From contig NZ_FOXY01000008.1 of assembly GCF_900115865.1 (NCBI RefSeq), forward strand, positions 1 to 64,000: 64,000 nucleotides of DNA. The letters are read 5' to 3'. A program made the translations under genes and the position numbers. Below, in pieces: positions 1-64,000 of the stretch. Source of the stretch: Donghicola eburneus. GTDB lineage: Bacteria > Pseudomonadota > Alphaproteobacteria > Rhodobacterales > Rhodobacteraceae. Every line of letters starts with the position of its first letter. The first letter of the stretch is position 1. The notes beneath the pieces were generated by a model. That model ran no database searches, was not told where the DNA came from, and saw only the letters and a program-made list of their open reading frames with translations.

Positions 1-380
1 GCGTGGCACGTGAACTGACGACCCTCATCGATCGGCGGGGAAAGCCCGGGATGATTGTCAGCGATAATGGGACCGAACTAACTTCTAATGCTATCTTGCG
101 GTGGTGCTCCGAGAACCACATCGAATGGCATTATATCGCGCCGGGAAAGCCGATGCAGAATGGCTTTGTCGAAAGCTTTAATGGGCGAATGCGAGACGAG
201 CTATTGAATGAGACGATGTTCCGCAATCTGGCACACACCCGCGCGGTGATCGCTGCATGGGCCGCCGATTACAATACAGAGCGCCCGCATTCCGCGTTGG
301 ATTACCGCACGCCTGCCGAATATGCCCGAACTTTAAACCACGCAATCGCCAATCGGCGTAAATACCCTTCAGGCTCAAAT
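1..380 (+). mobile_element. IS3-family insertion sequence, right part only
   Basis: The window opens inside an IS3-type element: the left end and orfA lie outside. The recognisable transposase similarity ends near base 340-380. After that the frame continues with sequence I do not recognise as transposase, so the right end is either degraded or its terminal repeat cannot be placed from one end alone. The right boundary given is approximate. Confidence 0.55.
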
Positions 381-527
381 CGCCGCTGGATGAATGTTCA
401 GTGGCAGGTCACTACGACCCCGCAAGCTCTCCCAGCTCTCGTTCATCTCTGTCCGATCCCCAAGGGAATGGATAAGCGCCGTGACGCGTGCGCGATACAT
501 GTCGGAAACACGAAGCGGGAAACGTAA
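3..527 (+). CDS. IS3-family transposase OrfB, C-terminal fragment
   Basis: This is the C-terminal part of a DDE integrase-core transposase; the 5' part lies beyond the window edge. The second catalytic Asp is in SDNGTE (residue 21 of the visible part) and the catalytic Glu in VESFNGR (residue 56), 35 positions apart as in IS3 OrfB proteins. The block with [10 protein letters not shown] and TPAEYA is the usual IS3 C-terminal signature. About 55 residues after TPAEYARTL do not look like transposase and may be read-through into flanking DNA, which suggests loss of the true 3' end. The element sits 40 bases from the end of a convergent LysR gene. Family assignment is firm; whether the copy is active cannot be judged. 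Confidence 0.8.
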
Positions 528-567
528 GGGGAGATGCTCCCGAGCAGAATTTGTGCGGCGACGAAAC

Positions 568-1461
568 TCAATCCTCGTAGCAGATATCCCTTAGCCAACC
601 ACTGAACGCCTGTAATGGTCCGTACTTCCCATTCTCCAAGGGCCAACAGAGATAGTACCGTGAGCTGCTTGTTAATGTCGCTTCGCATGCTCGGACGAGT
701 ACACCGTGCTCCAGTTCGTCCTTAATCAAAAAATCAGGAAGCAAAGCCACCCCCATCCCTGACATCGCCGCTTGGGCTGCCGTGGCAAACTGATCAAACA
801 GCATACCTTCTAGGGCGGGCGCCAAAACACCATGTAGCGCAAAAAACTGCTCCCAGGCATCCGGACGTGAACTTAAATGCAGGAGTGGGGTAAGCAGGAG
901 GTCTTCGACAGTCTCTAACCGATGCTGCTGTTTGAAATCTGGTGAACATGCTGGAACAACGACTTCCCCTCGGAGTAACTGGAAGCCGCAATCTGGCCAA
1001 TCCGGCTCGCCAAAATGGATGGCGGCGTCGATCGCCTCGCTCCGAAAATCGAACTGGCTCATTTTGGTGACGAGATTGATCGTCACGCCAGGGTTCCTAC
1101 CTAGAAAGTCAGGCAAGCGTGGTGCGAGCCATCGTGTTCCGAATGTTGGGAGGATCGCCAAGTTGAGCGTTCCGCCAGAGGGGTTCGCGCGGAGGCTCAT
1201 TGAGGCGGAAGATATTTTTTGCAAGGCTTCGCGAATTTCGCGCGCATACCGTTCGCCGCCGGAGGTCAATCTCAGGCTCTGCTTTTCACGATAGAAAAGT
1301 TCGGTCCCTAGCTGTTCCTCCAAGGCGCGAATTTGTCGCGACACCGCGCTTTGGGTCAGAGACAGTTCTTTGGCGGCTGCGGTGACATTCTGCGTACGCG
1401 CTGTGACCTCAAAGGCCTGAAGCAAAGACGTCGAGGGTAAGAAGCGTCGGGGAATCGGCAT
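568..1461 (-). CDS. LysR-type transcriptional regulator (GcvA-like)
   Basis: This 297-residue protein has the normal LysR length. An N-terminal winged helix-turn-helix (residues about 10-70, including LTQSAVSRQIRALE) is followed by a periplasmic-binding-protein-like effector domain (about 95-290). The SQFDFRSEAIDAAIHFG stretch resembles the GcvA/AmpR-like branch. The gene is divergent from the FAD oxidoreductase at 1703, with 241 bases between the starts that carry two inverted repeats, so it probably controls that gene and itself. Effector and target are inferred from position only. The start ATG (1461) gives the usual short N-terminus before the HTH. Confidence 0.85.
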   Translation of the reverse strand: MPIPRRFLPSTSLLQAFEVTARTQNVTAAAKELSLTQSAVSRQIRALEEQLGTELFYREKQSLRLTSGGERYAREIREALQKISSASMSLRANPSGGTLNLAILPTFGTRWLAPRLPDFLGRNPGVTINLVTKMSQFDFRSEAIDAAIHFGEPDWPDCGFQLLRGEVVVPACSPDFKQQHRLETVEDLLLTPLLHLSSRPDAWEQFFALHGVLAPALEGMLFDQFATAAQAAMSGMGVALLPDFLIKDELEHGVLVRACEATLTSSSRYYLCWPLENGKYGPLQAFSGWLRDICYED

Positions 1462-1583
1462 GGTTCGTTCGCTCTGATAGTGAGCCTTTGACTTAGCACG
1501 TGCATGACAAAGAGGAATATCAAAGGCTCTTTGCTACATGTCGCACCGGAAATCTAAGATAAATAGGCTCAATAAGAACCGCT

Positions 1584-1632
1584 TGAGCGTCGCTCAGGCG
1601 TTTGAGGTATTCGGGATTGGAATAACCTCAAA
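1584..1632. promoter_or_regulatory. Two inverted repeats in the lysR / oxidoreductase intergenic region
   Basis: In the 241-base divergent gap there is TGAGCG-T-CGCTCA (1584-1596) and, just beyond, TTTGAGGT (1601-1608) paired with ACCTCAAA (1625-1632). LysR regulators commonly bind interrupted palindromes in such gaps, so these are candidate operators. This is inference from position; no promoter boxes were assigned with confidence. Confidence 0.4.
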
Positions 1633-1702
1633 CCCAACTCTTTCTAGCGCGAAGCATAGAGTTCGGACAATCTGATTTCAGCAATCTAATCGCGAGGCCT
1701 GA

Positions 1703-2980
1703 ATGAACAGCACGTCGTCCCATGGCCTTTGGGGTCGAACTGCGCCGAATGCGCCCATCGCCGAGAAGCTCGGGACGAACCATGTCTGCGACGTTGCGGT
1801 GATTGGTGGGGGCTACACGGGGTTGTCCGCAGCGCTGCACTTAGCAGAGCGCGGTATGACAGTCGCAGTACTCGAGGCAGAGACGGTGGGGTTTGGCGGG
1901 TCAGGCCGAAATGTCGGCTTGGTTAACGCGGGCATGTGGGTCATGCCTGAAACTCTAAAGCAAACCTTGGGCGCAGACCTTGGCGGCCGGATGCTCTCGT
2001 TTTTGGAGGAGGGGCCTGCGCACGTTTTCGAATTGATCGACCGCTTTGGCATTGCGTGCGAAGCGCAGCGAAACGGCACCTTGCATTGTGCGGTTGGGGC
2101 GGCGGGGCTCAGTGAAGTAATCGAGCGTGCGGCGCAGTGGCGCCAGTTAGATGCACCAGTCGAGGTGTTGGACAAGAAAGCCGCCGCCACCAAGCTTGGG
2201 ACTGGATGTTTCGAGGGGGCGCTTTGGGATCACCGCGCGGGAACCGTGCAGCCCTTGGCTTATGCTCGTGGACTTGCGGGGGCTGCAGTTGGCTTAGGGG
2301 CCAAACTGTTTGAGCACTCTCCGGTTTTGAAAACCGAACATGACGGGAGTAGGTGGGTTCTGACCACACCGATGGGCAGCGTCAGGTCTGAGTGGCTCAT
2401 TGCTGCGACAAATATCTATTCGACGTGTGTCCACGGTGAAGTGGCCAACAGCCAGACAATCCTGCCCTATTTCAACATCGCCACCAAGCCGTTGCCCGAC
2501 AGACTGCGCGCGGAAATCCTGCCCGAAAAACAAGGAGCATGGGACACGCGATCTGTCCTGACCTCTTTCCGGATGGATAACGCAGGGCGTTTGATCTTTG
2601 GGAGCGTGGGGCAGCTTGGGATTGAGGCGTCGTGCCATGCTGCTTTTGCGCGCCGCAGTATACAGGCAATGTATCCGCAGCTGCGTAATGTGGAATTCGA
2701 GCATTTTTGGTGGGGTCAAATCGGCATGACCGGTGACAACCTGCCAAGGCTTGGACAATTGGGCCCCAAGGCAGTGGCGGTCGGTGGGTACAACGGTCGC
2801 GGGATCGCGCCTGGCACCGTGTATGGCCGCGCCTTGGCCCAGCATATTGCTGGGGAAATCGCACTTGAAGATATACCGGTGCCCATCCGTTCGCTCAAAC
2901 CCGCGCCGTTCCGTCAGCTCAAGGGGCTCGGCATTCGTGCGGGCGCAGCAGCCCTCCACGCCGTGGCGCAGAGGGTCTAA
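1703..2980 (+). CDS. FAD-dependent oxidoreductase (DAO family, PuuB-like)
   Basis: A 425-residue flavoprotein of the DAO/glycine-oxidase fold. The dinucleotide-binding motif VAVIGGGYTGLSAALHL lies at about residues 30-46 and is followed by FGGSGRNVGLVNAG, typical of gamma-glutamylputrescine oxidase and related amine or amino-acid oxidases. The C-terminal GGYNGRGIAPGT block is the second FAD contact of the family. No signal peptide, so it is cytoplasmic. Substrate cannot be read from sequence. Divergent from a LysR regulator, which probably controls it. It ends 3 bases before the convergent hypE stop. Confidence 0.8.
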   Translation: MNSTSSHGLWGRTAPNAPIAEKLGTNHVCDVAVIGGGYTGLSAALHLAERGMTVAVLEAETVGFGGSGRNVGLVNAGMWVMPETLKQTLGADLGGRMLSFLEEGPAHVFELIDRFGIACEAQRNGTLHCAVGAAGLSEVIERAAQWRQLDAPVEVLDKKAAATKLGTGCFEGALWDHRAGTVQPLAYARGLAGAAVGLGAKLFEHSPVLKTEHDGSRWVLTTPMGSVRSEWLIAATNIYSTCVHGEVANSQTILPYFNIATKPLPDRLRAEILPEKQGAWDTRSVLTSFRMDNAGRLIFGSVGQLGIEASCHAAFARRSIQAMYPQLRNVEFEHFWWGQIGMTGDNLPRLGQLGPKAVAVGGYNGRGIAPGTVYGRALAQHIAGEIALEDIPVPIRSLKPAPFRQLKGLGIRAGAAALHAVAQRV

Positions 2981-2983
2981 GGT

Positions 2984-4012
2984 CTAGCAAATCCGCGGAA
3001 GTTGCTCGCCCACCAGCATGTCCACGATGCGCGCTCCGCCGAACAGAGTGCGCATGGTCACCTGACCCTTTGGCCCCTGTTTCGCGCGGCCGATGATGCA
3101 AGCGTCGCGACCTGCCTCGGTGGATTTCATCGCGTCTAGGGCGGCCTCTGCCTGACCTTCGGGGACGAACAGGACCAAGGTGCCTTCGTTCGCCAGATAC
3201 AGCGGATCAAGGCCAAGGATTTCGCAGACCCCTTTGACTTCGGTGCGCAGGGGCAGTGCGGCTTCCTCGATCTCAATGGCCAAACCGCAGGCCTCTGCCA
3301 TCTCATTCAGGGCACTCGCGACGCCGCCACGGGTGGCATCGCGGCAGGCCTGCACGTCAGCCGCCGCGCAAACCGCCTGCATCAGGTGGCCGAGGCCCTG
3401 ACAATCGGACTGGATGTCGGTGGACAGCATCATATCGCCACGAGCCGCCAGAATGGCCGCGCCGTGATCGCCAAGGACGCCGTTCACGATGGCGACGTCG
3501 CCCTCTTGGATACGGTCGGCGGACAGTGTGCGTCCCGCTGGGATTACACCCACACCCGAGGTGGTGATGAACACCTTATCCGCGCTGCCCCGGCCCACGA
3601 CCTTGGTGTCGCCGGTGATGATGCGGACGCCAGCCTTTTCCGCCTCGATCCGCATGGACTCCACGATCCGGCGCAGCAGGGCGATTTCAGTGCCCTCTTC
3701 GATGATGAACGCAGCCGACAGCCACAGGGGTTTTGCACCCCCAACCGCCAAGTCGTTCACCGTGCCACAGACGGCGATTTTGCCGATGTCCCCGCCGGGG
3801 AATTCCACCGGATCAACCACAAAGCTGTCGGTGGTAAAGGCCAGCCGCGCACCCGGTTTCTGTAGCGCGGCATCCATCAAGCGGGCCTGATCCTCCATCC
3901 CGTCGGGCTGGAAGACCGAAGTAAAGACACTCTCGATCAGATCGCGCATCGCCTTGCCGCCGCCGCCGTGGGCCAGCGTGACGGTGTCCTGTTTCAGTCG
4001 CATCATGTTCAT
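2984..4012 (-). CDS. hypE: Hydrogenase maturation protein HypE (carbamoyl dehydratase)
   Basis: HypE dehydrates the carbamoyl group on its own C-terminal cysteine to a thiocyanate, the source of the CN ligands of the [NiFe] site. The 342-residue product ends in PRIC, the required terminal cysteine. LAHGGGGKAM near the N-terminus and TGDTKVVGRG are the AIR-synthase-like ATP-binding motifs. The frame is open further upstream, but the ATG at 4012 overlaps the hypD stop as ATGA and gives the family N-terminus. Last gene of the hup/hyp island. It acts with HypF (carbamoyl donor) and the HypC-HypD scaffold. Confidence 0.96.
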   Translation of the reverse strand: MNMMRLKQDTVTLAHGGGGKAMRDLIESVFTSVFQPDGMEDQARLMDAALQKPGARLAFTTDSFVVDPVEFPGGDIGKIAVCGTVNDLAVGGAKPLWLSAAFIIEEGTEIALLRRIVESMRIEAEKAGVRIITGDTKVVGRGSADKVFITTSGVGVIPAGRTLSADRIQEGDVAIVNGVLGDHGAAILAARGDMMLSTDIQSDCQGLGHLMQAVCAAADVQACRDATRGGVASALNEMAEACGLAIEIEEAALPLRTEVKGVCEILGLDPLYLANEGTLVLFVPEGQAEAALDAMKSTEAGRDACIIGRAKQGPKGQVTMRTLFGGARIVDMLVGEQLPRIC

Positions 4013-5151
4013 TCGGCTGCCTCCACTGCGCGGGCTCCGCCGTATTGGTAGTAGGCTGCGCAGGCCCCTTCGGAGCTGACCATCAACGCGCCAAGGGGCA
4101 TTTCGGGTGTGCAGCCTTTGCCGAACATCGGGCATTGGGTGGGCTTCATCCGGCCGGTCATGACCGCGCCGCATTCGCAGCCCTCGGGTTCCTGAACGGA
4201 CCGCGTGCCAGTGGCGTAACCGATGCCGAACTTCTCTTCGGCATCAAAGGCTTTGTATGTCTCGCGGATGCGCAGACCGGAATGGTCGATTTCCCCGAGG
4301 CCACGCCACTCAAAGCTGGGGCGCTGTTCATAAACATCGTCAATCGCGGCGATGCTGACGGGGTTGCCGTGTTCGGGCACCACGCGGGCGTATTGGTTCT
4401 GCACCACAGCTTTGCCGTCACGGATCTGCTCCAGCACCATCAGTACCGATTGCAGCAGGTCGAGCGGCTCGAACCCCGCCACGACGATGGGCTTGCCGTA
4501 ATCGTCCGCAATAAAATCATAGGGATGCGTGCCAATCACCATGCTCACGTGGCCCGGTCCGACAAAGCCGTCCAGCTTCATGTAGGGGTCATCCAGCAGC
4601 GCCTTGATCGGCGGCGGCACGGTGATGTGGTTGCAGAAGACGGTGAAGTTGGTCAGCCCTTCCCGCGATGCCTGCTGGATCGACAGAGCGGTCGAGGGCG
4701 TGGTCGTCTCGAACCCGAGGCCAAAGAAAATCACCTCCTTGTCGGGGTTCCGGCGGGCCAGTTCCAGCGCGTCCAAGGGCGAGTAGACCATGCGGATATC
4801 CGCGCCGTCCGCCTTGGCCTGAAGCAAGGATTTGCGGGTGCCGGGCACGCGCATCGCATCGCCAAAGGTGGTGAAGATTACGTTGGGCTGTTCGGCCAGT
4901 TGGACGCATTCGTCCACGCGGCTCATGGGTAGAACGCAGACAGGGCAACCGGGGCCGTGGATGAATTCGATCCCCGGATGGGTCAGCTTATCAAGACCAT
5001 AGCGGAAGATCGCGTGGGTGTGGCCGCCGCATATCTCCATGATCCGGACAGGATTTTCTTCGGTCGCGCCGATCTGGTCGCAAACGCGGGCGATAGCATC
5101 CAACGCTGCGCGGGCTGCGATGGGGTCGCGGAATTCGTCAGCGTATTTCAT
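4009..5151 (-). CDS. hypD: Hydrogenase maturation protein HypD
   Basis: HypD is an iron-sulfur scaffold protein that, with HypC, carries the Fe(CN)2CO unit before insertion into the large subunit. The 380-residue product shows EICGGHTHAIFRYG, HGPGCPVCVLP, FGLGFETTTPS and the C-terminal cysteine cluster CECGAVMTGRMKPTQCP, all family signatures. The frame runs open upstream, but the ATG at 5151 overlaps the hypC stop by 4 bases (ATGA) and gives the usual MKYADEFRD start. Cytoplasmic. Translationally coupled to hypC and hypE on either side. Confidence 0.96.
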   Translation of the reverse strand: MKYADEFRDPIAARAALDAIARVCDQIGATEENPVRIMEICGGHTHAIFRYGLDKLTHPGIEFIHGPGCPVCVLPMSRVDECVQLAEQPNVIFTTFGDAMRVPGTRKSLLQAKADGADIRMVYSPLDALELARRNPDKEVIFFGLGFETTTPSTALSIQQASREGLTNFTVFCNHITVPPPIKALLDDPYMKLDGFVGPGHVSMVIGTHPYDFIADDYGKPIVVAGFEPLDLLQSVLMVLEQIRDGKAVVQNQYARVVPEHGNPVSIAAIDDVYEQRPSFEWRGLGEIDHSGLRIRETYKAFDAEEKFGIGYATGTRSVQEPEGCECGAVMTGRMKPTQCPMFGKGCTPEMPLGALMVSSEGACAAYYQYGGARAVEAAE

Positions 5152-5438
5152 ACCCGTCCCTCCAGTGCGGCGTCGCCGGCGGCCATCGCCTCTAGGGTTT
5201 CCTGCGCCTCGCCTAGGCCACGCAGAGCCTCTAGGGTTTTCTCCGCCTCGTCCTCGTCGATCTCTGCCATGGCAAAGCCCACGTGGATCAGGGCCCACTT
5301 GCCAATGACATCCTCTAAAGCGCCGGTGACGATGGGCGCGATGTTCACCTCGCGCCGCACGCCCGACACTTCGGCCATGGCCATCATGCGGGTGGGGTCG
5401 GTGATGGCTGTGATCTGACCGGGAATTCCCAGACACAT
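5148..5438 (-). CDS. hypC: Hydrogenase maturation chaperone HypC
   Basis: The 96-residue protein starts MCLGIPG, so Cys2 (the residue that binds the iron unit and contacts the large-subunit precursor) is present once the initiator Met is removed. VGFAMAEIDEDEAEKTL is the family's central helix. It is a paralogue of HupF at 11061, but short and paired with HypD as usual. Starts 3 bases after the hupR stop and overlaps hypD by 4 bases. Confidence 0.95.
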   Translation of the reverse strand: MCLGIPGQITAITDPTRMMAMAEVSGVRREVNIAPIVTGALEDVIGKWALIHVGFAMAEIDEDEAEKTLEALRGLGEAQETLEAMAAGDAALEGRV

Positions 5439-5441
5439 GGC

Positions 5442-6917
5442 TTAATCCTCCCTCTCGTCGGCATCGGCATGGGTGTCGATCCCGTAACGTTCAATCTTGG
5501 CGCGCAGGCCGACGCGGGACAGGCCCAACTCGTTGGCGGCGCGGCTCTTGTTCCATTTCAGACGGGTGAGCGTTTCGCGCAGGATGCGCATCTCGATCAC
5601 CTCGATCCGTTCTTTCAGGGTGCCCTCAGTGGTCAGGACCGCGTCGGTGTGCATGTCCGAGTGGGCATCGCGGGGCGCGGCCTGCAGGATGTGACGGCTG
5701 ATCAGTTCCGGCCCAAGCGTGGCATCCTGCGAGAAGATCAGCATTCGGGTCATCTCGTTCTCAAGCTCGCGCTGGTTGCCCGGCCAGTCGTAGTTGCCGA
5801 GGAAGCGCAGGGCGTCGTCAGAAATCCCGTGGACGGGTTTGCCGTGCTTGGCCGCCGCATCGAACAACAGGCGCTGCGCCAGTACCGGCAGATCACCAAG
5901 GCGGCTGCGCAGGGGCGGGATGTGCAGAGCGGTGGGGCCAAGCGCATGATAAAGGTCCCCGCGGAAGCGGCCCTCGCTGACTTCTTGGCGCAGGTCCTTT
6001 TCGCTACCCGACAGAATGCGGATGTCCGACCGGATCATTTCGTACCCGCCAAGGGGGCGGAACGAACCCTCGGTTGCGACACGTAGCAGGGCCAGCTGCA
6101 TACGGGGGCTCAGATCATGGATCCCGCTGATATAGAGCGTCCCACGATCGGCCTTTTGCAAGAGGCCGGTTTTCTTGGAGGCCAGACCAGGCACAGCGCC
6201 GCGACGGGCCCCAAATAGCTCGATCTCCAGAATCTCGTCATCTATCCCAGTTACGTCAATTTCGTAAAAAGGACGATCCGAGCGTAACGACGCATAATGC
6301 ATGGCCCGCGCGATCTGGCCTTTGCCAGTACCAGCCTCGCCCTGCAGCAGCACAGGCACGTCAAAGCTGGCGAACTGGCGGGCCTGTTCGATCACCGCGT
6401 TCAGGGGCGAATTGGCAGAGCGAAGCACATTCTCGAACCCCATGCCTTCGCGCAGGGCTTTGCGCTGATCCTCGACGCTGCTTTCGACGCGGCGGGCCAG
6501 ATAGCGCATTTCCAGCGACATCCGCTCGTGATCGCGGTTCAGGCGGAACAAATCGGTGGCGTTTTTGGCAACCATGAGCAGTTGGTCTGGATGCCAAGGC
6601 TTGGTCAGGAACTGGTAGATTCCCGCGTCATTGATCGCGGAAATCATGTCGTTGGTTTCGGTGTAGCCGGTGATGATGATCCGCACGGTGTCGGGCCAGC
6701 GTTCACGGACCTCGGCCAGAAATTCCACGCCCGATTTGCCCGGCATCCGCTGATCGCAAAAGATCACCTGAATGTCCTGTTCCTGCATGATCGCCAACGC
6801 GGGTTCGGCGCCCGTCGCTGTGTAGCAGTCAAAGTCATCCTCCAGCGCCATGCGCATCGCCGAGAGGCTGTGCTCTTCGTCGTCAACCAGTAGGATAGAG
6901 GGCAAAGGGGCAGTCAT
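5442..6917 (-). CDS. hupR: HupR, NtrC-type response regulator of hydrogenase genes
   Basis: A 491-residue regulator: receiver domain (1-120, Asp12/Asp13, phospho-acceptor Asp55 in FCDQRMPG, Lys106), AAA+-like domain (about 165-400), and a C-terminal Fis-type helix-turn-helix ([20 protein letters not shown]). The AAA+ domain keeps Walker A (GEAGTGKG, 193-200), but the Walker B acidic pair is replaced (TLYISGIHD, 260-268) and the sigma54-contact GAFTGA position reads GAVPGL (240-245). In R. capsulatus HupR is known to activate hupSL with sigma70 RNA polymerase in its unphosphorylated form; these changes fit that. The start is the ATG at 6917, overlapping the hypB stop (TAATG). Its partner kinase HupT is encoded 15 kb away at the other end of the island. 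Confidence 0.93.
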
Positions 6918-7771
6918 TATTCCGCAGCCTCGGGTTTTGCTTTCTGGGCCAGACGGTCGCGCAGCCATTGCAGCCAGACATCCATGCCTTCGCCAGTGCG
7001 GGCGCTGACGCGGATGATCTCGATGCTCGGGTTCACGCGGCGCAGGTTCTCTTCGTAGAGGTCCAGATCCACGTCGCAATAGGGGGCCAGATCGACCTTG
7101 TTCAAGAGCGCCAGACGCGAGGCGGTGAACATGTCGGGGTATTTCAGCGGCTTGTCCTCGCCTTCGGTCACGGACAGGATCGCGACTTTGGCGTCCTCTC
7201 CCAGATCGAAGCCAGCGGGGCAGACAAGGTTACCGACGTTCTCGATGAACAGCACGGACTGGTTGGACAGGTCCAGATGTTCCATCGCGTGGCCGACCAT
7301 GTGACCGTCCAAGTGGCAACCCTTGCCGGTGTTGACCTGCACGGCCTTGGCCCCAGTAGCACGGATGCGGTCGGCGTCGTTGGCAGTCTGCTGGTCGCCT
7401 TCGATCACCGCGAGCGGCTGATCGCCAAGCGCCTCGATGGTTTTGCACAACAAGGTGGTTTTGCCCGAACCAGGCGAGCTGACAAGGTTCAGCGTCAGGA
7501 TTTCGCGGTCGGCCAGAATGGCACGGTTCGCATCGGCATAGCGGTCGTTCTTGGCCAGAATGTCTGTCTCGATCTCGATCAGACGCTCTTGGGTCATACC
7601 AGGCACTTCGACACCAGCGGGGCCTTGGCCAAAGTGGATGTCACCGTGGTGATGATGATGGTGGTGTCCATGGCCGTTGTCATGGTCGTGATGATGATGG
7701 CCCGAGCCGTGATCGTGGTGATGGCTGTGCCCTTCGACACTGCCGGTTCCGCATCCGCAAACATTACACAT
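6917..7771 (-). CDS. hypB: Hydrogenase nickel-incorporation GTPase HypB
   Basis: HypB is the GTPase that drives nickel delivery to the large subunit. The 284-residue protein begins MCNVCGCG (the CxxCxC nickel site, Cys2/5/7), then has a histidine-rich stretch at about residues 15-45, then the G domain with SSPGSGKTT as P-loop, [12 protein letters not shown] as the dimer metal site, and NKVD for guanine. The poly-His segment is of the kind that stores nickel in rhizobial HypB. Overlaps hypA by one base (TGATG) and hupR by one base. Confidence 0.96.
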
Positions 7772-8112
7772 CAGACTACCTCCAGATCCTTGATCCGCAT
7801 TTCATCGCCCCCGACGGGCATCAGCTTGCCACCGCCGCAATCGGGGCAGGGGTCCAAGCGGTTTTCAATCTCGACCTCGTGGATGCAGTCGTAGCACATG
7901 GCTCGACCGGGCAGGTCGATCATCTCCAGTCGCGCGCCTTCGGCGACCGAGCCGCGCATCACCACGTCAAAAGCAAAGCTCAGCGCGTCCTTTTCCACTC
8001 CGGAAAAACGGCCAATCTCGACCCGCACGGATTTCACACGCGTGATGGCATGGGCGCGAGCCTGATCTTCGATCACGTTGCGGATGCCTTCGCACAGGGA
8101 CATCTCATGCAT
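7771..8112 (-). CDS. hypA: Hydrogenase nickel-incorporation protein HypA
   Basis: A 113-residue nickel metallochaperone. MHEMSL supplies the N-terminal His2 nickel ligand, and two CxxC pairs (CYDC and CPDC) form the zinc site. It partners with HypB, whose gene it overlaps by one base. The start lies 8 bases inside the end of hupK. Confidence 0.95.
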
Positions 8113-8983
8113 GATGCGGCCTCCTTTGCAGGGTCACGGGGGCACAGGGATCGAGCAGATCGACCACGGCTTGCGCCCTATCCTGACCGCAAGGGGGCAG
8201 GCTCTCAAGGGTGCGTTGCATCACACCACCTTCGGCCATCAAGTGGTCGGTCGGCGTGATGCGGGTGAATTCGGCCACGCGGCCACTTTCGGTACGGGCG
8301 CGGACGGCGTATATGCCGCGCGCCGCCGGAACGGTGACGCATCCGTCCGGCAGCACGCGGGCCTCGGGACGCCAGCCACTCAACACGGCCCCGAGGTCGA
8401 TCGCCCGTCCGAGAATACGCCAGAGGGGCCCACGGCCGAAAACCTGTTCCACATCCTGCATCAGCGGGTGGGCCCGACGGCGGGCGGAAACAGAGTTCTC
8501 TTGCGGCGCGAGAGAGAGGTGGCGCGTCTCATCAGGGACGGGCAGCCCGTTCGCCACAGCCTCGGCTGGGGCAAAACGGGACATCACAGCCGCTACCAGC
8601 GGGGCCAAAGCCGCGCTGCCAGAGGCGAAAACTTTCAACTCGTTCACATCGTCCGGCAGACCGGCGCCGAAAAGATGGGTGTTCAGATCGTCCGCCTGCA
8701 TCGGAATGGGCGGCAGCCCGAAATGCTGGGGCCAGATCAGACAGAGACGCAAGAGGTGCTCGCGCCGGATTTCATCGGCCAAGTCGCCAGAGGCGTCGGG
8801 TGCAGATAGGCCAAGGGCCAGCCTGACGGCCGTGCTTTGTGCCGCGCGGCACAGGTTAAAGACGCGCGGCAGGGTTTCGGCCACCTCTTCGACGGGGCGT
8901 CCGATCACCAGTCGCGTCACCGGCAGGGCCGGGGCGGGAATGGCGGTCCAACGGTCCGCGTCAAAAGAGGTGGGCGCATTCAT
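8105..8983 (-). CDS. hupK: Hydrogenase accessory protein HupK
   Basis: A 292-residue protein of the HupK family, distantly related to hydrogenase large subunits and thought to act as a scaffold in cofactor assembly. The [18 protein letters not shown] region resembles the large-subunit L1 region with its cysteines mostly lost, and [12 protein letters not shown] near the C-terminus echoes the DPC motif of large subunits. The frame is open further upstream; the ATG at 8983 lies just before the hupJ stop. Placed between hupJ and hypA as in R. capsulatus. The molecular role is less settled than for the Hyp proteins. Confidence 0.88.
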
Positions 8984-8984
8984 G

Positions 8985-9800
8985 TCACTCGGCCTCGGTG
9001 GATGCCATGCCGGCCGAAATAACCTGACGGCGGGTCGGTGCTTCGGGGATGTCGACTTTGTCTTCTTCGGCGGCTTGCGCTTCGGCTTCGGCAGCCTCGA
9101 CGGCGGCGATCTCCTCTTCGCGGGCGGCGCGGATGTCCGCGCTGCGATCCGTTTCGGCGCGGTGTTCTTCTTGGAACAGCGCAACCATCACGGCTTCGGC
9201 GACCTCGACCGCCGAGGCCTGCGATTTGAAGTCCCCCATGGGCGAGAACAGCGAGCACGCTTTGTAGCCGCCGGTCTGCTCGCGGGTGTTGCAGATGAAC
9301 TCGTAATCGCCTGACGGGAAGCGAATGATTTCCTTGGAACCGGCCATCAAGTCGTTCCAATCCTCGCCCTCAGCGGGAAGTTGGATCAGGTTCATGAACC
9401 ACGGGGAAATCAGTACACCCAAGGGGCGTCCTTCGTGCATCCGCCAGCCAACGGCCTGCACGTGCAGCAGTTTGTTCACGATCGGCACGTCACGCATTTT
9501 GGCGTGCCAAACTTCGGTGAAATCGGTCACGAGAGCAGAGGTTTTCGCGGACAGCACCGCAGCTTCTGCCATCGCGTCCGAACCAGGGTCGTGGTTCACC
9601 AGAAACTGCTCTTTGGGCGCGTCGCAGTTCGGGCAGGACCAGTCATCGGGCAGGTGCATAAAGGGCGTGCCCGGCAGAACCTGACGGGTGTCATCGCCCT
9701 CTTCGGGGTCATAGGGGGTCCAGCAGATCTTGCACTCCATGACGGCGCGCGGACTGATCTTGTCGTTGGCTCCCAGATAGCTGCCTTCGAAACCGCTCAT
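8985..9800 (-). CDS. hupJ: HupJ with N-terminal rubredoxin domain (HupI-HupJ fusion)
   Basis: A 271-residue two-domain protein. Residues 20-70 are a rubredoxin with two CxxC iron-binding pairs (CKICWTPYDPEEGDD and CPNCDAP). Residues about 80-215 match the HupJ/HybE hydrogenase assembly-chaperone family (NKLLHVQAVGWRMHEG, LGVLISPWFMNL). The last 50 residues are a charged, Ala/Glu-rich tail. In rhizobia rubredoxin HupI and HupJ are separate proteins. It probably protects or assists the HupS iron-sulfur subunit during assembly. Starts inside the last 4 bases of hupH. Confidence 0.9.
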   Translation of the reverse strand: MSGFEGSYLGANDKISPRAVMECKICWTPYDPEEGDDTRQVLPGTPFMHLPDDWSCPNCDAPKEQFLVNHDPGSDAMAEAAVLSAKTSALVTDFTEVWHAKMRDVPIVNKLLHVQAVGWRMHEGRPLGVLISPWFMNLIQLPAEGEDWNDLMAGSKEIIRFPSGDYEFICNTREQTGGYKACSLFSPMGDFKSQASAVEVAEAVMVALFQEEHRAETDRSADIRAAREEEIAAVEAAEAEAQAAEEDKVDIPEAPTRRQVISAGMASTEAE

Positions 9801-10633
9801 CGGATGGCCTCCAGCACTTCGACCAGACGCTCGCCGCTGTCGATCAGGTCTTCGGGGGCGGCGACGGTCACTTCGGGGATTGCGGTCACTTCGAACGTGT
9901 CAAGGATCAGGACATCCATCGAATTGAAGAACTGCACGCGCCAGACGTTCGGCAGGGCGGTCGCGGTGACACGGCAGTTACCGTAGCCGCGCGATAGGAT
10001 GTCGGTCGCACCTTGCCCAAGCGCCTTGTCCAGCCACTCCAGATCCTGCTCGGTGTGAGGCAGAAGGGTCAGGTTGATCACGTGCACTTCGTCGCCGATT
10101 TGGTATCCGGCAGACTTGTCCTGCAGCTCCACCATCAGCGGCGGGGCATTCAGAACGCCGGGGGCTTTGGGCGCATCGGTGCCCAACGCGGCGCGGCGGG
10201 GATTGAACGCACGGTCGCGCGCCACGGTGGGCGAAGGGCCGACTTCGATCATGTCCATGCCAGCGGCTTTCATGACCCAGATGCCCGCAAAGACCGACTC
10301 TTGGGCAGCGACGGCGGGAATGCCGTGCATCTTCATCGAGACTTCGCCTTGGCCCATGGTTTCTGCGATCAGGCGACGGTTCTCGGCGTCCAAATCACTC
10401 AGGTCAAACGTCTGGTTAGCGGCACCTTCGCCGCAAGCTTTCGCGGCACCTGCAACGGCGGCCATCAGTTCCATGGCGGGACGCAGGTTCTCGTCGATCT
10501 CCATGTCGGGATAGTGCGTGTGATACGTGCGCATGTCCTGCGGCATGGGCATGTACTGCAGCTCTTCGCCAGTTTCATCCTGCTGCGAGCCGGGGCCGTA
10601 GCCCATGGGGGGCAGGTGGAAGTTGCTAACCAT
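9797..10633 (-). CDS. hupH: Hydrogenase expression/assembly protein HupH (HyaF family)
   Basis: A 278-residue HupH/HyaF family protein needed for maturation of the membrane-bound hydrogenase, probably at the iron-sulfur subunit. YGNCRVTATALPNVWRVQFFN and DVLILDTFEVTAIPEV are typical of the C-terminal HupH domain, which is duplicated in weaker form in the N-terminal half. Cytoplasmic, no membrane segment. Overlaps hupJ by 4 bases and follows hupG after 21 bases. Confidence 0.92.
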   Translation of the reverse strand: MVSNFHLPPMGYGPGSQQDETGEELQYMPMPQDMRTYHTHYPDMEIDENLRPAMELMAAVAGAAKACGEGAANQTFDLSDLDAENRRLIAETMGQGEVSMKMHGIPAVAAQESVFAGIWVMKAAGMDMIEVGPSPTVARDRAFNPRRAALGTDAPKAPGVLNAPPLMVELQDKSAGYQIGDEVHVINLTLLPHTEQDLEWLDKALGQGATDILSRGYGNCRVTATALPNVWRVQFFNSMDVLILDTFEVTAIPEVTVAAPEDLIDSGERLVEVLEAIR

Positions 10634-10654
10634 CTGTCGTCTCTCCTGTCGGCC

Positions 10655-11050
10655 TTAGGCGTCTGCGATTTCGCATGTGGCGCTCTGGGCCAGAATTTGG
10701 GTGATGCGGGCCATGTATTCATCCCAGTCCCGCACGCGGGGAATGCCGCCGATCATCTGGCCTTCGCGGTAGAAGATCAGGCTGGGGGTCTTGAGGACTT
10801 TGGTCTCCTCGCGGACCTTTTGTTCGATGTCGTCACCCACGACGGCGCAGTCAAAGCGGCCCTGAAAGGCCTGTTTGATTTCGGGCAGGATCACAGCCAC
10901 ATCTGCGGTTTCCAGATTGCGCTTGGGGTCGCCGGGGACAAACAGGACATGCACGCCTTCGCGGCTGGTGAATTCGGTCAAGTCGTGCTGGTTGTCCAGT
11001 TTGGGCCAGCTGAACTCGGTGGTCAGACGGTCAATCAAAGGATGGGTCAT
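10655..11050 (-). CDS. hupG: HupG, thioredoxin-like hydrogenase chaperone (HyaE family)
   Basis: A 131-residue protein with the HyaE/HupG thioredoxin-like fold but no CxxC redox pair, so it acts as a chaperone. Family members bind the Tat signal of the small subunit. FVPGDPKRNLETADVAVILPE and KTPSLIFYREGQMIGGIPRVRDW are characteristic. The start ATG at 11050 was chosen because upstream in-frame residues overlap hupF and lack family similarity. Sits between hupF and hupH. Confidence 0.9.
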   Translation of the reverse strand: MTHPLIDRLTTEFSWPKLDNQHDLTEFTSREGVHVLFVPGDPKRNLETADVAVILPEIKQAFQGRFDCAVVGDDIEQKVREETKVLKTPSLIFYREGQMIGGIPRVRDWDEYMARITQILAQSATCEIADA

Positions 11051-11060
11051 AGCGGGTCTC

Positions 11061-11381
11061 TCAAGCTGTGGTTTTGCCCGCGTCCAACGCGGCTTGCAGA
11101 TGGGGCGGCAATTGCGGGGCGCGGTTGTCCAGATCGGCAAACGCATCGCCCAGGTCGTTGCCCTCCATCAGGTTGCGCAAACCGTCGAGCGCGGCAGTGA
11201 TCTTGCGGGCCTCGTCCTCGGTGATGATTTCGCGGGCCGCGCCAAGGAAGGTCAGGATCCAGTCACCCACCTGCACAGGGCCGGTCAGGGACAGATCGAT
11301 CAGAGCCTCTTCGCGGCCATCGGTGGCACGGGCGGCGATGCCGTCGACTGACAGCACCTGCATCGGTACGCCGACACACAT
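11061..11381 (-). CDS. hupF: HupF, HypC-family hydrogenase chaperone
   Basis: The 106-residue product begins MCVGVPMQV, preserving Cys2, and is longer than HypC by a hydrophilic C-terminal extension, as in HupF proteins. In rhizobia HupF helps protect the large subunit under oxygen. It is a second HypC paralogue in this island (HypC at 5148). Lies 3 bases after the hupD stop. Confidence 0.92.
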
Positions 11382-11384
11382 GGC

Positions 11385-11993
11385 TCAGGCGCTTTCGGGA
11401 AAGAAGCGATGGTCGCCGGTGCGGCAGGCGTCTTCTTCGGACGGGCGACCGTCCTCGTAGGCGCTGCGCAGGATCGAGGGGTCCGCCAGATTGCTGGTGT
11501 CGCCTTCGCCCTCAATAGGGTGGATGCCCATTTCTGCCAGCTTTTGCATGGCGATCTCGATGGCGGGGTCGATGCGGGCGGCGACCAGGTCGCGCAGACC
11601 TCCGCCGTAATCCTCCAGCTCGACGGGCTGGCAGCCGATCAGGACCAGACGCTCGGGGCAGTAGCCCATCAGTTGCGCGGTCGCGATGACGTCCTGAAAA
11701 CCGGTCTGGTGTAGGCTCATCTTTTTGGCGCCCATGAAAGAGGGCACGTCCTGATCTTCGACGATTTTCAGAGTGCCTGCGGGCAGACCGTAATCCACTG
11801 CGTCGAACACGATCAGCGCGTCTGCTTCTTCAAGGAAGGGGAGGAGATAGAGACCCTGAGTGCCACCGTCGAGAACTTTTACATTCGGACCAAAAGCCGT
11901 GGTCTGCGCGAGCCGCTCAACACAACGCACACCAAAACCTTCGTCGGCCCACAACACATTACCAATACCCAGAACCAACACACTCGGCGTCAT
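11385..11993 (-). CDS. hupD: Hydrogenase maturation endopeptidase HupD
   Basis: A 202-residue protease that cuts the C-terminal peptide from HupL after nickel insertion. The three nickel-recognition ligands known from E. coli HybD line up as Glu18 (ADEGFG), Asp64 (VFDAVDYG) and His95 (SLHQTG). The N-terminal VLGIGNVLW is family typical. Its substrate HupL has the matching DPCLACSTH site, while HupV lacks it. First gene after the AT-rich 286-base gap that follows hupC, so it probably starts a second transcript or a processed segment. Confidence 0.94.
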   Translation of the reverse strand: MTPSVLVLGIGNVLWADEGFGVRCVERLAQTTAFGPNVKVLDGGTQGLYLLPFLEEADALIVFDAVDYGLPAGTLKIVEDQDVPSFMGAKKMSLHQTGFQDVIATAQLMGYCPERLVLIGCQPVELEDYGGGLRDLVAARIDPAIEIAMQKLAEMGIHPIEGEGDTSNLADPSILRSAYEDGRPSEEDACRTGDHRFFPESA

Positions 11994-12279
11994 CTTTGTC
12001 TCCTCCCTAGACCGGTGGGCTGGTAGCCAGCTTTCCGGTTTCCCTTGGTTCCGGTAGTTTGGCAGGCCATTCGAAGGGATGGAAGAAATTCACCTTTTGG
12101 GCTGAGAAAACTATTTCCTTTGAATTTTGGTATGTTAGCTGAAATTCAGCGTTTTAGTCGCTTAGTAATGTGGCAAGTAAGTAACCACAAATTTAGTATT
12201 TTGGAATATTGTTATCATGCAGAAAGGCGGACCCGAAGATCCGCCTTTCCGATTCCTATCCAAAGTGACAGCGCCGTGA
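11994..12279 (-). other. AT-rich gap between hupC and hupD with two inverted repeats
   Basis: No gene seen. The interval is clearly more AT-rich than the flanking coding DNA. It holds a terminator-like hairpin just after hupC (see next entry), a 13-base palindrome GCTGAA-A-TTCAGC (12138-12150), and a good ribosome-binding site (GGGAGGAG) before hupD. A weak promoter candidate on the minus strand is TTGTGG, 17 bases, TACTAA. The gap divides structural genes (hupSLC) from maturation genes (hupD onward). Confidence 0.5.
12223..12248 (-). terminator. Hairpin after hupC
   Basis: Perfect 9-bp stem AAAGGCGGA (12223-12231) with TCCGCCTTT (12240-12248) and an 8-base loop, 32 bases beyond the hupC stop. 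On the minus strand the stem ends in TTTCT, so it could be a weak terminator or an RNA-stability hairpin protecting the hupSLC message. Confidence 0.55.
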
Positions 12280-13056
12280 TCAATCGGGGCGGTCGTCCTT
12301 GAACGTCCGATGACCCGAGATCATGGTCGAGACCATGGACTGGCGGCTCATGATGTCTTCGCGGATCGCCACGTAGATGTGGATGATCACAAAGATCACG
12401 ATGAACCACATGCCGATGTGGTGCAGGCTGTGCAGCACTTGGGTGTTCCCAACCAGCGCGATCAGCCAGCCCATGACCAGATCGGGCAGACTGCCCTGAC
12501 CTGCGCCCTCGGCATACAGCGCCCAACCGGTTGCCAGCATGAAGACAGTCCCCAGCGTGATGAAGAAGAACATGGCGACTTGCGCCAGCGGGTTATGACC
12601 CACGTACTTCTTGGGCTCTTTTTCCATGAACAGGTACCAGCGGATTTCGAACATGATCTCCGCCCACCAATGTTTGTTCCAGAACGGGACATAGAACAGC
12701 TGTTTTGCGTGGTGGTTGCCCGTGATCGCCACGTAGATGCGGGCAAAGAAGCCCACAGTCATCAGCTGGCCCGCCGCAAAGTGCGCAAAGCGGATGTAGC
12801 CCATGACGAATTGGTAGGTCGCCTCGGCAAAGGTCATGGTCGGCAGCGGGCTGGCGATGAACCAGCCAGTGATGCACAGAACCACGATGCACAGAGCATT
12901 GCCCCAGTGCCACAGGCGGACAGGCCATTCGTAGACAAAGACAGAGGTCCGACGACGGATACTATCGATGTCCTCGGCCGTGGCGTCGCCGGTCAGCTGG
13001 GCTGTCGGCAACGGGTTCACGTCCATATTCGGTCGGTGAATTGTATCCTCGGGCAT
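12280..13056 (-). CDS. hupC: Ni/Fe-hydrogenase b-type cytochrome subunit HupC
   Basis: The 258-residue di-heme cytochrome b anchors HupSL on the periplasmic face of the membrane and passes electrons to quinone. Four membrane spans are visible (about residues 50-70, 90-112, 160-182 and 205-230), with heme-ligand histidines in WPVRLWHWGNAL, IRFAHFAAGQ and LHSLHHIGMW. A hydrophilic N-terminal leader of about 35 residues precedes the first conserved block. It follows the small 58-codon gene by 3 bases; that gene's end supplies AAGGAG as ribosome-binding site. Confidence 0.95.
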   Translation of the reverse strand: MPEDTIHRPNMDVNPLPTAQLTGDATAEDIDSIRRRTSVFVYEWPVRLWHWGNALCIVVLCITGWFIASPLPTMTFAEATYQFVMGYIRFAHFAAGQLMTVGFFARIYVAITGNHHAKQLFYVPFWNKHWWAEIMFEIRWYLFMEKEPKKYVGHNPLAQVAMFFFITLGTVFMLATGWALYAEGAGQGSLPDLVMGWLIALVGNTQVLHSLHHIGMWFIVIFVIIHIYVAIREDIMSRQSMVSTMISGHRTFKDDRPD

Positions 13057-13059
13057 GGC

Positions 13060-13236
13060 TCACTCCTTCCGGCGTGCGGTGCGCAGGGTGTACAGGACAC
13101 CCGCCACGGCAATGAGACCAAGACCGTGCATCGGCGACAGCAGCCAGTGCGATGCGCCCGAAAGGGCGGCATCGTGGCCTGTGTGCGCCTGAGCAGCAGT
13201 TGCGCCGAACAGAAGAGCAAGAGTGAAGTATTTCAT
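13060..13236 (-). CDS. Small signal-peptide/membrane protein between hupL and hupC, 58 aa
   Basis: Translation of the 201-base hupL-hupC gap gives an intact 58-residue frame with AGAGGA 8 bases before its ATG. It begins with a clear signal peptide (MKYFTLALLFGATAAQA), continues with HTGHDAALSGASHWLLSP, then one hydrophobic helix (GLGLIAVAGVLYTL) and a basic end (RTARRKE). The HTGHD after the cleavage site and the SPMHGLG before the helix loosely recall the first part of HupE/UreJ nickel permeases, but it is far too short for a permease. It is packed between hupL (15 bases) and hupC (3 bases), so it is almost certainly co-translated. Function unknown; a small subunit or assembly factor of the HupSLC complex is my inference. 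Confidence 0.72.
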   Translation of the reverse strand: MKYFTLALLFGATAAQAHTGHDAALSGASHWLLSPMHGLGLIAVAGVLYTLRTARRKE

Positions 13237-13251
13237 TGTTTGATCCTCTGA

Positions 13252-15042
13252 TTAGCGCACTTTTACAGTGGTCAGTTCGTCACCATCCGGCGACATCACG
13301 TGGGTCGAGCAAGCAAGGCAAGGGTCGAAGCTGTGCAGGGTGCGCAGGATTTCGACGGGCTCGTCGGGACGCTCCATCGGGGTGTTCATCAGCGACGCTT
13401 CGAACGCACCGATGTTGCCTTTGCTGTCGCGGGGCGAGCCGTTCCAAGTGGTGGGAACCACGCACTGGTAGTTCTCGATCCGGCCGTTCTCGATTTTGAC
13501 CCAGTGACCCAAGGCACCGCGGGGCGCTTCGGTCATGCCAACACCTTTGGCCTCTTTGGGCCAGGTCTTGGGATCCCACTTCTCGACGTTTGCCGTGCTC
13601 TCGTCGCCGTTCTTGATGTTCTGGACCAGCTTGTCGAAGAAGTGCTTCTGCAGGCGGCCACAGTACTCGGATTCCAGCGCGCGCGCCGCAGTCCGGCCAA
13701 GGGTCGAGAACAGAGCGTCCACGGGCAGATCCATGGTGCGCAGCAGGCCGTCGACCTGGTTTTTGATGTCCTCGTGACCTTTGGCGTAGCCGACGATGTA
13801 GCGGGCCAGCGGGCCAACTTCCATCGCGTTGCCGCGCCAACGAGGGGCCTTGATCCAGCTGTATTTGCCGGCTTCGTCCAGTTCTTTGATGTTGGTCTTG
13901 GTGCCTTTGGCATTCGGACCCAGCTCGAACTTGGGCTCGGTGCGGCCATCCCACGGGTGCAGACCCATGCCGGGCTCGCCATAGTCGTACCAGCTGTGAT
14001 CTACGAACTCCTGAACCTGCTCGGGGTCGCGCGGGTCAACGTCGTGAACTTCGTTCATGTTGCCGTTGATGATCGCGCCTCGGGGCAGGTGCAGCTGCTC
14101 GGGCGAAAAGTCGTTCGGGTTCTCGGGAATGTCACCGTAGGCCAAGCAAGCCTTGGATGACAGACCGCCACCATAGAGCCAGCTCTTGTAGAAGCCGCCA
14201 ATGGCGATCACGTCGGGCAGGTAAACGTTGCGGTTGAACTCGTTACACTTGTCGATGATCGACGAAACGAGGTTCAGACGCTCCATGTTGATCGCGCCGA
14301 CAGCACCGGTGCTGTGGACGTTGATCGGGCAGGGAACGCCGCCAACCAGCCAGTTCGGGTGGGGGTTCTTGCCGCCAAAGATGGTGTGAACCTTGACGAT
14401 CTCTTTCTGCAGATCCAGCGCTTCGAGATAGTGCGTCGTCGCCATCAGGTCTGCCTCGGGGGGCAGTTTGTAGGCGGGGTTGTCCCAGTAGCCGTTCTTG
14501 AACAGACCGAGCTGGCCCGATTCAACGAACTTCTTCAGACGGTTCTGAACGTCGCGGAAGTAGCCGGGCGAGGACAGCGGGTGGCTGGGGCTAACAGCCT
14601 GCTGCAACTCGCTGGTCGCTTTGGGGTCGGCGCGCAGAGCATTGACGGGGTTCACCCAGTCCAGCGCGTGCAGGTGGTAGAAGTGCACGACGTGGTCGTG
14701 GATCTCCAGGTTCAGCTGCATGATGTTGCGGATCGAGTTCGCGTTGTCGGGGATGGTGACCCCCAGCGCGTCTTCTACCGCACGGACCGAGGTCAGCGCG
14801 TGGGTGCCGGTGCAAACGCCGCAGATGCGCTCGGTAAAGGCCCAAGCGTCACGGGGGTCACGCCCCTTCAGGATCACTTCCAGACCGCGCCACATGGTGC
14901 CGGTGCTGACTGCGTTACGGATCACACCGTTTTCGTCGACGTTCACTTCGCAGCGCATGTGACCTTCGATACGGGTCACGGGGTCTACGACAATGCGGCG
15001 GCCGGTGTTGTCGAGGTCAAAGCCGTTCGGAGTTGCGACCAT
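13252..15042 (-). CDS. hupL: Uptake [NiFe]-hydrogenase large subunit HupL
   Basis: The 596-residue catalytic subunit oxidises H2 at the NiFe site. The N-terminal cysteine motif is [19 protein letters not shown] and the C-terminal one DPCLACSTH. The family site for HupD cleavage follows that His, which would release [15 protein letters not shown] (15 residues). Length is normal for group 1 membrane-bound enzymes. It has no signal of its own and is exported with HupS through Tat. Starts 3 bases after the hupS stop. Confidence 0.97.
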
Positions 15043-15045
15043 GGC

Positions 15046-16131
15046 TTACGCCTCCTCTTTGTCTTGAGTTTTCTTTTGCGCGGCCTTCAGCGCGCTGATC
15101 GCGGCGTGGGCAGCGACACCTGCGCCAACGACACCGGCAGCGGTCAGGCCAACCTTGTCTGCGTTCGCTTCGATGCCGAACTGGGTCAGGTCGGTGACGC
15201 GGTCATAGAAGCTGCCCTGATCCCAGAAGCCGTCTTCCGAACAACCGATACAGCCGTGGCCCGACTGGATCGGGAAGCTGACGCCTTCGTTCCAGCGGAT
15301 GGTGGAACACGCGTTATAGGTGGTCGGGCCTTTGCAGCCCATCTTGTACAGGCAGTAGCCCTTGCGCGCGTGCTCGTCGTCCCACGTCTCGACGAACTGG
15401 CCGGCGTCAAAGTGCGGACGGCGGTAGCATTTGTCGTGGATGCGCTGGCTGTAGAACATCGCGGGGCGGCCCTGACGGTCCAGCTCGGGCAGACGGTCAA
15501 AGGTCAGCATGTAGGTGATCACACCGGTCATAACCTCAGCGATGGGCGGGCAGCCCGGAACCTTGATGATCGGCTTGTCGGTGATGACCTTGTGGACCGG
15601 AGTCGCTTGGGTCGGGTTCGGTTTCGCCGCCTGCACACAGCCATAGGACGCACAGGCGCCCCAGCTGATGATCGCCTTGGCGTCTTTGGCGGCATAGCGC
15701 AGCTTTTCGACAAAGGGCTTGCCGCCGGTGATGCAGAACATGCCATCTTCGTTCAGGGGCGGGTTGCCCTCAACGGCGAGGATGTAGTTGCCCTTGTACT
15801 TCTCGATGGTCTCTTCCAGCGCAGCTTCCGCCGCGTGACCTGCCGCCGCCATCAACGTGTCGTCATAGTCGAGGCTGATCATCGAAAGAACCACATCCTT
15901 GGCCAGCGGGTGCGCGGCGCGGATGAAGGATTCCGAACAACAGGTACACTCCAGACCGTGAACCCAGATCACCGGCGTACGCGGCTTGGTTTCCATGGCG
16001 TGGGCGATTTTGGGTACAAAGCTTGGGCTCAGGCCCAGGGCCGCCGCAGTCAGAGAGCAATACTTCATAAAGCTCCGCCGCGTGATCCCTTGACGCCGCA
16101 TGACGTCGTAGAAGGTTTCGATCTGGCTCAA
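15046..16131 (-). CDS. hupS: Uptake [NiFe]-hydrogenase small subunit HupS (Tat-exported)
   Basis: The 361-residue iron-sulfur subunit carries electrons from the NiFe site to HupC. The Tat signal has the motif ITRRSFMKY (twin Arg18-Arg19) followed by [12 protein letters not shown]. The proximal cluster begins at ECTCCSE, with further cysteine ligands in [17 protein letters not shown] and HGCIGCSE. The C-terminal hydrophobic stretch ([18 protein letters not shown]) is the membrane anchor. No ATG exists at the family start position; TTG at 16131 with GGGGAGGA 5 bases upstream fits best. The next upstream in-frame ATG codons add residues without similarity. Confidence 0.95.
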
Positions 16132-16347
16132 AACTGGTCCTCCCCTAACTGGATCGATTCCGTCGGGATGCAATTGCATACATTCCGTTAGTCTGAATGT
16201 CGGACAGGTGAGGATTTCGATCAAAGCGAATGGGTGCACCGGTGGCACACATTTAAAACGCAGTCAGATCAGTGGCTTGCTGTAACTATTGGGCTTGGTG
16301 CTGCGGGTGCATTCGGATGGAATGCTGCCAGCTTTCCACCCTGTTGG
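16132..16347 (-). promoter_or_regulatory. hupSL promoter region
   Basis: The 216 bases between the hypF stop and the hupS start must hold the hupSL promoter. Visible: palindrome ATGCAATTGCAT (16168-16179, about 37-48 bases before the TTG); an FNR-like site, TTGAT-N4-ATCCT on the minus strand (16211-16224, 8 of 10 consensus bases); and an imperfect palindrome GTGCACCGGTGGCAC (16234-16248). I found no TTG-N5-CAA of the kind reported for HupR in R. capsulatus and no sigma54 -24/-12 element. Assignments are tentative. Confidence 0.45.
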
Positions 16348-18600
16348 TTACATACTTTCCGGCGTGGCCTTTGCGCGGGCCGCTGCAATCAGCGCTTGCC
16401 CCAAGGCCAGCCCGCCGTCATTGGCCGGAGTCTTGGTGTGGATCAGCACCGGTGTGTCGCCAAGCGCGCGAAGGGTCAGATCAAGCAGCAGCGCGTTCTG
16501 AAAGCACCCGCCTGATAGGGCAACGGCCTTGGCCTGACCATCCTTGACCAGTGCCGCAGCCGCAGTTGCAAACGTCTGCGCCAGTCCAGCATGAAAGCGC
16601 CATGCGATGGTCTGGATGCTGGTTTGATTGCCTAGGTCTGCGCGGATGGCTTTGAACATCTGGCTCACGTCAAAGCCGTTGGGCGTTTCTGGCATGTGAT
16701 AGGCGTGGTGCGGGTCAGGCGACGGGGCCTTCAGTGCGAGCGCTTCTAGGGTCATCGCGGCCTCGCCTTCATAACTCTGGCCCGCCGAACAAATATCTAG
16801 ACATGCGGCCACGGCATCGAACAAGCGGCCCGCACTGGTAGACATCGGCGCATTCAACCCGCGCGTCGCGGCCATCCGAAGCATGTCTCTAGGCGCATCA
16901 GAAAAGAGGTCATCCGCCCAATCAGACAGTCCCGCCTGATCCAGTCGCGCCAACGCATTCCGCCAAGGCTCTGCTTGCGCCCGATCGCCGCCAACCAACG
17001 GGGCGGGTGACAAATGCGCAGCCCTCTCGAAACCAAGATAATCCCCCAGCAGGATTTCGCCGCCCCAGACGGTCCCGTCCGGTCCAAGTCCCAAACCGTC
17101 CAGTATGATCCCCGCGACCTTGCACCCATCCAGAGGCCACAGGTTTTCGCCCATACACGTCGCGAGGTGGGCGTGGTGATGCTGCACTTCCTGCAGGATC
17201 AATCCCTCGGCCTCGGCCCGCGCGGTTCCGTGTCGAGAGGCGCGGAAATCGGGGTGCAGGTCCACTGCCACGACCTGTGGTTTGTGATCAAAGAGCGCTG
17301 CATAATCGCGGTCTGCCTGCTGGAACGCCTCCCACGTTAGAGCCTCATCCAGTTCTCCTAGATGGTGGCCCAACAGGGCTTGCCCGTTCTTGATCAGGCA
17401 AAGCGCCGCTTTCATCTGCCCGCCATAGGCCACAGCCTGCGGCGCATCCTCAAACCCCTCTGGTAGAGGCAAGGTCCCCGGAACGTGTCCCCGTGCCCGC
17501 CGTAAAATCATGGGGCCGTGCGGGGTGATCCGCTCGACACTGTCATCCAGCCGCCGCGCAATATCGCGGTCATGCATCAGGAACGCATCGGCAAAGGGCG
17601 CCAGTTTTTCGCGTGCCTCATCATTGCCGATGACCTGCGGCTCGCCCGACAGGTTCCCGCTGGTCATCACCAGAGGCCCGCCAAAGGCCTCAATCAGCAA
17701 GTGATGCAGAGGGGTGTAAGGCAGCATCCAGCCGTATGTGCTTTGGTTCGGGGCGACGCCGTCGGGCAGGGTGCCGTTGCTGGACAGCAGCACGATCGGC
17801 GCGGATGGATCTGACAAGAGGGCGACCTCTGCCTCTGTCGGGGATGCATGCTGGCGGATCATCGCGAGCGTCCCCATCAGAGCTAAGGGTTTCGCGGGCC
17901 GGTGCTTTCGCCGACGCAGGTTTGCGATGGCACCTGCGTTCCGTGCATCGCAAGCCAGATGGAACCCGCCAAGCCCTTTGATGGCCAAAATCTCCCCATG
18001 CCGCAGGCGGGCTGCGGCTTCGGCTATTGGGTCCTCGTGTGCGGGTTCGATCCACAGGCGCGGTCCGCAAACGGGGCAGGCGATGGGCTGCGCGTGAAAC
18101 CGTCTGTCCGCAGGGTCGGCGTATTCCGATGCACAGTCAGGGCACATCGGGAACTCTGCCATGGTGGTCTGCGCACGGTCGTAGGGTAGCGCCCGCAGGA
18201 TCGTGTAGCGGGGTCCGCAATGGGTGCAGTTCGCAAAAGCATACCCACACCGGCGATCTGTCGGGGTTTGAATTTCTGCCAGACACGCGTCGCATGTCGC
18301 GGCATCTGGTGTCACACGGGTTTCGGCCCCGGTGCCGCTGGACGCAATGATGCGAAAATCTGCGGGAGATTTGCCCGTGATCTCTGACACCTCAATCGCA
18401 TCAATGCGGGACAAAGGCGGCGCTTTCCTGCGGATCAGATCGGGCAAGGAAGCAACGGGTCCATAGGCTTCGATCAGCACGCCCTCGGGATCGTTCAGCA
18501 CATGGCCCGTCACGCCTAAACCCTGCGCCAAGGTCCAGACAAAGGGTCGAAAGCCGACTCCTTGGACCTGACCACGCACCCTGATGCGCAGACCTTGCAT
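16348..18600 (-). CDS. hypF: Carbamoyltransferase HypF
   Basis: HypF makes carbamoyl-adenylate from carbamoyl phosphate and ATP and transfers the carbamoyl to HypE. The 750-residue protein shows the full order: acylphosphatase domain (1-90, RGQVQGVGFRPFVW), two zinc fingers (C103/C106 with C125/C128, then CPDC with CPVC), a YrdC-like domain, and a Kae1-like C-terminal domain with QHHHAHLATC and ALSGGCFQNALL. Upstream of ATG 18600 there is an in-frame TTG; I prefer the ATG, which overlaps the hupV stop (TGATG). Its place after hupTUV, apart from the other hyp genes, couples its expression to the sensor operon. Confidence 0.95.
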   Translation of the reverse strand: MQGLRIRVRGQVQGVGFRPFVWTLAQGLGVTGHVLNDPEGVLIEAYGPVASLPDLIRRKAPPLSRIDAIEVSEITGKSPADFRIIASSGTGAETRVTPDAATCDACLAEIQTPTDRRCGYAFANCTHCGPRYTILRALPYDRAQTTMAEFPMCPDCASEYADPADRRFHAQPIACPVCGPRLWIEPAHEDPIAEAAARLRHGEILAIKGLGGFHLACDARNAGAIANLRRRKHRPAKPLALMGTLAMIRQHASPTEAEVALLSDPSAPIVLLSSNGTLPDGVAPNQSTYGWMLPYTPLHHLLIEAFGGPLVMTSGNLSGEPQVIGNDEAREKLAPFADAFLMHDRDIARRLDDSVERITPHGPMILRRARGHVPGTLPLPEGFEDAPQAVAYGGQMKAALCLIKNGQALLGHHLGELDEALTWEAFQQADRDYAALFDHKPQVVAVDLHPDFRASRHGTARAEAEGLILQEVQHHHAHLATCMGENLWPLDGCKVAGIILDGLGLGPDGTVWGGEILLGDYLGFERAAHLSPAPLVGGDRAQAEPWRNALARLDQAGLSDWADDLFSDAPRDMLRMAATRGLNAPMSTSAGRLFDAVAACLDICSAGQSYEGEAAMTLEALALKAPSPDPHHAYHMPETPNGFDVSQMFKAIRADLGNQTSIQTIAWRFHAGLAQTFATAAAALVKDGQAKAVALSGGCFQNALLLDLTLRALGDTPVLIHTKTPANDGGLALGQALIAAARAKATPESM

Positions 18601-20024
18601 CAATGAACCGTACAGACCATGCAGGGGTCAAAACTGCGGACGATGTGCTGGACTGAAAGCGGCGTATCTTCGCCCTCGGCGACCGGTGCGCCAACCAAAG
18701 CGGACTCGACCGGACCGGCGGTGCCTGCGCTGTCACGGGGGCTGAAATTCCACGTGGTCGGCGCGATGATCTGGTAGTTGCTGATCGCGCCATCCTCGAC
18801 GCTGATCCAGTGGCCCAGAGCACCCCGCGCGGCCTCGACCACGCCGACACCCGCGCCGTCGGCTGGTAATGCGATTTGATCCATGAACCGTTCTTCAGGA
18901 CGAATGCTGCGCAACAGACGTTCCATCTCGATTTGGGTCAGAGCCATTTCCAACAAGCGCCCGATGACCCGTGCACGCACACCACCCTCTGCTGCCAGCG
19001 CCCGCGCCAAAGGGTGGCCCACGATGATCTGCCGCGCCAGTGCGCCGGTTTCAAAAGTCCGACCGGCGAGGCGCGGCGCTTTGCACCAGCTATAGGCCTC
19101 TTCGCGCATCATCTCGTCGGGGGTTGTTTCGCCCTGCGTCGGATGCGCCGCATCACCAAGCATCCACGCGTGGCTGATGTCCTCTTGGATGGCACTGAAA
19201 TCGACCGCCGCTTCGGTGCCGTTGTCCCAAGTGCCCGCGTCAAACACGCGCCCCTCGGGCAACGGGTAAGCGCCGAATGACATGTAGCGGCCCGATCCTT
19301 GGCCCATCGCGCCTGTGCCAGTCGCCTTGCCGACGCGTAGGAAAAGGGCGGCATCGCCCCCGTCCCACGCTTCCAGCGCCTCGATACTGTTCAACGCGGC
19401 GAAATCTTCGAGCTTCCCGCCAAAGGTTTCGGCTTCCAGATATCGGCGGAAGGCCTGCAAGGTCGCGCCGATGCGGATCAGGTCGCGGGTTGTTGGCGCA
19501 CGGGTCACGCCGCCCGGTTGGATTGCCAAGGTGTGTGGCCACTTCCCTCCGAGCATTCCAACCACGTGTAGCAGGTCAGCGCGGGCCTCGACCGCGCGGC
19601 GCAGGGCGCTGCCTTGGCCTGCCGTGAACCGTTCCAACACATGCCCATGCCAGTCTGCACTCGCGTATCCGGTGCGGGCGTAATCCGGCATGAAGAACAG
19701 GTTGAAATGCGCCATGTGGTCCGAGACGTTCTCGATCATATGGAGCAGGGCGGCGACCTTGGCCCCCTCTGGCGCGGGCTGCACACCTGCCAGATCGGCC
19801 AGCGCAGCCGCAGCCGCCATGGACTGGCTGATCGAGCAAATCCCGCAGATCCGCGGCGTGATCGTCAGCGCGTCCAAGGGCCCTTTGCCGACCATCATCC
19901 GTTCAAACCCACGAAACAGGGGCGAATTGGCATAGGCTGCCGACACCTGACCGTCCTGCACCTCGAGCCGGATTTCCAGATCCCCTTCGACACGGTTAAA
20001 GGGGCCAACAAGCAGGGTCGTCAT
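18600..20024 (-). CDS. hupV: Regulatory (H2-sensing) hydrogenase large subunit HupV
   Basis: A 474-residue HupV/HoxC-type large subunit. It keeps both metal motifs (PRICGICSISQSMAAAAAL and DPCMVCTVH) but ends exactly at the final His, with no C-terminal peptide, so no protease step is needed, as in known sensor hydrogenases. Cytoplasmic. With HupU it binds H2 and controls HupT. The upstream open frame is ignored because ATG 20024 overlaps the hupU stop by 4 bases and begins at the conserved GPFNRVEGDLEI block. Confidence 0.95.
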   Translation of the reverse strand: MTTLLVGPFNRVEGDLEIRLEVQDGQVSAAYANSPLFRGFERMMVGKGPLDALTITPRICGICSISQSMAAAAALADLAGVQPAPEGAKVAALLHMIENVSDHMAHFNLFFMPDYARTGYASADWHGHVLERFTAGQGSALRRAVEARADLLHVVGMLGGKWPHTLAIQPGGVTRAPTTRDLIRIGATLQAFRRYLEAETFGGKLEDFAALNSIEALEAWDGGDAALFLRVGKATGTGAMGQGSGRYMSFGAYPLPEGRVFDAGTWDNGTEAAVDFSAIQEDISHAWMLGDAAHPTQGETTPDEMMREEAYSWCKAPRLAGRTFETGALARQIIVGHPLARALAAEGGVRARVIGRLLEMALTQIEMERLLRSIRPEERFMDQIALPADGAGVGVVEAARGALGHWISVEDGAISNYQIIAPTTWNFSPRDSAGTAGPVESALVGAPVAEGEDTPLSVQHIVRSFDPCMVCTVH

Positions 20025-21013
20025 GGTTTGGGCTTTCGCAAGGTGGGCGGCACAGTAACTCGGTCGGACACTGCATTTTCGGCCAGTCGTTTCGGGGTCG
20101 CGGCCTTGGACAGGCTGGCAAGGGCCATGAACCACGCCTTGGGCATGTCGGTGGGCAGACCCACGGGGATGCCCGCGAATTTCGGGGTTTCGGTAAAGCC
20201 GTGGCCCGGTTCCTCGAACTCGGGCGCGGTGCAGTTGATGCAGGGGTAGCCTGCCCGCGTACAACTGTTCGCGCCGTTCCAGCCTCGGGTGTTGCAGTCA
20301 CCGACCGCTTGGGTGCCGACGCAGCCAAGATGCTCCATCATACAGCCCATTTCGCAAAGGTGTTCGGCGCTGGCTTTGTATTCGTAGAACTCATTCTTGG
20401 TGCAGGCGTGGTGGACCAAGGTGTCTGCATAAAAACGGGGTCGGGCGAGGCCATCGATTGCATCTTGGGTAAGCGCGCCTGCTTTGATCATCATCAGGGT
20501 TTCTGTGACCCAGTCAGGGTGGGTCGGGCAGCCCGCCACGTTCACGACCGGCAAACCAGAGTTGCTGCGCCACGTCGCGGAAAAGATACCGCCCGCGTGC
20601 CCGCCGTCGTACTGCAAGCCCACTGCGTCGGTCAGGTTTTCGCCTGCCGAGCTCATACCGCCGTAGGCCGCGCACGTTCCCACGGCGACCACGTGGCTGG
20701 CGATGCCAGCCAGATCGCGGACCCACTCCATCATCGGGCGGCCCGTGCCCGCAAGCATATGGTAGCGGCCTGTGCCGTTGGGGCCGCGCAGTATGGAGCC
20801 TTCGACGCACAGGATGTCCAGCTGCTGCTCCCTCGCCAGAATCGCGTCCAGCATCCGGCGCACTTCGGCCCCTGTGGCCTCGGACAAGGACGGGTGCCAC
20901 AGCAGGTTCAGACCCGCCCCTTCGAGCAGGTCCAGCACGTTGGGGTCCTCGGCGCAGAGCAGGGACATGGTGCAGCCGCCGCAGCCCGCAGATTGGAGCC
21001 ATAGGATATTCAT
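20021..21013 (-). CDS. hupU: Regulatory hydrogenase small subunit HupU
   Basis: The 330-residue HupU/HoxB small subunit has no Tat signal: the protein opens directly with [16 protein letters not shown], the proximal cluster region. Further ligands appear in VGTCAAYGG, VAGCPTHPDW and CINCTAPEFEEPGHG. The absence of a Tat leader contrasts with HupS and marks the soluble cytoplasmic sensor. Start ATG 21013 overlaps the hupT stop (ATGA). Confidence 0.95.
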   Translation of the reverse strand: MNILWLQSAGCGGCTMSLLCAEDPNVLDLLEGAGLNLLWHPSLSEATGAEVRRMLDAILAREQQLDILCVEGSILRGPNGTGRYHMLAGTGRPMMEWVRDLAGIASHVVAVGTCAAYGGMSSAGENLTDAVGLQYDGGHAGGIFSATWRSNSGLPVVNVAGCPTHPDWVTETLMMIKAGALTQDAIDGLARPRFYADTLVHHACTKNEFYEYKASAEHLCEMGCMMEHLGCVGTQAVGDCNTRGWNGANSCTRAGYPCINCTAPEFEEPGHGFTETPKFAGIPVGLPTDMPKAWFMALASLSKAATPKRLAENAVSDRVTVPPTLRKPKP

Positions 21014-22338
21014 GTCTGATCTCCCCGATTCAGGGTCAGCCGGAAACATGTGCCGCTGTCGGTCGGAACCAATTCCAACGCACCCCCGTGTTCATCCGCG
21101 ATCTTGTGACTGATCGACAGCCCGAGACCGGTGCCTTGGCCGACCTCTTTGGTCGTAAAGAAGGGGTCGAAAATTTTGGCCTTGGCGCTGTCGGGAATGC
21201 CGGGGCCGTTGTCAGTAACCTCGATAATCGCGCGGGTGTCCTCGTAGCGGGTGGCGATGTCCAGCGTGGCATCGTCTTGGCCTGACATGGCGTCGACGGC
21301 GTTCTGGATCAAGTTCATCAAGACCTGTTGAATGTGGCCGCCTCGGGCGTGGGCAATGCACTGCTCGGCGCCGCTAAAGGTGATTTTGACATGGCTCTTG
21401 CTACCGCGCTCGACCCAGTCGGCGGAAATACGGGCGGTCTGGACCAGATCCGTGGGGCGCAATTCACCGGACCCTTCGGCGGACAGGCGGCGCAGGTCTT
21501 CGACGATGTTCTTGACCCGCTCCGCCCCGTCGCGGGCGCCGTTGATGGCGGTGCGCAGATTGCGCAGGTCGCGGTCCAGCTTCAGGTCGGCGCGCAGGGT
21601 CACCAATTCATCCCGAGAGGCCCCCGATTGCACGCGGTCAAAATAGGTCTCGAACCGGTTGATGTATTTCTCCAGCGCGTGGGTGTTCGCGTAGACAAAG
21701 CTGATCGGGTTGTTCAACTCGTGCGCCACTCCGGCCAAGAGGCGGCCCAACGAGGCCAGCTTTTCATTGCGGACCAGCTGGGTCTGGGCCTGCTTCAGTT
21801 CCTCGTGGCTGGTTTCCAGCTCTGAATAGGCGCGGCGTAGTTCGCCCAAGGGGCGGCCTGTCAGGATCACGCCCGCCCGTTTGCGGCCCGCCCGCAAGCG
21901 GGGCGAGACGCGGAATTCTACAGGCTCCGGTCCGATGGTGGTGGAGAGCTCAGCCTCGGCTGTTTTCTCGGCCCGCTGCGCCATGGTGCGCGAAATCGCG
22001 GTCATTAGATCGGCGCTGCTGGTCCCTGATAGGAAGCCCGCGATCGGCTGCCCGACCAGCTTTTCCACGGGCAGTCCAACGGCCTTGCAGAACGACCGGC
22101 TGGCGTCTGCGATGCAATCGGCCGTGTCGGTCACCACCAGATAATCACTGATCGAATGCATGATCGACGACAGAAATGTCCGCAGCGCCTCTAGTTCGGC
22201 ATTCCGCGTTTCCAGTTGTTCCTGGTAGTCGACCAGTTCTGCATAGGTCCGATCTACAGCCTGCATCACGTCCACCCACGCCGCATCACCGATATCGGCG
22301 CGCAAGGTGTCTGGCGATGGAAACTGGTCCGGAGACAT
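21010..22338 (-). CDS. hupT: HupT, soluble histidine kinase for hydrogenase control
   Basis: A 442-residue kinase without membrane spans. A coiled-coil lead (30-55) precedes a PAS domain (about 55-165), then the H-box [12 protein letters not shown] with His206, and a HATPase domain with [10 protein letters not shown] (N box), [23 protein letters not shown]. In R. capsulatus HupT phosphorylates HupR when H2 is absent and HupUV relieves this. AAAGG lies 7-9 bases before ATG 22338. A strong hairpin ends only 19 bases upstream. Confidence 0.94.
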
Positions 22339-22357
22339 GGCTGACCTTTGTGAAACG

Positions 22358-22387
22358 AAAAGACCCCGCGGGGAATGCCGCAGGGTC
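22358..22387 (-). terminator. Terminator after betC, abutting the hupT leader
   Basis: On the minus strand GACCCTGCGG-cattcc-CCGCGGGGTC is followed by TTTT (stem 22362-22371 with 22378-22387, T-run 22361-22358). This is a good intrinsic terminator for betC, 59 bases after its stop. It ends 19 bases before the hupT ATG, leaving little room for a separate hupT promoter downstream of it. Confidence 0.75.
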
Positions 22388-22446
22388 CAACAGATTGAAA
22401 CCAAAGGTCAAGGGCCAGCGGCTTGCCACCGCTGGCAGATCGCTTG

Positions 22447-23970
22447 TCACTCGCCGCGGGGGAAGCGTTTGTTTTCCTCTAGGACGTTCAGGTCCATGTG
22501 GTTGCGCATGTAGCGTTCCGAGGCCTTTTGCAGGGGCTGGTAGTCCCAAGGGTAGTATTCACCGTTCCGCAGAGATTCGTAGACCACCCAGCGGCGCGCC
22601 TGACTGAAACGCACATCCGCATCAAAGCGCTCCAAATCCCAGCGGCGGTCGGCTTCGGCTTGGAATTCGGCCAGTACATCCGCGTATTCGGGGTCGCCAG
22701 CGACATTGGTCAGCTCGTGCGGGTCCTTTTCCAGATCGAACAGTTGCTCGGGGTCCAGAGTGCAGCGAGTGAACTTGTATTTTCCCTGACGCAGACAGAC
22801 CATGGGAGCGTACGAAGCCTCGGCCGCGTACTCCATCGCGACAGGGGTTTCGCGGGTTTGGCCCTGACCATAGGGCACCAGTGACTCGCCGGTGGTCCAC
22901 GGCATGACCTCTTCCATGCTGACGCCAGCCAGATCACAAACGGTCGGGCAGATGTCGATGTTCGAGGCGGGCTCGGTGACGAGGCCAGGTTCCATTTGCG
23001 GGGCGGCGATCATGATCGGCACGCGGGACGAGCCCTCGTAGAAGGACATTTTGAACCAGAGCCCGCGCTCGCCGAGCATATCGCCGTGGTCTGACACGAA
23101 CAGAATGATGGTGTTCTCGGTCTGGCGGGTGCCGTCCAATGCCTCGAGAATCCCGCCGATCTTGTCGTCCAGATACGAGATGTTGGCGAAATAGGCGCGG
23201 CGCGAGCGCTTGATGTCGTCTTCGGTGATGTCAAAGCTGCGCCAGTCATTCGCGTCGAAGATGCGCTTGGAGTGGTTGTCCTGCTCTTCGTAGGGGATTG
23301 CGCCGACTTCGGGCAGCAGGTGCTCGCAATCCTCGTACAGATCCCAGTATTTCTTGCGTGCCACATAGGGGTCGTGCGGGTGGGTGAAGCTGACGGTCAG
23401 ACACCACGGACGGTCGTCCAGACCGCGTCCCAGATCATAGATCTTGCGGGTGGCGTTGTAGGCGACCTCGTCATCATACTCCATCTGGTTGCTGATCTCA
23501 GCCACGCCCGCGCCGGTAACGCTGCCCATATTATGGTACCACCAGTCGATCCGCTCGCCGGGTTTGCGGTAGTCCGGAGTCCAGCCGAAATCGGCGGGGT
23601 AGATGTCGGTGGTCAGGCGTTCTTCTAGGCCGTGCATCTGGTCAGGGCCGACAAAGTGCATTTTACCCGAAAGACAAGTCTGATACCCCGCACGGCGCAA
23701 ATGGTGCGCGTATGTCGGGATTGATGATGTGAATTCTGCGGCGTTGTCGTAGACACCCGTATCGCTAGGCAACTGCCCGGACATAAAGGAGGCGCGGCCA
23801 GGTGCGCACAACGGAGAGGCCGTATAAGAATTCCGGAAACGCGTGGACCGCGCGGCCAGCTTTTTCAGGTTGGGCGCGTGCAGAAAGTCTGCCGGTCCAT
23901 CCGGAAAGAGCGTGCCATTGAGCTGGTCTACCATCAAAATCAGGATGTTCGGCCGTTTCGTTTCGGTCAT
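22447..23970 (-). CDS. betC: Choline-sulfatase
   Basis: BetC hydrolyses choline-O-sulfate to choline and sulfate, feeding glycine-betaine synthesis. The 507-residue protein has PNILILMVDQLNG (metal ligand Asp) at the N-terminus and SPLCAPGRAS with Cys55 as the residue converted to formylglycine, followed by TGVYDN and the SDHGDMLGERGLW metal block. The C-terminal region WDYQPLQKASERYMRNH is typical of choline sulfatases. No signal peptide, so it is cytoplasmic. ATG 23970 was chosen over a longer frame because it starts at the conserved core. Divergent from choXWV with a shared operator region. Confidence 0.93.
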   Translation of the reverse strand: MTETKRPNILILMVDQLNGTLFPDGPADFLHAPNLKKLAARSTRFRNSYTASPLCAPGRASFMSGQLPSDTGVYDNAAEFTSSIPTYAHHLRRAGYQTCLSGKMHFVGPDQMHGLEERLTTDIYPADFGWTPDYRKPGERIDWWYHNMGSVTGAGVAEISNQMEYDDEVAYNATRKIYDLGRGLDDRPWCLTVSFTHPHDPYVARKKYWDLYEDCEHLLPEVGAIPYEEQDNHSKRIFDANDWRSFDITEDDIKRSRRAYFANISYLDDKIGGILEALDGTRQTENTIILFVSDHGDMLGERGLWFKMSFYEGSSRVPIMIAAPQMEPGLVTEPASNIDICPTVCDLAGVSMEEVMPWTTGESLVPYGQGQTRETPVAMEYAAEASYAPMVCLRQGKYKFTRCTLDPEQLFDLEKDPHELTNVAGDPEYADVLAEFQAEADRRWDLERFDADVRFSQARRWVVYESLRNGEYYPWDYQPLQKASERYMRNHMDLNVLEENKRFPRGE

Positions 23971-24094
23971 CTCTCGGTGTCCTCCTCGTGTTGTAAGTGC
24001 GATCTTGCAAAATGGGAATGCACTCCAAACCCCTCGCAAACCGCATAAAAACTGGTCCAATGCGCCACAAAACCCTGTCAATTCGGGTTTTTCG

Positions 24095-24139
24095 TTGACT
24101 CTCTCACCGAGACCAGATTTTTATTGATCAGTCAATCAA
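24095..24139 (+). promoter_or_regulatory. choX promoter with BetI-like operator
   Basis: TTGACT (24095-24100) is separated by 18 bases from TTTTAT (24119-24124), giving a plausible -35/-10 pair. Overlapping the -10 is TTGATCAGTCAATCAA (24124-24139), an inverted repeat of TTGAT/ATCAA that resembles BetI operators of choline genes. It lies between divergent betC and choX and could serve both. BetI itself is not encoded in this window. Confidence 0.55.
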
Positions 24140-24175
24140 CAAAACCACACTCAAACAAATCAGGGAAAAATACAG

Positions 24176-25090
24176 ATGAAATTCAAGGCAACCATCTCTG
24201 CTCTGGCCGTCATCGCCGCTTCGCCCGCATTCGCAGATTGCTCGGAAGTGACCTTCTCGGACGTGGGCTGGACAGACATCACCACCACCACCGCAACCGC
24301 GACTCACATCCTCGAAGGTCTGGGCTACGACGTAGACACCAAGGTTCTGTCGGTTCCCGTGACCTTTGCCTCGCTCGAAAGCGACGACGTTGACGTGTTC
24401 CTCGGCAACTGGATCCCTGCGCAATCCGGCGCCATCCAGCCCTACCTCGACAAAGGTGAGATCGAGCAGCTCGTCGTGAACCTCGAGGGGACCAAGTATA
24501 CTCTGGCCGTTCCTGCCTACACTTGGGAGCGTGGCCTGCAGTCCTATGGTGACATCGCGAAATTCGAAGAGTCGCTGGACGGCAAAATCTATGGGATCGA
24601 GCCCGGCAACGAAGGCAACGACTACCTGATCGGCCTGACCGAGAATGACACCCACGGTCTGGGTGAATTCGAAGTCGTCGAAAGCTCCGAGCAGGGCATG
24701 TTGGCGATGGTCGAGCGTAACTACAAAGACCAAGAAGATGTTGTTTTTCTGGGCTGGGAACCCCACCCCATGAACGCAAACTTCGAACTGAAGTACCTGC
24801 CCGGCGGCGAAGACTTCTTTGGCGGTGAAGGTGTAGTCTACACCACCACTCGTACCGGCTACGCAGACGAGTGCCCGAACGTTGGTCAGCTGCTCAAGAA
24901 CATGAAGTTCAGCCTTGCCATGGAAAACGAAGTCATGGGCAAAATCCTGAACGACGGCGAAGAAGCAGATGATGCGACCGAAACCTGGCTGAAAGCAAAC
25001 TTCGCAGAAATCGAACCTTGGTTCGAAGGCGTGACCACCATCGACGGTGGCGACGCAGTGGCTGCTGTCAAAGCGCACCTCGGCCTCTAA
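24176..25090 (+). CDS. choX: Choline ABC transporter, periplasmic binding protein
   Basis: A 304-residue ChoX-type binding protein of the OpuAC/ProX fold. It has a signal peptide (first 20 residues, ending ASPAFA) and then CSEVTFSDVGWTDITTTTA, the family N-terminus. DVFLGNWIPAQSG, PAYTWERGL and FLGWEPHPMN contain aromatic residues of the kind that form a quaternary-amine cage. Followed by a GC-rich hairpin before choW, which would favour excess binding protein. High affinity for choline is inferred from the family and from betC next door. Confidence 0.92.
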   Translation: MKFKATISALAVIAASPAFADCSEVTFSDVGWTDITTTTATATHILEGLGYDVDTKVLSVPVTFASLESDDVDVFLGNWIPAQSGAIQPYLDKGEIEQLVVNLEGTKYTLAVPAYTWERGLQSYGDIAKFEESLDGKIYGIEPGNEGNDYLIGLTENDTHGLGEFEVVESSEQGMLAMVERNYKDQEDVVFLGWEPHPMNANFELKYLPGGEDFFGGEGVVYTTTRTGYADECPNVGQLLKNMKFSLAMENEVMGKILNDGEEADDATETWLKANFAEIEPWFEGVTTIDGGDAVAAVKAHLGL

Positions 25091-25103
25091 TCACCGACCT
25101 ATC

Positions 25104-25131
25104 GGGGCCCGGATCAATGCCGGGCCCCTTT
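25104..25131 (+). terminator. Intercistronic hairpin choX-choW
   Basis: GGGGCCCGG (25104-25112), 7-base loop, CCGGGCCCC (25120-25128), then TTT. It is a perfect 9-bp GC stem 13 bases after the choX stop. It probably acts as partial terminator or 3'-end protector, giving more binding protein than permease. Confidence 0.65.
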
Positions 25132-25168
25132 CTCAAGGTTGTCCCTCCGAACAGAGAACGAGTGATAG

Positions 25169-26008
25169 ATGCTAGATTGGTTAACCGATAACAAAATTCC
25201 GGTAGGCGAAGGCGCCGAGGTCGTGTTCGACTTCCTGCGCGACAACGCCGAATTCTTTTTCGAAGGCCTGTCCGATGCGATGGACTGGCTGATCAATGCC
25301 ATCCTGTGGCTGCTTCAGACCCCGCATCCGCTGGTGGTGATCGCGGTCTTTGTCGCCCTGACATGGGTCCTGCAGCGCAACTGGAAAATCTGTGCGTTTG
25401 TCTTCGCTGGCTTCCTGTTCATCCTGAATCAGGACTACTGGGAGGAAACCACCGAAAGCATCACGCTGGTGATGTCCGCCTGTGTGGTCTGTATGGCCGT
25501 CGGCGTACCCATCGGGATTTTCGCCGCCCACAAGCCCAAGGTTTACACATATTTGCGTCCGGTGCTCGACCTGATGCAGACCCTTCCGACCTTTGTTTAC
25601 CTGATCCCCGCGATCGTCTTTTTCGGCATCGGCATGGTGCCGGGCCTGATTGCGACTGTGATCTTCGTGCTGCCTGCGCCGATCCGACTGACCTATCTGG
25701 GTGTCTCCTCGACCCCGCAGCAGTTGCTTGAAGCGGCGCGAGCGTTCGGTGCAACGCCCAATCAGGTCCTCTACAAGGTCGAACTTCCCTATGCCCTTCC
25801 GCAGATCATGGCGGGACTGAACCAGACCATCATGCTGTCGCTGTCGATGGTTGTGGTCGCTGCGCTGGTTGGTGCGGATGGCCTTGGCGTGCCCGTGGTG
25901 CGCGCGCTGAATCAGGTTAACACCAAGCTCGGCTTTGAGTCTGGCTTTGTCATCGTGGTCGTCGCCATCATGCTGGATCGGATGCTGAGCAAAGGGGAAA
26001 AGAAATGA
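25169..26008 (+). CDS. choW: Choline ABC transporter, permease
   Basis: A 279-residue inner-membrane permease of the ProW/OpuAB type. It has about six hydrophobic spans and the cytoplasmic coupling loop EAARAFGATPNQVLYKVELP. The N-terminal segment before the first span is amphipathic (IPVGEGAEVVFDFLRDN). It overlaps choV by 4 bases (ATGA), so the two are translationally coupled. Confidence 0.92.
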   Translation: MLDWLTDNKIPVGEGAEVVFDFLRDNAEFFFEGLSDAMDWLINAILWLLQTPHPLVVIAVFVALTWVLQRNWKICAFVFAGFLFILNQDYWEETTESITLVMSACVVCMAVGVPIGIFAAHKPKVYTYLRPVLDLMQTLPTFVYLIPAIVFFGIGMVPGLIATVIFVLPAPIRLTYLGVSSTPQQLLEAARAFGATPNQVLYKVELPYALPQIMAGLNQTIMLSLSMVVVAALVGADGLGVPVVRALNQVNTKLGFESGFVIVVVAIMLDRMLSKGEKK

Positions 26009-27036
26009 GTACGGCTGTTAAATTCGACAACGTCTCCATCGTCTTTGGCGACAAACCCCAAAGCGCGCTGCCCCTGATGGACAAGGGCGCCGACCGCGGC
26101 ACCGTCCAACAGGAATGCGGTCAGGTCTTGGGTGTCCATAATTGTTCGCTCGAGGTTGGGACCGGTGAAATTCTGGTGCTTATGGGGCTGTCCGGTTCGG
26201 GCAAATCGACCCTGCTGCGTGCTGTGAATGCCCTGAACCCTGTCGTGCGCGGCTCGGTCCTGGTCAATGACGGCAACCAGATGGTCGACATCACCCACGC
26301 AGACAAAACCAACCTGCGCCGGATGCGTCTGAGCCAGATCGCCATGGTCTTTCAGCAGTTTGGTCTGCTGCCTTGGCGGACCGTGCGCGAAAATGTGCAG
26401 CTGGGTCTGGAACTTGGCGGCATGGACAAGGCCGAGCGCGACTCCAAGGTCGAAACTCAACTCGACCTCGTGGGCCTGTCCCAGTGGGCCGATCGCAAGG
26501 TGGGCGAGCTGTCAGGCGGCATGCAGCAGCGTGTGGGTCTGGCCCGCGCGTTCGTGACCGACGCGCCAATCCTGCTCATGGACGAACCCTTCAGTGCGCT
26601 TGATCCGCTGATCCGCGCCAAATTGCAGGACGAATTGCTGGAGCTGCAGCAAAAGCTGAACCGTACCATCATCTTCGTGAGCCACGATCTGGACGAAGCG
26701 TTCAAGATCGGTAACCGGATCGCGATCATGGAAGGCGGCCGGATCGTCCAGTGCGGCACACCGCAAGAGATCTTCTCGAAGCCTGCAGACGACTATGTGA
26801 CCGAGTTTGTGGCGCACATGAACCCGCTGGGTGTTTTGCGTGCGGGCGATATCATGTCGCCGGCGACCTCTCTGGCGACCGATCAGGTGGATGCAGGGAT
26901 GCCGGTGGGCGACGTGATGCAGCGCATCATGGGCACCGAAACTCCGCTGGCTGTGATCAAGGACGGGCAGATCATCGGTCAGATCACCAAAGATGACATC
27001 CTGCGCAATCTGGTGGACCCGCGCAGCGCGGCCTAA
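26005..27036 (+). CDS. choV: Choline ABC transporter, ATP-binding protein
   Basis: A 343-residue ATPase: Walker A GLSGSGKST, Q-loop VFQQFGLLPW, signature LSGGMQQRVGLARA, Walker B ILLMDEPFSALDPLIR, H-loop FVSHDLDEA. The C-terminal part (about 280-340) contains a CBS-like segment (PLAVIKDGQIIGQITKDDIL), as in ProV/OpuAA, which may sense ionic strength. Its TAA (27034-27036) shares two bases with the stop codon of the convergent ynjD-like gene. Confidence 0.92.
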   Translation: MSTAVKFDNVSIVFGDKPQSALPLMDKGADRGTVQQECGQVLGVHNCSLEVGTGEILVLMGLSGSGKSTLLRAVNALNPVVRGSVLVNDGNQMVDITHADKTNLRRMRLSQIAMVFQQFGLLPWRTVRENVQLGLELGGMDKAERDSKVETQLDLVGLSQWADRKVGELSGGMQQRVGLARAFVTDAPILLMDEPFSALDPLIRAKLQDELLELQQKLNRTIIFVSHDLDEAFKIGNRIAIMEGGRIVQCGTPQEIFSKPADDYVTEFVAHMNPLGVLRAGDIMSPATSLATDQVDAGMPVGDVMQRIMGTETPLAVIKDGQIIGQITKDDILRNLVDPRSAA

Positions 27037-27665
27037 CCGATTTTCAAGATGGGCCCGTCCGCGGCCTCTGCATCGGCGGGGTCGTGGGTCACCATCACCA
27101 CAGGTAAATTCAAAGTGCGGGCGCGGGTAAACACCAGCGCCCGTATGTGTTCGCGCAAGGCCGGATCCAGACCACCGAACGCCTCGTCCAGTAGCAGCGC
27201 CTCTGGCGCACTCAGCAGCATACGCATCAGGGCGACCCGTGCCTTTTGTCCGCCGGACAAGGTCGCCGGATCGCGCTCAAAGAAGCCCTCTAGTCCCACA
27301 TCCGTCAGCGCGGTTTCGATTTTCGCTCGGCGCTCGGCGCGGGTGCCCCCTTTGGTCAAACCAAAGGCCATATTTTGACCGACGCTCAAATGGGGAAATA
27401 GTAGGTCGTCCTGAAACAGAATGCCGACGCGCCGCGCTTCGGTCGGGAGGTTCGTGATATCGCGACCGTTCAGAATCACGCGTCCTTGGAGATGAAACGC
27501 AGGGGCCAGCGTGCCCGTCAGTGCAGCCAGCAGCGTAGATTTGCCCGCACCAGAGGGACCCATGACAGACAGCACCGCGCCCGAAGGCACATCAGTGTCG
27601 ATCGCCAGAAGCTCAGTCTCGCCGCGGGTAATGCGCAGGGATTTCAGGGTCAGTCCGGTGGTCAT
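27033..27665 (-). CDS. ynjD: ABC transporter ATP-binding protein, YnjD/ThiQ-like
   Basis: A short 210-residue ATPase: Walker A GPSGAGKST, Q-loop LFQDDLLFPHLS, signature LSGGQKARVALMR, Walker B ALLLDEAFGGLDPALR, H-loop VTHDPADAEAADG. Its length and the two-domain permease next to it match the E. coli ynjBCD unit rather than thiBPQ. ATG 27665 overlaps the permease stop (ATGA); a longer upstream frame overlaps the permease gene and is not used. Substrate unknown. Confidence 0.85.
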   Translation of the reverse strand: MTTGLTLKSLRITRGETELLAIDTDVPSGAVLSVMGPSGAGKSTLLAALTGTLAPAFHLQGRVILNGRDITNLPTEARRVGILFQDDLLFPHLSVGQNMAFGLTKGGTRAERRAKIETALTDVGLEGFFERDPATLSGGQKARVALMRMLLSAPEALLLDEAFGGLDPALREHIRALVFTRARTLNLPVVMVTHDPADAEAADGPILKIG

Positions 27666-29350
27666 CGGGTCTCCGGTATCAAGGCACGGCGGTTGCGGTG
27701 GACCAGTCTGGGCAGGCCAAGCGCGATTGCAAAGGGGATGAGCGCGGCAAGAGTTTGAGCCACGGCGTAAACCCCGATGGCACGGCGGTTCCCACCTGAA
27801 CTCAGCGCGACGGCTTCGGTCGTGATCGTAGCCACGCGCCCCCCGCCAGCGAGAAGGGTGGGCAGGTATTGCCCGACGGACACCGCGCACCCGATTGCTG
27901 CGGCCGTCAGAAGGGGGGCCAGCAACATCGGCAAGCGCACACGGAACAGAACGCCATCGGGGCTGGACCCAAGCGCACTGGCCACGGTGCCATATCGACG
28001 ATCCCATGCACGCCAAGGATCGGACAACGACAAGAAGACATAGGGCAGCACAAAAACCAGATGGGACAGAACCACCACCCAGCGCCCCGAGGTCAGCCCC
28101 GATTGCAGCAAGAGCACCTGCAGCCCCGGCAAGAACGCGATTTGCGGGATTAGTAGCGGCAGGTACAGCAGGGCCATCGCGCGCCCTGTGGGGCGCAGGT
28201 TGTGTCGAGTCTCGGCCTCTAGGCTGCCAATGCACAGGATCAGGGCGATGCCAGTGCTGGCCAGCGCAATCAGTGCCGTTTCCATCAGCGGATCGGTCAG
28301 TTGCGGTGCGAACCGCTGCCAACTGCGCAGGGTCATCTGGTCCGGCAGCACATCAGGATAGCGCCACTGACCGGCAAAGGACCAAATCACGAGTCCAGCC
28401 AATCCCAGTAGCACCCCAAGGGACGACAGCCCCCCGAGAACACGGGCCAGCGGGCGCAATCGATCCAGCCCTGAACTCCGACTGCCACCTGTGATCCATG
28501 CTTTGCCCAAGGTGGCGACAGCTTGCTCAGCCGCCCGCCACAGGGCCATGACGCCCACAACAAGCGCCAGTTGGACCAAGGCCCCAGCCGCCCCTTGCAG
28601 GCGGTAGGCCAGATCAGGATCGGACATCCACCGCAGGATTTGAACGGACAATGTGCTTGGCCGTGTCGGTCCTAGGATCAGCGCCACATCAACCGCCGTC
28701 ATGGAGTAGGCCAGCACCACATATACGGGCAGCCGAATTTGTGCATAAATCGCAGGAAAAACCGTTTTGAGCCAAGCGCCAGAGGCACTGTGTCCCAGCG
28801 CCCGTGCAATCAGGATCGACTGGTCGGCCCGAGTTTGTCCCAGCGCCGCAAGGCTCATGAGCAATAAAAAGGGCGCCTCTTTGATAGCAAGGCCGAGGGT
28901 CAAGGTCAGGCCCCATGGATCATTCAGGATCAGCAGGTCCGGCGGTTGATCCCATCCGGTAGACCAAGGACTGAACACCCGTGTCACCCAGCCCGATGGC
29001 GCAATCAGAAATGCCAAACCAAAGGCTGCGGCGGCATGGGGTACCGACAGAAGCGGAGAGAGTAACCTGCGAAGCCAAGCAAGTGCGGGTCTGCCGTGCA
29101 GTTGGGACAGGATCAGCACGACCAAGGACAGCGCGAGCAGAGTTGCAGAAACGCCTGTGGTCACGCTCAGCAGCGCGGAGGGCCCGAGGCCGGGCCAAGC
29201 GAGCAGGGCATCAATCGCCTCGGTAGGGTCGGCACCGGTGATCTGGACCAGACCCAAGAGGGGGGCGATCACCCCCCATAGCCCCGCCCCGACCGGCAGC
29301 ACCAAGGCGGCCAGCGTCAGGCGGGGAACCAATGTCAGGCTTGGCGTCAC
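27662..29350 (-). CDS. ynjC: ABC transporter permease, YnjC-like, fused double domain
   Basis: A 562-residue membrane protein made of two consecutive binding-protein-dependent permease halves, each with about six spans. The coupling loops are ARALGHSASGAWLKTVFP in the first half and ASALGSSPDGVLFRVRLP in the second. I placed the start at GTG 29350, which overlaps the upstream stop as GTGA; another GTG lies 24 bases upstream. This fused layout is shared by YnjC, ThiP and FbpB. Substrate unknown. Confidence 0.84.
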   Translation of the reverse strand: MTPSLTLVPRLTLAALVLPVGAGLWGVIAPLLGLVQITGADPTEAIDALLAWPGLGPSALLSVTTGVSATLLALSLVVLILSQLHGRPALAWLRRLLSPLLSVPHAAAAFGLAFLIAPSGWVTRVFSPWSTGWDQPPDLLILNDPWGLTLTLGLAIKEAPFLLLMSLAALGQTRADQSILIARALGHSASGAWLKTVFPAIYAQIRLPVYVVLAYSMTAVDVALILGPTRPSTLSVQILRWMSDPDLAYRLQGAAGALVQLALVVGVMALWRAAEQAVATLGKAWITGGSRSSGLDRLRPLARVLGGLSSLGVLLGLAGLVIWSFAGQWRYPDVLPDQMTLRSWQRFAPQLTDPLMETALIALASTGIALILCIGSLEAETRHNLRPTGRAMALLYLPLLIPQIAFLPGLQVLLLQSGLTSGRWVVVLSHLVFVLPYVFLSLSDPWRAWDRRYGTVASALGSSPDGVLFRVRLPMLLAPLLTAAAIGCAVSVGQYLPTLLAGGGRVATITTEAVALSSGGNRRAIGVYAVAQTLAALIPFAIALGLPRLVHRNRRALIPETR

Positions 29351-30546
29351 TGGACCCCGTAGCGGGCGGTCCACTCGGTTTCGAGCATCTCCATCCAGCT
29401 TGGGTGGGGTTCAGGTAGAGCAGTGCCGAGTTCCGCGGGTGTCAGGGTCGCGATACCCAGATCGATCGCATCAAAGGCCGCTTTCTGATCGTCAGACAGT
29501 TTGTCCATGTCCAGAACCGTGCCGTAGCCCAAGTTCAACGGGTCCAAACCATGGGCCTGCGCTTCGGGCGACAGAATGAAGTTGGCGACAACCATCGCCC
29601 CTGCTGCCGCATTCGCGTTGTAGGGAATGGCCAGATAGCTCGCGTTGCCCAAGGTGCCCTTGTCTAGAACAAACGTCCGTACGGTGTCGGGCAGTTCGAA
29701 GTTCGAAATCGCGGTCGAGGCCTCGCCCGGGCTGAAGCTGATCGCAAGATCAATCTCGTCGTCATTGAGCAGTTGGATCTGCTGAGGGCCACTTTGGGGA
29801 TAGGTCTCGCCCTTGCGCCACAGGTTCGGAGTCAGTTCTTCGAGGAAATCCCAAACGGGCGCCGACACTTTGGCAAAGGTCTCGGGGGTTGCGGGCTCCA
29901 TCAGTGGGGCAGGGTCCTCGACCAAGTCCAGCAGCGCCTGCTTGAGGAAAGTCGCGCCTAGGAAATCAGGCGGCTGGGGGTAGGTGAAGCGACCGGGATG
30001 GGACTTGGACCATTCCAGAATGGCGTTCATCGATGGCAGAGGCGCGTCGATATCGGCGGTGTCATACATGAAAACCACCTGAGCCATGGCCCATGGGCTC
30101 TCATAGCCTTCGGTCGGGATGGTGAAGTCGGTCTGGACAGTCTTGCCCTCGGTATCCACGTACTGCCAATTTGGCAGGTCTTCGGCAAAGGGGCCAAAGA
30201 GCAGGTCCTGACGTTTCATCGAGGCGAAGTTTTCACCGTTAATCCAGATGATGTCGATTGCGCCGCCTTCGTTTGTGCCAGCCTGCTGTTCGGCCAGAAC
30301 ACGGGCCACGGCATCAGCAGTGTCGGTGAGTTTCACGTGCTTGAGAGTGACGCCATGCTCTTCGGCCACGCGGTCCCCGACCCATGCGATAAAGTCATTG
30401 GTGGTTGTCGAGCCGCCCCATGCGTTCCAGTACACGGTTTGCCCGCGCGCCTCTTCGAGGACGGAATCCCAATCAGTGGGATCGGGTTGGGCAAAAGCCG
30501 TTGTGGCCAGCAGGGACGCGGCGCAGGCCGCAGTCAGGCGTTTCAT
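29347..30546 (-). CDS. ynjB: ABC transporter substrate-binding protein, YnjB-like
   Basis: A 399-residue periplasmic protein with a signal peptide (first 19 residues, ending TTAFA). VYWNAWGGSTTTNDFIAWV and GGAIDIIWINGENFASMK are typical of YnjB, a family found with YnjC/YnjD and of unsettled substrate. It starts at ATG 30546, sharing one base with the stop of the phosphotransferase gene (TGATG). Upstream frame extension overlaps that gene and is not used. Confidence 0.86.
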   Translation of the reverse strand: MKRLTAACAASLLATTAFAQPDPTDWDSVLEEARGQTVYWNAWGGSTTTNDFIAWVGDRVAEEHGVTLKHVKLTDTADAVARVLAEQQAGTNEGGAIDIIWINGENFASMKRQDLLFGPFAEDLPNWQYVDTEGKTVQTDFTIPTEGYESPWAMAQVVFMYDTADIDAPLPSMNAILEWSKSHPGRFTYPQPPDFLGATFLKQALLDLVEDPAPLMEPATPETFAKVSAPVWDFLEELTPNLWRKGETYPQSGPQQIQLLNDDEIDLAISFSPGEASTAISNFELPDTVRTFVLDKGTLGNASYLAIPYNANAAAGAMVVANFILSPEAQAHGLDPLNLGYGTVLDMDKLSDDQKAAFDAIDLGIATLTPAELGTALPEPHPSWMEMLETEWTARYGVQ

Positions 30547-31178
30547 CAAATCTTTTCCTCCTCTTGGACGGGAGACCCGAACACTTGGCGGGCCAACAGA
30601 ATGCGAGACACGGCGGTGACAAAGCACAGCGCGCCAAAGACATAGGACGCGGGGGCAAACAGCACAGGCCATAGGCAGATCAGGATAAAAAAGCCGATGG
30701 TTTCTGCGCCTTCTAGGATGCCGCCGGTAAAATACAGAGATTTGGAGCCACGGGCGGACGTGTGCATCCGGTGCTTTTCGGCAAGGATGGCATAGCCCAG
30801 AAAACTTGCCCCATTGAAGTAGAAGCTGGTCAGCAAGAAGGCCCCAGCCAGCGCGTTCGAAGCGGGGTCTAGGATAACGAACCCCAGAGGAATTGCGCCG
30901 TAGAATAGAAAGTCACAGGTGATATCCAGATAGCCGCCAAAGTCGGTCTTTCGCGTCGCGCGGGCGATGGCACCATCCAGCCCGTCAGCCAATCGGCTCG
31001 CCAGCATCAGTGCCAGTCCCCAGCCCACGTGCCCTGTGGCGATTGTCCCAGCCGCACCAAGGCCCAATGCCAGTCCGACCAGCGTAACCGCGTTCGCGCT
31101 AAGGCCAGCCCGCGCCATCTGGGCTCCCAAGCGGTTCAAAGTGGGGTCGATCAAGGGACGTAAGGCGGCATCAAACAT
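30546..31178 (-). CDS. ynjF: CDP-alcohol phosphatidyltransferase family protein, YnjF-like
   Basis: A 210-residue membrane enzyme with several spans and the CDP-alcohol phosphotransferase signature D-G-x2-A-R-x8-G-x3-D-x3-D, read here as DGAIARATRKTDFGGYLD continuing to ITCD. Such enzymes join an alcohol to a CDP-activated lipid or sugar. In E. coli ynjF sits beside ynjBCD too, so the pairing is conserved although unexplained. First gene of this four-gene unit; the next gene starts within its stop codon. Confidence 0.85.
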   Translation of the reverse strand: MFDAALRPLIDPTLNRLGAQMARAGLSANAVTLVGLALGLGAAGTIATGHVGWGLALMLASRLADGLDGAIARATRKTDFGGYLDITCDFLFYGAIPLGFVILDPASNALAGAFLLTSFYFNGASFLGYAILAEKHRMHTSARGSKSLYFTGGILEGAETIGFFILICLWPVLFAPASYVFGALCFVTAVSRILLARQVFGSPVQEEEKI

Positions 31179-31442
31179 GGAACAGACAGTGCTGCGTCAA
31201 ATCGGTGATGTCACCCGAATTATTGCATTTTTTCAGCCAACCGACAGGATCGTGATGGCGTGATTGAGCTCTTGGCTAATGAAATTTTTGCTGAAAAGGT
31301 TAAGCGATAGGGAACCTTTCATGTGCTGCGGGGCTTTTGTCCCAAAGCATAGCCGTATTCGGCCCATCTTGCTGTGCGCGTTTCTCTGTAGCACTCAGGG
31401 CTGAACCAACTGTAATCAAAGACCGAGAAGAACTTCCGAAAA
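31179..31442. promoter_or_regulatory. Divergent gap between ynjF and the MscS-type gene
   Basis: 264 bases with no gene seen. It must carry promoters for both directions. The only clear structure is AAAGGTT (31295-31301) paired with AACCTTT (31313-31319), an 11-base-spaced inverted repeat 124-148 bases before the channel start. There is no riboswitch-like element that I can recognise. Confidence 0.35.
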
Positions 31443-33842
31443 ATGATCCGCCCCCTTTCGACCCTGTCAAAGCTGATGCTGGCCTGTGTCGTGGCACTGA
31501 TGTTGATGTGGTCCGGCGCTTTGCTGGCGCAGGACAGCGGTGCAGCGATGTCCTCTGACACTTCCGCATCTGACACATCTTCCAGTCAGAGCGCTGAAAC
31601 CGATAAACTTATCGATGTCCTCCAGAACGATTCCACACGAGAGAGGCTGATCGAAGCCCTTCGGGAGATCGACAACTCGGACTCGTCTTCGGATTCCGAG
31701 GGCTCTTCTGATCAAAGCGAAACAACCATTGCTGATGAGGCCGCGCAAACGGTCGAGGACATCACGCAAGCAGACGACGTGTCGTTTGGCCGCCAAATCG
31801 CGACCTTTACCAAAGGGTTGGCCGAGGACCTGACAGCGCAGAGTGCGCAAATCTGGCGTCAGATCACCTTTTCGGTGTCGACGCTGACGTCGCTCGACTC
31901 TGATGACGCTTCGGACCTGCTAGCAACCTTCAAGGACTTGGCACTGGTGATCGTCTCGACCATCGCGGTGTTCATTGTTCTGCGCAGCTTTGCAACCAGC
32001 TATTACAAGCGTCTGGGGGCCAAGGCTTCTGACAGTCTCTTCCTGCGCTCTGTCGGTTTGTTCTTCCTGTCCGGCGCGATCGACGTCCTGATCGTTCTAA
32101 TTTCGTGGCTCGCGGGCTATGCGCTCGCGCTCATGGTCTTTGGTGAATTCGGCGAGATCGGCATCCGTCAGACACTGTATCTGAACGCCTTCCTTGTGGT
32201 GGAGCTGATCAAAGTCGTCGTGCGCCTGATCTTCTCTCCCGCAACGTCAAGCCTGCGGATGTTCCCGCTGAATGACGATACCGCCGGTTACGTGTCGCGC
32301 CGGTTGAACCTGCTGATCGGTCTACTGGGCTATGGCCAGCTGCTGGTCGTGCCCGTCGTGAACAATGATATGTCCTATATGACGGGCCGCGCAGTGACGC
32401 TAATTCTCGCGCTGCTGGTTCTGGGCATTATCATCGCGACCGTTCTGCGCAACCGCACCAATGTGGCCAGCTATCTGCTGGGGCGCGACGAAGAGGACGC
32501 TCCCAAAGGGGCCGCGCGCGTTTTGGCGCGCAACTGGCACTGGCCGGTGCTGCTGTATTTGGCAGGCGTGTTCGTGATCGTCATGACCCGCTCCACCACC
32601 GTTGTGTTCCAAACATTTGTGAATACGGCCCAAGTCGCGCTAGTTGTCCTGATCGGCATGATGGCTTCTGGCTGGCTGACCCACTTTGTGCGCCATGGCG
32701 TGCGCTTGCCCGCCTCGTGGAAAGAGCGTCTGCCGCTGCTGGAATCGCGCTTGAACAAGTTCGTGCCCAAAGTGCTGGCTGGCTTGCGCGTTGTGCTATT
32801 CCTCTTTGTTGTCGTCTTTGCGCTTAACGCGTTGGGTGTGTTTGACCTTGGTGCAGCATTGGCGTCGAACTTCGGGGCAAATCTGTCGGCCAAGACCATT
32901 AGCGTGATCCTGATCCTTGCAGTGTCCTGCCTGATCTGGCTGTCGCTGACCTCTTGGGTGGATTATCGTCTGAACCCCGACTGGGGCTCCGCCCCAAGTT
33001 CGCGCGAGACCACGCTGCTGAGCCTGCTGCGCAATGCGGCGACCATCGCGCTGATCATCATCACGCTGATGTTCGTGCTCTCGCAAATTGGTCTGGATAT
33101 CGCGCCGCTGCTTGCTTCGGCTGGTGTGCTGGGTCTGGCCATTGGTTTTGGTGCGCAGAAGATGGTGCAGGACATCATCACCGGCATCTTCATCCAATTC
33201 GAGGGAGTGATTAACGTCGGCGACGTGATCACCCTGAACGGCACCACCGGTGTGGTCGAAAAGCTGACCATCCGCTCGGTATCCCTGCGGGATTATCAGG
33301 GCATCTACCATATGATTCCGTTCAGCAGTGTCGACATGGTGTCCAACTACATGATGGAATACGGCTACTTTGTTGCCGACATGGGCGTGGCCTATCGCGA
33401 GAGCGTGCCCGAGGTGAAAGAAGCCATGTTCGATGCCTTCAACGAGCTAAAAGAGGGCGAAAATGGCGCCAAGATCACTGGCGACTTTGAATGGTTTGGT
33501 CTGAACAGCTTTGGTGACAGTGCCATCGTTCTACGTGGCCGGATTAAAACCCGTCCCGGCGATCAGTGGGGCATTGGCCGTGCCTATAACGAGATCATCA
33601 AGCGCATCTTCGATGAGCGCGGTATCGAGATCCCGTTCCCCTACCAGACCCTCACTTGGGCCGAGAACAAGGACGGCTCGTCCGTTCCGATGCGGGTCAA
33701 GAAAGAGAACCAAGAGATCGTCGAAGGCGAAGCCGACGACGTCTCGGATCCTGCGGACGCTCGCAACAAGCCCAAGGAATTGGATTTGCCCGATCACACC
33801 GACGGCGAAGCGGGTGATGACGGAGAAGACGGCGGGCGGTAA
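31443..33842 (+). CDS. Large MscS-family mechanosensitive channel (YbiO-like)
   Basis: A 799-residue inner-membrane channel. A signal peptide (to about residue 30) leads to a Ser/Asp-rich periplasmic region (30-110), then about ten membrane spans, then the MscS core. The pore helix and start of the beta domain read LLASAGVLGLAIGFGAQK and then MVQDIITGIFIQFEGVINVGD. The C-terminal 60 residues are strongly acidic. Length and layout resemble E. coli YbiO (741 residues). It presumably releases solutes on hypo-osmotic shock, which fits the osmolyte genes nearby. Confidence 0.88.
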   Translation: MIRPLSTLSKLMLACVVALMLMWSGALLAQDSGAAMSSDTSASDTSSSQSAETDKLIDVLQNDSTRERLIEALREIDNSDSSSDSEGSSDQSETTIADEAAQTVEDITQADDVSFGRQIATFTKGLAEDLTAQSAQIWRQITFSVSTLTSLDSDDASDLLATFKDLALVIVSTIAVFIVLRSFATSYYKRLGAKASDSLFLRSVGLFFLSGAIDVLIVLISWLAGYALALMVFGEFGEIGIRQTLYLNAFLVVELIKVVVRLIFSPATSSLRMFPLNDDTAGYVSRRLNLLIGLLGYGQLLVVPVVNNDMSYMTGRAVTLILALLVLGIIIATVLRNRTNVASYLLGRDEEDAPKGAARVLARNWHWPVLLYLAGVFVIVMTRSTTVVFQTFVNTAQVALVVLIGMMASGWLTHFVRHGVRLPASWKERLPLLESRLNKFVPKVLAGLRVVLFLFVVVFALNALGVFDLGAALASNFGANLSAKTISVILILAVSCLIWLSLTSWVDYRLNPDWGSAPSSRETTLLSLLRNAATIALIIITLMFVLSQIGLDIAPLLASAGVLGLAIGFGAQKMVQDIITGIFIQFEGVINVGDVITLNGTTGVVEKLTIRSVSLRDYQGIYHMIPFSSVDMVSNYMMEYGYFVADMGVAYRESVPEVKEAMFDAFNELKEGENGAKITGDFEWFGLNSFGDSAIVLRGRIKTRPGDQWGIGRAYNEIIKRIFDERGIEIPFPYQTLTWAENKDGSSVPMRVKKENQEIVEGEADDVSDPADARNKPKELDLPDHTDGEAGDDGEDGGR

Positions 33843-33867
33843 TCCGCTGCAGTAGGACCAATTGACG

Positions 33868-33904
33868 ATGGCCCGCAAGGTTTCAGACCTTGCGGGCCAT
33901 TTGT
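33868..33904 (+). terminator. Terminator after the MscS-type gene
   Basis: Perfect 14-bp stem ATGGCCCGCAAGGT (33868-33881) with ACCTTGCGGGCCAT (33887-33900), 5-base loop, then TTGT. It separates the channel gene from the regulator at 33978. Confidence 0.8.
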
Positions 33905-33977
33905 CGTTGCAGGACACTACGCGCGCACGCCTTCCGAGTGAGGACGAAGTGAGGCGCGCTGTATGAGGGAGGTACTC

Positions 33978-34943
33978 ATGTCCGAGCTTCATAACCACGC
34001 AGACCGCGTGCTGTCCGTTGTCGAGTCCAGTTCTGCGGCTGCGTTGTCGCGTTTGGCCGCGTCTTGGCGGCGGTCCTTGGTCCGGCACGGGATTGACCCA
34101 GCGACAGTGCAGGGGCCTCAGCGTCTGACCCAACGCGAACTCAATGTTCTTGTGGAATCGAATGACAGCTTCTTGCGCAGCGCGACGCCGCGGGTGGACA
34201 ACCTGTATGCGCTGGTGGGGCAGTCAGGCTGTGCTGTCCTGCTGACCGATGCGCGCGGAATCGTTTTGCAGCACCGTGTGAATGACGGCGACGCCGAGGT
34301 ATTCTCGGACTGGGGCCTGTGGTCTGGTGGTAACTGGAGCGAAGAGGCTGAGGGCACCAATGGCATCGGCACCTGTCTGGCAGAGCGCCGCCGCGTGACG
34401 ATCCACCGAGATGACCATTTTATCGCGCGCAACACCGGCCTCAGCTGTATGGACGCACCGATTTTTGGGCCGAATGGGCAGCTGTTGGGCGCGCTGGATG
34501 TCTCCTCGGCCCGCAGCGACCAGACCGAAGGCTTCAATCAACTGATCTCTGCGATGGTGGAACAAACAGCCCGCCAGATCGAGACAGACTTTTTCCGCGC
34601 AACTTTCCCCAAGGCGCGGATCATTGTTGCAGGGGATGACACACGCGAAGGTTCACTGCTCGCGGTGGATCAGGATGATTTGGTCGTTGGTGCCACACGT
34701 CTCGCCCGCGCCGCGTTGGATTTGCCGACCGAGGGAGAATTGCGTCCGATCCCCGCTGTGGACCTGCTCGGCCGCTCCGAAGAATCGCCTAAGGGATTCG
34801 AAGGGGCCGAGCGCGCAGCTGTCATGCGGGCGCTTTCGCGTGCGGATGGCAACGTTTCTGCGGCGGCCAAAGCGCTCGGAATCGGTCGGGCGACTATGTA
34901 TCGCCGGATGAAGCGCCTCGGGATTTCCGAAAAGTCTCACTGA
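33978..34943 (+). CDS. AcoR-like GAF/Fis regulator lacking the AAA+ domain
   Basis: A 321-residue regulator. Residues about 60-200 form a GAF-type sensor domain like that of AcoR (FLRSATPRVDNLYALVGQSG, EGTNGIGTCLAERR), and the C-terminus is a Fis-type HTH (GNVSAAAKALGIGRATMYRR). The central sigma54 AAA+ domain of full AcoR (over 600 residues) is absent, with only about 60 linker residues in its place, so it should act with sigma70 polymerase or as a repressor. Start ATG 33978 has GGGAGG 5 bases upstream; an ATG 15 bases earlier overlaps that site. It lies directly before the aldehyde dehydrogenase gene and a nested palindrome. Confidence 0.85.
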   Translation: MSELHNHADRVLSVVESSSAAALSRLAASWRRSLVRHGIDPATVQGPQRLTQRELNVLVESNDSFLRSATPRVDNLYALVGQSGCAVLLTDARGIVLQHRVNDGDAEVFSDWGLWSGGNWSEEAEGTNGIGTCLAERRRVTIHRDDHFIARNTGLSCMDAPIFGPNGQLLGALDVSSARSDQTEGFNQLISAMVEQTARQIETDFFRATFPKARIIVAGDDTREGSLLAVDQDDLVVGATRLARAALDLPTEGELRPIPAVDLLGRSEESPKGFEGAERAAVMRALSRADGNVSAAAKALGIGRATMYRRMKRLGISEKSH

Positions 34944-34984
34944 CTGTCTCAGTCCTGAGACACTCCCCCGAAACATGAGACTTT
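34931..34984 (+). promoter_or_regulatory. Nested inverted repeats before the aldehyde dehydrogenase gene
   Basis: Four copies of a GTCTCA/TGAGAC element are symmetrically placed: AAAGTCTCA (34931-34939), TGTCTCAG-TC-CTGAGACA (34945-34962), and TGAGACTTT (34976-34984). The inner pair and the outer pair each form a perfect inverted repeat. The array starts inside the last codons of the AcoR-like gene and ends 85 bases before the dehydrogenase start. Probable operator for the AcoR-like regulator. Confidence 0.65.
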
Positions 34985-35069
34985 GGTGGGGATGCGCAGG
35001 ACCAAAAGGGTGGGCATCGTCCTCTCAATCCCGGTCGGAGGATACGCCGGGTCAACGAGGAGGAATACC

Positions 35070-36593
35070 ATGAACGAGATGGCTCAAGCCGGTTCGGCCA
35101 ACCGTGTGTCGCCCTTTAAAGAGCGTTATGACAACTTCATCGGCGGCAAGTTCGTTGCCCCCGCAGCAGGCCGTTACTTTGACAACGGCAGCCCCATCAC
35201 TGGCGGCAAAATCTGTGAAATCGCCCGTTCGGACGCGACCGACGTCGAAGCGGCGCTGGACGCAGCGCACGCAGCCAAAGCGGCATGGGGTCACGCATCG
35301 ACCACCGAACGCGCTGCAGTTCTGCTGAAAATCGCAGACGTCATGGAAGAAAACATGGAGCTTCTGGCGACATGTGAAACTTGGGACAACGGCAAGCCGA
35401 TCCGCGAGACCATGGCGGCTGACCTGCCGCTGGCAATCGACCACTTCCGTTACTTTGCTGGCGCTCTGCGCGCTCAGGAAGGTTCGATTTCGGAAATCGA
35501 CGCGGACACCATCGCGTACCACTTCCACGAGCCTCTGGGTGTTGTTGGCCAGATCATTCCCTGGAACTTCCCCCTGCTGATGGCCTGCTGGAAACTGGCA
35601 CCCGCACTGGCAGGCGGCAACTGCATCGTTCTGAAGCCCGCAGAACAGACCCCCGCAGCGATCATGGTTCTGTGTGAACTGCTGGCCGACGTCATCCCCG
35701 CAGGCGTTCTGAACGTCGTCAACGGCTTTGGTCTGGAAACCGGCAAGCCGCTGGCACAGTCCAAGCGCATCGCGAAGATCGCATTCACCGGCGAAACCTC
35801 GACCGGTCGCCTGATCATGCAGTACGCGTCGGAAAACCTGATCCCCGTAACTCTGGAGCTGGGTGGCAAGTCGCCGAACATCTTCTTCGAAGACGTTGCA
35901 GCACATGACGACGACTTCTTCGACAAGGCGATCGAAGGCTTCGTGATGTTCGCGCTGAACCAGGGCGAAGTTTGCACCTGCCCCAGCCGCGCGCTGATCC
36001 AGGAATCGATCTACGAGAAGTTCATGGAGCGCGCTCTGAAGCGTGTTGAAGAAATCGTTCAGGGCGACCCGCTGGACCCCAACACCATGATCGGTGCGCA
36101 GGCCTCGCAAGAGCAGCTGGAAAAGATCCTGAGCTACATCCAGATCGGTCGCGACGAAGGTGCGGAAGTTCTGGCTGGCGGCGATCGCAACATTCTGGGT
36201 GGTGATCTCGAGAACGGCTACTACGTCAAGCCGACCGTGATGAAGGGCCACAACAAGATGCGCATCTTCCAGGAAGAGATCTTTGGCCCCGTTGTGTCGG
36301 TCACGACCTTCAAGGACGCGGAAGAAGCTCTCGAGATCGCGAACGACACCCTCTACGGTTTGGGTGCAGGCGTCTGGTCGCGTGATGCGAACACCTGCTA
36401 CCGCTTTGGCCGTGCCATCGAGGCAGGCCGTGTCTGGACCAACTGCTACCACGCGTACCCCGCACACGCGGCGTTCGGTGGCTATAAGCAGTCCGGTGTT
36501 GGCCGCGAGAACCACAAGATGATGCTGGAGCACTATCAGCAGACCAAGAACATGCTGGTCAGCTACAGCCCCAAGAAACTGGGCTTCTTCTAA
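35070..36593 (+). CDS. NAD(P)-dependent aldehyde dehydrogenase (AcoD/ExaC/AldB type)
   Basis: A 507-residue aldehyde dehydrogenase. It shows [20 protein letters not shown] (cofactor site), [13 protein letters not shown] (general base Glu) and [11 protein letters not shown] (catalytic Cys), and FNGSP-like N-terminal features of the acetaldehyde dehydrogenase II branch (QIIPWNF, EEIFGPV). The longer open frame to 34983 is rejected because GAGGAGG precedes ATG 35070 at normal spacing. It oxidises an aldehyde, most likely acetaldehyde or a related C2-C3 aldehyde, to the acid. It pairs with DUF779 downstream, a common association. Confidence 0.92.
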
Positions 36594-36604
36594 GTCTGGA
36601 ACAC

Positions 36605-36627
36605 GTGGGGGGCTGTCGGCCCCCCAC
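36605..36627 (+). terminator. Hairpin after the aldehyde dehydrogenase gene
   Basis: GTGGGGGGC (36605-36613), 5-base loop, GCCCCCCAC (36619-36627). There is no T-run after it, so it is more likely an intercistronic stability or attenuation element than a full terminator, with the DUF779 gene 42 bases on. Confidence 0.5.
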
Positions 36628-36668
36628 ACCCCCCGAGGGTATTTTCGCCAAGATGAAGGAGGCGGGTC

Positions 36669-37010
36669 GTGTCTGAAAAACTGGACAAGGTGTCTGCCAC
36701 CCCTGAAGCGCTGGAATTCCTGTCCGAGATCGTTGCCGATCATGGGCTTGTGATGTTCCACCAGTCCGGAGGCTGCTGCGATGGCTCGGCCCCGATGTGT
36801 TACGCGCAAGGGGATTTCCGCATTGGCGAGCACGATGTTTTACTAGGAGAGATTGGCGGCATGCCATTCTACATTTCGGGTAGTCAGTACGAGGTGTGGA
36901 AGCACACGGATTTGATCATCGACGTGATCGACGGCCGTGGCGGGATGTTTAGCCTTGATAATGGGCGGGAGCGTCGTTTCCTCACGCGTTCCAAGCTCTG
37001 CGCCACCTGA
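36669..37010 (+). CDS. DUF779 family protein
   Basis: A 113-residue cytoplasmic protein starting at GTG 36669 behind GGAGGCGGG. HQSGGCCDGSAPMCY (three cysteines, residues about 31-45) and GCPFYI-like GGMPFYISGSQYEVW are DUF779 hallmarks. DUF779 genes are repeatedly found next to AcoD/AldB-type aldehyde dehydrogenases, and the cysteine cluster suggests metal or thiol chemistry, but no function is established. Confidence 0.88.
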   Translation: MSEKLDKVSATPEALEFLSEIVADHGLVMFHQSGGCCDGSAPMCYAQGDFRIGEHDVLLGEIGGMPFYISGSQYEVWKHTDLIIDVIDGRGGMFSLDNGRERRFLTRSKLCAT

Positions 37011-37040
37011 CTCCCCACTCCTATCCAAGTGGCGCTATCC

Positions 37041-37080
37041 GGCGCAGGCCCCTCCTCACTGGCCTGCGCCTTATTCTTTT
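37041..37080 (+). terminator. Terminator after the DUF779 gene
   Basis: Perfect 10-bp stem GGCGCAGGCC (37041-37050) and GGCCTGCGCC (37061-37070) with a 10-base loop, followed by TTATTCTTTT. It ends at the stop codon of the convergent binding-protein gene. Confidence 0.8.
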
Positions 37081-38122
37081 ATGGGGATAGGAACTGAGGG
37101 GCCCCGAAGGTGGAACGCCACTGCGCGATGAACCGTTTGCGGCGGTGTTGGTCTAAGGCGACCAGAAGCATCGGATTGATCGGGATCGCACGTTCCGAGC
37201 TTTCGGGCAGGAAGGTCTCTTCGGGGTCGCGGCGCATTACGAGGCCACTTTCGCGTAGCAGCGCGTTTCCTTGGCTGGAGAGCAAGAAGTCCAGCAGCCG
37301 TGTGGCGGCACCTTGGTTCTGTGCGTTTCGCGGGATCATGTAGGCGCGTGACAGGAATAGCGTGTAGTCCTCTGGCATCACCACGCTGACATTGTCGCGG
37401 TACTGGGTGCTGACGTAAGACCCAAGCACGTTGTACGCGATCAGATAGCGGCCTGAACTGACCCCTTCGATGATCTCGTTCGAGCAGCAGGTGGCAACCG
37501 CGTTTACGCGGCTGAAGCCCTCGAGCAAAGCGCCAAATGTGCTGGCCTCAATACTGTCTGAAAACGCGAAGAGGTAGCCTAGGCCCGAGGCTTCGATGTC
37601 GTACGTGGCGATGCGATCCTCGTAAATGGGATTCTCGCGCCGCATAAGGTCCAGCAATTCGAAGCGGCTGTGTGGGACGTCCTCTTCTGAAACGAGCGCG
37701 GTGTTGTAGATGATGACGGCGGCTTCGCGCGTGATCCCCCAAAGCTCGTCGCGCCAGCGCCGATCATTGGGCAGGGCTTCGGTGAGGGGGGATCGGTAGG
37801 GCGCCGCGCACGCGCTGTTCACCAAGGACACAAGCTGGTGCACCGCCGAGGATAGGATCGCATCGGCACCGCGACCGGCTTCGCAATCCTTGAGGGATTC
37901 GGCGTAAAGCGCGTTTGAGCCCCACTGTTCGTAGATTACGCGGATGTCGGAGTTCAGACGGACGAACTCTTCGATTGTAGGCCCCAAGACGCGGATATCC
38001 GTGGTGGAGCGAAACAGCATCGGGCGGGCGGACTCTGCGCCAAACACGGCAACCGCTTCTTCGGCATGGGCTGGCAGGCTAAAGAGGCACAGCAAAAGGG
38101 CCGCGATCATTCTGCGGATCAT
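37079..38122 (-). CDS. Periplasmic ABC-type substrate-binding protein coupled to a sensor kinase
   Basis: A 347-residue secreted protein (signal peptide MIRRMIAALLLCLFSLPAHA) of the iron(III)/extracellular-solute-binding class: RPMLFRSTTDIRVLGPTIEEF, then GADAILSSAVHQLVSLVN and ELWGITREAAVIIYNTALV. No ABC permease or ATPase lies nearby. Instead its start overlaps the kinase stop (ATGA), so it is made with the TctE-like kinase and probably serves as its periplasmic ligand receptor. It is not a TctC-type protein, so it is separate from the transporter's own binding subunit. Confidence 0.82.
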   Translation of the reverse strand: MIRRMIAALLLCLFSLPAHAEEAVAVFGAESARPMLFRSTTDIRVLGPTIEEFVRLNSDIRVIYEQWGSNALYAESLKDCEAGRGADAILSSAVHQLVSLVNSACAAPYRSPLTEALPNDRRWRDELWGITREAAVIIYNTALVSEEDVPHSRFELLDLMRRENPIYEDRIATYDIEASGLGYLFAFSDSIEASTFGALLEGFSRVNAVATCCSNEIIEGVSSGRYLIAYNVLGSYVSTQYRDNVSVVMPEDYTLFLSRAYMIPRNAQNQGAATRLLDFLLSSQGNALLRESGLVMRRDPEETFLPESSERAIPINPMLLVALDQHRRKRFIAQWRSTFGAPQFLSP

Positions 38123-39516
38123 TGGGGCTCTCCGGTTTGGGCTGGTAGGGTGAGTGTAACGCGGAAGCCGTCTTCGCCCCGTCCCATGGTCAGCTCACCT
38201 GCGAAAGCGCTGGCGACAGAGCGAACGATAGACAGGCCCAAGCCTGCGCTGCGCCCCGAAGAGGCGGCGCTGCGTTCGAAGCGTTGGCCGATGCGGTCCA
38301 GAATGTCGGCGGGGGGGCCAGAGCCCGCATCCTCGACCCAAATTTCCGCCGAGCCCCCATGTTGCGATACCCCGATAACCACGGGCGACTGGCCATGGCG
38401 CAGCGCATTGTTAAACATGTTTTTTGCCGCCTCGACCAAAGAGATCTCGTCGGCCAGTACAATCACTTCGTCCGGTCCGATCCGCAGTTCCACCTCTGTT
38501 TCGGGCGAGAGAAGTTCGTGATCCTTGGTCTCGACGACATTCAGAGCGATGTCGCGCAAATCCACTGGCAAAGGTGGCGCGCTGTCTGATCGGTGGATCA
38601 CGAGCGCGCGGGACAGCATCTGGTCCAAAAGTTCGCCCAAGGATCGCGAGCGGCGCGTCAGGCGGGTGACCATCTGGTTTCGCACGTCCTCGTCTGTGGC
38701 TTCGACGATTAGCTCTGATTGAGCTCGGATAGCGGCAACGGGGGTGCGCAGTTGATGCGCGGTGTCCGAAATCAGATGTCGCATGCTACTGACCTGACGG
38801 TCCAGACGCAGCATAAACCGGTTCATGGCGTCGATCATGACGGACACTTCGGCGGGCACGTTCCGGTCCATGGGGGTCAGATCGTAGGGATCTCGGTCCA
38901 GTAATTCATCGGCGATCTTGTTTAGCGGGGCCATCGCATTGCGGATCACGAGTGTGGCCAGAACCATCAGCGCAAGTCCAGCCACGAGCGAAGCGATCAG
39001 GGCATCCCGGGTCAGTCCCAGAGCCATGACATTCCGAGCGGCGAGCGTTTGTCCGACCGTTACGCTGACCGTGCCCGAAAAATCCCTTTCGGCAAAGCGG
39101 CGGTACACAGTTACGAAACGCGCAGCCTCGTCTTGCATGGGGGCATCGTAGAACACGGGGCCACCTGTCGTGCTCGATTTCGGCAGGCGCACATGGTCTT
39201 GGCCCGTCAGAAGTTGCCCGCGCGAGCCGCGCACGGCGTAGGCCACGCGGTCATCGGGCGCCAGCGCCAAGAGTTGGAAGGCCGAGACTGGGAGATCGGT
39301 CAGAGGTTCGCCCCCGATCACCGCAATCGACTCTGCGATGTCGTTGGCGGCGCCTAAAAGCAGGCGGTCATATGCTTGGCGGGCAGCTTGGCGGCCGTAG
39401 GCAAAGCTCGCGATGGCAACAATGATTCCACCGATCAGCAAAAGCGAGAGCACACCTGTCACCACACGTGACGACAAAGATCGCTGTCGCGCGGTGGAAA
39501 TCAGAGGCTCATTCAT
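38119..39516 (-). CDS. tctE: Sensor histidine kinase, TctE-like
   Basis: A 465-residue membrane kinase with spans at about 19-44 and 175-198 enclosing a periplasmic domain of about 130 residues. A HAMP-like linker (APLNKIADELLDRDPYDLTPM) leads to the H-box SDTAHQLRTPVAAI and a HATPase domain with NNALRHG, DAGSGPP and GRSAGLGLSIV. Layout and position beside tctCBA match TctE, which controls tricarboxylate uptake. Overlaps tctD by 8 bases and the binding-protein gene by 4. Confidence 0.9.
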   Translation of the reverse strand: MNEPLISTARQRSLSSRVVTGVLSLLLIGGIIVAIASFAYGRQAARQAYDRLLLGAANDIAESIAVIGGEPLTDLPVSAFQLLALAPDDRVAYAVRGSRGQLLTGQDHVRLPKSSTTGGPVFYDAPMQDEAARFVTVYRRFAERDFSGTVSVTVGQTLAARNVMALGLTRDALIASLVAGLALMVLATLVIRNAMAPLNKIADELLDRDPYDLTPMDRNVPAEVSVMIDAMNRFMLRLDRQVSSMRHLISDTAHQLRTPVAAIRAQSELIVEATDEDVRNQMVTRLTRRSRSLGELLDQMLSRALVIHRSDSAPPLPVDLRDIALNVVETKDHELLSPETEVELRIGPDEVIVLADEISLVEAAKNMFNNALRHGQSPVVIGVSQHGGSAEIWVEDAGSGPPADILDRIGQRFERSAASSGRSAGLGLSIVRSVASAFAGELTMGRGEDGFRVTLTLPAQTGEPQ

Positions 39517-40180
39517 CCAGAATGATCCGGTATCCGAGCCGTCGTTGGGTCTCGATCGAGACGCCGCTGCCCGCCAGTTTCTTGCGCAGGCGGCCGATAT
39601 ACAGCTCGATCGCGTTCAATCCCACGTCCGCGTTTTCAAAGGCGAAAAGGCCGTCATACAAGCGCTCTTTGTTCAGAGTTTTGCCACTGTTTCGCAGCAA
39701 AAGCCCCAGCAGAGCAGCCTCGCGCCGCGTCAAGTCCAAAGGTGTGTCCGACAGGTCTGCGGTCATCGTCGACGGCTGGAATTTCAAAGGGCCAAGGGTC
39801 AGTGTGTCGGTCTTTTGTTCGGCCTCGCGGCGGACAAGAGCGCGGAGGCGGGCCTCTAGTTCCCTGTAATCAAAGGGCTTTACCAGATAGTCATCAGCCC
39901 CGAGATTTAGTGCGGATACTCGGTCATCCACGGAAAACAGCGCGGTTAGCATCAGAACAGGCGTGCGCACGCCGCGTGCGCGCAGGTCTGCAAGCAGTTC
40001 TGTACCCGTGCGATCAGGAAGGTTGATATCGAGAACCAAGGCATCATAGCGCTGCACAGCGAGGAAATCCTCGGCTGCCTCGCACGATTCGGCCATGTCA
40101 CAGGCCATACCTGCCTTGCCTAGGCGAATCGCGATGGCCTCTGCCATGTCGGTGGCGTCCTCGACAATCAGAATGCGCAT
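39509..40180 (-). CDS. tctD: OmpR-family response regulator, TctD-like
   Basis: A 223-residue regulator: receiver domain with Asp8 in VEDATD, phospho-acceptor Asp51 in LVLDINLPDRTG and Lys in DDYLVKPFDY, then a winged-helix DNA-binding domain ending GVSIETQRRLGYRIIL. It is first in a three-gene unit with the kinase and binding protein, and divergent from tctC, its presumed target. A 15-base palindrome lies in the shared gap. Confidence 0.92.
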   Translation of the reverse strand: MRILIVEDATDMAEAIAIRLGKAGMACDMAESCEAAEDFLAVQRYDALVLDINLPDRTGTELLADLRARGVRTPVLMLTALFSVDDRVSALNLGADDYLVKPFDYRELEARLRALVRREAEQKTDTLTLGPLKFQPSTMTADLSDTPLDLTRREAALLGLLLRNSGKTLNKERLYDGLFAFENADVGLNAIELYIGRLRKKLAGSGVSIETQRRLGYRIILDE

Positions 40181-40216
40181 CTTTTTCCTCTATCGGGTCT
40201 ATCTGCCGGCGCTTTG

Positions 40217-40231
40217 CTGTCAAATTGACAG
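40217..40231 (+). promoter_or_regulatory. Palindrome over a -35 box in the tctD/tctC gap
   Basis: CTGTCAA-A-TTGACAG is a perfect 7-1-7 palindrome that contains a consensus TTGACA -35 box (40225-40230) reading towards tctC. A second GACAG half-site follows (40238-40242), and no good -10 was found at 17-18 bases, which would fit an activator-dependent promoter. Candidate TctD site. Confidence 0.5.
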
Positions 40232-40367
40232 GTTCGCGACAGCTTTCATCGCTACTTAACTCCTTCATAGCCCGCCAAGAGGAGACTGCAAACACAAGCA
40301 GCGCTGGCGGGTTCATACCGGACAGGCCCGAAATCTGTCTGATGGATCACTGTGGAGGAGAACATCA

Positions 40368-41357
40368 ATGATCTTTAAAGCGACTCGTATGACCGTGGCC
40401 GCCCTGATGCTGGGTGCATCCGCATTTGCAGCGTCCGCCGAAGGCTGGCAGCCCGAGAACCCCGAGTGTATCGCTCCCGCAAACCCCGGTGGTGGCTGGG
40501 ACTTCACCTGCCGTCAGGTTGGTAAATCCATGCAGGACCTCGGTCTGATCGAGAAAACCATGCAGGTCGTGAACCTCGCCGGTGGCGGCGGTGGTGTGGC
40601 GTTTGCCGAAGTTGTGAACAAGCGCGGCGACGATAATGACCTGATCGTTGCAGGTTCGACCGCAACTGCGACTCGTCTGGCGCAGGGCGCATACCCCGGC
40701 AACACCTATGACCAGGTGCGTTGGCTAGCGTCGATCGGTGCGGACTACGGTGTCATCGCCGTTGCAGCCGACAGCGAAGTGAACACCCTGCCCGAACTGC
40801 TGGACATGATCAAAAACGATCCCACCTCGGTATCGGTTGCTGGCGGCTCGGCTGTTGGCGGCTGGGACCACCTGAAGGTTCTGATCGCAGCAAACGCATA
40901 CGGCGTCGAAGATGTCCGTTCGGTGAAATATATCGCGTTTGATGGCGGCGGCGAAGCTGTGACCCAGCTGCTGGCTGGCTCGGTTCAGGCGTTCACCGGC
41001 GACGTTTCCGAAGCAAAAGGCTTTGTTGACAGCGGTGACGTCAAAGTTATCGCAGTTCTGTCGCCCGAGCGTCTGGGTGGCGAATTCGCTGACTTCCCGA
41101 CTGCAAAAGAGCAGGGCATCGACGCGATCGGCGCAAACTGGCGCGGCTTCTACGCCCCCGCTGGCATGAGCGACGAAGCATACGAAGCATGGGTTTCGAA
41201 AATCGGTGATCTGTATGAATCGGCCGAGTGGAAAGACATCATGGCAGCAAACGGTCTGGCACCGCTCGACCTGCGCGGCGATGAATTCCAGACCTTTGTT
41301 TCGCGCTCTGTGAACCAGATCCAGAACATCTCGAAAGAGATCGGGATCATCAAGTAA
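40368..41357 (+). CDS. tctC: Tripartite tricarboxylate transporter, periplasmic binding protein TctC
   Basis: A 329-residue binding protein (Bug/TctC family) with a signal peptide ending in AFAASA at residue 24. CIAPANPGGGWDFTCRQVG is the carboxylate-binding loop of the family, and VNLAGGGGGVAFAEV and GSTATATRLAQG follow. Very similar proteins serve citrate or other tricarboxylates, but the ligand cannot be read from sequence. A strong hairpin separates it from tctB. Confidence 0.9.
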   Translation: MIFKATRMTVAALMLGASAFAASAEGWQPENPECIAPANPGGGWDFTCRQVGKSMQDLGLIEKTMQVVNLAGGGGGVAFAEVVNKRGDDNDLIVAGSTATATRLAQGAYPGNTYDQVRWLASIGADYGVIAVAADSEVNTLPELLDMIKNDPTSVSVAGGSAVGGWDHLKVLIAANAYGVEDVRSVKYIAFDGGGEAVTQLLAGSVQAFTGDVSEAKGFVDSGDVKVIAVLSPERLGGEFADFPTAKEQGIDAIGANWRGFYAPAGMSDEAYEAWVSKIGDLYESAEWKDIMAANGLAPLDLRGDEFQTFVSRSVNQIQNISKEIGIIK

Positions 41358-41387
41358 TTCTACGCAGCCCCCCTGTGTAGACACCTA

Positions 41388-41423
41388 GGGACGCCGCCTC
41401 TCCCCTTCATGCGGCGTCCCTTT
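41388..41423 (+). terminator. Intercistronic hairpin tctC-tctB
   Basis: Perfect 10-bp stem GGGACGCCGC (41388-41397) and GCGGCGTCCC (41411-41420) with a 13-base loop, then TTT. As after choX, it probably raises binding protein over membrane subunits. Confidence 0.65.
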
Positions 41424-41459
41424 CCATATCCAAACCATAGCCGTCTCAGGAGATCCTTG

Positions 41460-41891
41460 ATGAGTGATCGTATCTTCGGCGTGTTCGGCGTTCTTCTGGC
41501 CATCGGGTACGCAATGTCTGCCCTCGCCATTGAAGAGAGCTTTTTGTCGGACGCAGTCGGCCCCAAAGCCTTTCCCCTGATTATCGCAGCTATCCTCGGC
41601 ATCAGCTCTGCCGTGATTGCGATCAAACCCGATCCCGAGCCGCACTGGCCTGACTTTGGTCGCTTCGTCGAAATCGCGGCCGCCGTCGTCGTGATGGTCC
41701 TGTACGCAGAGTTCCTGCCGATCATCGGATTTGTCTTCGCGACCGCAATCGCTGCCACCTATCTGGCGTGGCGTCTGGGCTCGACCATCATCGGATCTGT
41801 CGCAACAGGCGTCGGAACCTCGGTCGGCATCTACGTTATCTTCCACCTCGTGCTCGGGCTGTCGTTGGCCCGTGGCCCGCTCGGCTTCTAA
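41460..41891 (+). CDS. tctB: Tripartite tricarboxylate transporter, small membrane subunit TctB
   Basis: A 143-residue membrane protein with four hydrophobic spans, as usual for TctB. ATG 41460 with AGGAGA 6 bases upstream is preferred to a longer frame whose extra 17 residues are basic and non-conserved. FLSDAVGPKAFPLIIA near the N-terminus is a family feature. Followed by tctA after 11 bases. Confidence 0.9.
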   Translation: MSDRIFGVFGVLLAIGYAMSALAIEESFLSDAVGPKAFPLIIAAILGISSAVIAIKPDPEPHWPDFGRFVEIAAAVVVMVLYAEFLPIIGFVFATAIAATYLAWRLGSTIIGSVATGVGTSVGIYVIFHLVLGLSLARGPLGF

Positions 41892-41902
41892 GGAGACACG
41901 AT

Positions 41903-43441
41903 ATGGATATCCTTTCTGCTCTTGGCGATGGCTTTGCGATCGCTCTGACCTTTGAAAATCTGCTTCTGGCGCTGCTGGGCTGTTTTCTGGGGACTGTTAT
42001 GGGCGCGCTGCCCGGCCTTGGGCCGTCGAACGGCGTGGCTATTCTGATCCCGCTGGCGTTCACGCTGGGTCTGGGGGCGACGCCGTCGCTGATCCTGCTG
42101 ACGTCTGTGTACTACGGCGCCATGTATGGTGGCCGCATCAGCTCGATCTTGCTGAACATTCCGGGCGATGAGCCTGCGATGATGACCTGTCTCGACGGTC
42201 ACCCGATGGCGAAAAAGGGCATGGCCGGCGAAGCGCTGTCCCTCTCCGGTATCGCCTCTTTCGTGGGTGCGTTCTTTGCAACATGGGGTCTGATCCTGTT
42301 GGCGCCCCAGCTGGTCAAAGTCGCCCTGCTGTTCGGCCCCGCTGAATACTTTGCCCTGTTCGCTTTGGCGTTCATGACCCTTGGTGGCGTGAGCTCGACC
42401 AACCAAGCCAAGTCGGCCTTCGCCGCTGCGCTGGGTCTGGGTCTGGCGATGATCGGTGTGGACACCCAGACCGGCGTGCCGCGCTTCACCTTTGGCGAAG
42501 TGCACCTCTATGACGGTCTCGATTTCCTTGTCGCTATCGTGGGTCTATTCGCCCTGTCCGAGGTTCTGATCTTCCTCGAAGAGCGTCACGGCAAAGCCAG
42601 CGCCGAAGGTCGTCAACTGAAAGTGGGCCGTCTGACGCCGCCGCTGTCGATGATCAAGCAGTGTACGCCGACCATGCTGCGCACCTCTGTTCTGGGCTTC
42701 ATCGCTGGCGTTCTGCCCGGTGCGGGCGCATCGCTGGGTTCGTTCATCAGCTACTCGATGGAAAAGCGTCTGGTCGACAAAGAAGGCACTTTCGGCACCG
42801 GCGATCCTCGTGGTGTGGCTGCGCCTGAGACGGGCAACAACGCGGCTGCGGGTGGTGCTCTGGTGCCGATGCTGGCGCTAGGTGTCCCCGGATCCGGTAC
42901 CACCGCTGTTCTACTGGCTGTTCTGCTGTCGCTCAACATCACCCCTGGCCCGCTGCTGTTCACCCAGAACCCTGATGTGGTTTGGGGTCTGATCGCAGCG
43001 CTGTTCATCGCGAACTTCATGCTGCTGGCGATGAACATCCCGATGGTCGGCCTGTTCACCCGCCTGCTGATGGTACCCCCGCGCATCCTGATGCCTGTGG
43101 TTGCGATGGTCAGCTTTGTCGGCATCTACGGCATCTCGGGCTCGTCCTTTGACCTGCTGGTGATGATCGGCTTCGGTGTCATGGGCTGGGTTCTGCGCAA
43201 GCTAGATGTGCCGCTGGTGCCCATCATCCTCGGGACCCTGCTGGGGAACTCGATGGAGGCCAACCTGCGCCGTGCGATCACCATCGACAACGGTGACTGG
43301 TGGACCCTCGTGGATAGCCCCCTGTCGCTCGGACTATGGGCGATTGCGATCATCGGCTTCGTGATGCCCATCATCTTTGGCCGTGTCGTGAAAAACAAAA
43401 TGCGCCAGCGCAAAGACGAAGAAGGCGCAATCTCGGACTAA
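41903..43441 (+). CDS. tctA: Tripartite tricarboxylate transporter, large membrane subunit TctA
   Basis: A 512-residue permease with about 11-12 spans. The duplicated family motif appears as MGALPGLGPSNGVAILIPL near the N-terminus and AGVLPGAGASLGSFISY in the middle, with GGRISSILLNIPGDEPAMMT and LALGVPGSGTTAVLL. ATG 41903 has AAGGAG upstream and was chosen over an out-of-family 45-codon extension inside tctB. It ends before a strong terminator. Confidence 0.93.
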   Translation: MDILSALGDGFAIALTFENLLLALLGCFLGTVMGALPGLGPSNGVAILIPLAFTLGLGATPSLILLTSVYYGAMYGGRISSILLNIPGDEPAMMTCLDGHPMAKKGMAGEALSLSGIASFVGAFFATWGLILLAPQLVKVALLFGPAEYFALFALAFMTLGGVSSTNQAKSAFAAALGLGLAMIGVDTQTGVPRFTFGEVHLYDGLDFLVAIVGLFALSEVLIFLEERHGKASAEGRQLKVGRLTPPLSMIKQCTPTMLRTSVLGFIAGVLPGAGASLGSFISYSMEKRLVDKEGTFGTGDPRGVAAPETGNNAAAGGALVPMLALGVPGSGTTAVLLAVLLSLNITPGPLLFTQNPDVVWGLIAALFIANFMLLAMNIPMVGLFTRLLMVPPRILMPVVAMVSFVGIYGISGSSFDLLVMIGFGVMGWVLRKLDVPLVPIILGTLLGNSMEANLRRAITIDNGDWWTLVDSPLSLGLWAIAIIGFVMPIIFGRVVKNKMRQRKDEEGAISD

Positions 43442-43465
43442 AAAACGACCACTCACGCAACTCGA

Positions 43466-43496
43466 AGCCCTCGCCCTAGCGGCGGGGGCTTTTTTT
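43466..43496 (+). terminator. Terminator after tctA
   Basis: AGCCCTCGCC (43466-43475), 5-base loop, GGCGGGGGCT (43481-43490) and a run of seven T. The T-run overlaps the stop codon of the convergent tetR gene. Confidence 0.88.
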
Positions 43497-44094
43497 ACGT
43501 GGCGGGCATCAAAGTGCGAAGACCTTGGATCGCGCGCTTGGCCCGCGCCGCGCGCATATCCGCGGACGGGACGGGCACCCGCGCAACCACCCGACGGATT
43601 TGCCAGTCCCCCAACAGCAGCGACAGATACAGATCGCAGGCCGCCTCTGCGGGTCCAGAGATGGCCCGCTGCCGGATCGCGCGTTCCATCACCGCGACGA
43701 TTAGAGGCTGCACGGTGTCTCGTCCTGCCTCGGCCAAGGTTTGTCCAAGCGTCCCGCTAGCATCCGCCGCTGCCGCTCGGTTCAAGGCGACCGCGCGCTC
43801 TCCGAGCAGGGTGTCCAAGAGCAAGGGGCCGAACTCTTCGAGCACGTCGAGCGGCGCACGATCCTGCGCCGCCGCCTGCCGCAAGACGGACGCGACCCGA
43901 TCAGCGTTGCGCGTGACGAGGGCGCGAAAGAGCCCGACCTTGTCCCCATACCAACGGTACATCGTCTCGTTCGAGCATTTCGCCCGCTTGGCAATCGACA
44001 GCATCGAAGCACCAGCGAACCCTTTCTCTGCCAGAACCGCGTAGGCTGCCTCTTCGATTTGTTCGCTCCGTGCGTCTTTCTTGGTGTCCTGCAT
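43495..44094 (-). CDS. TetR-family transcriptional regulator
   Basis: A 199-residue TetR protein: N-terminal HTH (residues about 10-55, GFAGASMLSIAKRAKCSNETMYRWYGDK) and a ligand-binding C-terminal domain ending with TetR_C-like helices. It is divergent from the DUF1772 gene; two repeat-type operator candidates fill the gap, so it probably represses that gene and itself. Ligand unknown. Confidence 0.9.
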   Translation of the reverse strand: MQDTKKDARSEQIEEAAYAVLAEKGFAGASMLSIAKRAKCSNETMYRWYGDKVGLFRALVTRNADRVASVLRQAAAQDRAPLDVLEEFGPLLLDTLLGERAVALNRAAAADASGTLGQTLAEAGRDTVQPLIVAVMERAIRQRAISGPAEAACDLYLSLLLGDWQIRRVVARVPVPSADMRAARAKRAIQGLRTLMPAT

Positions 44095-44119
44095 AGTCGT
44101 CTCCCAATCACTTGACCGA

Positions 44120-44170
44120 ATCCGTACATCTCGTTACGGATCTTGTATAGGCGTACACATCATTACGGAT
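44120..44170. promoter_or_regulatory. Two tandem operators between tetR and the DUF1772 gene
   Basis: ATCCGTA (44120-44126), 8 bases, TACGGAT (44135-44141) is a perfect inverted repeat. A second copy, GCGTA (44151-44155), 8 bases, TACGGAT (44164-44170), lies 29 bases on. This is the expected shape and position for a TetR operator pair. The second ends 11 bases before the DUF1772 ATG, so repression could block initiation directly. Confidence 0.65.
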
Positions 44171-44181
44171 TGGGGTATTTC

Positions 44182-44715
44182 ATGACGATGACACAGACAG
44201 TTCACTCCACCAGATCGATTGATCTGGTCACAGGGGCGCTGGTTCTTTCGCTCTTGTTCAGCGGGGCGATCTTTGGGTTTTTCTATGCATGGGTCTGCTC
44301 GACCATGTGGGGGTTGGATCACGCGGATCCGCGTGTTGCCATTATCGCGATGCAAGAAATGAACGCTTCCGTCCGAAACGCTGTCTTCGCCCCCGCATTC
44401 TTTGGCACGCCCCTTGTGTTGGGCGCAGCGGCGATATTGGCGCTGCGCTCCGGTGCGCGAGCCGCGGGACTGTGGGTCGGAGCGGGCGCGCTCCTCTACC
44501 TGTTCGGGGGCCTGTTTCTGACAATGCTGGTGAACGTCCCGATGAACGAAGCACTTGGCGCTCTCCACATCACGCTCGATACGGAGGTGGCCGAGGCCAG
44601 CCGCATCTGGACCGACTATTCAGACCCGTGGAAGGTTTGGAACATCACGCGGACAGTATTTTCGGGCCTTGCGATGGTGTGTGTCGGGATCGCTATCTCC
44701 CAGCGCAACGCCTAA
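44182..44715 (+). CDS. DUF1772 (anthrone-oxygenase-like) membrane protein
   Basis: A 177-residue protein with four membrane spans. NVPMNEALGAL followed by a polar segment ending in W-x2-Y-x3-W (WTDYSDPWKVWN) is the DUF1772 signature, a family that includes small noro-/anthrone oxygenases. The first ATG of the open frame overlaps the operator, so I use ATG 44182. Regulated with the divergent TetR. Substrate unknown. Confidence 0.8.
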   Translation: MTMTQTVHSTRSIDLVTGALVLSLLFSGAIFGFFYAWVCSTMWGLDHADPRVAIIAMQEMNASVRNAVFAPAFFGTPLVLGAAAILALRSGARAAGLWVGAGALLYLFGGLFLTMLVNVPMNEALGALHITLDTEVAEASRIWTDYSDPWKVWNITRTVFSGLAMVCVGIAISQRNA

Positions 44716-44718
44716 GCG

Positions 44719-45498
44719 TTACGCCTCCTCGGCGGTGGTAAACCCGTACTCGACCAGTTCTTCGGGGACGAGCACGTAGATTTCATCCGGTGGGGTCGAC
44801 AAGGCGTGCTCTGTTACCCGCAGATCGATGCCCATCTCGGTCAGATAGGCGACGACCTCTGCCTGACCGCGCTGGATATTCTCGACCGCGATAAAAGCGG
44901 GCAGCACCGTATTTTCGTCAAAGTAATGCTGGTGCACCCCGACCGAGGCTTCGTCGTCAATCTGTCTGATGGTGCCGCCTGCGAGCACGTAGGGACAAGC
45001 GGAATAGCAAAAGTCGCCTGCCAGCATCACGGTCTCTAGCGCGTTTCTGCGGATGGTTCGACCAATGTGCAATGCATCCTGCACCGATCCGCCGGGAGAC
45101 ATCAGCCGCACACGGTCAACGTCCACCGTGGCGAGCCATTCGTCGAACCGGACTGCGTCACCGGGCGAGATCTGCCCTTTGACAAAGGCGGTGCCGTCTG
45201 CGGCCTCGAACGCCAATCGGCTAGGGACATTATCGCCGCCTGGAAAGGGGGTGCGCCGGCTGGGATCAGTGGTTAGGTCCGGCGCGTTCGCGGGCTCGAA
45301 CCGTCGGGTTTGATCCCCGGGTCGAACGGGTTGATCAAAGCTGGGGGCGCTGGACGGGCGCATCACTCCGTCCAAGCCCGACATCACATCAGAGCCTGCC
45401 AGAAACGCGCCAATCCCGATCTGCACCCACAAGATGGCCAAAATGGCACGGCGAATATGCTTGGCAGAGCGTGTGTCTACGGTGTCCGTCTCGCTCAT
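44719..45498 (-). CDS. Membrane-anchored ClpP-like protein of unknown role
   Basis: A 259-residue protein with one membrane span near the N-terminus (about 17-36) and a proline-rich linker (45-90). The rest looks like a ClpP/crotonase-fold domain: LMSPGGSVQDALHIGRTIR (131-149) and GDFCYSACPYVLAGG (161-175), with Ser166 in the nucleophile position, Cys164 and Cys168 close enough for a disulfide, and His189/His191 as candidate base. Similar predicted periplasmic proteins are grouped in COG3904. The domain should face the periplasm. Its ATG overlaps the stop of the upstream membrane-protein gene (ATGA), so the two form a unit. Confidence 0.72.
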   Translation of the reverse strand: MSETDTVDTRSAKHIRRAILAILWVQIGIGAFLAGSDVMSGLDGVMRPSSAPSFDQPVRPGDQTRRFEPANAPDLTTDPSRRTPFPGGDNVPSRLAFEAADGTAFVKGQISPGDAVRFDEWLATVDVDRVRLMSPGGSVQDALHIGRTIRRNALETVMLAGDFCYSACPYVLAGGTIRQIDDEASVGVHQHYFDENTVLPAFIAVENIQRGQAEVVAYLTEMGIDLRVTEHALSTPPDEIYVLVPEELVEYGFTTAEEA

Positions 45499-46775
45499 GT
45501 GTCAGAGGTGTCCGGCTTGGGCATGGGGGCAGGTGCAGGCGTTGGGCGCGGTGTGCTGTCCTGTTCTACCTCGCGCATGGCGTACATGGCCGCGCGCAAT
45601 TCGCCCAAGGTCAGGCCATCGACAGCGGGGGCGGTGTGGCGGTTTTCGCGGATGGCCGACTGGGTGACCATCAGGATCAGGACCAGCACGGCAGGTAAAA
45701 GGTCGATCGCAATCGCGCCCGCCCAAGACGGCACGAAGTTGCCCGCATACAGGATCACCGCATCCGCAGCCGAGACCGGCGTATAGACCACGTCGGCAGG
45801 AGCGGGACGGGCGAGAACCTGATCTGCTGCCTGCGCCAAAGAGTCTGCGCGCAGTTGCAGCACATCCATCACCGAAGAGATCGTCTGCTGCTGCGCCATT
45901 TGTCCGTCGGGTGTGCTGCCGTCGAGTTCGGGCAAGACGACAGACGCTGACAAGTCCGCCGCCGCGCGATCCACAAGCGGGGCAACGGACAACTGACGAA
46001 GCTGCGCCACCAGACCGGCAAGCCGTACGGCTTCTTCGCTGAAGGCGACGCTGCGGGCTTCTACGGGGCCTTGTTCAACGATCAGCGCGCGCATCTGGGA
46101 CAGGAGGGCGTTACCTTCGTCAAAGGCGGAGTCGATCAGGGGGGATTGGGCAGCGATCTGTTCTTCGAGCGCCGAAAGCTCAGACGCTTTCTGGGAGAGA
46201 ACACGGAAGACGGCGCCGCGCCCCGCAAGGCCGGACAGGTTGCCGTCTGCCTCTTGGGCCGACAGATCCTCGAATGACTGGCGGACGCGGGCGACGTCGC
46301 GTTCTAGCGCTTGGGCGGAAATGGCGATGTCGTGGGATTCCTCGAGCGCGCTTTGGTAGCTTTGGACCGTGGTCGCGAGGTGCTGTTCGACGGCTGCGGC
46401 ACCAGCCAGCGCGGCAGCATTCAGCCAAGACGACATCGCAATGATCGCTGCGCAGCCCAAAGCCATCGCGCCGGTAAGCTTCAGCTTGTTGCCGGTGTTC
46501 TGCATCGCGGGCAACAGCCGCAGCATGTAGGACCAGAAGACGAAAATCCCGACTGATACCGCGATCGAATACGCCGCTGCCGCAAAAAAGGAAAACGCGC
46601 CCGTGTCATCCAGCAGTCCCGAAACGCCAAGATATGTGTAAATCCCCGATGCAGCGGACAGAACGCCCAAGGCGACCCCCGAAAAGGTGTCGAGCCACGC
46701 GAGGTGTCCTTCGAGTTCGCGCACATGGCGTAGGCCGCGCTGGCTATGATCATCGTGTTCGGGGCGTTCGTTCAT
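45495..46775 (-). CDS. Coiled-coil membrane protein, unknown (DUF4407-like layout)
   Basis: A 426-residue protein with three spans near the N-terminus (about 30-50, 60-82, 98-122), a long helical, Ala/Gln/Glu-rich segment (130-330) likely to form a coiled coil, one more span (about 345-370), and a short C-terminal tail rich in Pro (PTPAPAPMPKPD). This layout resembles DUF4407 proteins, but I do not recognise specific motifs. Translationally coupled to the ClpP-like gene. It may hold or feed that protein; this is inference from coupling only. Confidence 0.65.
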   Translation of the reverse strand: MNERPEHDDHSQRGLRHVRELEGHLAWLDTFSGVALGVLSAASGIYTYLGVSGLLDDTGAFSFFAAAAYSIAVSVGIFVFWSYMLRLLPAMQNTGNKLKLTGAMALGCAAIIAMSSWLNAAALAGAAAVEQHLATTVQSYQSALEESHDIAISAQALERDVARVRQSFEDLSAQEADGNLSGLAGRGAVFRVLSQKASELSALEEQIAAQSPLIDSAFDEGNALLSQMRALIVEQGPVEARSVAFSEEAVRLAGLVAQLRQLSVAPLVDRAAADLSASVVLPELDGSTPDGQMAQQQTISSVMDVLQLRADSLAQAADQVLARPAPADVVYTPVSAADAVILYAGNFVPSWAGAIAIDLLPAVLVLILMVTQSAIRENRHTAPAVDGLTLGELRAAMYAMREVEQDSTPRPTPAPAPMPKPDTSDT

Positions 46776-46833
46776 TCACCATTCCCTTGAGAGACAGTCA
46801 GAATTCCATCAACCTATGGTAGGTGGGGCCAAG

Positions 46834-46851
46834 CCCCTTGGTATCAAGGGG
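46834..46851. promoter_or_regulatory. Inverted repeat in the gap before the AraC-type gene
   Basis: CCCCTTG-GTAT-CAAGGGG is a 7-bp perfect inverted repeat in the 139-base divergent gap, 64 bases before the AraC-type start and 59 bases before the membrane-protein start. Candidate operator for either direction. Confidence 0.4.
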
Positions 46852-46914
46852 GCGCAGGCCCTTGGGCTAGGACCAACGCGCTTGTGAAGACGCGCGAGCA
46901 GGGGGAACAGACGC

Positions 46915-47934
46915 ATGACCGAGCCCACGGTGATGGGAAGCATGGCCGCTTCGTTTCTGGAGTATGCGGTGGGGTGCGGTGTCCCGCGCGAGGCATTGCT
47001 GAACGCTGCTCAGATCGACGAGGCGCTGTTATTGGATCCCGACGCGCGCGTGCCGGTGCGGTCCTATGGGGCGATGATGGGCACGGCGATCGGCATCACC
47101 GGCGATAGCGGCATTGCACTGCGCTATGCTGCGGAAACGGGGCTAGAGAAACTGTCGATCATTGGGCTGATCATTGACGCTGCGGGCCCTTTGGAGGCGG
47201 GAATTGCCCATGTAAACCGCTACGCCCGAATTATCGCGGATGTGCATATTCCGAACGCCCCTGATCGGTTTGAATTGCAGCGGAAGGGGCAAACCCTCTG
47301 GCTGATCGATCACTTTCCGAATGCCAATGCCTCGCCCACTGCGATCGAGCAGACCTTTGCGAATTTTGTGACGAACTTCCGCCGGATGTTGCCAGAGACT
47401 ACGTTTCTGCAGGGGGTCTCTGTGACCTATCCCGCGCCGCCCCATACGGACCTGTACCAAGACGTATTTCAGGCCCCTGTGACCTTTGAGGCGCCGCGCA
47501 ATGCCTTGGCGTTGGATGCGGGATGTCTGGACGGGTTGGATGCCGCGCCAAAGCCCTATGCCTTTGGGCTTTATACCCGCCATGCCGACGCGCTCTTGAC
47601 CACATTGCAGCGGGACGAAAGCACCCGTGCGCGGGTTGAGGCGGCCTTGTTGCCTGATCTGCACAAGGGGTCGGTTTCGATGGATGATGTCGCACGGGAT
47701 CTGGGGATGAGCCGTCAGACACTGTACCGTCGGCTAAAGGACGAAGACGTCACCTTTGCCGAGGTGCATGACCAGTTGCGCTGCCAAATGGCGCAGGAAT
47801 ATCTGACGGGGCAAAAGGCTTCGGTGATGGAGACGGCCTATCTGCTGGGCTTTTCCGAGGCGTCGTCATTTGTCCGCGCTTTCAAGCGGTGGACGGGTCA
47901 GAGCCCCAGCGCCTATCGCGCAGCGCATCCCTGA
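46915..47934 (+). CDS. AraC-family regulator (OruR/ArgR-like, arabinose-binding-type N-domain)
   Basis: A 339-residue regulator. Residues about 20-205 match the N-terminal effector domain typical of OruR-like AraC proteins (RYAAETGLEKLSIIGLIID). The C-terminal double HTH (about 235-337) includes VSMDDVARDLGMSRQTLYRRL and AYLLGFSEASSFVRAFKRW with the closing TGQSPSAYR. Divergent from the coiled-coil/ClpP-like pair, which it may control. A terminator follows the stop. Confidence 0.88.
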   Translation: MTEPTVMGSMAASFLEYAVGCGVPREALLNAAQIDEALLLDPDARVPVRSYGAMMGTAIGITGDSGIALRYAAETGLEKLSIIGLIIDAAGPLEAGIAHVNRYARIIADVHIPNAPDRFELQRKGQTLWLIDHFPNANASPTAIEQTFANFVTNFRRMLPETTFLQGVSVTYPAPPHTDLYQDVFQAPVTFEAPRNALALDAGCLDGLDAAPKPYAFGLYTRHADALLTTLQRDESTRARVEAALLPDLHKGSVSMDDVARDLGMSRQTLYRRLKDEDVTFAEVHDQLRCQMAQEYLTGQKASVMETAYLLGFSEASSFVRAFKRWTGQSPSAYRAAHP

Positions 47935-47956
47935 AAACCGTGTCCAAGAACGCACA

Positions 47957-47985
47957 AAGGCGCCCCTGAGGGCGCCTTGTTTTAT
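47957..47985 (+). terminator. Terminator after the AraC-type gene
   Basis: AAGGCGCCC (47957-47965), CTGA loop, GGGCGCCTT (47970-47978), then GTTTTATT. It abuts the 3' end of the convergent tRNA gene. Confidence 0.8.
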
Positions 47986-48062
47986 TGGTCGGAGTGAGAG
48001 GATTCGAACCTCCGGCCCCTGCCTCCCGAAGACAGTGCTCTACCAGGCTGAGCTACACTCCG
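47986..48062 (-). tRNA. tRNA-Pro (anticodon CGG)
   Basis: A 77-nt minus-strand tRNA. Acceptor CGGAGTG pairs with CACTCCG, followed by discriminator A and encoded CCA. The D arm (AGCTCAGCCTGGTAGAGC) and T arm (GGAGGTTCGAATCCTC) are canonical. The anticodon stem CTGTC/GGCAG closes the loop TTCGGGA, giving anticodon CGG, which reads CCG (Pro). Confidence 0.96.
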
Positions 48063-48086
48063 ACCGTGTCGGGCCGATTATCGCAC

Positions 48087-49082
48087 CTAGCTTTGCTTGG
48101 CAAGAGTGCTTTGGCGTTTCTTGCTTCTGCGTAGGAATAAAAGCGTATAGCGCGGGGTGGTGCCGGTTTCGAACCGAACAGCGGTGTTGGTGACCGGCGC
48201 TTGGGTGTCTTTTCTGGCGCCTTCGCGCATCACGATGTAGACGCCGCTGGCGATGATGATCCCCGCCCCAAGAAGGGTGTAGAAGTCGGGGTATTCGGAA
48301 AAGAACATGTAGCCGTAAAAGATGGCCCAGATCATCTGGCTGTACTGCATCGGTGCAACGATGCCCGCTTCGCCAGTCTTGTAGGCGCGGATCTGGAAGC
48401 TCATGGCAATCAGAGACAGAAGCGCCACGCAGGCAACGGTGCCAAGTTCCCACAGCTGCATGGGTTTGTATTCCAGCGGAATCAGCATGCCCATGATCAC
48501 GATGTTGGCGATCAGGGGATACAGAAGCAGGACCATATCGCTTTCCTTCGACCCGATGCGGCGCACGATGATCGACACGAACGATCCGCCGACGGCCGCG
48601 CCAAGGGCGGCAAAGTGCCCCAAGGTCAGTTCAGACGAGCCGGGCCGCAAGACGACCATGACGCCGATCAGACCGACGATTACAGCGCCCCAGCGGCGGG
48701 GGCCGACCTTTTCCCCAAGGACAGGGATGGACAAAACCGTAATGAGAAGTGGCGTGGCAAAGACCATGGCGTAAACCTGTGCCAGCGGCAGCACCGAGAA
48801 GGCATAGAACGCACAGACACCGGTAAAGACCACGGCGATCGTCCGCGCGTAGGTCCATGCAGGAGTGGCCGGACGCAGGGTCGAGGGCTCTTTGCGTTGG
48901 ATCAGCACCACGGTCAGGAAGGGAAAGCTGAGCAGGACGCTGTAGAAAACGATTTGGAAGGGGTGATGGTTTGCACCCAGCACTTTGACCAGCACGTCAT
49001 GGCCGGAATAGAGCGCAAAAGCGGTTAGTGCAAAGATGGCACCCTTGATGTTCGACTGTTCAGTCGCAGGGGGGGTGGACAT
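48087..49082 (-). CDS. DMT/EamA-family transporter
   Basis: A 331-residue inner-membrane protein with ten predicted spans in two EamA repeats (the second beginning about residue 160). SVLPLAQVYAMVFATPLLIT and EKVGPRRWGAVIVGLIGVM are typical of the first repeat end. The last 40 residues are hydrophilic and basic. The frame is open upstream, but ATG 49082, with AAGGAG upstream, gives the family start. Exports or imports a small metabolite, not identifiable here. Lies beside the tRNA gene. Confidence 0.85.
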   Translation of the reverse strand: MSTPPATEQSNIKGAIFALTAFALYSGHDVLVKVLGANHHPFQIVFYSVLLSFPFLTVVLIQRKEPSTLRPATPAWTYARTIAVVFTGVCAFYAFSVLPLAQVYAMVFATPLLITVLSIPVLGEKVGPRRWGAVIVGLIGVMVVLRPGSSELTLGHFAALGAAVGGSFVSIIVRRIGSKESDMVLLLYPLIANIVIMGMLIPLEYKPMQLWELGTVACVALLSLIAMSFQIRAYKTGEAGIVAPMQYSQMIWAIFYGYMFFSEYPDFYTLLGAGIIIASGVYIVMREGARKDTQAPVTNTAVRFETGTTPRYTLLFLRRSKKRQSTLAKQS

Positions 49083-49142
49083 GAAAGGTCTCCTTGGAAG
49101 GGGAGGGAGTACAAGGAACTGGGGTAACCCTAGACCCATCAA

Positions 49143-49171
49143 ACCAAAAAGAAAGGGGCCCGCAAGGCCCC
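49143..49171 (-). terminator. Terminator after leuB
   Basis: On the minus strand GGGGCC-TTGCG-GGCCCC (stem 49155-49160 with 49166-49171) is followed by TTTCTTTTTGG. It is 30 bases beyond the leuB stop. Confidence 0.78.
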
Positions 49172-49200
49172 CCTCATACATTCGTGAATGTGCAGGTTTA

Positions 49201-50307
49201 TCAGAGGCTGGCGTCCAGAGCCGCCAGAACTGCATCACCCATGCCCTCGGTGGAGACGGGCTCGACGCCCTCTTCACCCAGCAGATCCGCGGTGCGCACG
49301 CCATCTTCGAGAACCTTGGCAACCGCGGCTTCCAGACGGTCAGCTTCGGCACCTTGGTCAAAGCTGTAGCGCAGGGCCATTGCGAACGACAGGATGCACG
49401 CGATCGGGTTGGCTTTGCCCTGACCTGCGATGTCAGGAGCCGAGCCGTGTACCGGTTCGTACATCGCCTTGGGGCGGCCGTTTGCCATGGGGGCACCCAG
49501 CGAGGCCGACGGCAGCATACCCAGCGAGCCGGTCAGCATCGCAGCCGCGTCCGACAGCAGGTCGCCAAAGAGGTTGTCGGTCACGATGACGTCAAACTGT
49601 TTGGGCCAGCGGCAGAGCTGCATGGCGCCTGCGTCCGCGTACATGTGCGACAGCTCGACGTCCGCATATTCTTCGTCGTGGACCTTCTGGACGACTTCGC
49701 GCCACAGGATGCCCGATTCCATCACGTTGGCCTTCTCCATCGAGCAGACCTTGTTGCCGCGGCGACGGGCCAGTTCGAAGGCCGAACGGGCGACGCGCTC
49801 GATTTCCGACTCGGTGTAACGCTGGGTGTTGATGCCCACGCGCTCGTTGCCTTCTTCGAAGATGCCGCGCGGCTCGCCGAAGTAGATGCCCGAGGTCAGT
49901 TCGCGTACGATCATGATGTCGAGACCAGCAACCACGTCACGCTTCAGCGAGCTGAAGTCGGCCAGCGCGTCAAAGCACTGTGCGGGGCGCAGGTTGGCGT
50001 AAAGGTCCATTTCCTTGCGCAGGCGCAGCAGACCGCGCTCGGGCTTCACCGAGAAGTCCAGAACGTCGTATTTGGGGCCGCCAACGGCACCCAGCAGAAC
50101 CGCATCGACTTCTTGCGCTTTGGCCATGGTGTCGTCGTGCAGAGGGGTGCCGTGCGCGTCATACGCTGCACCACCGACGAGGTCCTCGCTCACGTCGATC
50201 TTCAGGTCGCGCTTGTCACCGAACCAGTCGATGATGCGGCGAACCTGCGCCATGACTTCGGGGCCGATGCCGTCACCAGGCAGGATAAGAAGCGAAGGAT
50301 TGCTCAT
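49201..50307 (-). CDS. leuB: 3-isopropylmalate dehydrogenase
   Basis: LeuB oxidatively decarboxylates 3-isopropylmalate in leucine synthesis. The 368-residue protein has [22 protein letters not shown], the substrate-binding RPERG-equivalent [11 protein letters not shown] and LYANLRP, and the metal-site block [35 protein letters not shown] 50307 is used; nine extra upstream residues are not conserved. leuD and leuC lie upstream on the same strand, separated by two unrelated genes. Confidence 0.96.
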
Positions 50308-50349
50308 GTGCGATGGTCCTTTTGAATGTCCCAAGAGTTGGCAGATGGC

Positions 50350-51393
50350 CTACCGACTGGCGCGAAGGGGGTCAAGGAACCGCAGCTGTTGTTTTGCAGG
50401 CTGAGTGACGTTTTCTTGCGTGTTTCGGGGCATCTCGATGTCCGCCCACACCAAACGGTGCCGGCTGGCGGAATCAATGATCGCAAACGTCGGATCGTCG
50501 GGGGGCGGCCAGAGGATACCGCTGGCGCGAACGGTGATCCCGTTGTCAGGCAGAATGTAGCTGACGCGCATCGGCGGCAGACCGATATTGGACCAATCCA
50601 CGGTGGCCGTGCCTTGGGCGCCTGTGGCTTGGGCAGGACGCAGGCGAGGATCGGTAAAAAGCGCGTTCAGGGGGGCTTTGAGGCCCTCTCCCCCGTCGGG
50701 ATCATTGTTGAAATCCCCAATGATCACAAAGCGTTCGGGCGGCGGGCCATAGTCCCCATCCAGCAGGCGTTGCCAGAACAGGATCTCGTCCCCGTTGCGC
50801 AGGCCGTTGGCATCCTCTGGGCCGTCAAAGACAGGGGGCGTGGCGTGGAAGACCATCAGGCTGAGCGGGCCATCGGGCGTCTGGATCGGCACGACCCAAT
50901 GCCCCAGGGTCGAGAGGCGTTGATCCGGGTGTGTTCCCGCCGGAGGGTGGGTCCACGGCAGGGCGCGCCACGCAAGGTTGGCGTAGTCGCGGACCTGCGC
51001 GCGGTCGATTGGGAATTTCGAAAGCAAGGCCATCCCCTCGGCCCCTGCGAATCGACCAAAGCTGTGATCTTGGGGGGGATCGGTGCCCTTGATCGGCATC
51101 CCTGTATTAGGGCGCAGGGACAGACTGTACGGATAGCTCAGGCCTTGGGCCGCGAGGGCGTCCACCAAGGCTCCGAGGGTCTGGCCACGGTAATCCCAGT
51201 CGATGCTCTGCAGTGCGAGGATGTCCGCATCCGCCTGCAACAGCACCTGTAGCACGGCGTTGACCTGATCGTCGCCGCGCCGGATGTCACGCAGCAAAAG
51301 GCCCGGCCCTTTGCGGCCGAGCTCTGTGTTGTAGGTCGCGATGCGAATGGGATCGGCGTGGGCCAGCCCAGCAAGGCAGGCCAGCAGCGCCAA
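50350..51393 (-). CDS. Endonuclease/exonuclease/phosphatase family protein, secreted
   Basis: This protein of at least 347 residues has the EEP fold: IRIATYNTELG at the N-terminus (metal ligand Asn), DADILALQSIDWD in the position of the catalytic Glu (Gln-Ser here instead of QE), and GDFNNDPDGG and a SYILP/HRLVWADI end. A hydrophobic leader LILLALLACLAGLAHA precedes the domain, so it is probably exported. The start is unclear: no ATG lies at the leader. I use TTG 51393, 5 bases after the upstream stop; the only in-frame ATG (51525) would overlap the upstream gene by 127 bases. Specific substrate unknown. Confidence 0.68.
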   Translation of the reverse strand: MALLACLAGLAHADPIRIATYNTELGRKGPGLLLRDIRRGDDQVNAVLQVLLQADADILALQSIDWDYRGQTLGALVDALAAQGLSYPYSLSLRPNTGMPIKGTDPPQDHSFGRFAGAEGMALLSKFPIDRAQVRDYANLAWRALPWTHPPAGTHPDQRLSTLGHWVVPIQTPDGPLSLMVFHATPPVFDGPEDANGLRNGDEILFWQRLLDGDYGPPPERFVIIGDFNNDPDGGEGLKAPLNALFTDPRLRPAQATGAQGTATVDWSNIGLPPMRVSYILPDNGITVRASGILWPPPDDPTFAIIDSASRHRLVWADIEMPRNTQENVTQPAKQQLRFLDPLRASR

Positions 51394-51398
51394 TAGGA

Positions 51399-52235
51399 TC
51401 AGCCGAAGACGTGCATATCCTCGGTGTCGCGGTCCATGGATCGGCGACGCTTGTCCGCGATCATCGAGGCGACGCGGGCGGTGGCAATGCCCCGCATCAA
51501 GAGGCTCGACGGTACAAAGGCCCATAGGCTGACGGTCCAGATCAGTGACTTCGGTTGGGCCACGGCGATCGGGTCAACGATCCCCGCAGCGGCCTGCAAG
51601 AAGGCCGGGATCAAGAATGGCAGCAAAAAGCCTAAGGCCACGTAAAGATTGGCGTCGCGGTTCAGACGGCCGACTACATCACCGCCGCCAGTGGGATCAA
51701 AGGTGGGCAGGTTGGTCCACACATTGAAGCTGCCATTCTGGCGGGGCCAGCCGTTCAGCCACATGATAAAGATGAAGAAAACCAACGAGATGAGCGACAT
51801 CAGATAGGCAATCGCCGAGGTGCGGCGCAACAGGTCGATATCGGCGGCATGGGCGTTTTCGGGCAGGGACAGAACCATCAGGCGCACGGGCGAGAAGGGG
51901 AAGTCCAAAGCGTTGCCGACCACGTGCGAGATCGCGGTAAACAGCTCGCTGATGGGGCTGGGATGCGCAATGCCGCGCTGGATCAGGGTCAGCACCAGAA
52001 CGGTCGCAAACAGGGCGCCGAACCGCAGGCGGTTATACGGGGGGGCGTCGCGGAACTCGATCAGGCTGGGGTATTCGGTCATGTATTCCGAGAAGACGAG
52101 CCAGCCGACAAAGATCGCCACCAGAAGGACGATGGGCGCACTGTCATTCGGACCGGGCAGCAACAGCCACGGGGTCGCGATCAACAGCACGACGAATATC
52201 GCGCGCACAAGTGCGCTCACAAAACGTGTGAACAC
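51399..52235 (-). CDS. Conserved membrane protein of unknown function
   Basis: A 278-residue protein with about seven spans (for example 10-27, 34-50, 72-87, 143-160, 197-217 and 225-245). It contains no motif I recognise. The C-terminus is charged (DKRRRSMDRDTEDMHVFG). It lies between leuD and the nuclease-like gene, in the same direction; this arrangement within the leu genes is one I associate with Rhodobacterales genomes. Confidence 0.65.
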   Translation of the reverse strand: MFTRFVSALVRAIFVVLLIATPWLLLPGPNDSAPIVLLVAIFVGWLVFSEYMTEYPSLIEFRDAPPYNRLRFGALFATVLVLTLIQRGIAHPSPISELFTAISHVVGNALDFPFSPVRLMVLSLPENAHAADIDLLRRTSAIAYLMSLISLVFFIFIMWLNGWPRQNGSFNVWTNLPTFDPTGGGDVVGRLNRDANLYVALGFLLPFLIPAFLQAAAGIVDPIAVAQPKSLIWTVSLWAFVPSSLLMRGIATARVASMIADKRRRSMDRDTEDMHVFG

Positions 52236-52490
52236 TGCTCTACCTCTCTACCAGGGCGGGCTTGGCCTTTTTTGCCGTGCCTTTTGACCCACCTGATCCG
52301 CTTATGGTGCGGAATGCCTCAATCTTGACACAATGCTGCCAATATCGGGATCAGGTCTCAATACCTGTAAGTAAGTTACTTACGTATTGGGGCGGATTCG
52401 GGGAAAAGCTGGTGCTATTCTGCATCAAACTGTAAGCAAAAAAGGGGCCGAAATGCGGCCCCTTTCTATATATTGTGGTTTGTCAGGGTC
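52236..52490. other. Gap between leuD and the membrane-protein gene
   Basis: 255 bases with no gene. It holds the leuD terminator (next entry) and an inverted repeat: CAATAC (52359-52364), CT bulge, GTAAGT (52367-52372), AAGTT loop, ACTTAC (52378-52383), GTATTG (52384-52389). The repeat could be an operator for the membrane-protein gene, about 125 bases upstream of its start. Confidence 0.45.
52439..52465 (-). terminator. Terminator after leuD
   Basis: AAAGGGGCCG (52441-52450), 5-base loop, CGGCCCCTTT (52456-52465). On the minus strand it continues into TTTTT from the stem end, 25 bases after the leuD stop. Confidence 0.8.
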
Positions 52491-53096
52491 TTAGACCCAA
52501 GGACGCGCCTGCGCTGCTGTCGACTCGTAAGAATCAATTGCAGCTTTCTTTTCGAGAGTCAGGCCGATGTCATCGAGGCCATTAAGTAAGCAGTGCTTAC
52601 GGAATGCGTCGACTTCGAAGGCAAAGGTCTCGCCGTCCGAGGTGGTGATGGTCTGGGCTTCCAGATCCACTTCCATACGGGCGTTGGCGCCTTTTTCTGC
52701 GTCCTTCATCAGCACGTCGACCTGCTCTTGGGGCAGAACGATCGGCAGGATGCCGTTCTTGAAGCAGTTGTTGAAGAAGATGTCGGCAAAGCTGGGTGCG
52801 ATCACGCACTTGATGCCGAAATCCTTGATCGCCCAAGGGGCGTGCTCGCGCGACGAGCCACAGCCGAAGTTGTCACCGGCAATGATGATCTCGGCTTCGC
52901 GGTAGGCGGGCTTGTTCAGCACGAAATCGGGGATTTCGTTGCCGTTGTCGTCGTAGCGCATTTCATCAAACAGGTTCACGCCGAGGCCCGAACGCTTGAT
53001 GGTTTTCAGGAACTGCTTGGGGATGATCATATCGGTGTCGATGTTGATCAACGGCATGGGTGCGGCGATCCCGCTGAGTTTTTCGAACTTGTCCAT
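52491..53096 (-). CDS. leuD: 3-isopropylmalate dehydratase, small subunit
   Basis: A 201-residue small subunit. [17 protein letters not shown] opens the swivel domain and [24 protein letters not shown] is the conserved substrate-recognition block. With LeuC it isomerises 2-isopropylmalate to 3-isopropylmalate. It is 98 bases after leuC; that gap carries a hairpin (CCGCCTG 53169-53175 with CAGGCGG 53179-53185) but no gene. Confidence 0.96.
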
Positions 53097-53194
53097 ATCC
53101 TGTCTTCCTTCCGAAAAAGGTGGGTATGGCCTGCGTCTGGATCACGTATGGCTTACGTACATACATGACCGCCTGACGCAGGCGGCGGGATTTA

Positions 53195-54604
53195 TCAGGC
53201 GAGAGTGCGCACGTCGGTGATCTTGCCGGTGATCGCAGCAGCAGCTGCCATCGCGGGCGACATCAGGTGCGTGCGGCCACCACGGCCCTGACGACCTTCG
53301 AAGTTGCGGTTCGAGGTTGCTGCGCAACGCTCGCCCGGCTTCAGCTGGTCGGGGTTCATGGCAAGGCACATCGAGCAGCCCGCAAGGCGCCATTCGAAAC
53401 CGGCTTCCTTGAAGATGTCTGCCAGACCTTCTTCTTCGGCCTGAGCGCGGACCAGACCCGAACCGGGAACGATCATCGCACGCATGCCTTCTTTGACCTT
53501 CTTGCCCTTCAGGATCTCTGCTGCGGCGCGCAGGTCTTCGATGCGGCCGTTGGTGCAGGAGCCGATGAACACGGTGTCGATCTCGATGTCGGTCAGCGGG
53601 GTGCCAGAGGTCAGACCCATGTACTCGATCGAGCGGGCAGCCGCTTCGACCTTGCCGCCTTTGAAATCGGACGGAGTGGGAACGACAGCGCTGATCGGCA
53701 GTGCGTCCTCGGGCGAGGTGCCCCAAGTCACGGTGGGCTCGATCGATTCACCTTCGATGACCAGCACTTTGTCGAAGTGCGCGCCTTCGTCGGTGTAGAG
53801 GGTCTTCCACCAGTTCAGAGCAGCTTCCCACTGGGCGCCTTTGGGGGCGTGGGGGCGGCCTTTGACATATTCAAAGGTGGTCTCGTCGGGGGCGATCAGA
53901 CCGGCGCGGGCGCCGCCTTCGATGGCCATGTTACAGATGGTCATACGACCTTCCATGGACAGGTCACGGATCGCTTCGCCGCAATACTCGATCACGTAGC
54001 CGGTGCCGCCAGCGGTGCCGGTTTCCGCGATGATGCGCAGAACGATGTCTTTGGCGGTCACACCGGGCATCAGCTTGCCGGTGATCTCGACCTTCATGTT
54101 CTTGGACTTCTTCTGGATCAGGGTCTGGGTGGCCAGAACGTGTTCCACTTCGGAAGTACCGATGCCGTGGGCCAGTGCGCCGAACGCACCGTGAGTCGCG
54201 GTGTGGCTGTCACCACAGACGACGGTCATGCCGGGCAGGGTCCAGCCCTGTTCGGGGCCGACGATGTGCACGATGCCCTGACGGACGTCGGTCACGGGGT
54301 AGTAGTGGATGCCGAACTCTTTTGCGTTGGTGTCCAGAGCGGCAACCTGAATGCGGCTGTCCTCGGGCATGTTCGACGGATCGTCACGGCCCGCGGTGGT
54401 GGGGACGTTGTGGTCCGGAACCGCGATGGTTTTCTCGGGCGCGTGCACGGTGCGGCCGGCCATACGCAGGCCTTCGAACGCCTGAGGGCTGGTCACTTCG
54501 TGTACGAGGTGACGGTCGATATACAGCAAGCAGGTGCCGTCTTCTGCCTCGTGGGCAACGTGGGCATCCCAGATCTTGTCATAGAGTGTCTTCGGGGCGG
54601 TCAT
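53195..54604 (-). CDS. leuC: 3-isopropylmalate dehydratase, large subunit
   Basis: A 469-residue aconitase-family iron-sulfur enzyme. [20 protein letters not shown] is the active-site block, and the [4Fe-4S] ligands are in [13 protein letters not shown] and [13 protein letters not shown]. Length is normal. ATG 54604 starts [14 protein letters not shown], the conserved N-terminus; the open frame further up is not used. Confidence 0.97.
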
Positions 54605-54662
54605 GGTCCTCTCCCGTGGATATCTTTGGAAAATGTGATGGAATAGTGGTTCGGGTCCCGCC

Positions 54663-54749
54663 TTATAGGCGGGCGAGAACGGTGTGCATCGCACCGAAGA
54701 AGCGCCACGGCAGGCGTGCGCGATCATCCATATCGAAAATTACCATCAT
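54663..54749 (-). CDS. Possible 28-residue peptide gene before leuC
   Basis: A short frame with start ATG at 54749 (or 54746, 54731) ends in TAA 59 bases before the leuC ATG. Its product ends [21 protein letters not shown], an amphipathic, aromatic-rich segment. It has no Leu codon run, so it does not look like a classical leucine leader. It may be a small protein, an upstream reading frame acting on leuC, or chance. Confidence 0.35.
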
Positions 54750-54838
54750 GGCGTGGAAATACAGCGCAGAGGGCTTCGCTGCAAGGGCAAGTCGTGTTAC
54801 ACGCCGCGGCTTGTGATTCACCAACGGATGTTTAGCGC

Positions 54839-55018
54839 GTGACCTTACTGACGAAGCCTCTGTGCTTGCTGCAAATCCTGCTGATTTTGGCCCTGTGCCT
54901 GAGCTTTGGCTGGGCACATGCGAGTCTCGAAATTTCGGGTCAGGCGGTGGAACAGGGCGCGAACGCCCGTTATGAAGGCGCGCCAAGTGAGTCGCCCGTT
55001 GCGATGCCCCCTCGGTGA
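54839..55018 (+). CDS. Possible small secreted protein, 59 aa
   Basis: A GTG-start frame in the gap between leuC and rsfS encodes 59 residues: a strong signal peptide or membrane helix (LLQILLILALCLSFGWAHA) followed by a short hydrophilic part (SLEISGQAVEQGANARYEG). No clear ribosome-binding site is seen before the GTG, which lowers confidence. It ends 88 bases before rsfS, in the same direction. Confidence 0.42.
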   Translation: MTLLTKPLCLLQILLILALCLSFGWAHASLEISGQAVEQGANARYEGAPSESPVAMPPR

Positions 55019-55106
55019 TTGAGGGAAAGCCGCAAAAGTGGTAGGCTATATATATGTCCAGCGCCGGGGCTATTCGGCGTGTATCTAGGAGGACCAAGTC
55101 CTGACT

Positions 55107-55493
55107 ATGACGAACCAAGCAGCCCAGTCTGCTGAACCCGTTCCGGCAGCGGATGCCGAAGTGACAAGTGAAGCCATCTTGTCCCGTATCCTGACCTCTC
55201 TTGATGATGACAAGGCTGAAGACGTCGTGCAGATCGATTTGCGCGGTGTTTCTTCGATCGGTGATTATATGGTCATCGCTTCGGGTCGCTCGAGCCGTCA
55301 GGTTGTCTCGATCGCGGAAAAGCTGGTCGATCGCCTGAAAGAAGCGTTCGGCATCTATTCGAAGATCGAGGGCAAAGAAGGCGGCGACTGGGTGTTGATC
55401 GACACTGGCGACGTTGTTGTCCACGTGTTCCGTCCCGAAGTGCGCGAGTTCTACCAGCTCGAGAAGATGTGGCAGCCTGCGGGCACCGCCTGA
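55107..55493 (+). CDS. rsfS: Ribosome silencing factor RsfS
   Basis: A 128-residue RsfS/Iojap protein, which binds ribosomal protein uL14 and blocks subunit joining in starvation. DDKAEDVVQIDLRGVSSIGDYMVIASG and EGKEGGDWVLIDTGDVVVHVF are the family blocks; a 20-residue polar N-terminal extension precedes them. AGGAGG lies 14 bases before the ATG; the spacing would suit the in-frame CTG at 55101 better. First gene of the rsfS-rlmH-gpmI string. Confidence 0.94.
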   Translation: MTNQAAQSAEPVPAADAEVTSEAILSRILTSLDDDKAEDVVQIDLRGVSSIGDYMVIASGRSSRQVVSIAEKLVDRLKEAFGIYSKIEGKEGGDWVLIDTGDVVVHVFRPEVREFYQLEKMWQPAGTA

Positions 55494-55519
55494 GGCTGGC
55501 ACGCCGCTAGGGACTGACG

Positions 55520-55990
55520 ATGCGCGTGCATTTATGCGTGGTGGGCCGACTGCGGTCGGGGCCCGAGGCCACTCTTATTGACGATTATCTGACGCGATTT
55601 GACCGAACCGGGCGGGCCTTGGGCCTTGGCCCGGCCAAGGTCATTGAGGTCGAGGATAAGAAGTCCCGCGGTATGGGCGCTGAGGCGGATCTGCTGCGCA
55701 AGGCGATCCCCAGCGGCTCGCGGCTGGTCGTCATGGATGAACGCGGCAAGCTCATGACCTCGCCCCAGTTTGCGGACAAGATGGCGGGCTGGCGCGACAC
55801 GGGCACGCAGGACTTGGCCTTTGTGATTGGCGGTGCGGACGGGATCGACCCGTCCCTGCGCGCCGAGGCGGATTTCGCGATCAGTTTCGGCAAAATGGTG
55901 TGGCCGCACATGCTGGTGCGGGTCATGCTGACAGAGCAGCTGTATCGCGCGGCCTCGATCCTGTCGAACGCGCCGTATCACCGCGAATAA
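55520..55990 (+). CDS. rlmH: 23S rRNA (pseudouridine1915-N3)-methyltransferase
   Basis: A 156-residue SPOUT methyltransferase. DERGKLMTSPQFADKM, FVIGGADGIDPSLRAEADFAISFG (the knot that binds S-adenosylmethionine) and LTEQLYRAASILSNAPYHRE at the end are diagnostic. It follows rsfS after 26 bases, a very common pairing. Confidence 0.96.
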   Translation: MRVHLCVVGRLRSGPEATLIDDYLTRFDRTGRALGLGPAKVIEVEDKKSRGMGAEADLLRKAIPSGSRLVVMDERGKLMTSPQFADKMAGWRDTGTQDLAFVIGGADGIDPSLRAEADFAISFGKMVWPHMLVRVMLTEQLYRAASILSNAPYHRE

Positions 55991-56107
55991 GCGCCCCTGA
56001 TCGGGCTGCTTCCGGTTTTTGACCAAAAAATCCAGTTGGCCGATACAGGGATGGTTCACCCCGCGCTTGCCTTGCGCTAGGAGAGGGCAAGCCTAGGAGG
56101 TAACACC

Positions 56108-57625
56108 ATGACTGCACCCAAGCCCGTTGTTCTATGTATTCTGGATGGTTGGGGACTGAGTGATGACAGTCCGGCGAACGCGCCAGCGCAGGCAGCGACG
56201 CCCAACTTTGACCGTATCTGGAACGAGTGCCCCCATGCGCGGCTGATCACCCACGGCCCCGATGCGGGTCTGCCATCCGGGCAGATGGGCAACTCGGAAG
56301 TGGGGCACACCAACATCGGCGCGGGCCGTGTGGTCGCGATGGATCTGGGTCAGATCGATCTGGCGATCGAGGACGGCTCTTTCTACGAGAACGAAGAATT
56401 GCAGGCGTTTATCGCCAAAGTGACCGAGAGCGCGGGCATGGCCCACGTGATGGGTCTGATTTCGGACGGCGGTGTGCATGGCCACACCGAGCACGCGCTG
56501 GCCGCCGCCAAGGCGATCACCGATGCGGGCGTGACTGTTGCGATGCACGTGGTCACCGACGGCCGCGATGTGGCGCCCAAGTCCGCTGACAAATTCGTAG
56601 CCGAGCTAGAAGATCGCCTGCCCGAGGGCGCGTTCATTGCGACGGTGTCGGGCCGCTACTACGCCATGGACCGAGACAACCGCTGGGAACGTGTGCAGCT
56701 GGCCTATGACGCGATGGTGGGCGGCAAGGGCTTTGAAGCCGCGACCGCCGAAGACGCGGTCAAGGACAGCTACAAGCAGGACGTTCTGGACGAGTTCATC
56801 AAGCCGGTTGTCATCGGTGGGTTCGAAGGCGTGCATGACGGCGACGGTTTCTTCTGTCTGAACTTCCGTGCGGACCGTGCCCGCGAAATCCTGCGCGCGA
56901 TCGGCGAACCCGATTTCAATGATTTCGAAGTGGGCGAACGCCCCAAGCTGTCGGCGCTGCTGGGCATGGTCGAATATTCGGACGGTCACAACGATTACAT
57001 GGACACGGCTTTCCCCAAGCGGAAGATCGTGAACACGCTGGGCGCTTGGGTCGCCAAGCAGGGCAAGACGCAGTTCCGTCTGGCCGAGACCGAGAAATAC
57101 CCCCACGTGACGTTCTTCCTCAACGGTGGTGTCGAGGTGCCCGAAGAGGGCGAGGATCGTTTCATGCCGAAGTCGCCGAACGTGGCGACCTATGACCTGC
57201 AGCCCGAGATGTCGGCCCCCGAAGTGACTGCCAAGTTCGTCGAGGCGATCAATGGCGATTACGACATGATCGTGGTGAACTATGCGAACCCCGATATGGT
57301 CGGCCACACCGGTGATCTGGAGGCCGCGAAGGCGGCTTGTGAAGCGGTGGACAGCGGTCTGGGCGAGGCGCTGAAGGCGCTGGAAGCCAAGGGCGGCGCG
57401 ATGATCGTGACGGCGGACCACGGCAACTGCGAAGTCATGGTGGACCCCAAGTCGGGCGGCGCGCACACCGCGCACACGCTGAACCTGGTGCCGGTTGTCA
57501 TGGTCGGCGGCCCCGAGGGCGCAGCACTGCGTGACGGCCGCTTGGCCGATCTGGCGCCGACTGTGCTGCAGCTGATGGGTGTCGAGAAACCCGAAGAAAT
57601 GACTGGTGAGAGCCTGATCAAGTGA
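56108..57625 (+). CDS. gpmI: 2,3-bisphosphoglycerate-independent phosphoglycerate mutase
   Basis: A 505-residue glycolytic mutase. LCILDGWGLSDDSPANA carries the first Mn ligand Asp. PSGQMGNSEVGHTNIGAGR contains the phosphoserine nucleophile, and VNYANPDMVGHTGDLEAA and VTADHGNCEVM hold the remaining metal ligands. Start ATG 56108 follows AGGAGG. Overlaps the envC-like start by one base. Confidence 0.97.
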   Translation: MTAPKPVVLCILDGWGLSDDSPANAPAQAATPNFDRIWNECPHARLITHGPDAGLPSGQMGNSEVGHTNIGAGRVVAMDLGQIDLAIEDGSFYENEELQAFIAKVTESAGMAHVMGLISDGGVHGHTEHALAAAKAITDAGVTVAMHVVTDGRDVAPKSADKFVAELEDRLPEGAFIATVSGRYYAMDRDNRWERVQLAYDAMVGGKGFEAATAEDAVKDSYKQDVLDEFIKPVVIGGFEGVHDGDGFFCLNFRADRAREILRAIGEPDFNDFEVGERPKLSALLGMVEYSDGHNDYMDTAFPKRKIVNTLGAWVAKQGKTQFRLAETEKYPHVTFFLNGGVEVPEEGEDRFMPKSPNVATYDLQPEMSAPEVTAKFVEAINGDYDMIVVNYANPDMVGHTGDLEAAKAACEAVDSGLGEALKALEAKGGAMIVTADHGNCEVMVDPKSGGAHTAHTLNLVPVVMVGGPEGAALRDGRLADLAPTVLQLMGVEKPEEMTGESLIK

Positions 57626-58746
57626 TGATGCGCCGCGCGGTCGTTTTCTGTCTGGGTTTGCTTGCGTCCCCGTTGGCGGCGCAAGAAGATCCGGCTGCGG
57701 CGGCGCTGCGGGCCAAGGGATTGCTGGACGAGGCGGCCGTTGCGCTGGACCATGCCCAAGGGGCGCGGGACCGCGTGGCGGCGCTGACCCAAACGGTCAA
57801 GGCCTATGAGGCGGGGCTGACGGCCTTGCGGGCGGGGCTGCGCCGTGCGGCTATTCGGGAAAAGGCACTGACGCAGGAACTCAATTCGGCGCAGGGGCAG
57901 GTGGCGGATTTGTTGGCCAGCCTGCTGACCATTTCCCGCAGTCCGGCGCCGGTTCAGCTGACCCACCCAGCGGGGCCTACGGGGACTGCGCGGGCGGGGA
58001 TGATCCTGACCGAAATCTCGCCCGCCTTGCAGGCCGAGGCCGATGGCTTGGCTCGTGATCTGGAAGAGGTGCGAACCCTGCGCGCCCTGCAGCAGTCGGC
58101 GGCGGACACCCTGCGCGAGGGGCTGCAAGGGGCGCAAACGGCGCGCACCGCACTAAGCGCTGCGATTTCGGACCGGACCGACCTGCCCATGAAGTTCACC
58201 GCTGATCCGGTGCAGACGGCGGTGCTGGTTGCGTCTTCGGATACGTTGGCCAGCTTTGCCGATAATCTGGGCGAGATCGTCGTCGGCGACGAGCTAGAGG
58301 GCGGTCCGGATGTCCACGAGCAGCGCGGCATGTTGTCTCTGCCCGTGCAAGGGACCATCCTGAGAGAGGCGGGCCAGCCTGATGCCGCAGGGATCGAGCG
58401 CCCCGGTTGGGTGATCGCGACGGCGCCCGGGGCACTGGTGACCACGCCAGCGGCAGCAACCATTCGCTATCGTGGGCCGCTCTTGGACTACGGAAATGTG
58501 ATGATCATCGAGCCCGGACCGGGCATTCTGTTCGTGCTTGCAGGGCTCGATCAGGTCTACGGTGAGGTCGGACAGGTGCTGCCCGCAGGGCATCCGCTGG
58601 GCCTCATGGGGGGTGCGGGTGTTGCACAGGACGAGATCCTGACGCAGGCTAGCGCCGGACAGAATACAGAAACGCTCTATCTCGAAGTGAGAGAGGACCA
58701 AGAGACGGTGAACCCCGCCGAATGGTTCAAGACGGACAAGGAATGA
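57625..58746 (+). CDS. EnvC-like murein hydrolase activator
   Basis: A 373-residue exported protein: signal peptide (to ASPLAAQ), two coiled-coil segments (about 25-90 and 140-180), then a C-terminal LytM/M23-like domain (about 245-365). The domain lacks the zinc-binding HxxxD and HxH residues of active M23 enzymes (compare YRGPLLDYGNVMIIEPG and LYLEVRED), so like EnvC it should activate amidases rather than cut peptidoglycan. ATG 57625 shares a base with the gpmI stop (TGATG); an in-frame GTG lies one codon upstream. Precedes ctpA, as in related genomes. Confidence 0.88.
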   Translation: MMRRAVVFCLGLLASPLAAQEDPAAAALRAKGLLDEAAVALDHAQGARDRVAALTQTVKAYEAGLTALRAGLRRAAIREKALTQELNSAQGQVADLLASLLTISRSPAPVQLTHPAGPTGTARAGMILTEISPALQAEADGLARDLEEVRTLRALQQSAADTLREGLQGAQTARTALSAAISDRTDLPMKFTADPVQTAVLVASSDTLASFADNLGEIVVGDELEGGPDVHEQRGMLSLPVQGTILREAGQPDAAGIERPGWVIATAPGALVTTPAAATIRYRGPLLDYGNVMIIEPGPGILFVLAGLDQVYGEVGQVLPAGHPLGLMGGAGVAQDEILTQASAGQNTETLYLEVREDQETVNPAEWFKTDKE

Positions 58747-60083
58747 CACGAATGCGCAAGTTTCTGATGGCAGTGGGCGGTGGCGCTCTGGCGGGGCTTA
58801 TTGCCTCGACGCAGATCGCGGGACCGCTGCTGGCCCAAGAAGGAAAAACCCAAGTCAACGTGTATGAGCAGTTGGACCTGTTCGGCGACATCTTTGAGCG
58901 CATCCGCGCGCAGTATGTCGAAGAGGTTGATGAGGGCGAACTGGTCGAAGCGGCCATTAACGGCATGCTCCAGTCCCTTGATCCGCATTCGAGCTACCTG
59001 TCCCCCGATGATGCGCAGGACATGCGCGTCCAGACCCGCGGCGAGTTCGGCGGTCTGGGCATCGAGGTCACGCAGGAAGAGGGCTTCGTCAAGGTCGTGG
59101 CGCCTATGGATGGCACCCCTGCCGAAGAGGCGGGCGTTTTGTCGGGCGACTTTATCACCCACGTAGATGGCGAGAGCCTGCTGGGGCTGACGCTGGACGA
59201 AGCGGTCGAACTGATGCGCGGTCCTGTTGGCTCTGAGATCGTGGTTACGCTGGTCCGCGAGGGCGAGCCGGAGCCTTTCGACGTGACCATTATTCGTGAC
59301 ACCATCCGCCTGACCGCCGTGCGCACCCGCACCGAGGGCGAGGCTGTGGTTCTGAGGGTCAGCACCTTTAACGACCAGACGTTCGACAACCTGAAGGACG
59401 GTTTGCAAACTGCTGCCGAAGAGGCGGGCGGTCTGGACGCACTGAGCGGCGTTGTGATCGATCTGCGCAACAACCCCGGTGGTCTGCTCAATCAGGCTAT
59501 TCTGGTGGCGGATGCCTTCCTTGAAGAAGGTGAAATTGTCTCCACCCGAGGCCGCAACCCCGAAGACGGCGAGCGGTTCAACGCGACCCCCGGAGATCTG
59601 GCCGAAGGCAAGCCGATCGTCGTGCTGATCAACGGCGGCTCGGCGTCCGCGTCCGAGATTGTGGCGGGCGCGCTGAAGGATCACCGCCGCGCGGTGGTTG
59701 TCGGCACCAAGTCGTTCGGCAAAGGGTCGGTCCAGACCGTGATGCCGCTGCGGGGCGATGGCGCGATGCGTTTGACCACGGCGCGCTATTACACGCCGTC
59801 GGGCCGTTCGATCCAGAACCTGGGTGTGTCGCCTGACATCGTGGTGCAGCAGCCCCGTGCGTCGGTTGTCGAGGACGAGGACGAGAGCACCCCCCGCACC
59901 CGTTCCGAAGCGGACCTGCGTGGCAGCCTGTCCAATGACAGCCTGAGCGAAGACGAGATCCGCCAGATCGAAGAGGACAACGCCAAGGCCGAAGAAGCCG
60001 CGAAGCTGCGCGATGAGGATTACCAGCTGGCTTATGCCATCGACATCCTGAAGGGTCTGTCGGCGCTGGAGAGCGATCAGTGA
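58743..60083 (+). CDS. ctpA: S41-family C-terminal processing protease
   Basis: A 446-residue periplasmic protease: N-terminal membrane helix or signal (to about residue 33), a PDZ domain (about 95-170, [17 protein letters not shown]), and the S41 catalytic core with GGSASASE (Ser at 300-304) and Lys327 in SFGKGSVQT. The C-terminus is long and acidic ([15 protein letters not shown]). ATG 58743 overlaps the envC-like stop (ATGA). Pairing with an EnvC-type activator suggests shared work on the cell wall. Confidence 0.93.
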
Positions 60084-60562
60084 CGCCAGAAGACATCGCG
60101 AAGCTGCCTTATCGCAAGAACGTCGGCGTTATGATCGTGAACGCCGACGGTCTGGTCTGGGTCGGGCAGCGTCTGGATAGCGAAGTGCCTGCGTGGCAGA
60201 TGCCTCAGGGCGGGATCGACAAGGGTGAAGATGCCCGTGAAGCGGCCCTGCGCGAGCTGGAAGAAGAGACCGGTATTTCGGTCGACATGGTGGATGTTGC
60301 GGGCGAGACCGAGGGTTGGATCAGCTATGATCTGCCCCCTGACATCGTTCCCAAGATCTGGAAGGGCAAGTACCGCGGTCAGGAGCAGAAGTGGTTCCTG
60401 ATGCGGTTCAAAGGCTCTGACGACATGATCGTGATCGACCGGCCGCATCCCGAGTTCAGCGAATGGCGCTGGTTGCCTGTCGATGAGCTGGTCGAGAATA
60501 TCGTGCCGTTCAAGCGCAGTGTTTATGAGCAGGTTGTGGCGGAGCTGGGGCCCCTGATCTAG
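60080..60562 (+). CDS. rppH: RNA pyrophosphohydrolase RppH
   Basis: A 160-residue Nudix enzyme that removes pyrophosphate from the 5' end of mRNA and so triggers decay. The Nudix box is [20 protein letters not shown] followed by [26 protein letters not shown] is the RppH N-terminus. Starts at GTG 60080, overlapping the ctpA stop (GTGA). Confidence 0.95.
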
Positions 60563-60611
60563 GGGCGGGCTTCTGGCGGCTGATGGTGCCGTGAGTATTT
60601 TTTCAAAGCAG

Positions 60612-60641
60612 AAAGGGCCGGTTCGTTGGATCGGCCCTTTT
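60612..60641 (+). terminator. Terminator after rppH
   Basis: AAAGGGCCG (60612-60620), 11-base loop, CGGCCCTTT (60632-60640), T at 60641, 49 bases after the rppH stop. It closes the rsfS-rppH string. Confidence 0.75.
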
Positions 60642-60663
60642 GCTTATGGATGTCTGGAACGAC

Positions 60664-60688
60664 AAAGGCAGCCGCTGGGGCTGCCTTT
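60664..60688 (-). terminator. Terminator after mipZ
   Basis: Perfect 10-bp stem AAAGGCAGCC (60664-60673) and GGCTGCCTTT (60679-60688) with a 5-base loop, 8 bases beyond the mipZ stop on the minus strand. The T-run is short (TTTGT). Confidence 0.7.
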
Positions 60689-60695
60689 GGGGGGG

Positions 60696-61505
60696 TTAGA
60701 AGTTCACTTTGACGTCTGGCAGGTTCAGCGTCTTGATCAGGTCGCGCAGCTCTTGGCGGGCGGCGATGTTCGAGATCGACAGCTGGGTGACGCCGATGTC
60801 CTTGAGGTCCAGAAGCGTCAGGCCCTTGGGGAAGAGTTCGCGGAACACCACGCGTTCCGAGAAGCCGGGCGCGATGCGGAAGCCGATCCGCTTGGCCAGT
60901 TTATCGACGGCGGCGGTCATCTTTTTCTTGTTGATCATGTTCTGCGCGCCGATCCGGTTGCGGACCACGATCCAGTCGATCGGGGTCAGGCCCGCTTGGG
61001 CGCGCAGCTGGCGGGCGTGCCAGACCATTTCCGAGTAGACCGACGGGCCAAGGATATTCTCGCCTTCGGCATCCGTGCGGGCCAAGAGGTCGAAGTCTAC
61101 GAAGCTGTCGTTCAGGGGCGTGACCAGCGTGTCCGCGAGGCTGTGTGCCATCTGGCTGAGGCGGGTGTGCGAGCCGGGGCAGTCGATCAGGATGAAGTCG
61201 CTTTCGGCCTCGAGCTGTTGGACCGCCGAGGACAGACGCACGTCATAGATGTTCTCGCCTTCCTTGAGGGTGGCGGGGTCGACCTCGGGCAGTTCGATGT
61301 AGTTCGGGCTGGGCAGTTCGATGCCCTCTTTCGCCAAGAAGCGCTTGCGGTTCTCGGAGTAGCGACCAAAGCTTTTCTGACGCATGTCGAGGTCGAGCGC
61401 GCCGACGCGGAAGCCAAGGCGAACGAGTGCCGTCGCGATGTGCATCGAGGTGGTCGACTTGCCAGAGCCGCCCTTTTCGTTCCCCACGACAATGATATGC
61501 GCCAT
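60696..61505 (-). CDS. mipZ: Cell-division positioning ATPase MipZ
   Basis: A 269-residue ParA/MinD-type ATPase that forms a gradient from the cell poles and restricts FtsZ to midcell in alphaproteobacteria. VVGNEKGGSGKSTTSMHIA is the deviant Walker A; DLDMRQKSFGRY and DFILIDCPGSHTRLS follow. No chromosome parB is next to it, as expected for MipZ. Convergent with rppH. Confidence 0.95.
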   Translation of the reverse strand: MAHIIVVGNEKGGSGKSTTSMHIATALVRLGFRVGALDLDMRQKSFGRYSENRKRFLAKEGIELPSPNYIELPEVDPATLKEGENIYDVRLSSAVQQLEAESDFILIDCPGSHTRLSQMAHSLADTLVTPLNDSFVDFDLLARTDAEGENILGPSVYSEMVWHARQLRAQAGLTPIDWIVVRNRIGAQNMINKKKMTAAVDKLAKRIGFRIAPGFSERVVFRELFPKGLTLLDLKDIGVTQLSISNIAARQELRDLIKTLNLPDVKVNF

Positions 61506-61714
61506 ATATGGTGTCCCCTGATTTTCTCGGAACCGGATATTGGTTTAGTTATGCTTATGCCTAGACCGGACGGGGTTGGGCAAGAGTCCGCGTACCCCTG
61601 AGCCGCGATTTTTCACGTTTTCGTGGCACGGGTGCAGGTCAGGAAGGCCTGCATAGAGCGCAATGGTCTCTTTATGCGACAATACTGCCCATATTTCAGA
61701 CATGAGGGAACGCT

Positions 61715-62113
61715 ATGAACTTTACCTCAATACCCTTTCCAAACGTGATCCGGATGCCTTGGTCCGGCAATATTGTGCAGGACATTCACCCCGAACTCTT
61801 TAGTCAGGACTACTGTGGGTCGGTCGAGATCGAGAAAGAAGTGATCACCGAAGTTGCCGGTTATGGGCGGCAATTGGGAGCGCTGATCGAGGCTGTGCTG
61901 GCGTTATCGGGTCGGACCGAGGAGCTGGAGACAGATCGTGACCCGCTGGATCGGTTGCAGGACATTCACCGCAAGGTCGAGGCCATCAAGGCCCAGAAGC
62001 GTGATGATCTACAGGGGCATGCGGCGCGCGCCCTAGAGGCGTTGCGGCACGCGGATGCTGAAGCCTATGCAGAGTTTCTGGACCGTGCCGCAAAAGAAAA
62101 CGCCGCCCGGTGA
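61715..62113 (+). CDS. Hypothetical protein, 132 aa
   Basis: I do not recognise this protein. It opens FTSIPFPNVIRMPWSGNIVQ and has a helical, charged second half (about 60-130). No signal peptide or span. GAGGG lies 6 bases before the ATG, supporting translation. It is alone, between mipZ (divergent, 209-base gap) and rpmE (convergent). Confidence 0.65.
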   Translation: MNFTSIPFPNVIRMPWSGNIVQDIHPELFSQDYCGSVEIEKEVITEVAGYGRQLGALIEAVLALSGRTEELETDRDPLDRLQDIHRKVEAIKAQKRDDLQGHAARALEALRHADAEAYAEFLDRAAKENAAR

Positions 62114-62146
62114 GGGACGGCGCTAACGAAACCGATGTGGCAGGGA

Positions 62147-62368
62147 TTAGAAGCCCAGGCCTTCGTATTTCTTTTTGAACTTCGAGACGCGGCCGCCCTG
62201 GTCCAGCAGGCGCGACGAACCGCCGGTCCATGCGGGGTGCACGGTGGGGTCGATGTCCAGCGACAGGGTGTCGCCTTCTTTGCCGTAGGTCGAGCGGACC
62301 TGGAAGGTGCTGCCGTCGGTCATTTTGACGGTGATGAAGTGGTAGTCGGGATGGATGTCTTTTTTCAT
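62147..62368 (-). CDS. rpmE: 50S ribosomal protein L31
   Basis: A 73-residue bL31. [18 protein letters not shown] and [22 protein letters not shown] are diagnostic. It lacks the CxxC zinc-binding pairs, so it is the C-minus form with a short internal insertion (KEGDTLSLD). Follows rplS after 11 bases. Confidence 0.97.
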
Positions 62369-62379
62369 GACTACACCTC

Positions 62380-62757
62380 TTACGCTTCGGTTTTGGGCTT
62401 GTAGTTGCTGACTTCGGCGATACGTGCCGATTTACCGCGACGCGAGCGCAGGTAGTACAGCTTCGAACGACGGACGCGGCCACGACGCACAACAGTGATG
62501 CTGTCGATGTTGGTCGAGTAGAGGGGGAATACGCGCTCTACGCCTTCGCCAAACGAAATTTTGCGAACGGTGAACGAGCCGGCAATGCCTTTGCCGTTCT
62601 TGCGGCTGATGCACACGCCTTCATAGTTCTGAACGCGCGAACGGGTGCCTTCGGTCACCTTGTAACCGACGCGGATGGTGTCGCCGGCTTTGAAGTCGGG
62701 GATTTCTTTCCCCAGCGCAGCAATCTGCTCCGCTTCGATCTGTGCGATAAGATCCAT
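62380..62757 (-). CDS. rplS: 50S ribosomal protein L19
   Basis: A 125-residue bL19. [27 protein letters not shown], then [24 protein letters not shown] and [26 protein letters not shown] 62757 with AGGAGA 8 bases upstream. rplS normally follows trmD directly; here an extra gene lies between. Confidence 0.97.
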
Positions 62758-63049
62758 CGCATATCTCCTAACTGCTTGTGGTTGGCCCACAAAGGTCTGG
62801 TGCCGGTCTCAGAACTCTAGGTCTTCTCTCGGGTCCGCCGTAGCGCCCGCCAGAGGATCAGATCAGCTTTACTTCGGTCTCCCGAACGTCAGAGGGCCCG
62901 ATTGCCGCCAGAAGAAGACGGAATCGCACTGGGGCCTCCATGTGCGGGATGCGCGCGATATGTCAGGTTTTGCTGGGGTTGGCAAGGGGGGAGCATGTGT
63001 GAGACTAGCTTTGCAAGCAATGTTTTAAAAACATCTACAGGTTTCTTGT
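62758..63049. other. Gap between rplS and the AT-rich gene
   Basis: 292 bases without a supported gene. The rplS-proximal part is GC-rich leader and the last 60 bases turn AT-rich, marking a composition boundary near 62990. It contains the palindrome ATGTTTT-A-AAAACAT (63020-63034), listed next. Confidence 0.45.
63020..63034 (+). promoter_or_regulatory. 15-base palindrome before the AT-rich gene
   Basis: ATGTTTT-A-AAAACAT is a perfect 7-1-7 palindrome ending 15 bases before the ATG at 63050, overlapping the expected ribosome-binding site or promoter end. Candidate operator. Confidence 0.5.
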
Positions 63050-63553
63050 ATGGAAGATAAATTAGATATTGATGTCATTGGGTGGTTTCTGGGCGTTTTA
63101 CATAGCTTGAATGCTTTGCTTTCAGACTATTCCCTAATCTTTACCGCCGCCGTTGTGCCAATTGCCACTTTTCTGGTTAACCGTTCGACGCAAAGGCGAT
63201 TAAGAGAATCTTCTATTGCCACTGAAGTATCAAGAATGCGCCATATATGGCTCAATGAACTGCGTGCGGAAATGTCGGAGTTTGGGAAGCTGGCGCTTCT
63301 TGGTGACAAGTCGCGGACGGAGGATATTGCCAAGATTTACAATGCGATATTCCTTCGTCTGAATCGGGAAGATAAACACTTTTTAGAATTGCATCGTATA
63401 TGCAAGCGTTGTCTCAACGATATAAATTCAGGGAGGGCGCATGGAGCGGATAATCCAGATAATCCATATCATGACTATATGGATATATCGAGAAAGATCC
63501 TAAAAGAAGAGTGGGAAAGAATCAAAGACGATTTGAAAAGTGGGAGTGTTTGA
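63050..63553 (+). CDS. AT-rich hypothetical protein with N-terminal membrane helix, 167 aa
   Basis: I do not recognise this protein. Residues about 25-45 (YSLIFTAAVVPIATFLV) form one membrane helix; the rest is charged and helical (STQRRLRESSIATEVSRMRH) and ends in EEWERIKDDLKSGSV. Codon use is AT-rich and unlike all neighbours. It lies between rplS and trmD, which normally adjoin, and on the opposite strand, so it is most likely acquired. Its stop is 8 bases from the convergent trmD stop. Small single-helix proteins of this kind sometimes belong to phage-defence or toxin loci; nothing here proves that. Confidence 0.7.
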   Translation: MEDKLDIDVIGWFLGVLHSLNALLSDYSLIFTAAVVPIATFLVNRSTQRRLRESSIATEVSRMRHIWLNELRAEMSEFGKLALLGDKSRTEDIAKIYNAIFLRLNREDKHFLELHRICKRCLNDINSGRAHGADNPDNPYHDYMDISRKILKEEWERIKDDLKSGSV

Positions 63554-63561
63554 AGAAGTCC

Positions 63562-64000
63562 TCACTCCAACAAATCCGGCCGCCGCTCCCGAGTAATCCG
63601 CTCGGATTCCTCTTTCCGCCAGTCGGCCACCTTGCCGTGGTGGCCGGACATCAGGACTTCGGGGATTTCGCGGCCTTTCCAGACGGCGGGGCGGGTGTAT
63701 TGGCCGTGCTCTAGGCGGCCGTTGGAGAAGCTCTCTTCTTCGATGCTTTCGGCGTTGCCCAAGACGCCCGGGATCAGGCGGACGGTGGCGTCGAGCAGCG
63801 CGTGGGCCGCGATTTCGCCGCCCGTCATCACGAAGTCCCCCAGAGAGACCTCCTGGATGCCGTAGTGTTCCAGCACGCGTTCGTCCACGCCCTCGAACCG
63901 GCCGCAGAGGATGGTGACGCCGTCGCAGGCGGACAGGGTGCGGGCCATCTCTTGGTCGATGCGTTTGCCGCGGGGGGACATGTAGAGGATCGGCCAGTTG
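63562..64000 (-). CDS. trmD: tRNA (guanine37-N1)-methyltransferase TrmD, 5' end outside window
   Basis: The visible 146 residues are the C-terminal part of TrmD; the frame runs off the window. The S-adenosylmethionine knot is clear: [51 protein letters not shown] and RLIPGVLG, then the tRNA-binding tail [21 protein letters not shown]. The end, RRPDLLE, is normal. Confidence 0.95.

Follow-up and report, generated by a model that had tools for sequence, protein, structure and literature searches.

Introduction

The window, that is, the whole 64,000-nucleotide stretch of Donghicola eburneus DNA analysed here, carries hydrogenase genes in which the short gap between hupL and hupC holds a frame of 58 codons. 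A sequence-only reading of the window had taken this frame to encode an uncatalogued membrane protein, possibly a small subunit of HupSLC or a remnant related to HupE/UreJ. The locus raises the question whether the frame is a gene and, if so, what its product might do for the hydrogenase.

Results

The frame between hupL and hupC is a real, conserved gene

The frame, hereafter the mini gene (product: the mini), runs from ATG to TGA on the minus strand, begins 15 nt after the end of hupL, ends 3 nt before the start of hupC, and encodes the protein MKYFTLALLFGATAAQAHTGHDAALSGASHWLLSPMHGLGLIAVAGVLYTLRTARRKE (Table 1). The sequence-only reading had described an intact frame at these distances from its neighbours, and is borne out in both respects, the strand being added here; the ribosome-binding site that it had proposed would correspond to the ribosome-binding-site-like AGAGGA within the 15-nt spacer. 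Judged from its residues, the mini opens with a signal-peptide-like stretch that ends in AQA; HTGHD comes next, and a single predicted membrane helix precedes a basic RRKE end. These are the elements that had been recognised before, and the helix is also predicted in an AlphaFold2 model.

Table 1. Positions of the mini gene, its predicted parts, and neighbouring hup genes in the window.
Feature	Positions	Strand	Basis
Mini gene, 58 aa, DUF6732 match, between hupL and hupC	13060..13236	-	Frame, Pfam, conservation, dN/dS
Predicted signal peptide, residues 1-17, ...ATAAQA	13186..13236	-	Cleavage predicted from sequence; A17 and H18 invariant in 41 aligned minis
HTGH, predicted mature His1 (13183-13185) and His4 (13174-13176)	13174..13185	-	Both in 50/50 minis
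Second His pair, mature His13 (13147-13149) and His20 (13126-13128)	13126..13149	-	i,i+7 spacing
Predicted membrane helix, residues 35-56	13069..13134	-	AlphaFold2 model
hupL-mini spacer with AGAGGA	13237..13251	-	Comparable core in 48/49 relatives
hupL, hydrogenase large subunit	13252..15042	-	PF00374
hupS, hydrogenase small subunit, start approximate	15046..16248	-	PF01058, PF14720
hupC, b-type cytochrome subunit	12280..13056	-	TIGR02125
hupD, maturation protease	11385..11993	-	PF01750

Family searches identified, among the other neighbours, HupF/HypC, HyaE/HupG, HupH, a rubredoxin-HybE fusion, and HypF, and the ORF lists, read by eye, presumably also hold hypA, hypB, hypD, hypE, hupR, hupT, hupU, and hupV. 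No nickel permease, HupE included, was identified among the hup and hyp genes of the window (12 proteins by Pfam, the others by eye).

The mini is 97, 93, and 78% identical to its counterparts in same-genus genomes and 60% identical to that in another genus of the same family. To relate the frame to its surroundings in relatives, we define the interval between hupL and hupC as the slot. In 80 named hup loci (the best 80 of 437 confirmed matches to the window HupL, a sample that is biased to close relatives, includes near-copies of one species, and overlaps the family survey), the slot holds a mini in 49, a full-length HupE/UreJ in 19, and neither in 10, and is unresolved in 2; slot state was reassigned after inspection for L195 and L201 (to full HupE) and L203 (to mini). 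The conserved frame that the sequence-only reading had proposed to look for in related genomes is present in 49 of the 80 loci. In the family survey, 36 of 295 genomes carry HupC above the cut-off, with 21 minis, 9 full-length HupE proteins, 4 slots with neither, and 2 at a contig edge. At class level, 8 of 385 genomes exceed the HupC cut-off, one being the window's own; the others comprise 1 with full HupE, 5 without such a frame, and 1 without hupL in the locus. Paracoccus denitrificans (L201) has full HupE in the slot, and in Rhodobacter capsulatus (L247) the slot is empty. A tblastn search of plasmids with the window mini or with one class-B mini (classes are given below) gave no match at E 1.

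Spacing is conserved together with the frame. In the 49 mini loci, the mini starts 10-21 nt past hupL, and a Shine-Dalgarno core of at least 4 nt lies within 18 nt upstream of the mini in 48; an in-frame start of hupC could be located close to the mini end in 46 loci, within 12 nt in 45 of these and with a 4-nt overlap in 16, distances that were taken to the nearest in-frame hupC start and are therefore biased to small values. Mapped onto a HupL tree, slot state changes at least 14 times; branching of this quick tree is weakly supported (30 of 78 inner branches open), and the well-supported branches alone force 2 changes per group. We conclude that the mini frame is a real, conserved gene and that, since 10 of the 80 loci, including that of Rhodobacter capsulatus, have neither protein in the slot, the mini is not universally required.

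Selection is strongest in the histidine-bearing segment

The sequence-only reading had also expected synonymous and nonsynonymous changes to occur at unequal rates. Eleven disjoint close pairs, hand-chosen from close relatives and including two with near-saturated dS (G001-L169 and L185-L180), bear this out, with a pooled dN/dS of 0.22 (bootstrap 0.17-0.29). By part of the protein, the value is 0.23 for the signal peptide, 0.15, the lowest, for mature residues 1-22, and 0.33 for the remainder. Many of the ratios listed for distant mini pairs are 0.7-1.2, at saturated dS, and were excluded from the estimate; full HupE pairs give a pooled value of 0.40 over many distant pairs, which is not comparable with the mini value. 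We conclude that the minis are under purifying selection.

In 50 of 50 minis (the 49 and that of the window), the predicted mature protein has His1, His4, and, ahead of the membrane helix, a second pair of His residues, and both His codons are in use at the conserved positions; in an overlapping set of 23 minis, His4 is absent in one (L100). The Ala-His junction at the predicted cleavage site is invariant in 41 aligned minis, with His1 partly selected because minis were chosen by the pattern [AGS]x[AG]H near the hupL stop, a pattern that leaves His4 and the second pair free. Mean column identity across these 41 (the 50 minus near-copies L171, L186, L193, L196, L207, L219, L226, L227, and L233) is 33%. 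The second pair is spaced i,i+4 only in 29 of the 50 minis, i,i+7 only in 19, and both ways in 2. In an alignment of HupE (n=9), the H, D, and H of the HupE/UreJ motif H-x5-D-H are invariant at the first membrane segment; the motif is intact in 8 of 50 minis, and the window mini has H-x6-H, with Met replacing the Asp.

The mini matches DUF6732 and is likely akin to HupE

Contrary to its description as uncatalogued, the window mini matches DUF6732 (PF20506) with 31.8 bits (E 1.3e-7), above the curated cut-off of 27 bits. A search of NCBIfam gave no match close to a cut-off, and the HupE/UreJ family PF04955 (cut-off 23 bits) gave none at E 10. At E 0.05, 28 of the 41 minis match DUF6732 and 4 match HupE_UreJ; DUF6732 matches among minis include some below the cut-off (e.g. 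L057, 23.0 bits; L050, 16.7 bits), and of seven minis scanned one at a time, one exceeds the PF04955 cut-off (28.2 bits, profile positions 2-48 of 179). A literature search with the word DUF6732 found no paper, and in titles, abstract starts, and passages returned by our searches we recognised no description of a small hupL-hupC frame.

The window mini and DUF6732 share a similar size, an AHxGH start, HW, and one helix, but differ in setting: each of the 28 strong members sampled, which come from 28 of the 63 genomes above the cut-off, is followed after 0-81 nt by a CbiX-type gene, as found by tblastn with one CbiX identified by Pfam, and the 20 cbiX-linked sequences inspected end in an acidic tail, whereas the mini lies between hupL and hupC. 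Adjacency to cbiX is a trait of the sampled members and is outside the Pfam definition. The window genome has a single PF20506 match, the hup copy, with no cbiX-linked DUF6732 among the matches.

Likeness to HupE by hhalign, signal peptides removed, differs in strength between two classes of minis. Class-A minis (20 distinct, including the window mini), which resemble the N-terminal module of HupE, align with 19 full HupE proteins at E 1.6e-5, with 0 of 100 column shuffles scoring as high, and are likely akin to HupE; class-B minis (28) align at E 0.004, with 0 of 100 shuffles as high, and resemble HupE weakly. Inclusion of signal peptides gives E 5.8e-10, the signal-peptide part being non-specific. 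The cbiX-linked DUF6732 set (12 of 20 sequences) gives no signal against HupE, 19 of 100 shuffles scoring as high, and common descent of that set with HupE is unsupported.

The AlphaFold2 model of the mini has helices at residues 2-16, 21-24, 27-33, and 35-56 (mean pLDDT 79.5, pTM 0.40; mean pLDDT 76, 95, and 90 for residues 31-40, 41-50, and 51-58), and that of full HupE has helices at 2-18, 29-38, and 40-56 plus five more (pLDDT 82.4, pTM 0.75; pLDDT below 50 at residues 13-19 and 21-23). Both models are of single chains and rest on shallow alignments (41 rows for the mini, 9 for HupE). In each, a signal helix is followed by a short helix that bears the first of the two i,i+7 His residues, then by a break and a membrane helix, close to whose start the second of these residues is found. 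A helix-break-helix layout is not specific, being expected of many proteins with a signal peptide and one helix. A sequence search for a solved HupE structure gave no match at E 0.1.

The mini and the HupE/UreJ permease (PF04955) thus have in common the slot, filled by the permease in 19 of 80 loci, a signal peptide, a His-rich mature start, a short helix ahead of the first membrane helix, and His at i,i+7. They differ in that the mini lacks the rest of the permease, with one predicted membrane helix where the HupE model has six long helices beyond the short one, and in that the window mini has Met for Asp and no PF04955 match. Of the earlier proposal of a remnant related to HupE/UreJ, the kinship stands, with strong support from position (the slot shared in 19 of 80 loci) and moderate support from sequence (class A at E 1.6e-5; one of seven minis over the PF04955 cut-off); the notion of a remnant, if it means a gene in decay, does not, since the mini is constrained.

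Candidate importers are present in mini genomes, with no constant partner

At least one of four full-size candidate importer families is encoded elsewhere in the genome in 23 of 23 mini genomes (the 21 family-survey minis and 2 from same-genus genomes, a set that overlaps the 50 minis): CbiM/NikM in 12, NicO in 8, and HupE_UreJ_2 (PF13795) in 21. Searches for these three families covered 37 of the 45 genomes searched for PF04955. Some members of these importer families carry cobalt or act as exporters. In 9 of the 23 mini genomes, a search with PF04955 gave no match at E 0.01, which rules out this permease as an obligate partner of the mini. PF13795 occurs in 21 of 23 mini genomes vs. 3 of 10 full-HupE genomes, and in a larger comparison over 50 of the 80 loci (every one of the 19 full-HupE loci and 31 of the 49 mini loci) in 22 of 31 vs. 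4 of 19 (p 0.001). A sign test on 7 independent pairs, of which 1 lies on well-supported branches, gave p 1; the raw association is not upheld once relatedness is taken into account, and we do not use it as support. We conclude that the mini has no constant partner, PF04955 being missing in 9 of 23 mini genomes and PF13795 in 2 of 23 and in 9 of 31. According to PMC4771312, 90% of Roseobacter genomes carry hupE/ureJ homologues.

Look-alikes occur in urease operons

In the window genome, the ureA-ureB gap contains a 55-aa frame, ...AQAHNDGIHMHPHG..., that overlaps ureB by 4 nt (L108 near 4381-4548; G000:C23 near 368397) and that is signal-peptide-like at its start, His-rich, and has one helix. 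A His-headed one-helix frame precedes ureB in 6 of 30 urease loci (L141, L142, L158, L159, L160, L164), a count made up of the window genome's own locus and 5 of the other 29, and full UreJ is found in 2 of 30 (L146, L157). No ureB start could be located for L150 and L167, and no ureA end for L138, L142, L148, and L155. Two urease frames scanned against Pfam gave no match to DUF6732 or HupE at E 0.01, that of the window genome having no match to any Pfam family at this threshold; for want of such a match we call these frames look-alikes of the mini, with kinship not implied. Because the class-B likeness to HupE is weak, the cbiX-linked set gives a null result, and the urease frames are unmatched, the hup, urease, and cbiX contexts are tied partly by a loose likeness of layout (signal peptide, His, one helix), which could be convergent.

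Discussion

Our preferred reading, to which we give an even chance, is that the mini is a one-helix periplasmic nickel-capture accessory that occupies the slot of HupE and hands metal to a separate importer. The product would be a small protein that is exported and stays anchored in the membrane. Once its signal peptide is cleaved, His1 would form the mature N-terminus in the periplasm; His4 would come next, then a short helix at the edge of the membrane that bears the second His pair, and a single membrane helix would lead to a basic end in the cytoplasm, an N-out orientation with the positive end inside. The layout corresponds to that predicted for the N-terminal module of HupE, a nickel permease, minus the permease body. 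His1, His4, and the pair may hold Ni2+, or a different divalent metal, on the periplasmic side; the captured metal would pass to a separate full-size resident importer, and nickel supply would rise when hydrogenase is made.

A precedent in a related family is provided by secreted domains with an N-terminal His that, according to PMC12537917, bind metal, are fused to HupE/UreJ-2 permeases, and are proposed to feed metal into the fused permease. What that Anglerase-HupE/UreJ-2 system (PF13795, PMC12537917) shares with the mini is an N-terminal His in the periplasm linked to a permease family of the nickel/cobalt type; the difference is that there a folded beta-sandwich domain is fused to the permease (PMC12537917), and the mini has neither.

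The sequence-only reading had raised a small subunit of HupSLC comparable to CydX or CcoQ; as a rival reading, this would be a structural or assembly subunit of the membrane-bound complex, touching HupC or the membrane anchor of HupS. A tiny one-helix protein encoded among the subunits of a membrane redox enzyme is indeed reminiscent of such oxidase subunits, and a constrained single-helix protein, tightly spaced between hupL and hupC in 49 loci and overlapping hupC by 4 nt in 16 of 46, would suit a subunit. To our knowledge, CydX and CcoQ have no cleaved signal peptide or His cluster. The mini, unlike them, shares its slot with a transporter gene; the complex seems able to do without it (10 of 80 loci with neither protein, 19 with full permease); and constraint is strongest not in the helix and tail but in the periplasmic His segment (0.33 vs. 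0.15). Moreover, His-headed one-helix look-alikes occur before ureB and beside cbiX, where a nickel or cobalt supply protein would be expected and a hydrogenase subunit would not. Because the look-alikes accompany urease and cobalt chelatase, we rank the subunit lower and consider it unlikely.

A metal-binding mini need not serve nickel supply: it might sequester copper or zinc, or sense metal for hup expression. The His pattern does not reveal which metal is bound, and copper is among the metals bound by N-terminal-His proteins (PMC12537917), but the operon contexts observed are those of nickel or cobalt, and we regard this role as quite unlikely. That the mini is a HupE relic, a truncated permease stub kept only for hupL-hupC translational coupling, is highly improbable: the common slot, whose state changes 14 times or more on a HupL tree of weak support, and the tight spacing to both neighbours would suit a stub, but selection largely refutes it (dN/dS 0.22, 0.15 in the mature N-terminus), the His pattern is kept in 50 of 50 minis, no HupE remnant follows where an in-frame hupC start lies at most 12 nt from the mini end (45 of 46 loci), and a decaying remnant is ruled out by dN/dS together with His conservation.

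A broader proposal, which we offer tentatively and think rather doubtful, is that in bacteria a full nickel permease gene has repeatedly been swapped for a one-helix 'mini-HupE' keeping only the metal-capturing head, and that equivalent one-helix catchers, used separately in hydrogenase, urease, and cobalt-chelatase operons, are plug-in nickel/cobalt donors for a shared importer. Rhodobacterales hup operons gain a small component that gene finders easily miss; the transporter slot of a hydrogenase operon can hold a one-helix protein that resembles the transporter's head; and DUF6732-like proteins gain from operon context a concrete, testable candidate role, nickel or cobalt capture.

Additional observations

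The DUF6732 loci that adjoin cbiX (L031-L038, L118-L137) offer a context lead for the function of the Pfam family. In Mangrovicoccus ximenensis (L205), the sequence after hupL (11791 on) has a mini-like start whose frame runs into other sequence, with no hupC found after it. In urease locus L138, a frame similar to the look-alikes lies further upstream, and its mature start would be Asp; the ureA-ureB gap of L139, L140, L154, and L165 holds a different frame of ~100-150 aa with a hydrophobic stretch. In the window itself, positions 8985-9800 (minus strand) encode the rubredoxin-HybE fusion as a single protein, with the rubredoxin domain N-terminal and the HybE-type hydrogenase chaperone domain C-terminal; positions 6917-7771 (minus strand) encode what appears by eye to be a HypB-like GTPase whose N-terminal stretch is rich in His and may serve as a nickel store; and at the window edge, positions 3-527 (plus strand), a frame resembles, by eye, the end of an IS3-type transposase.
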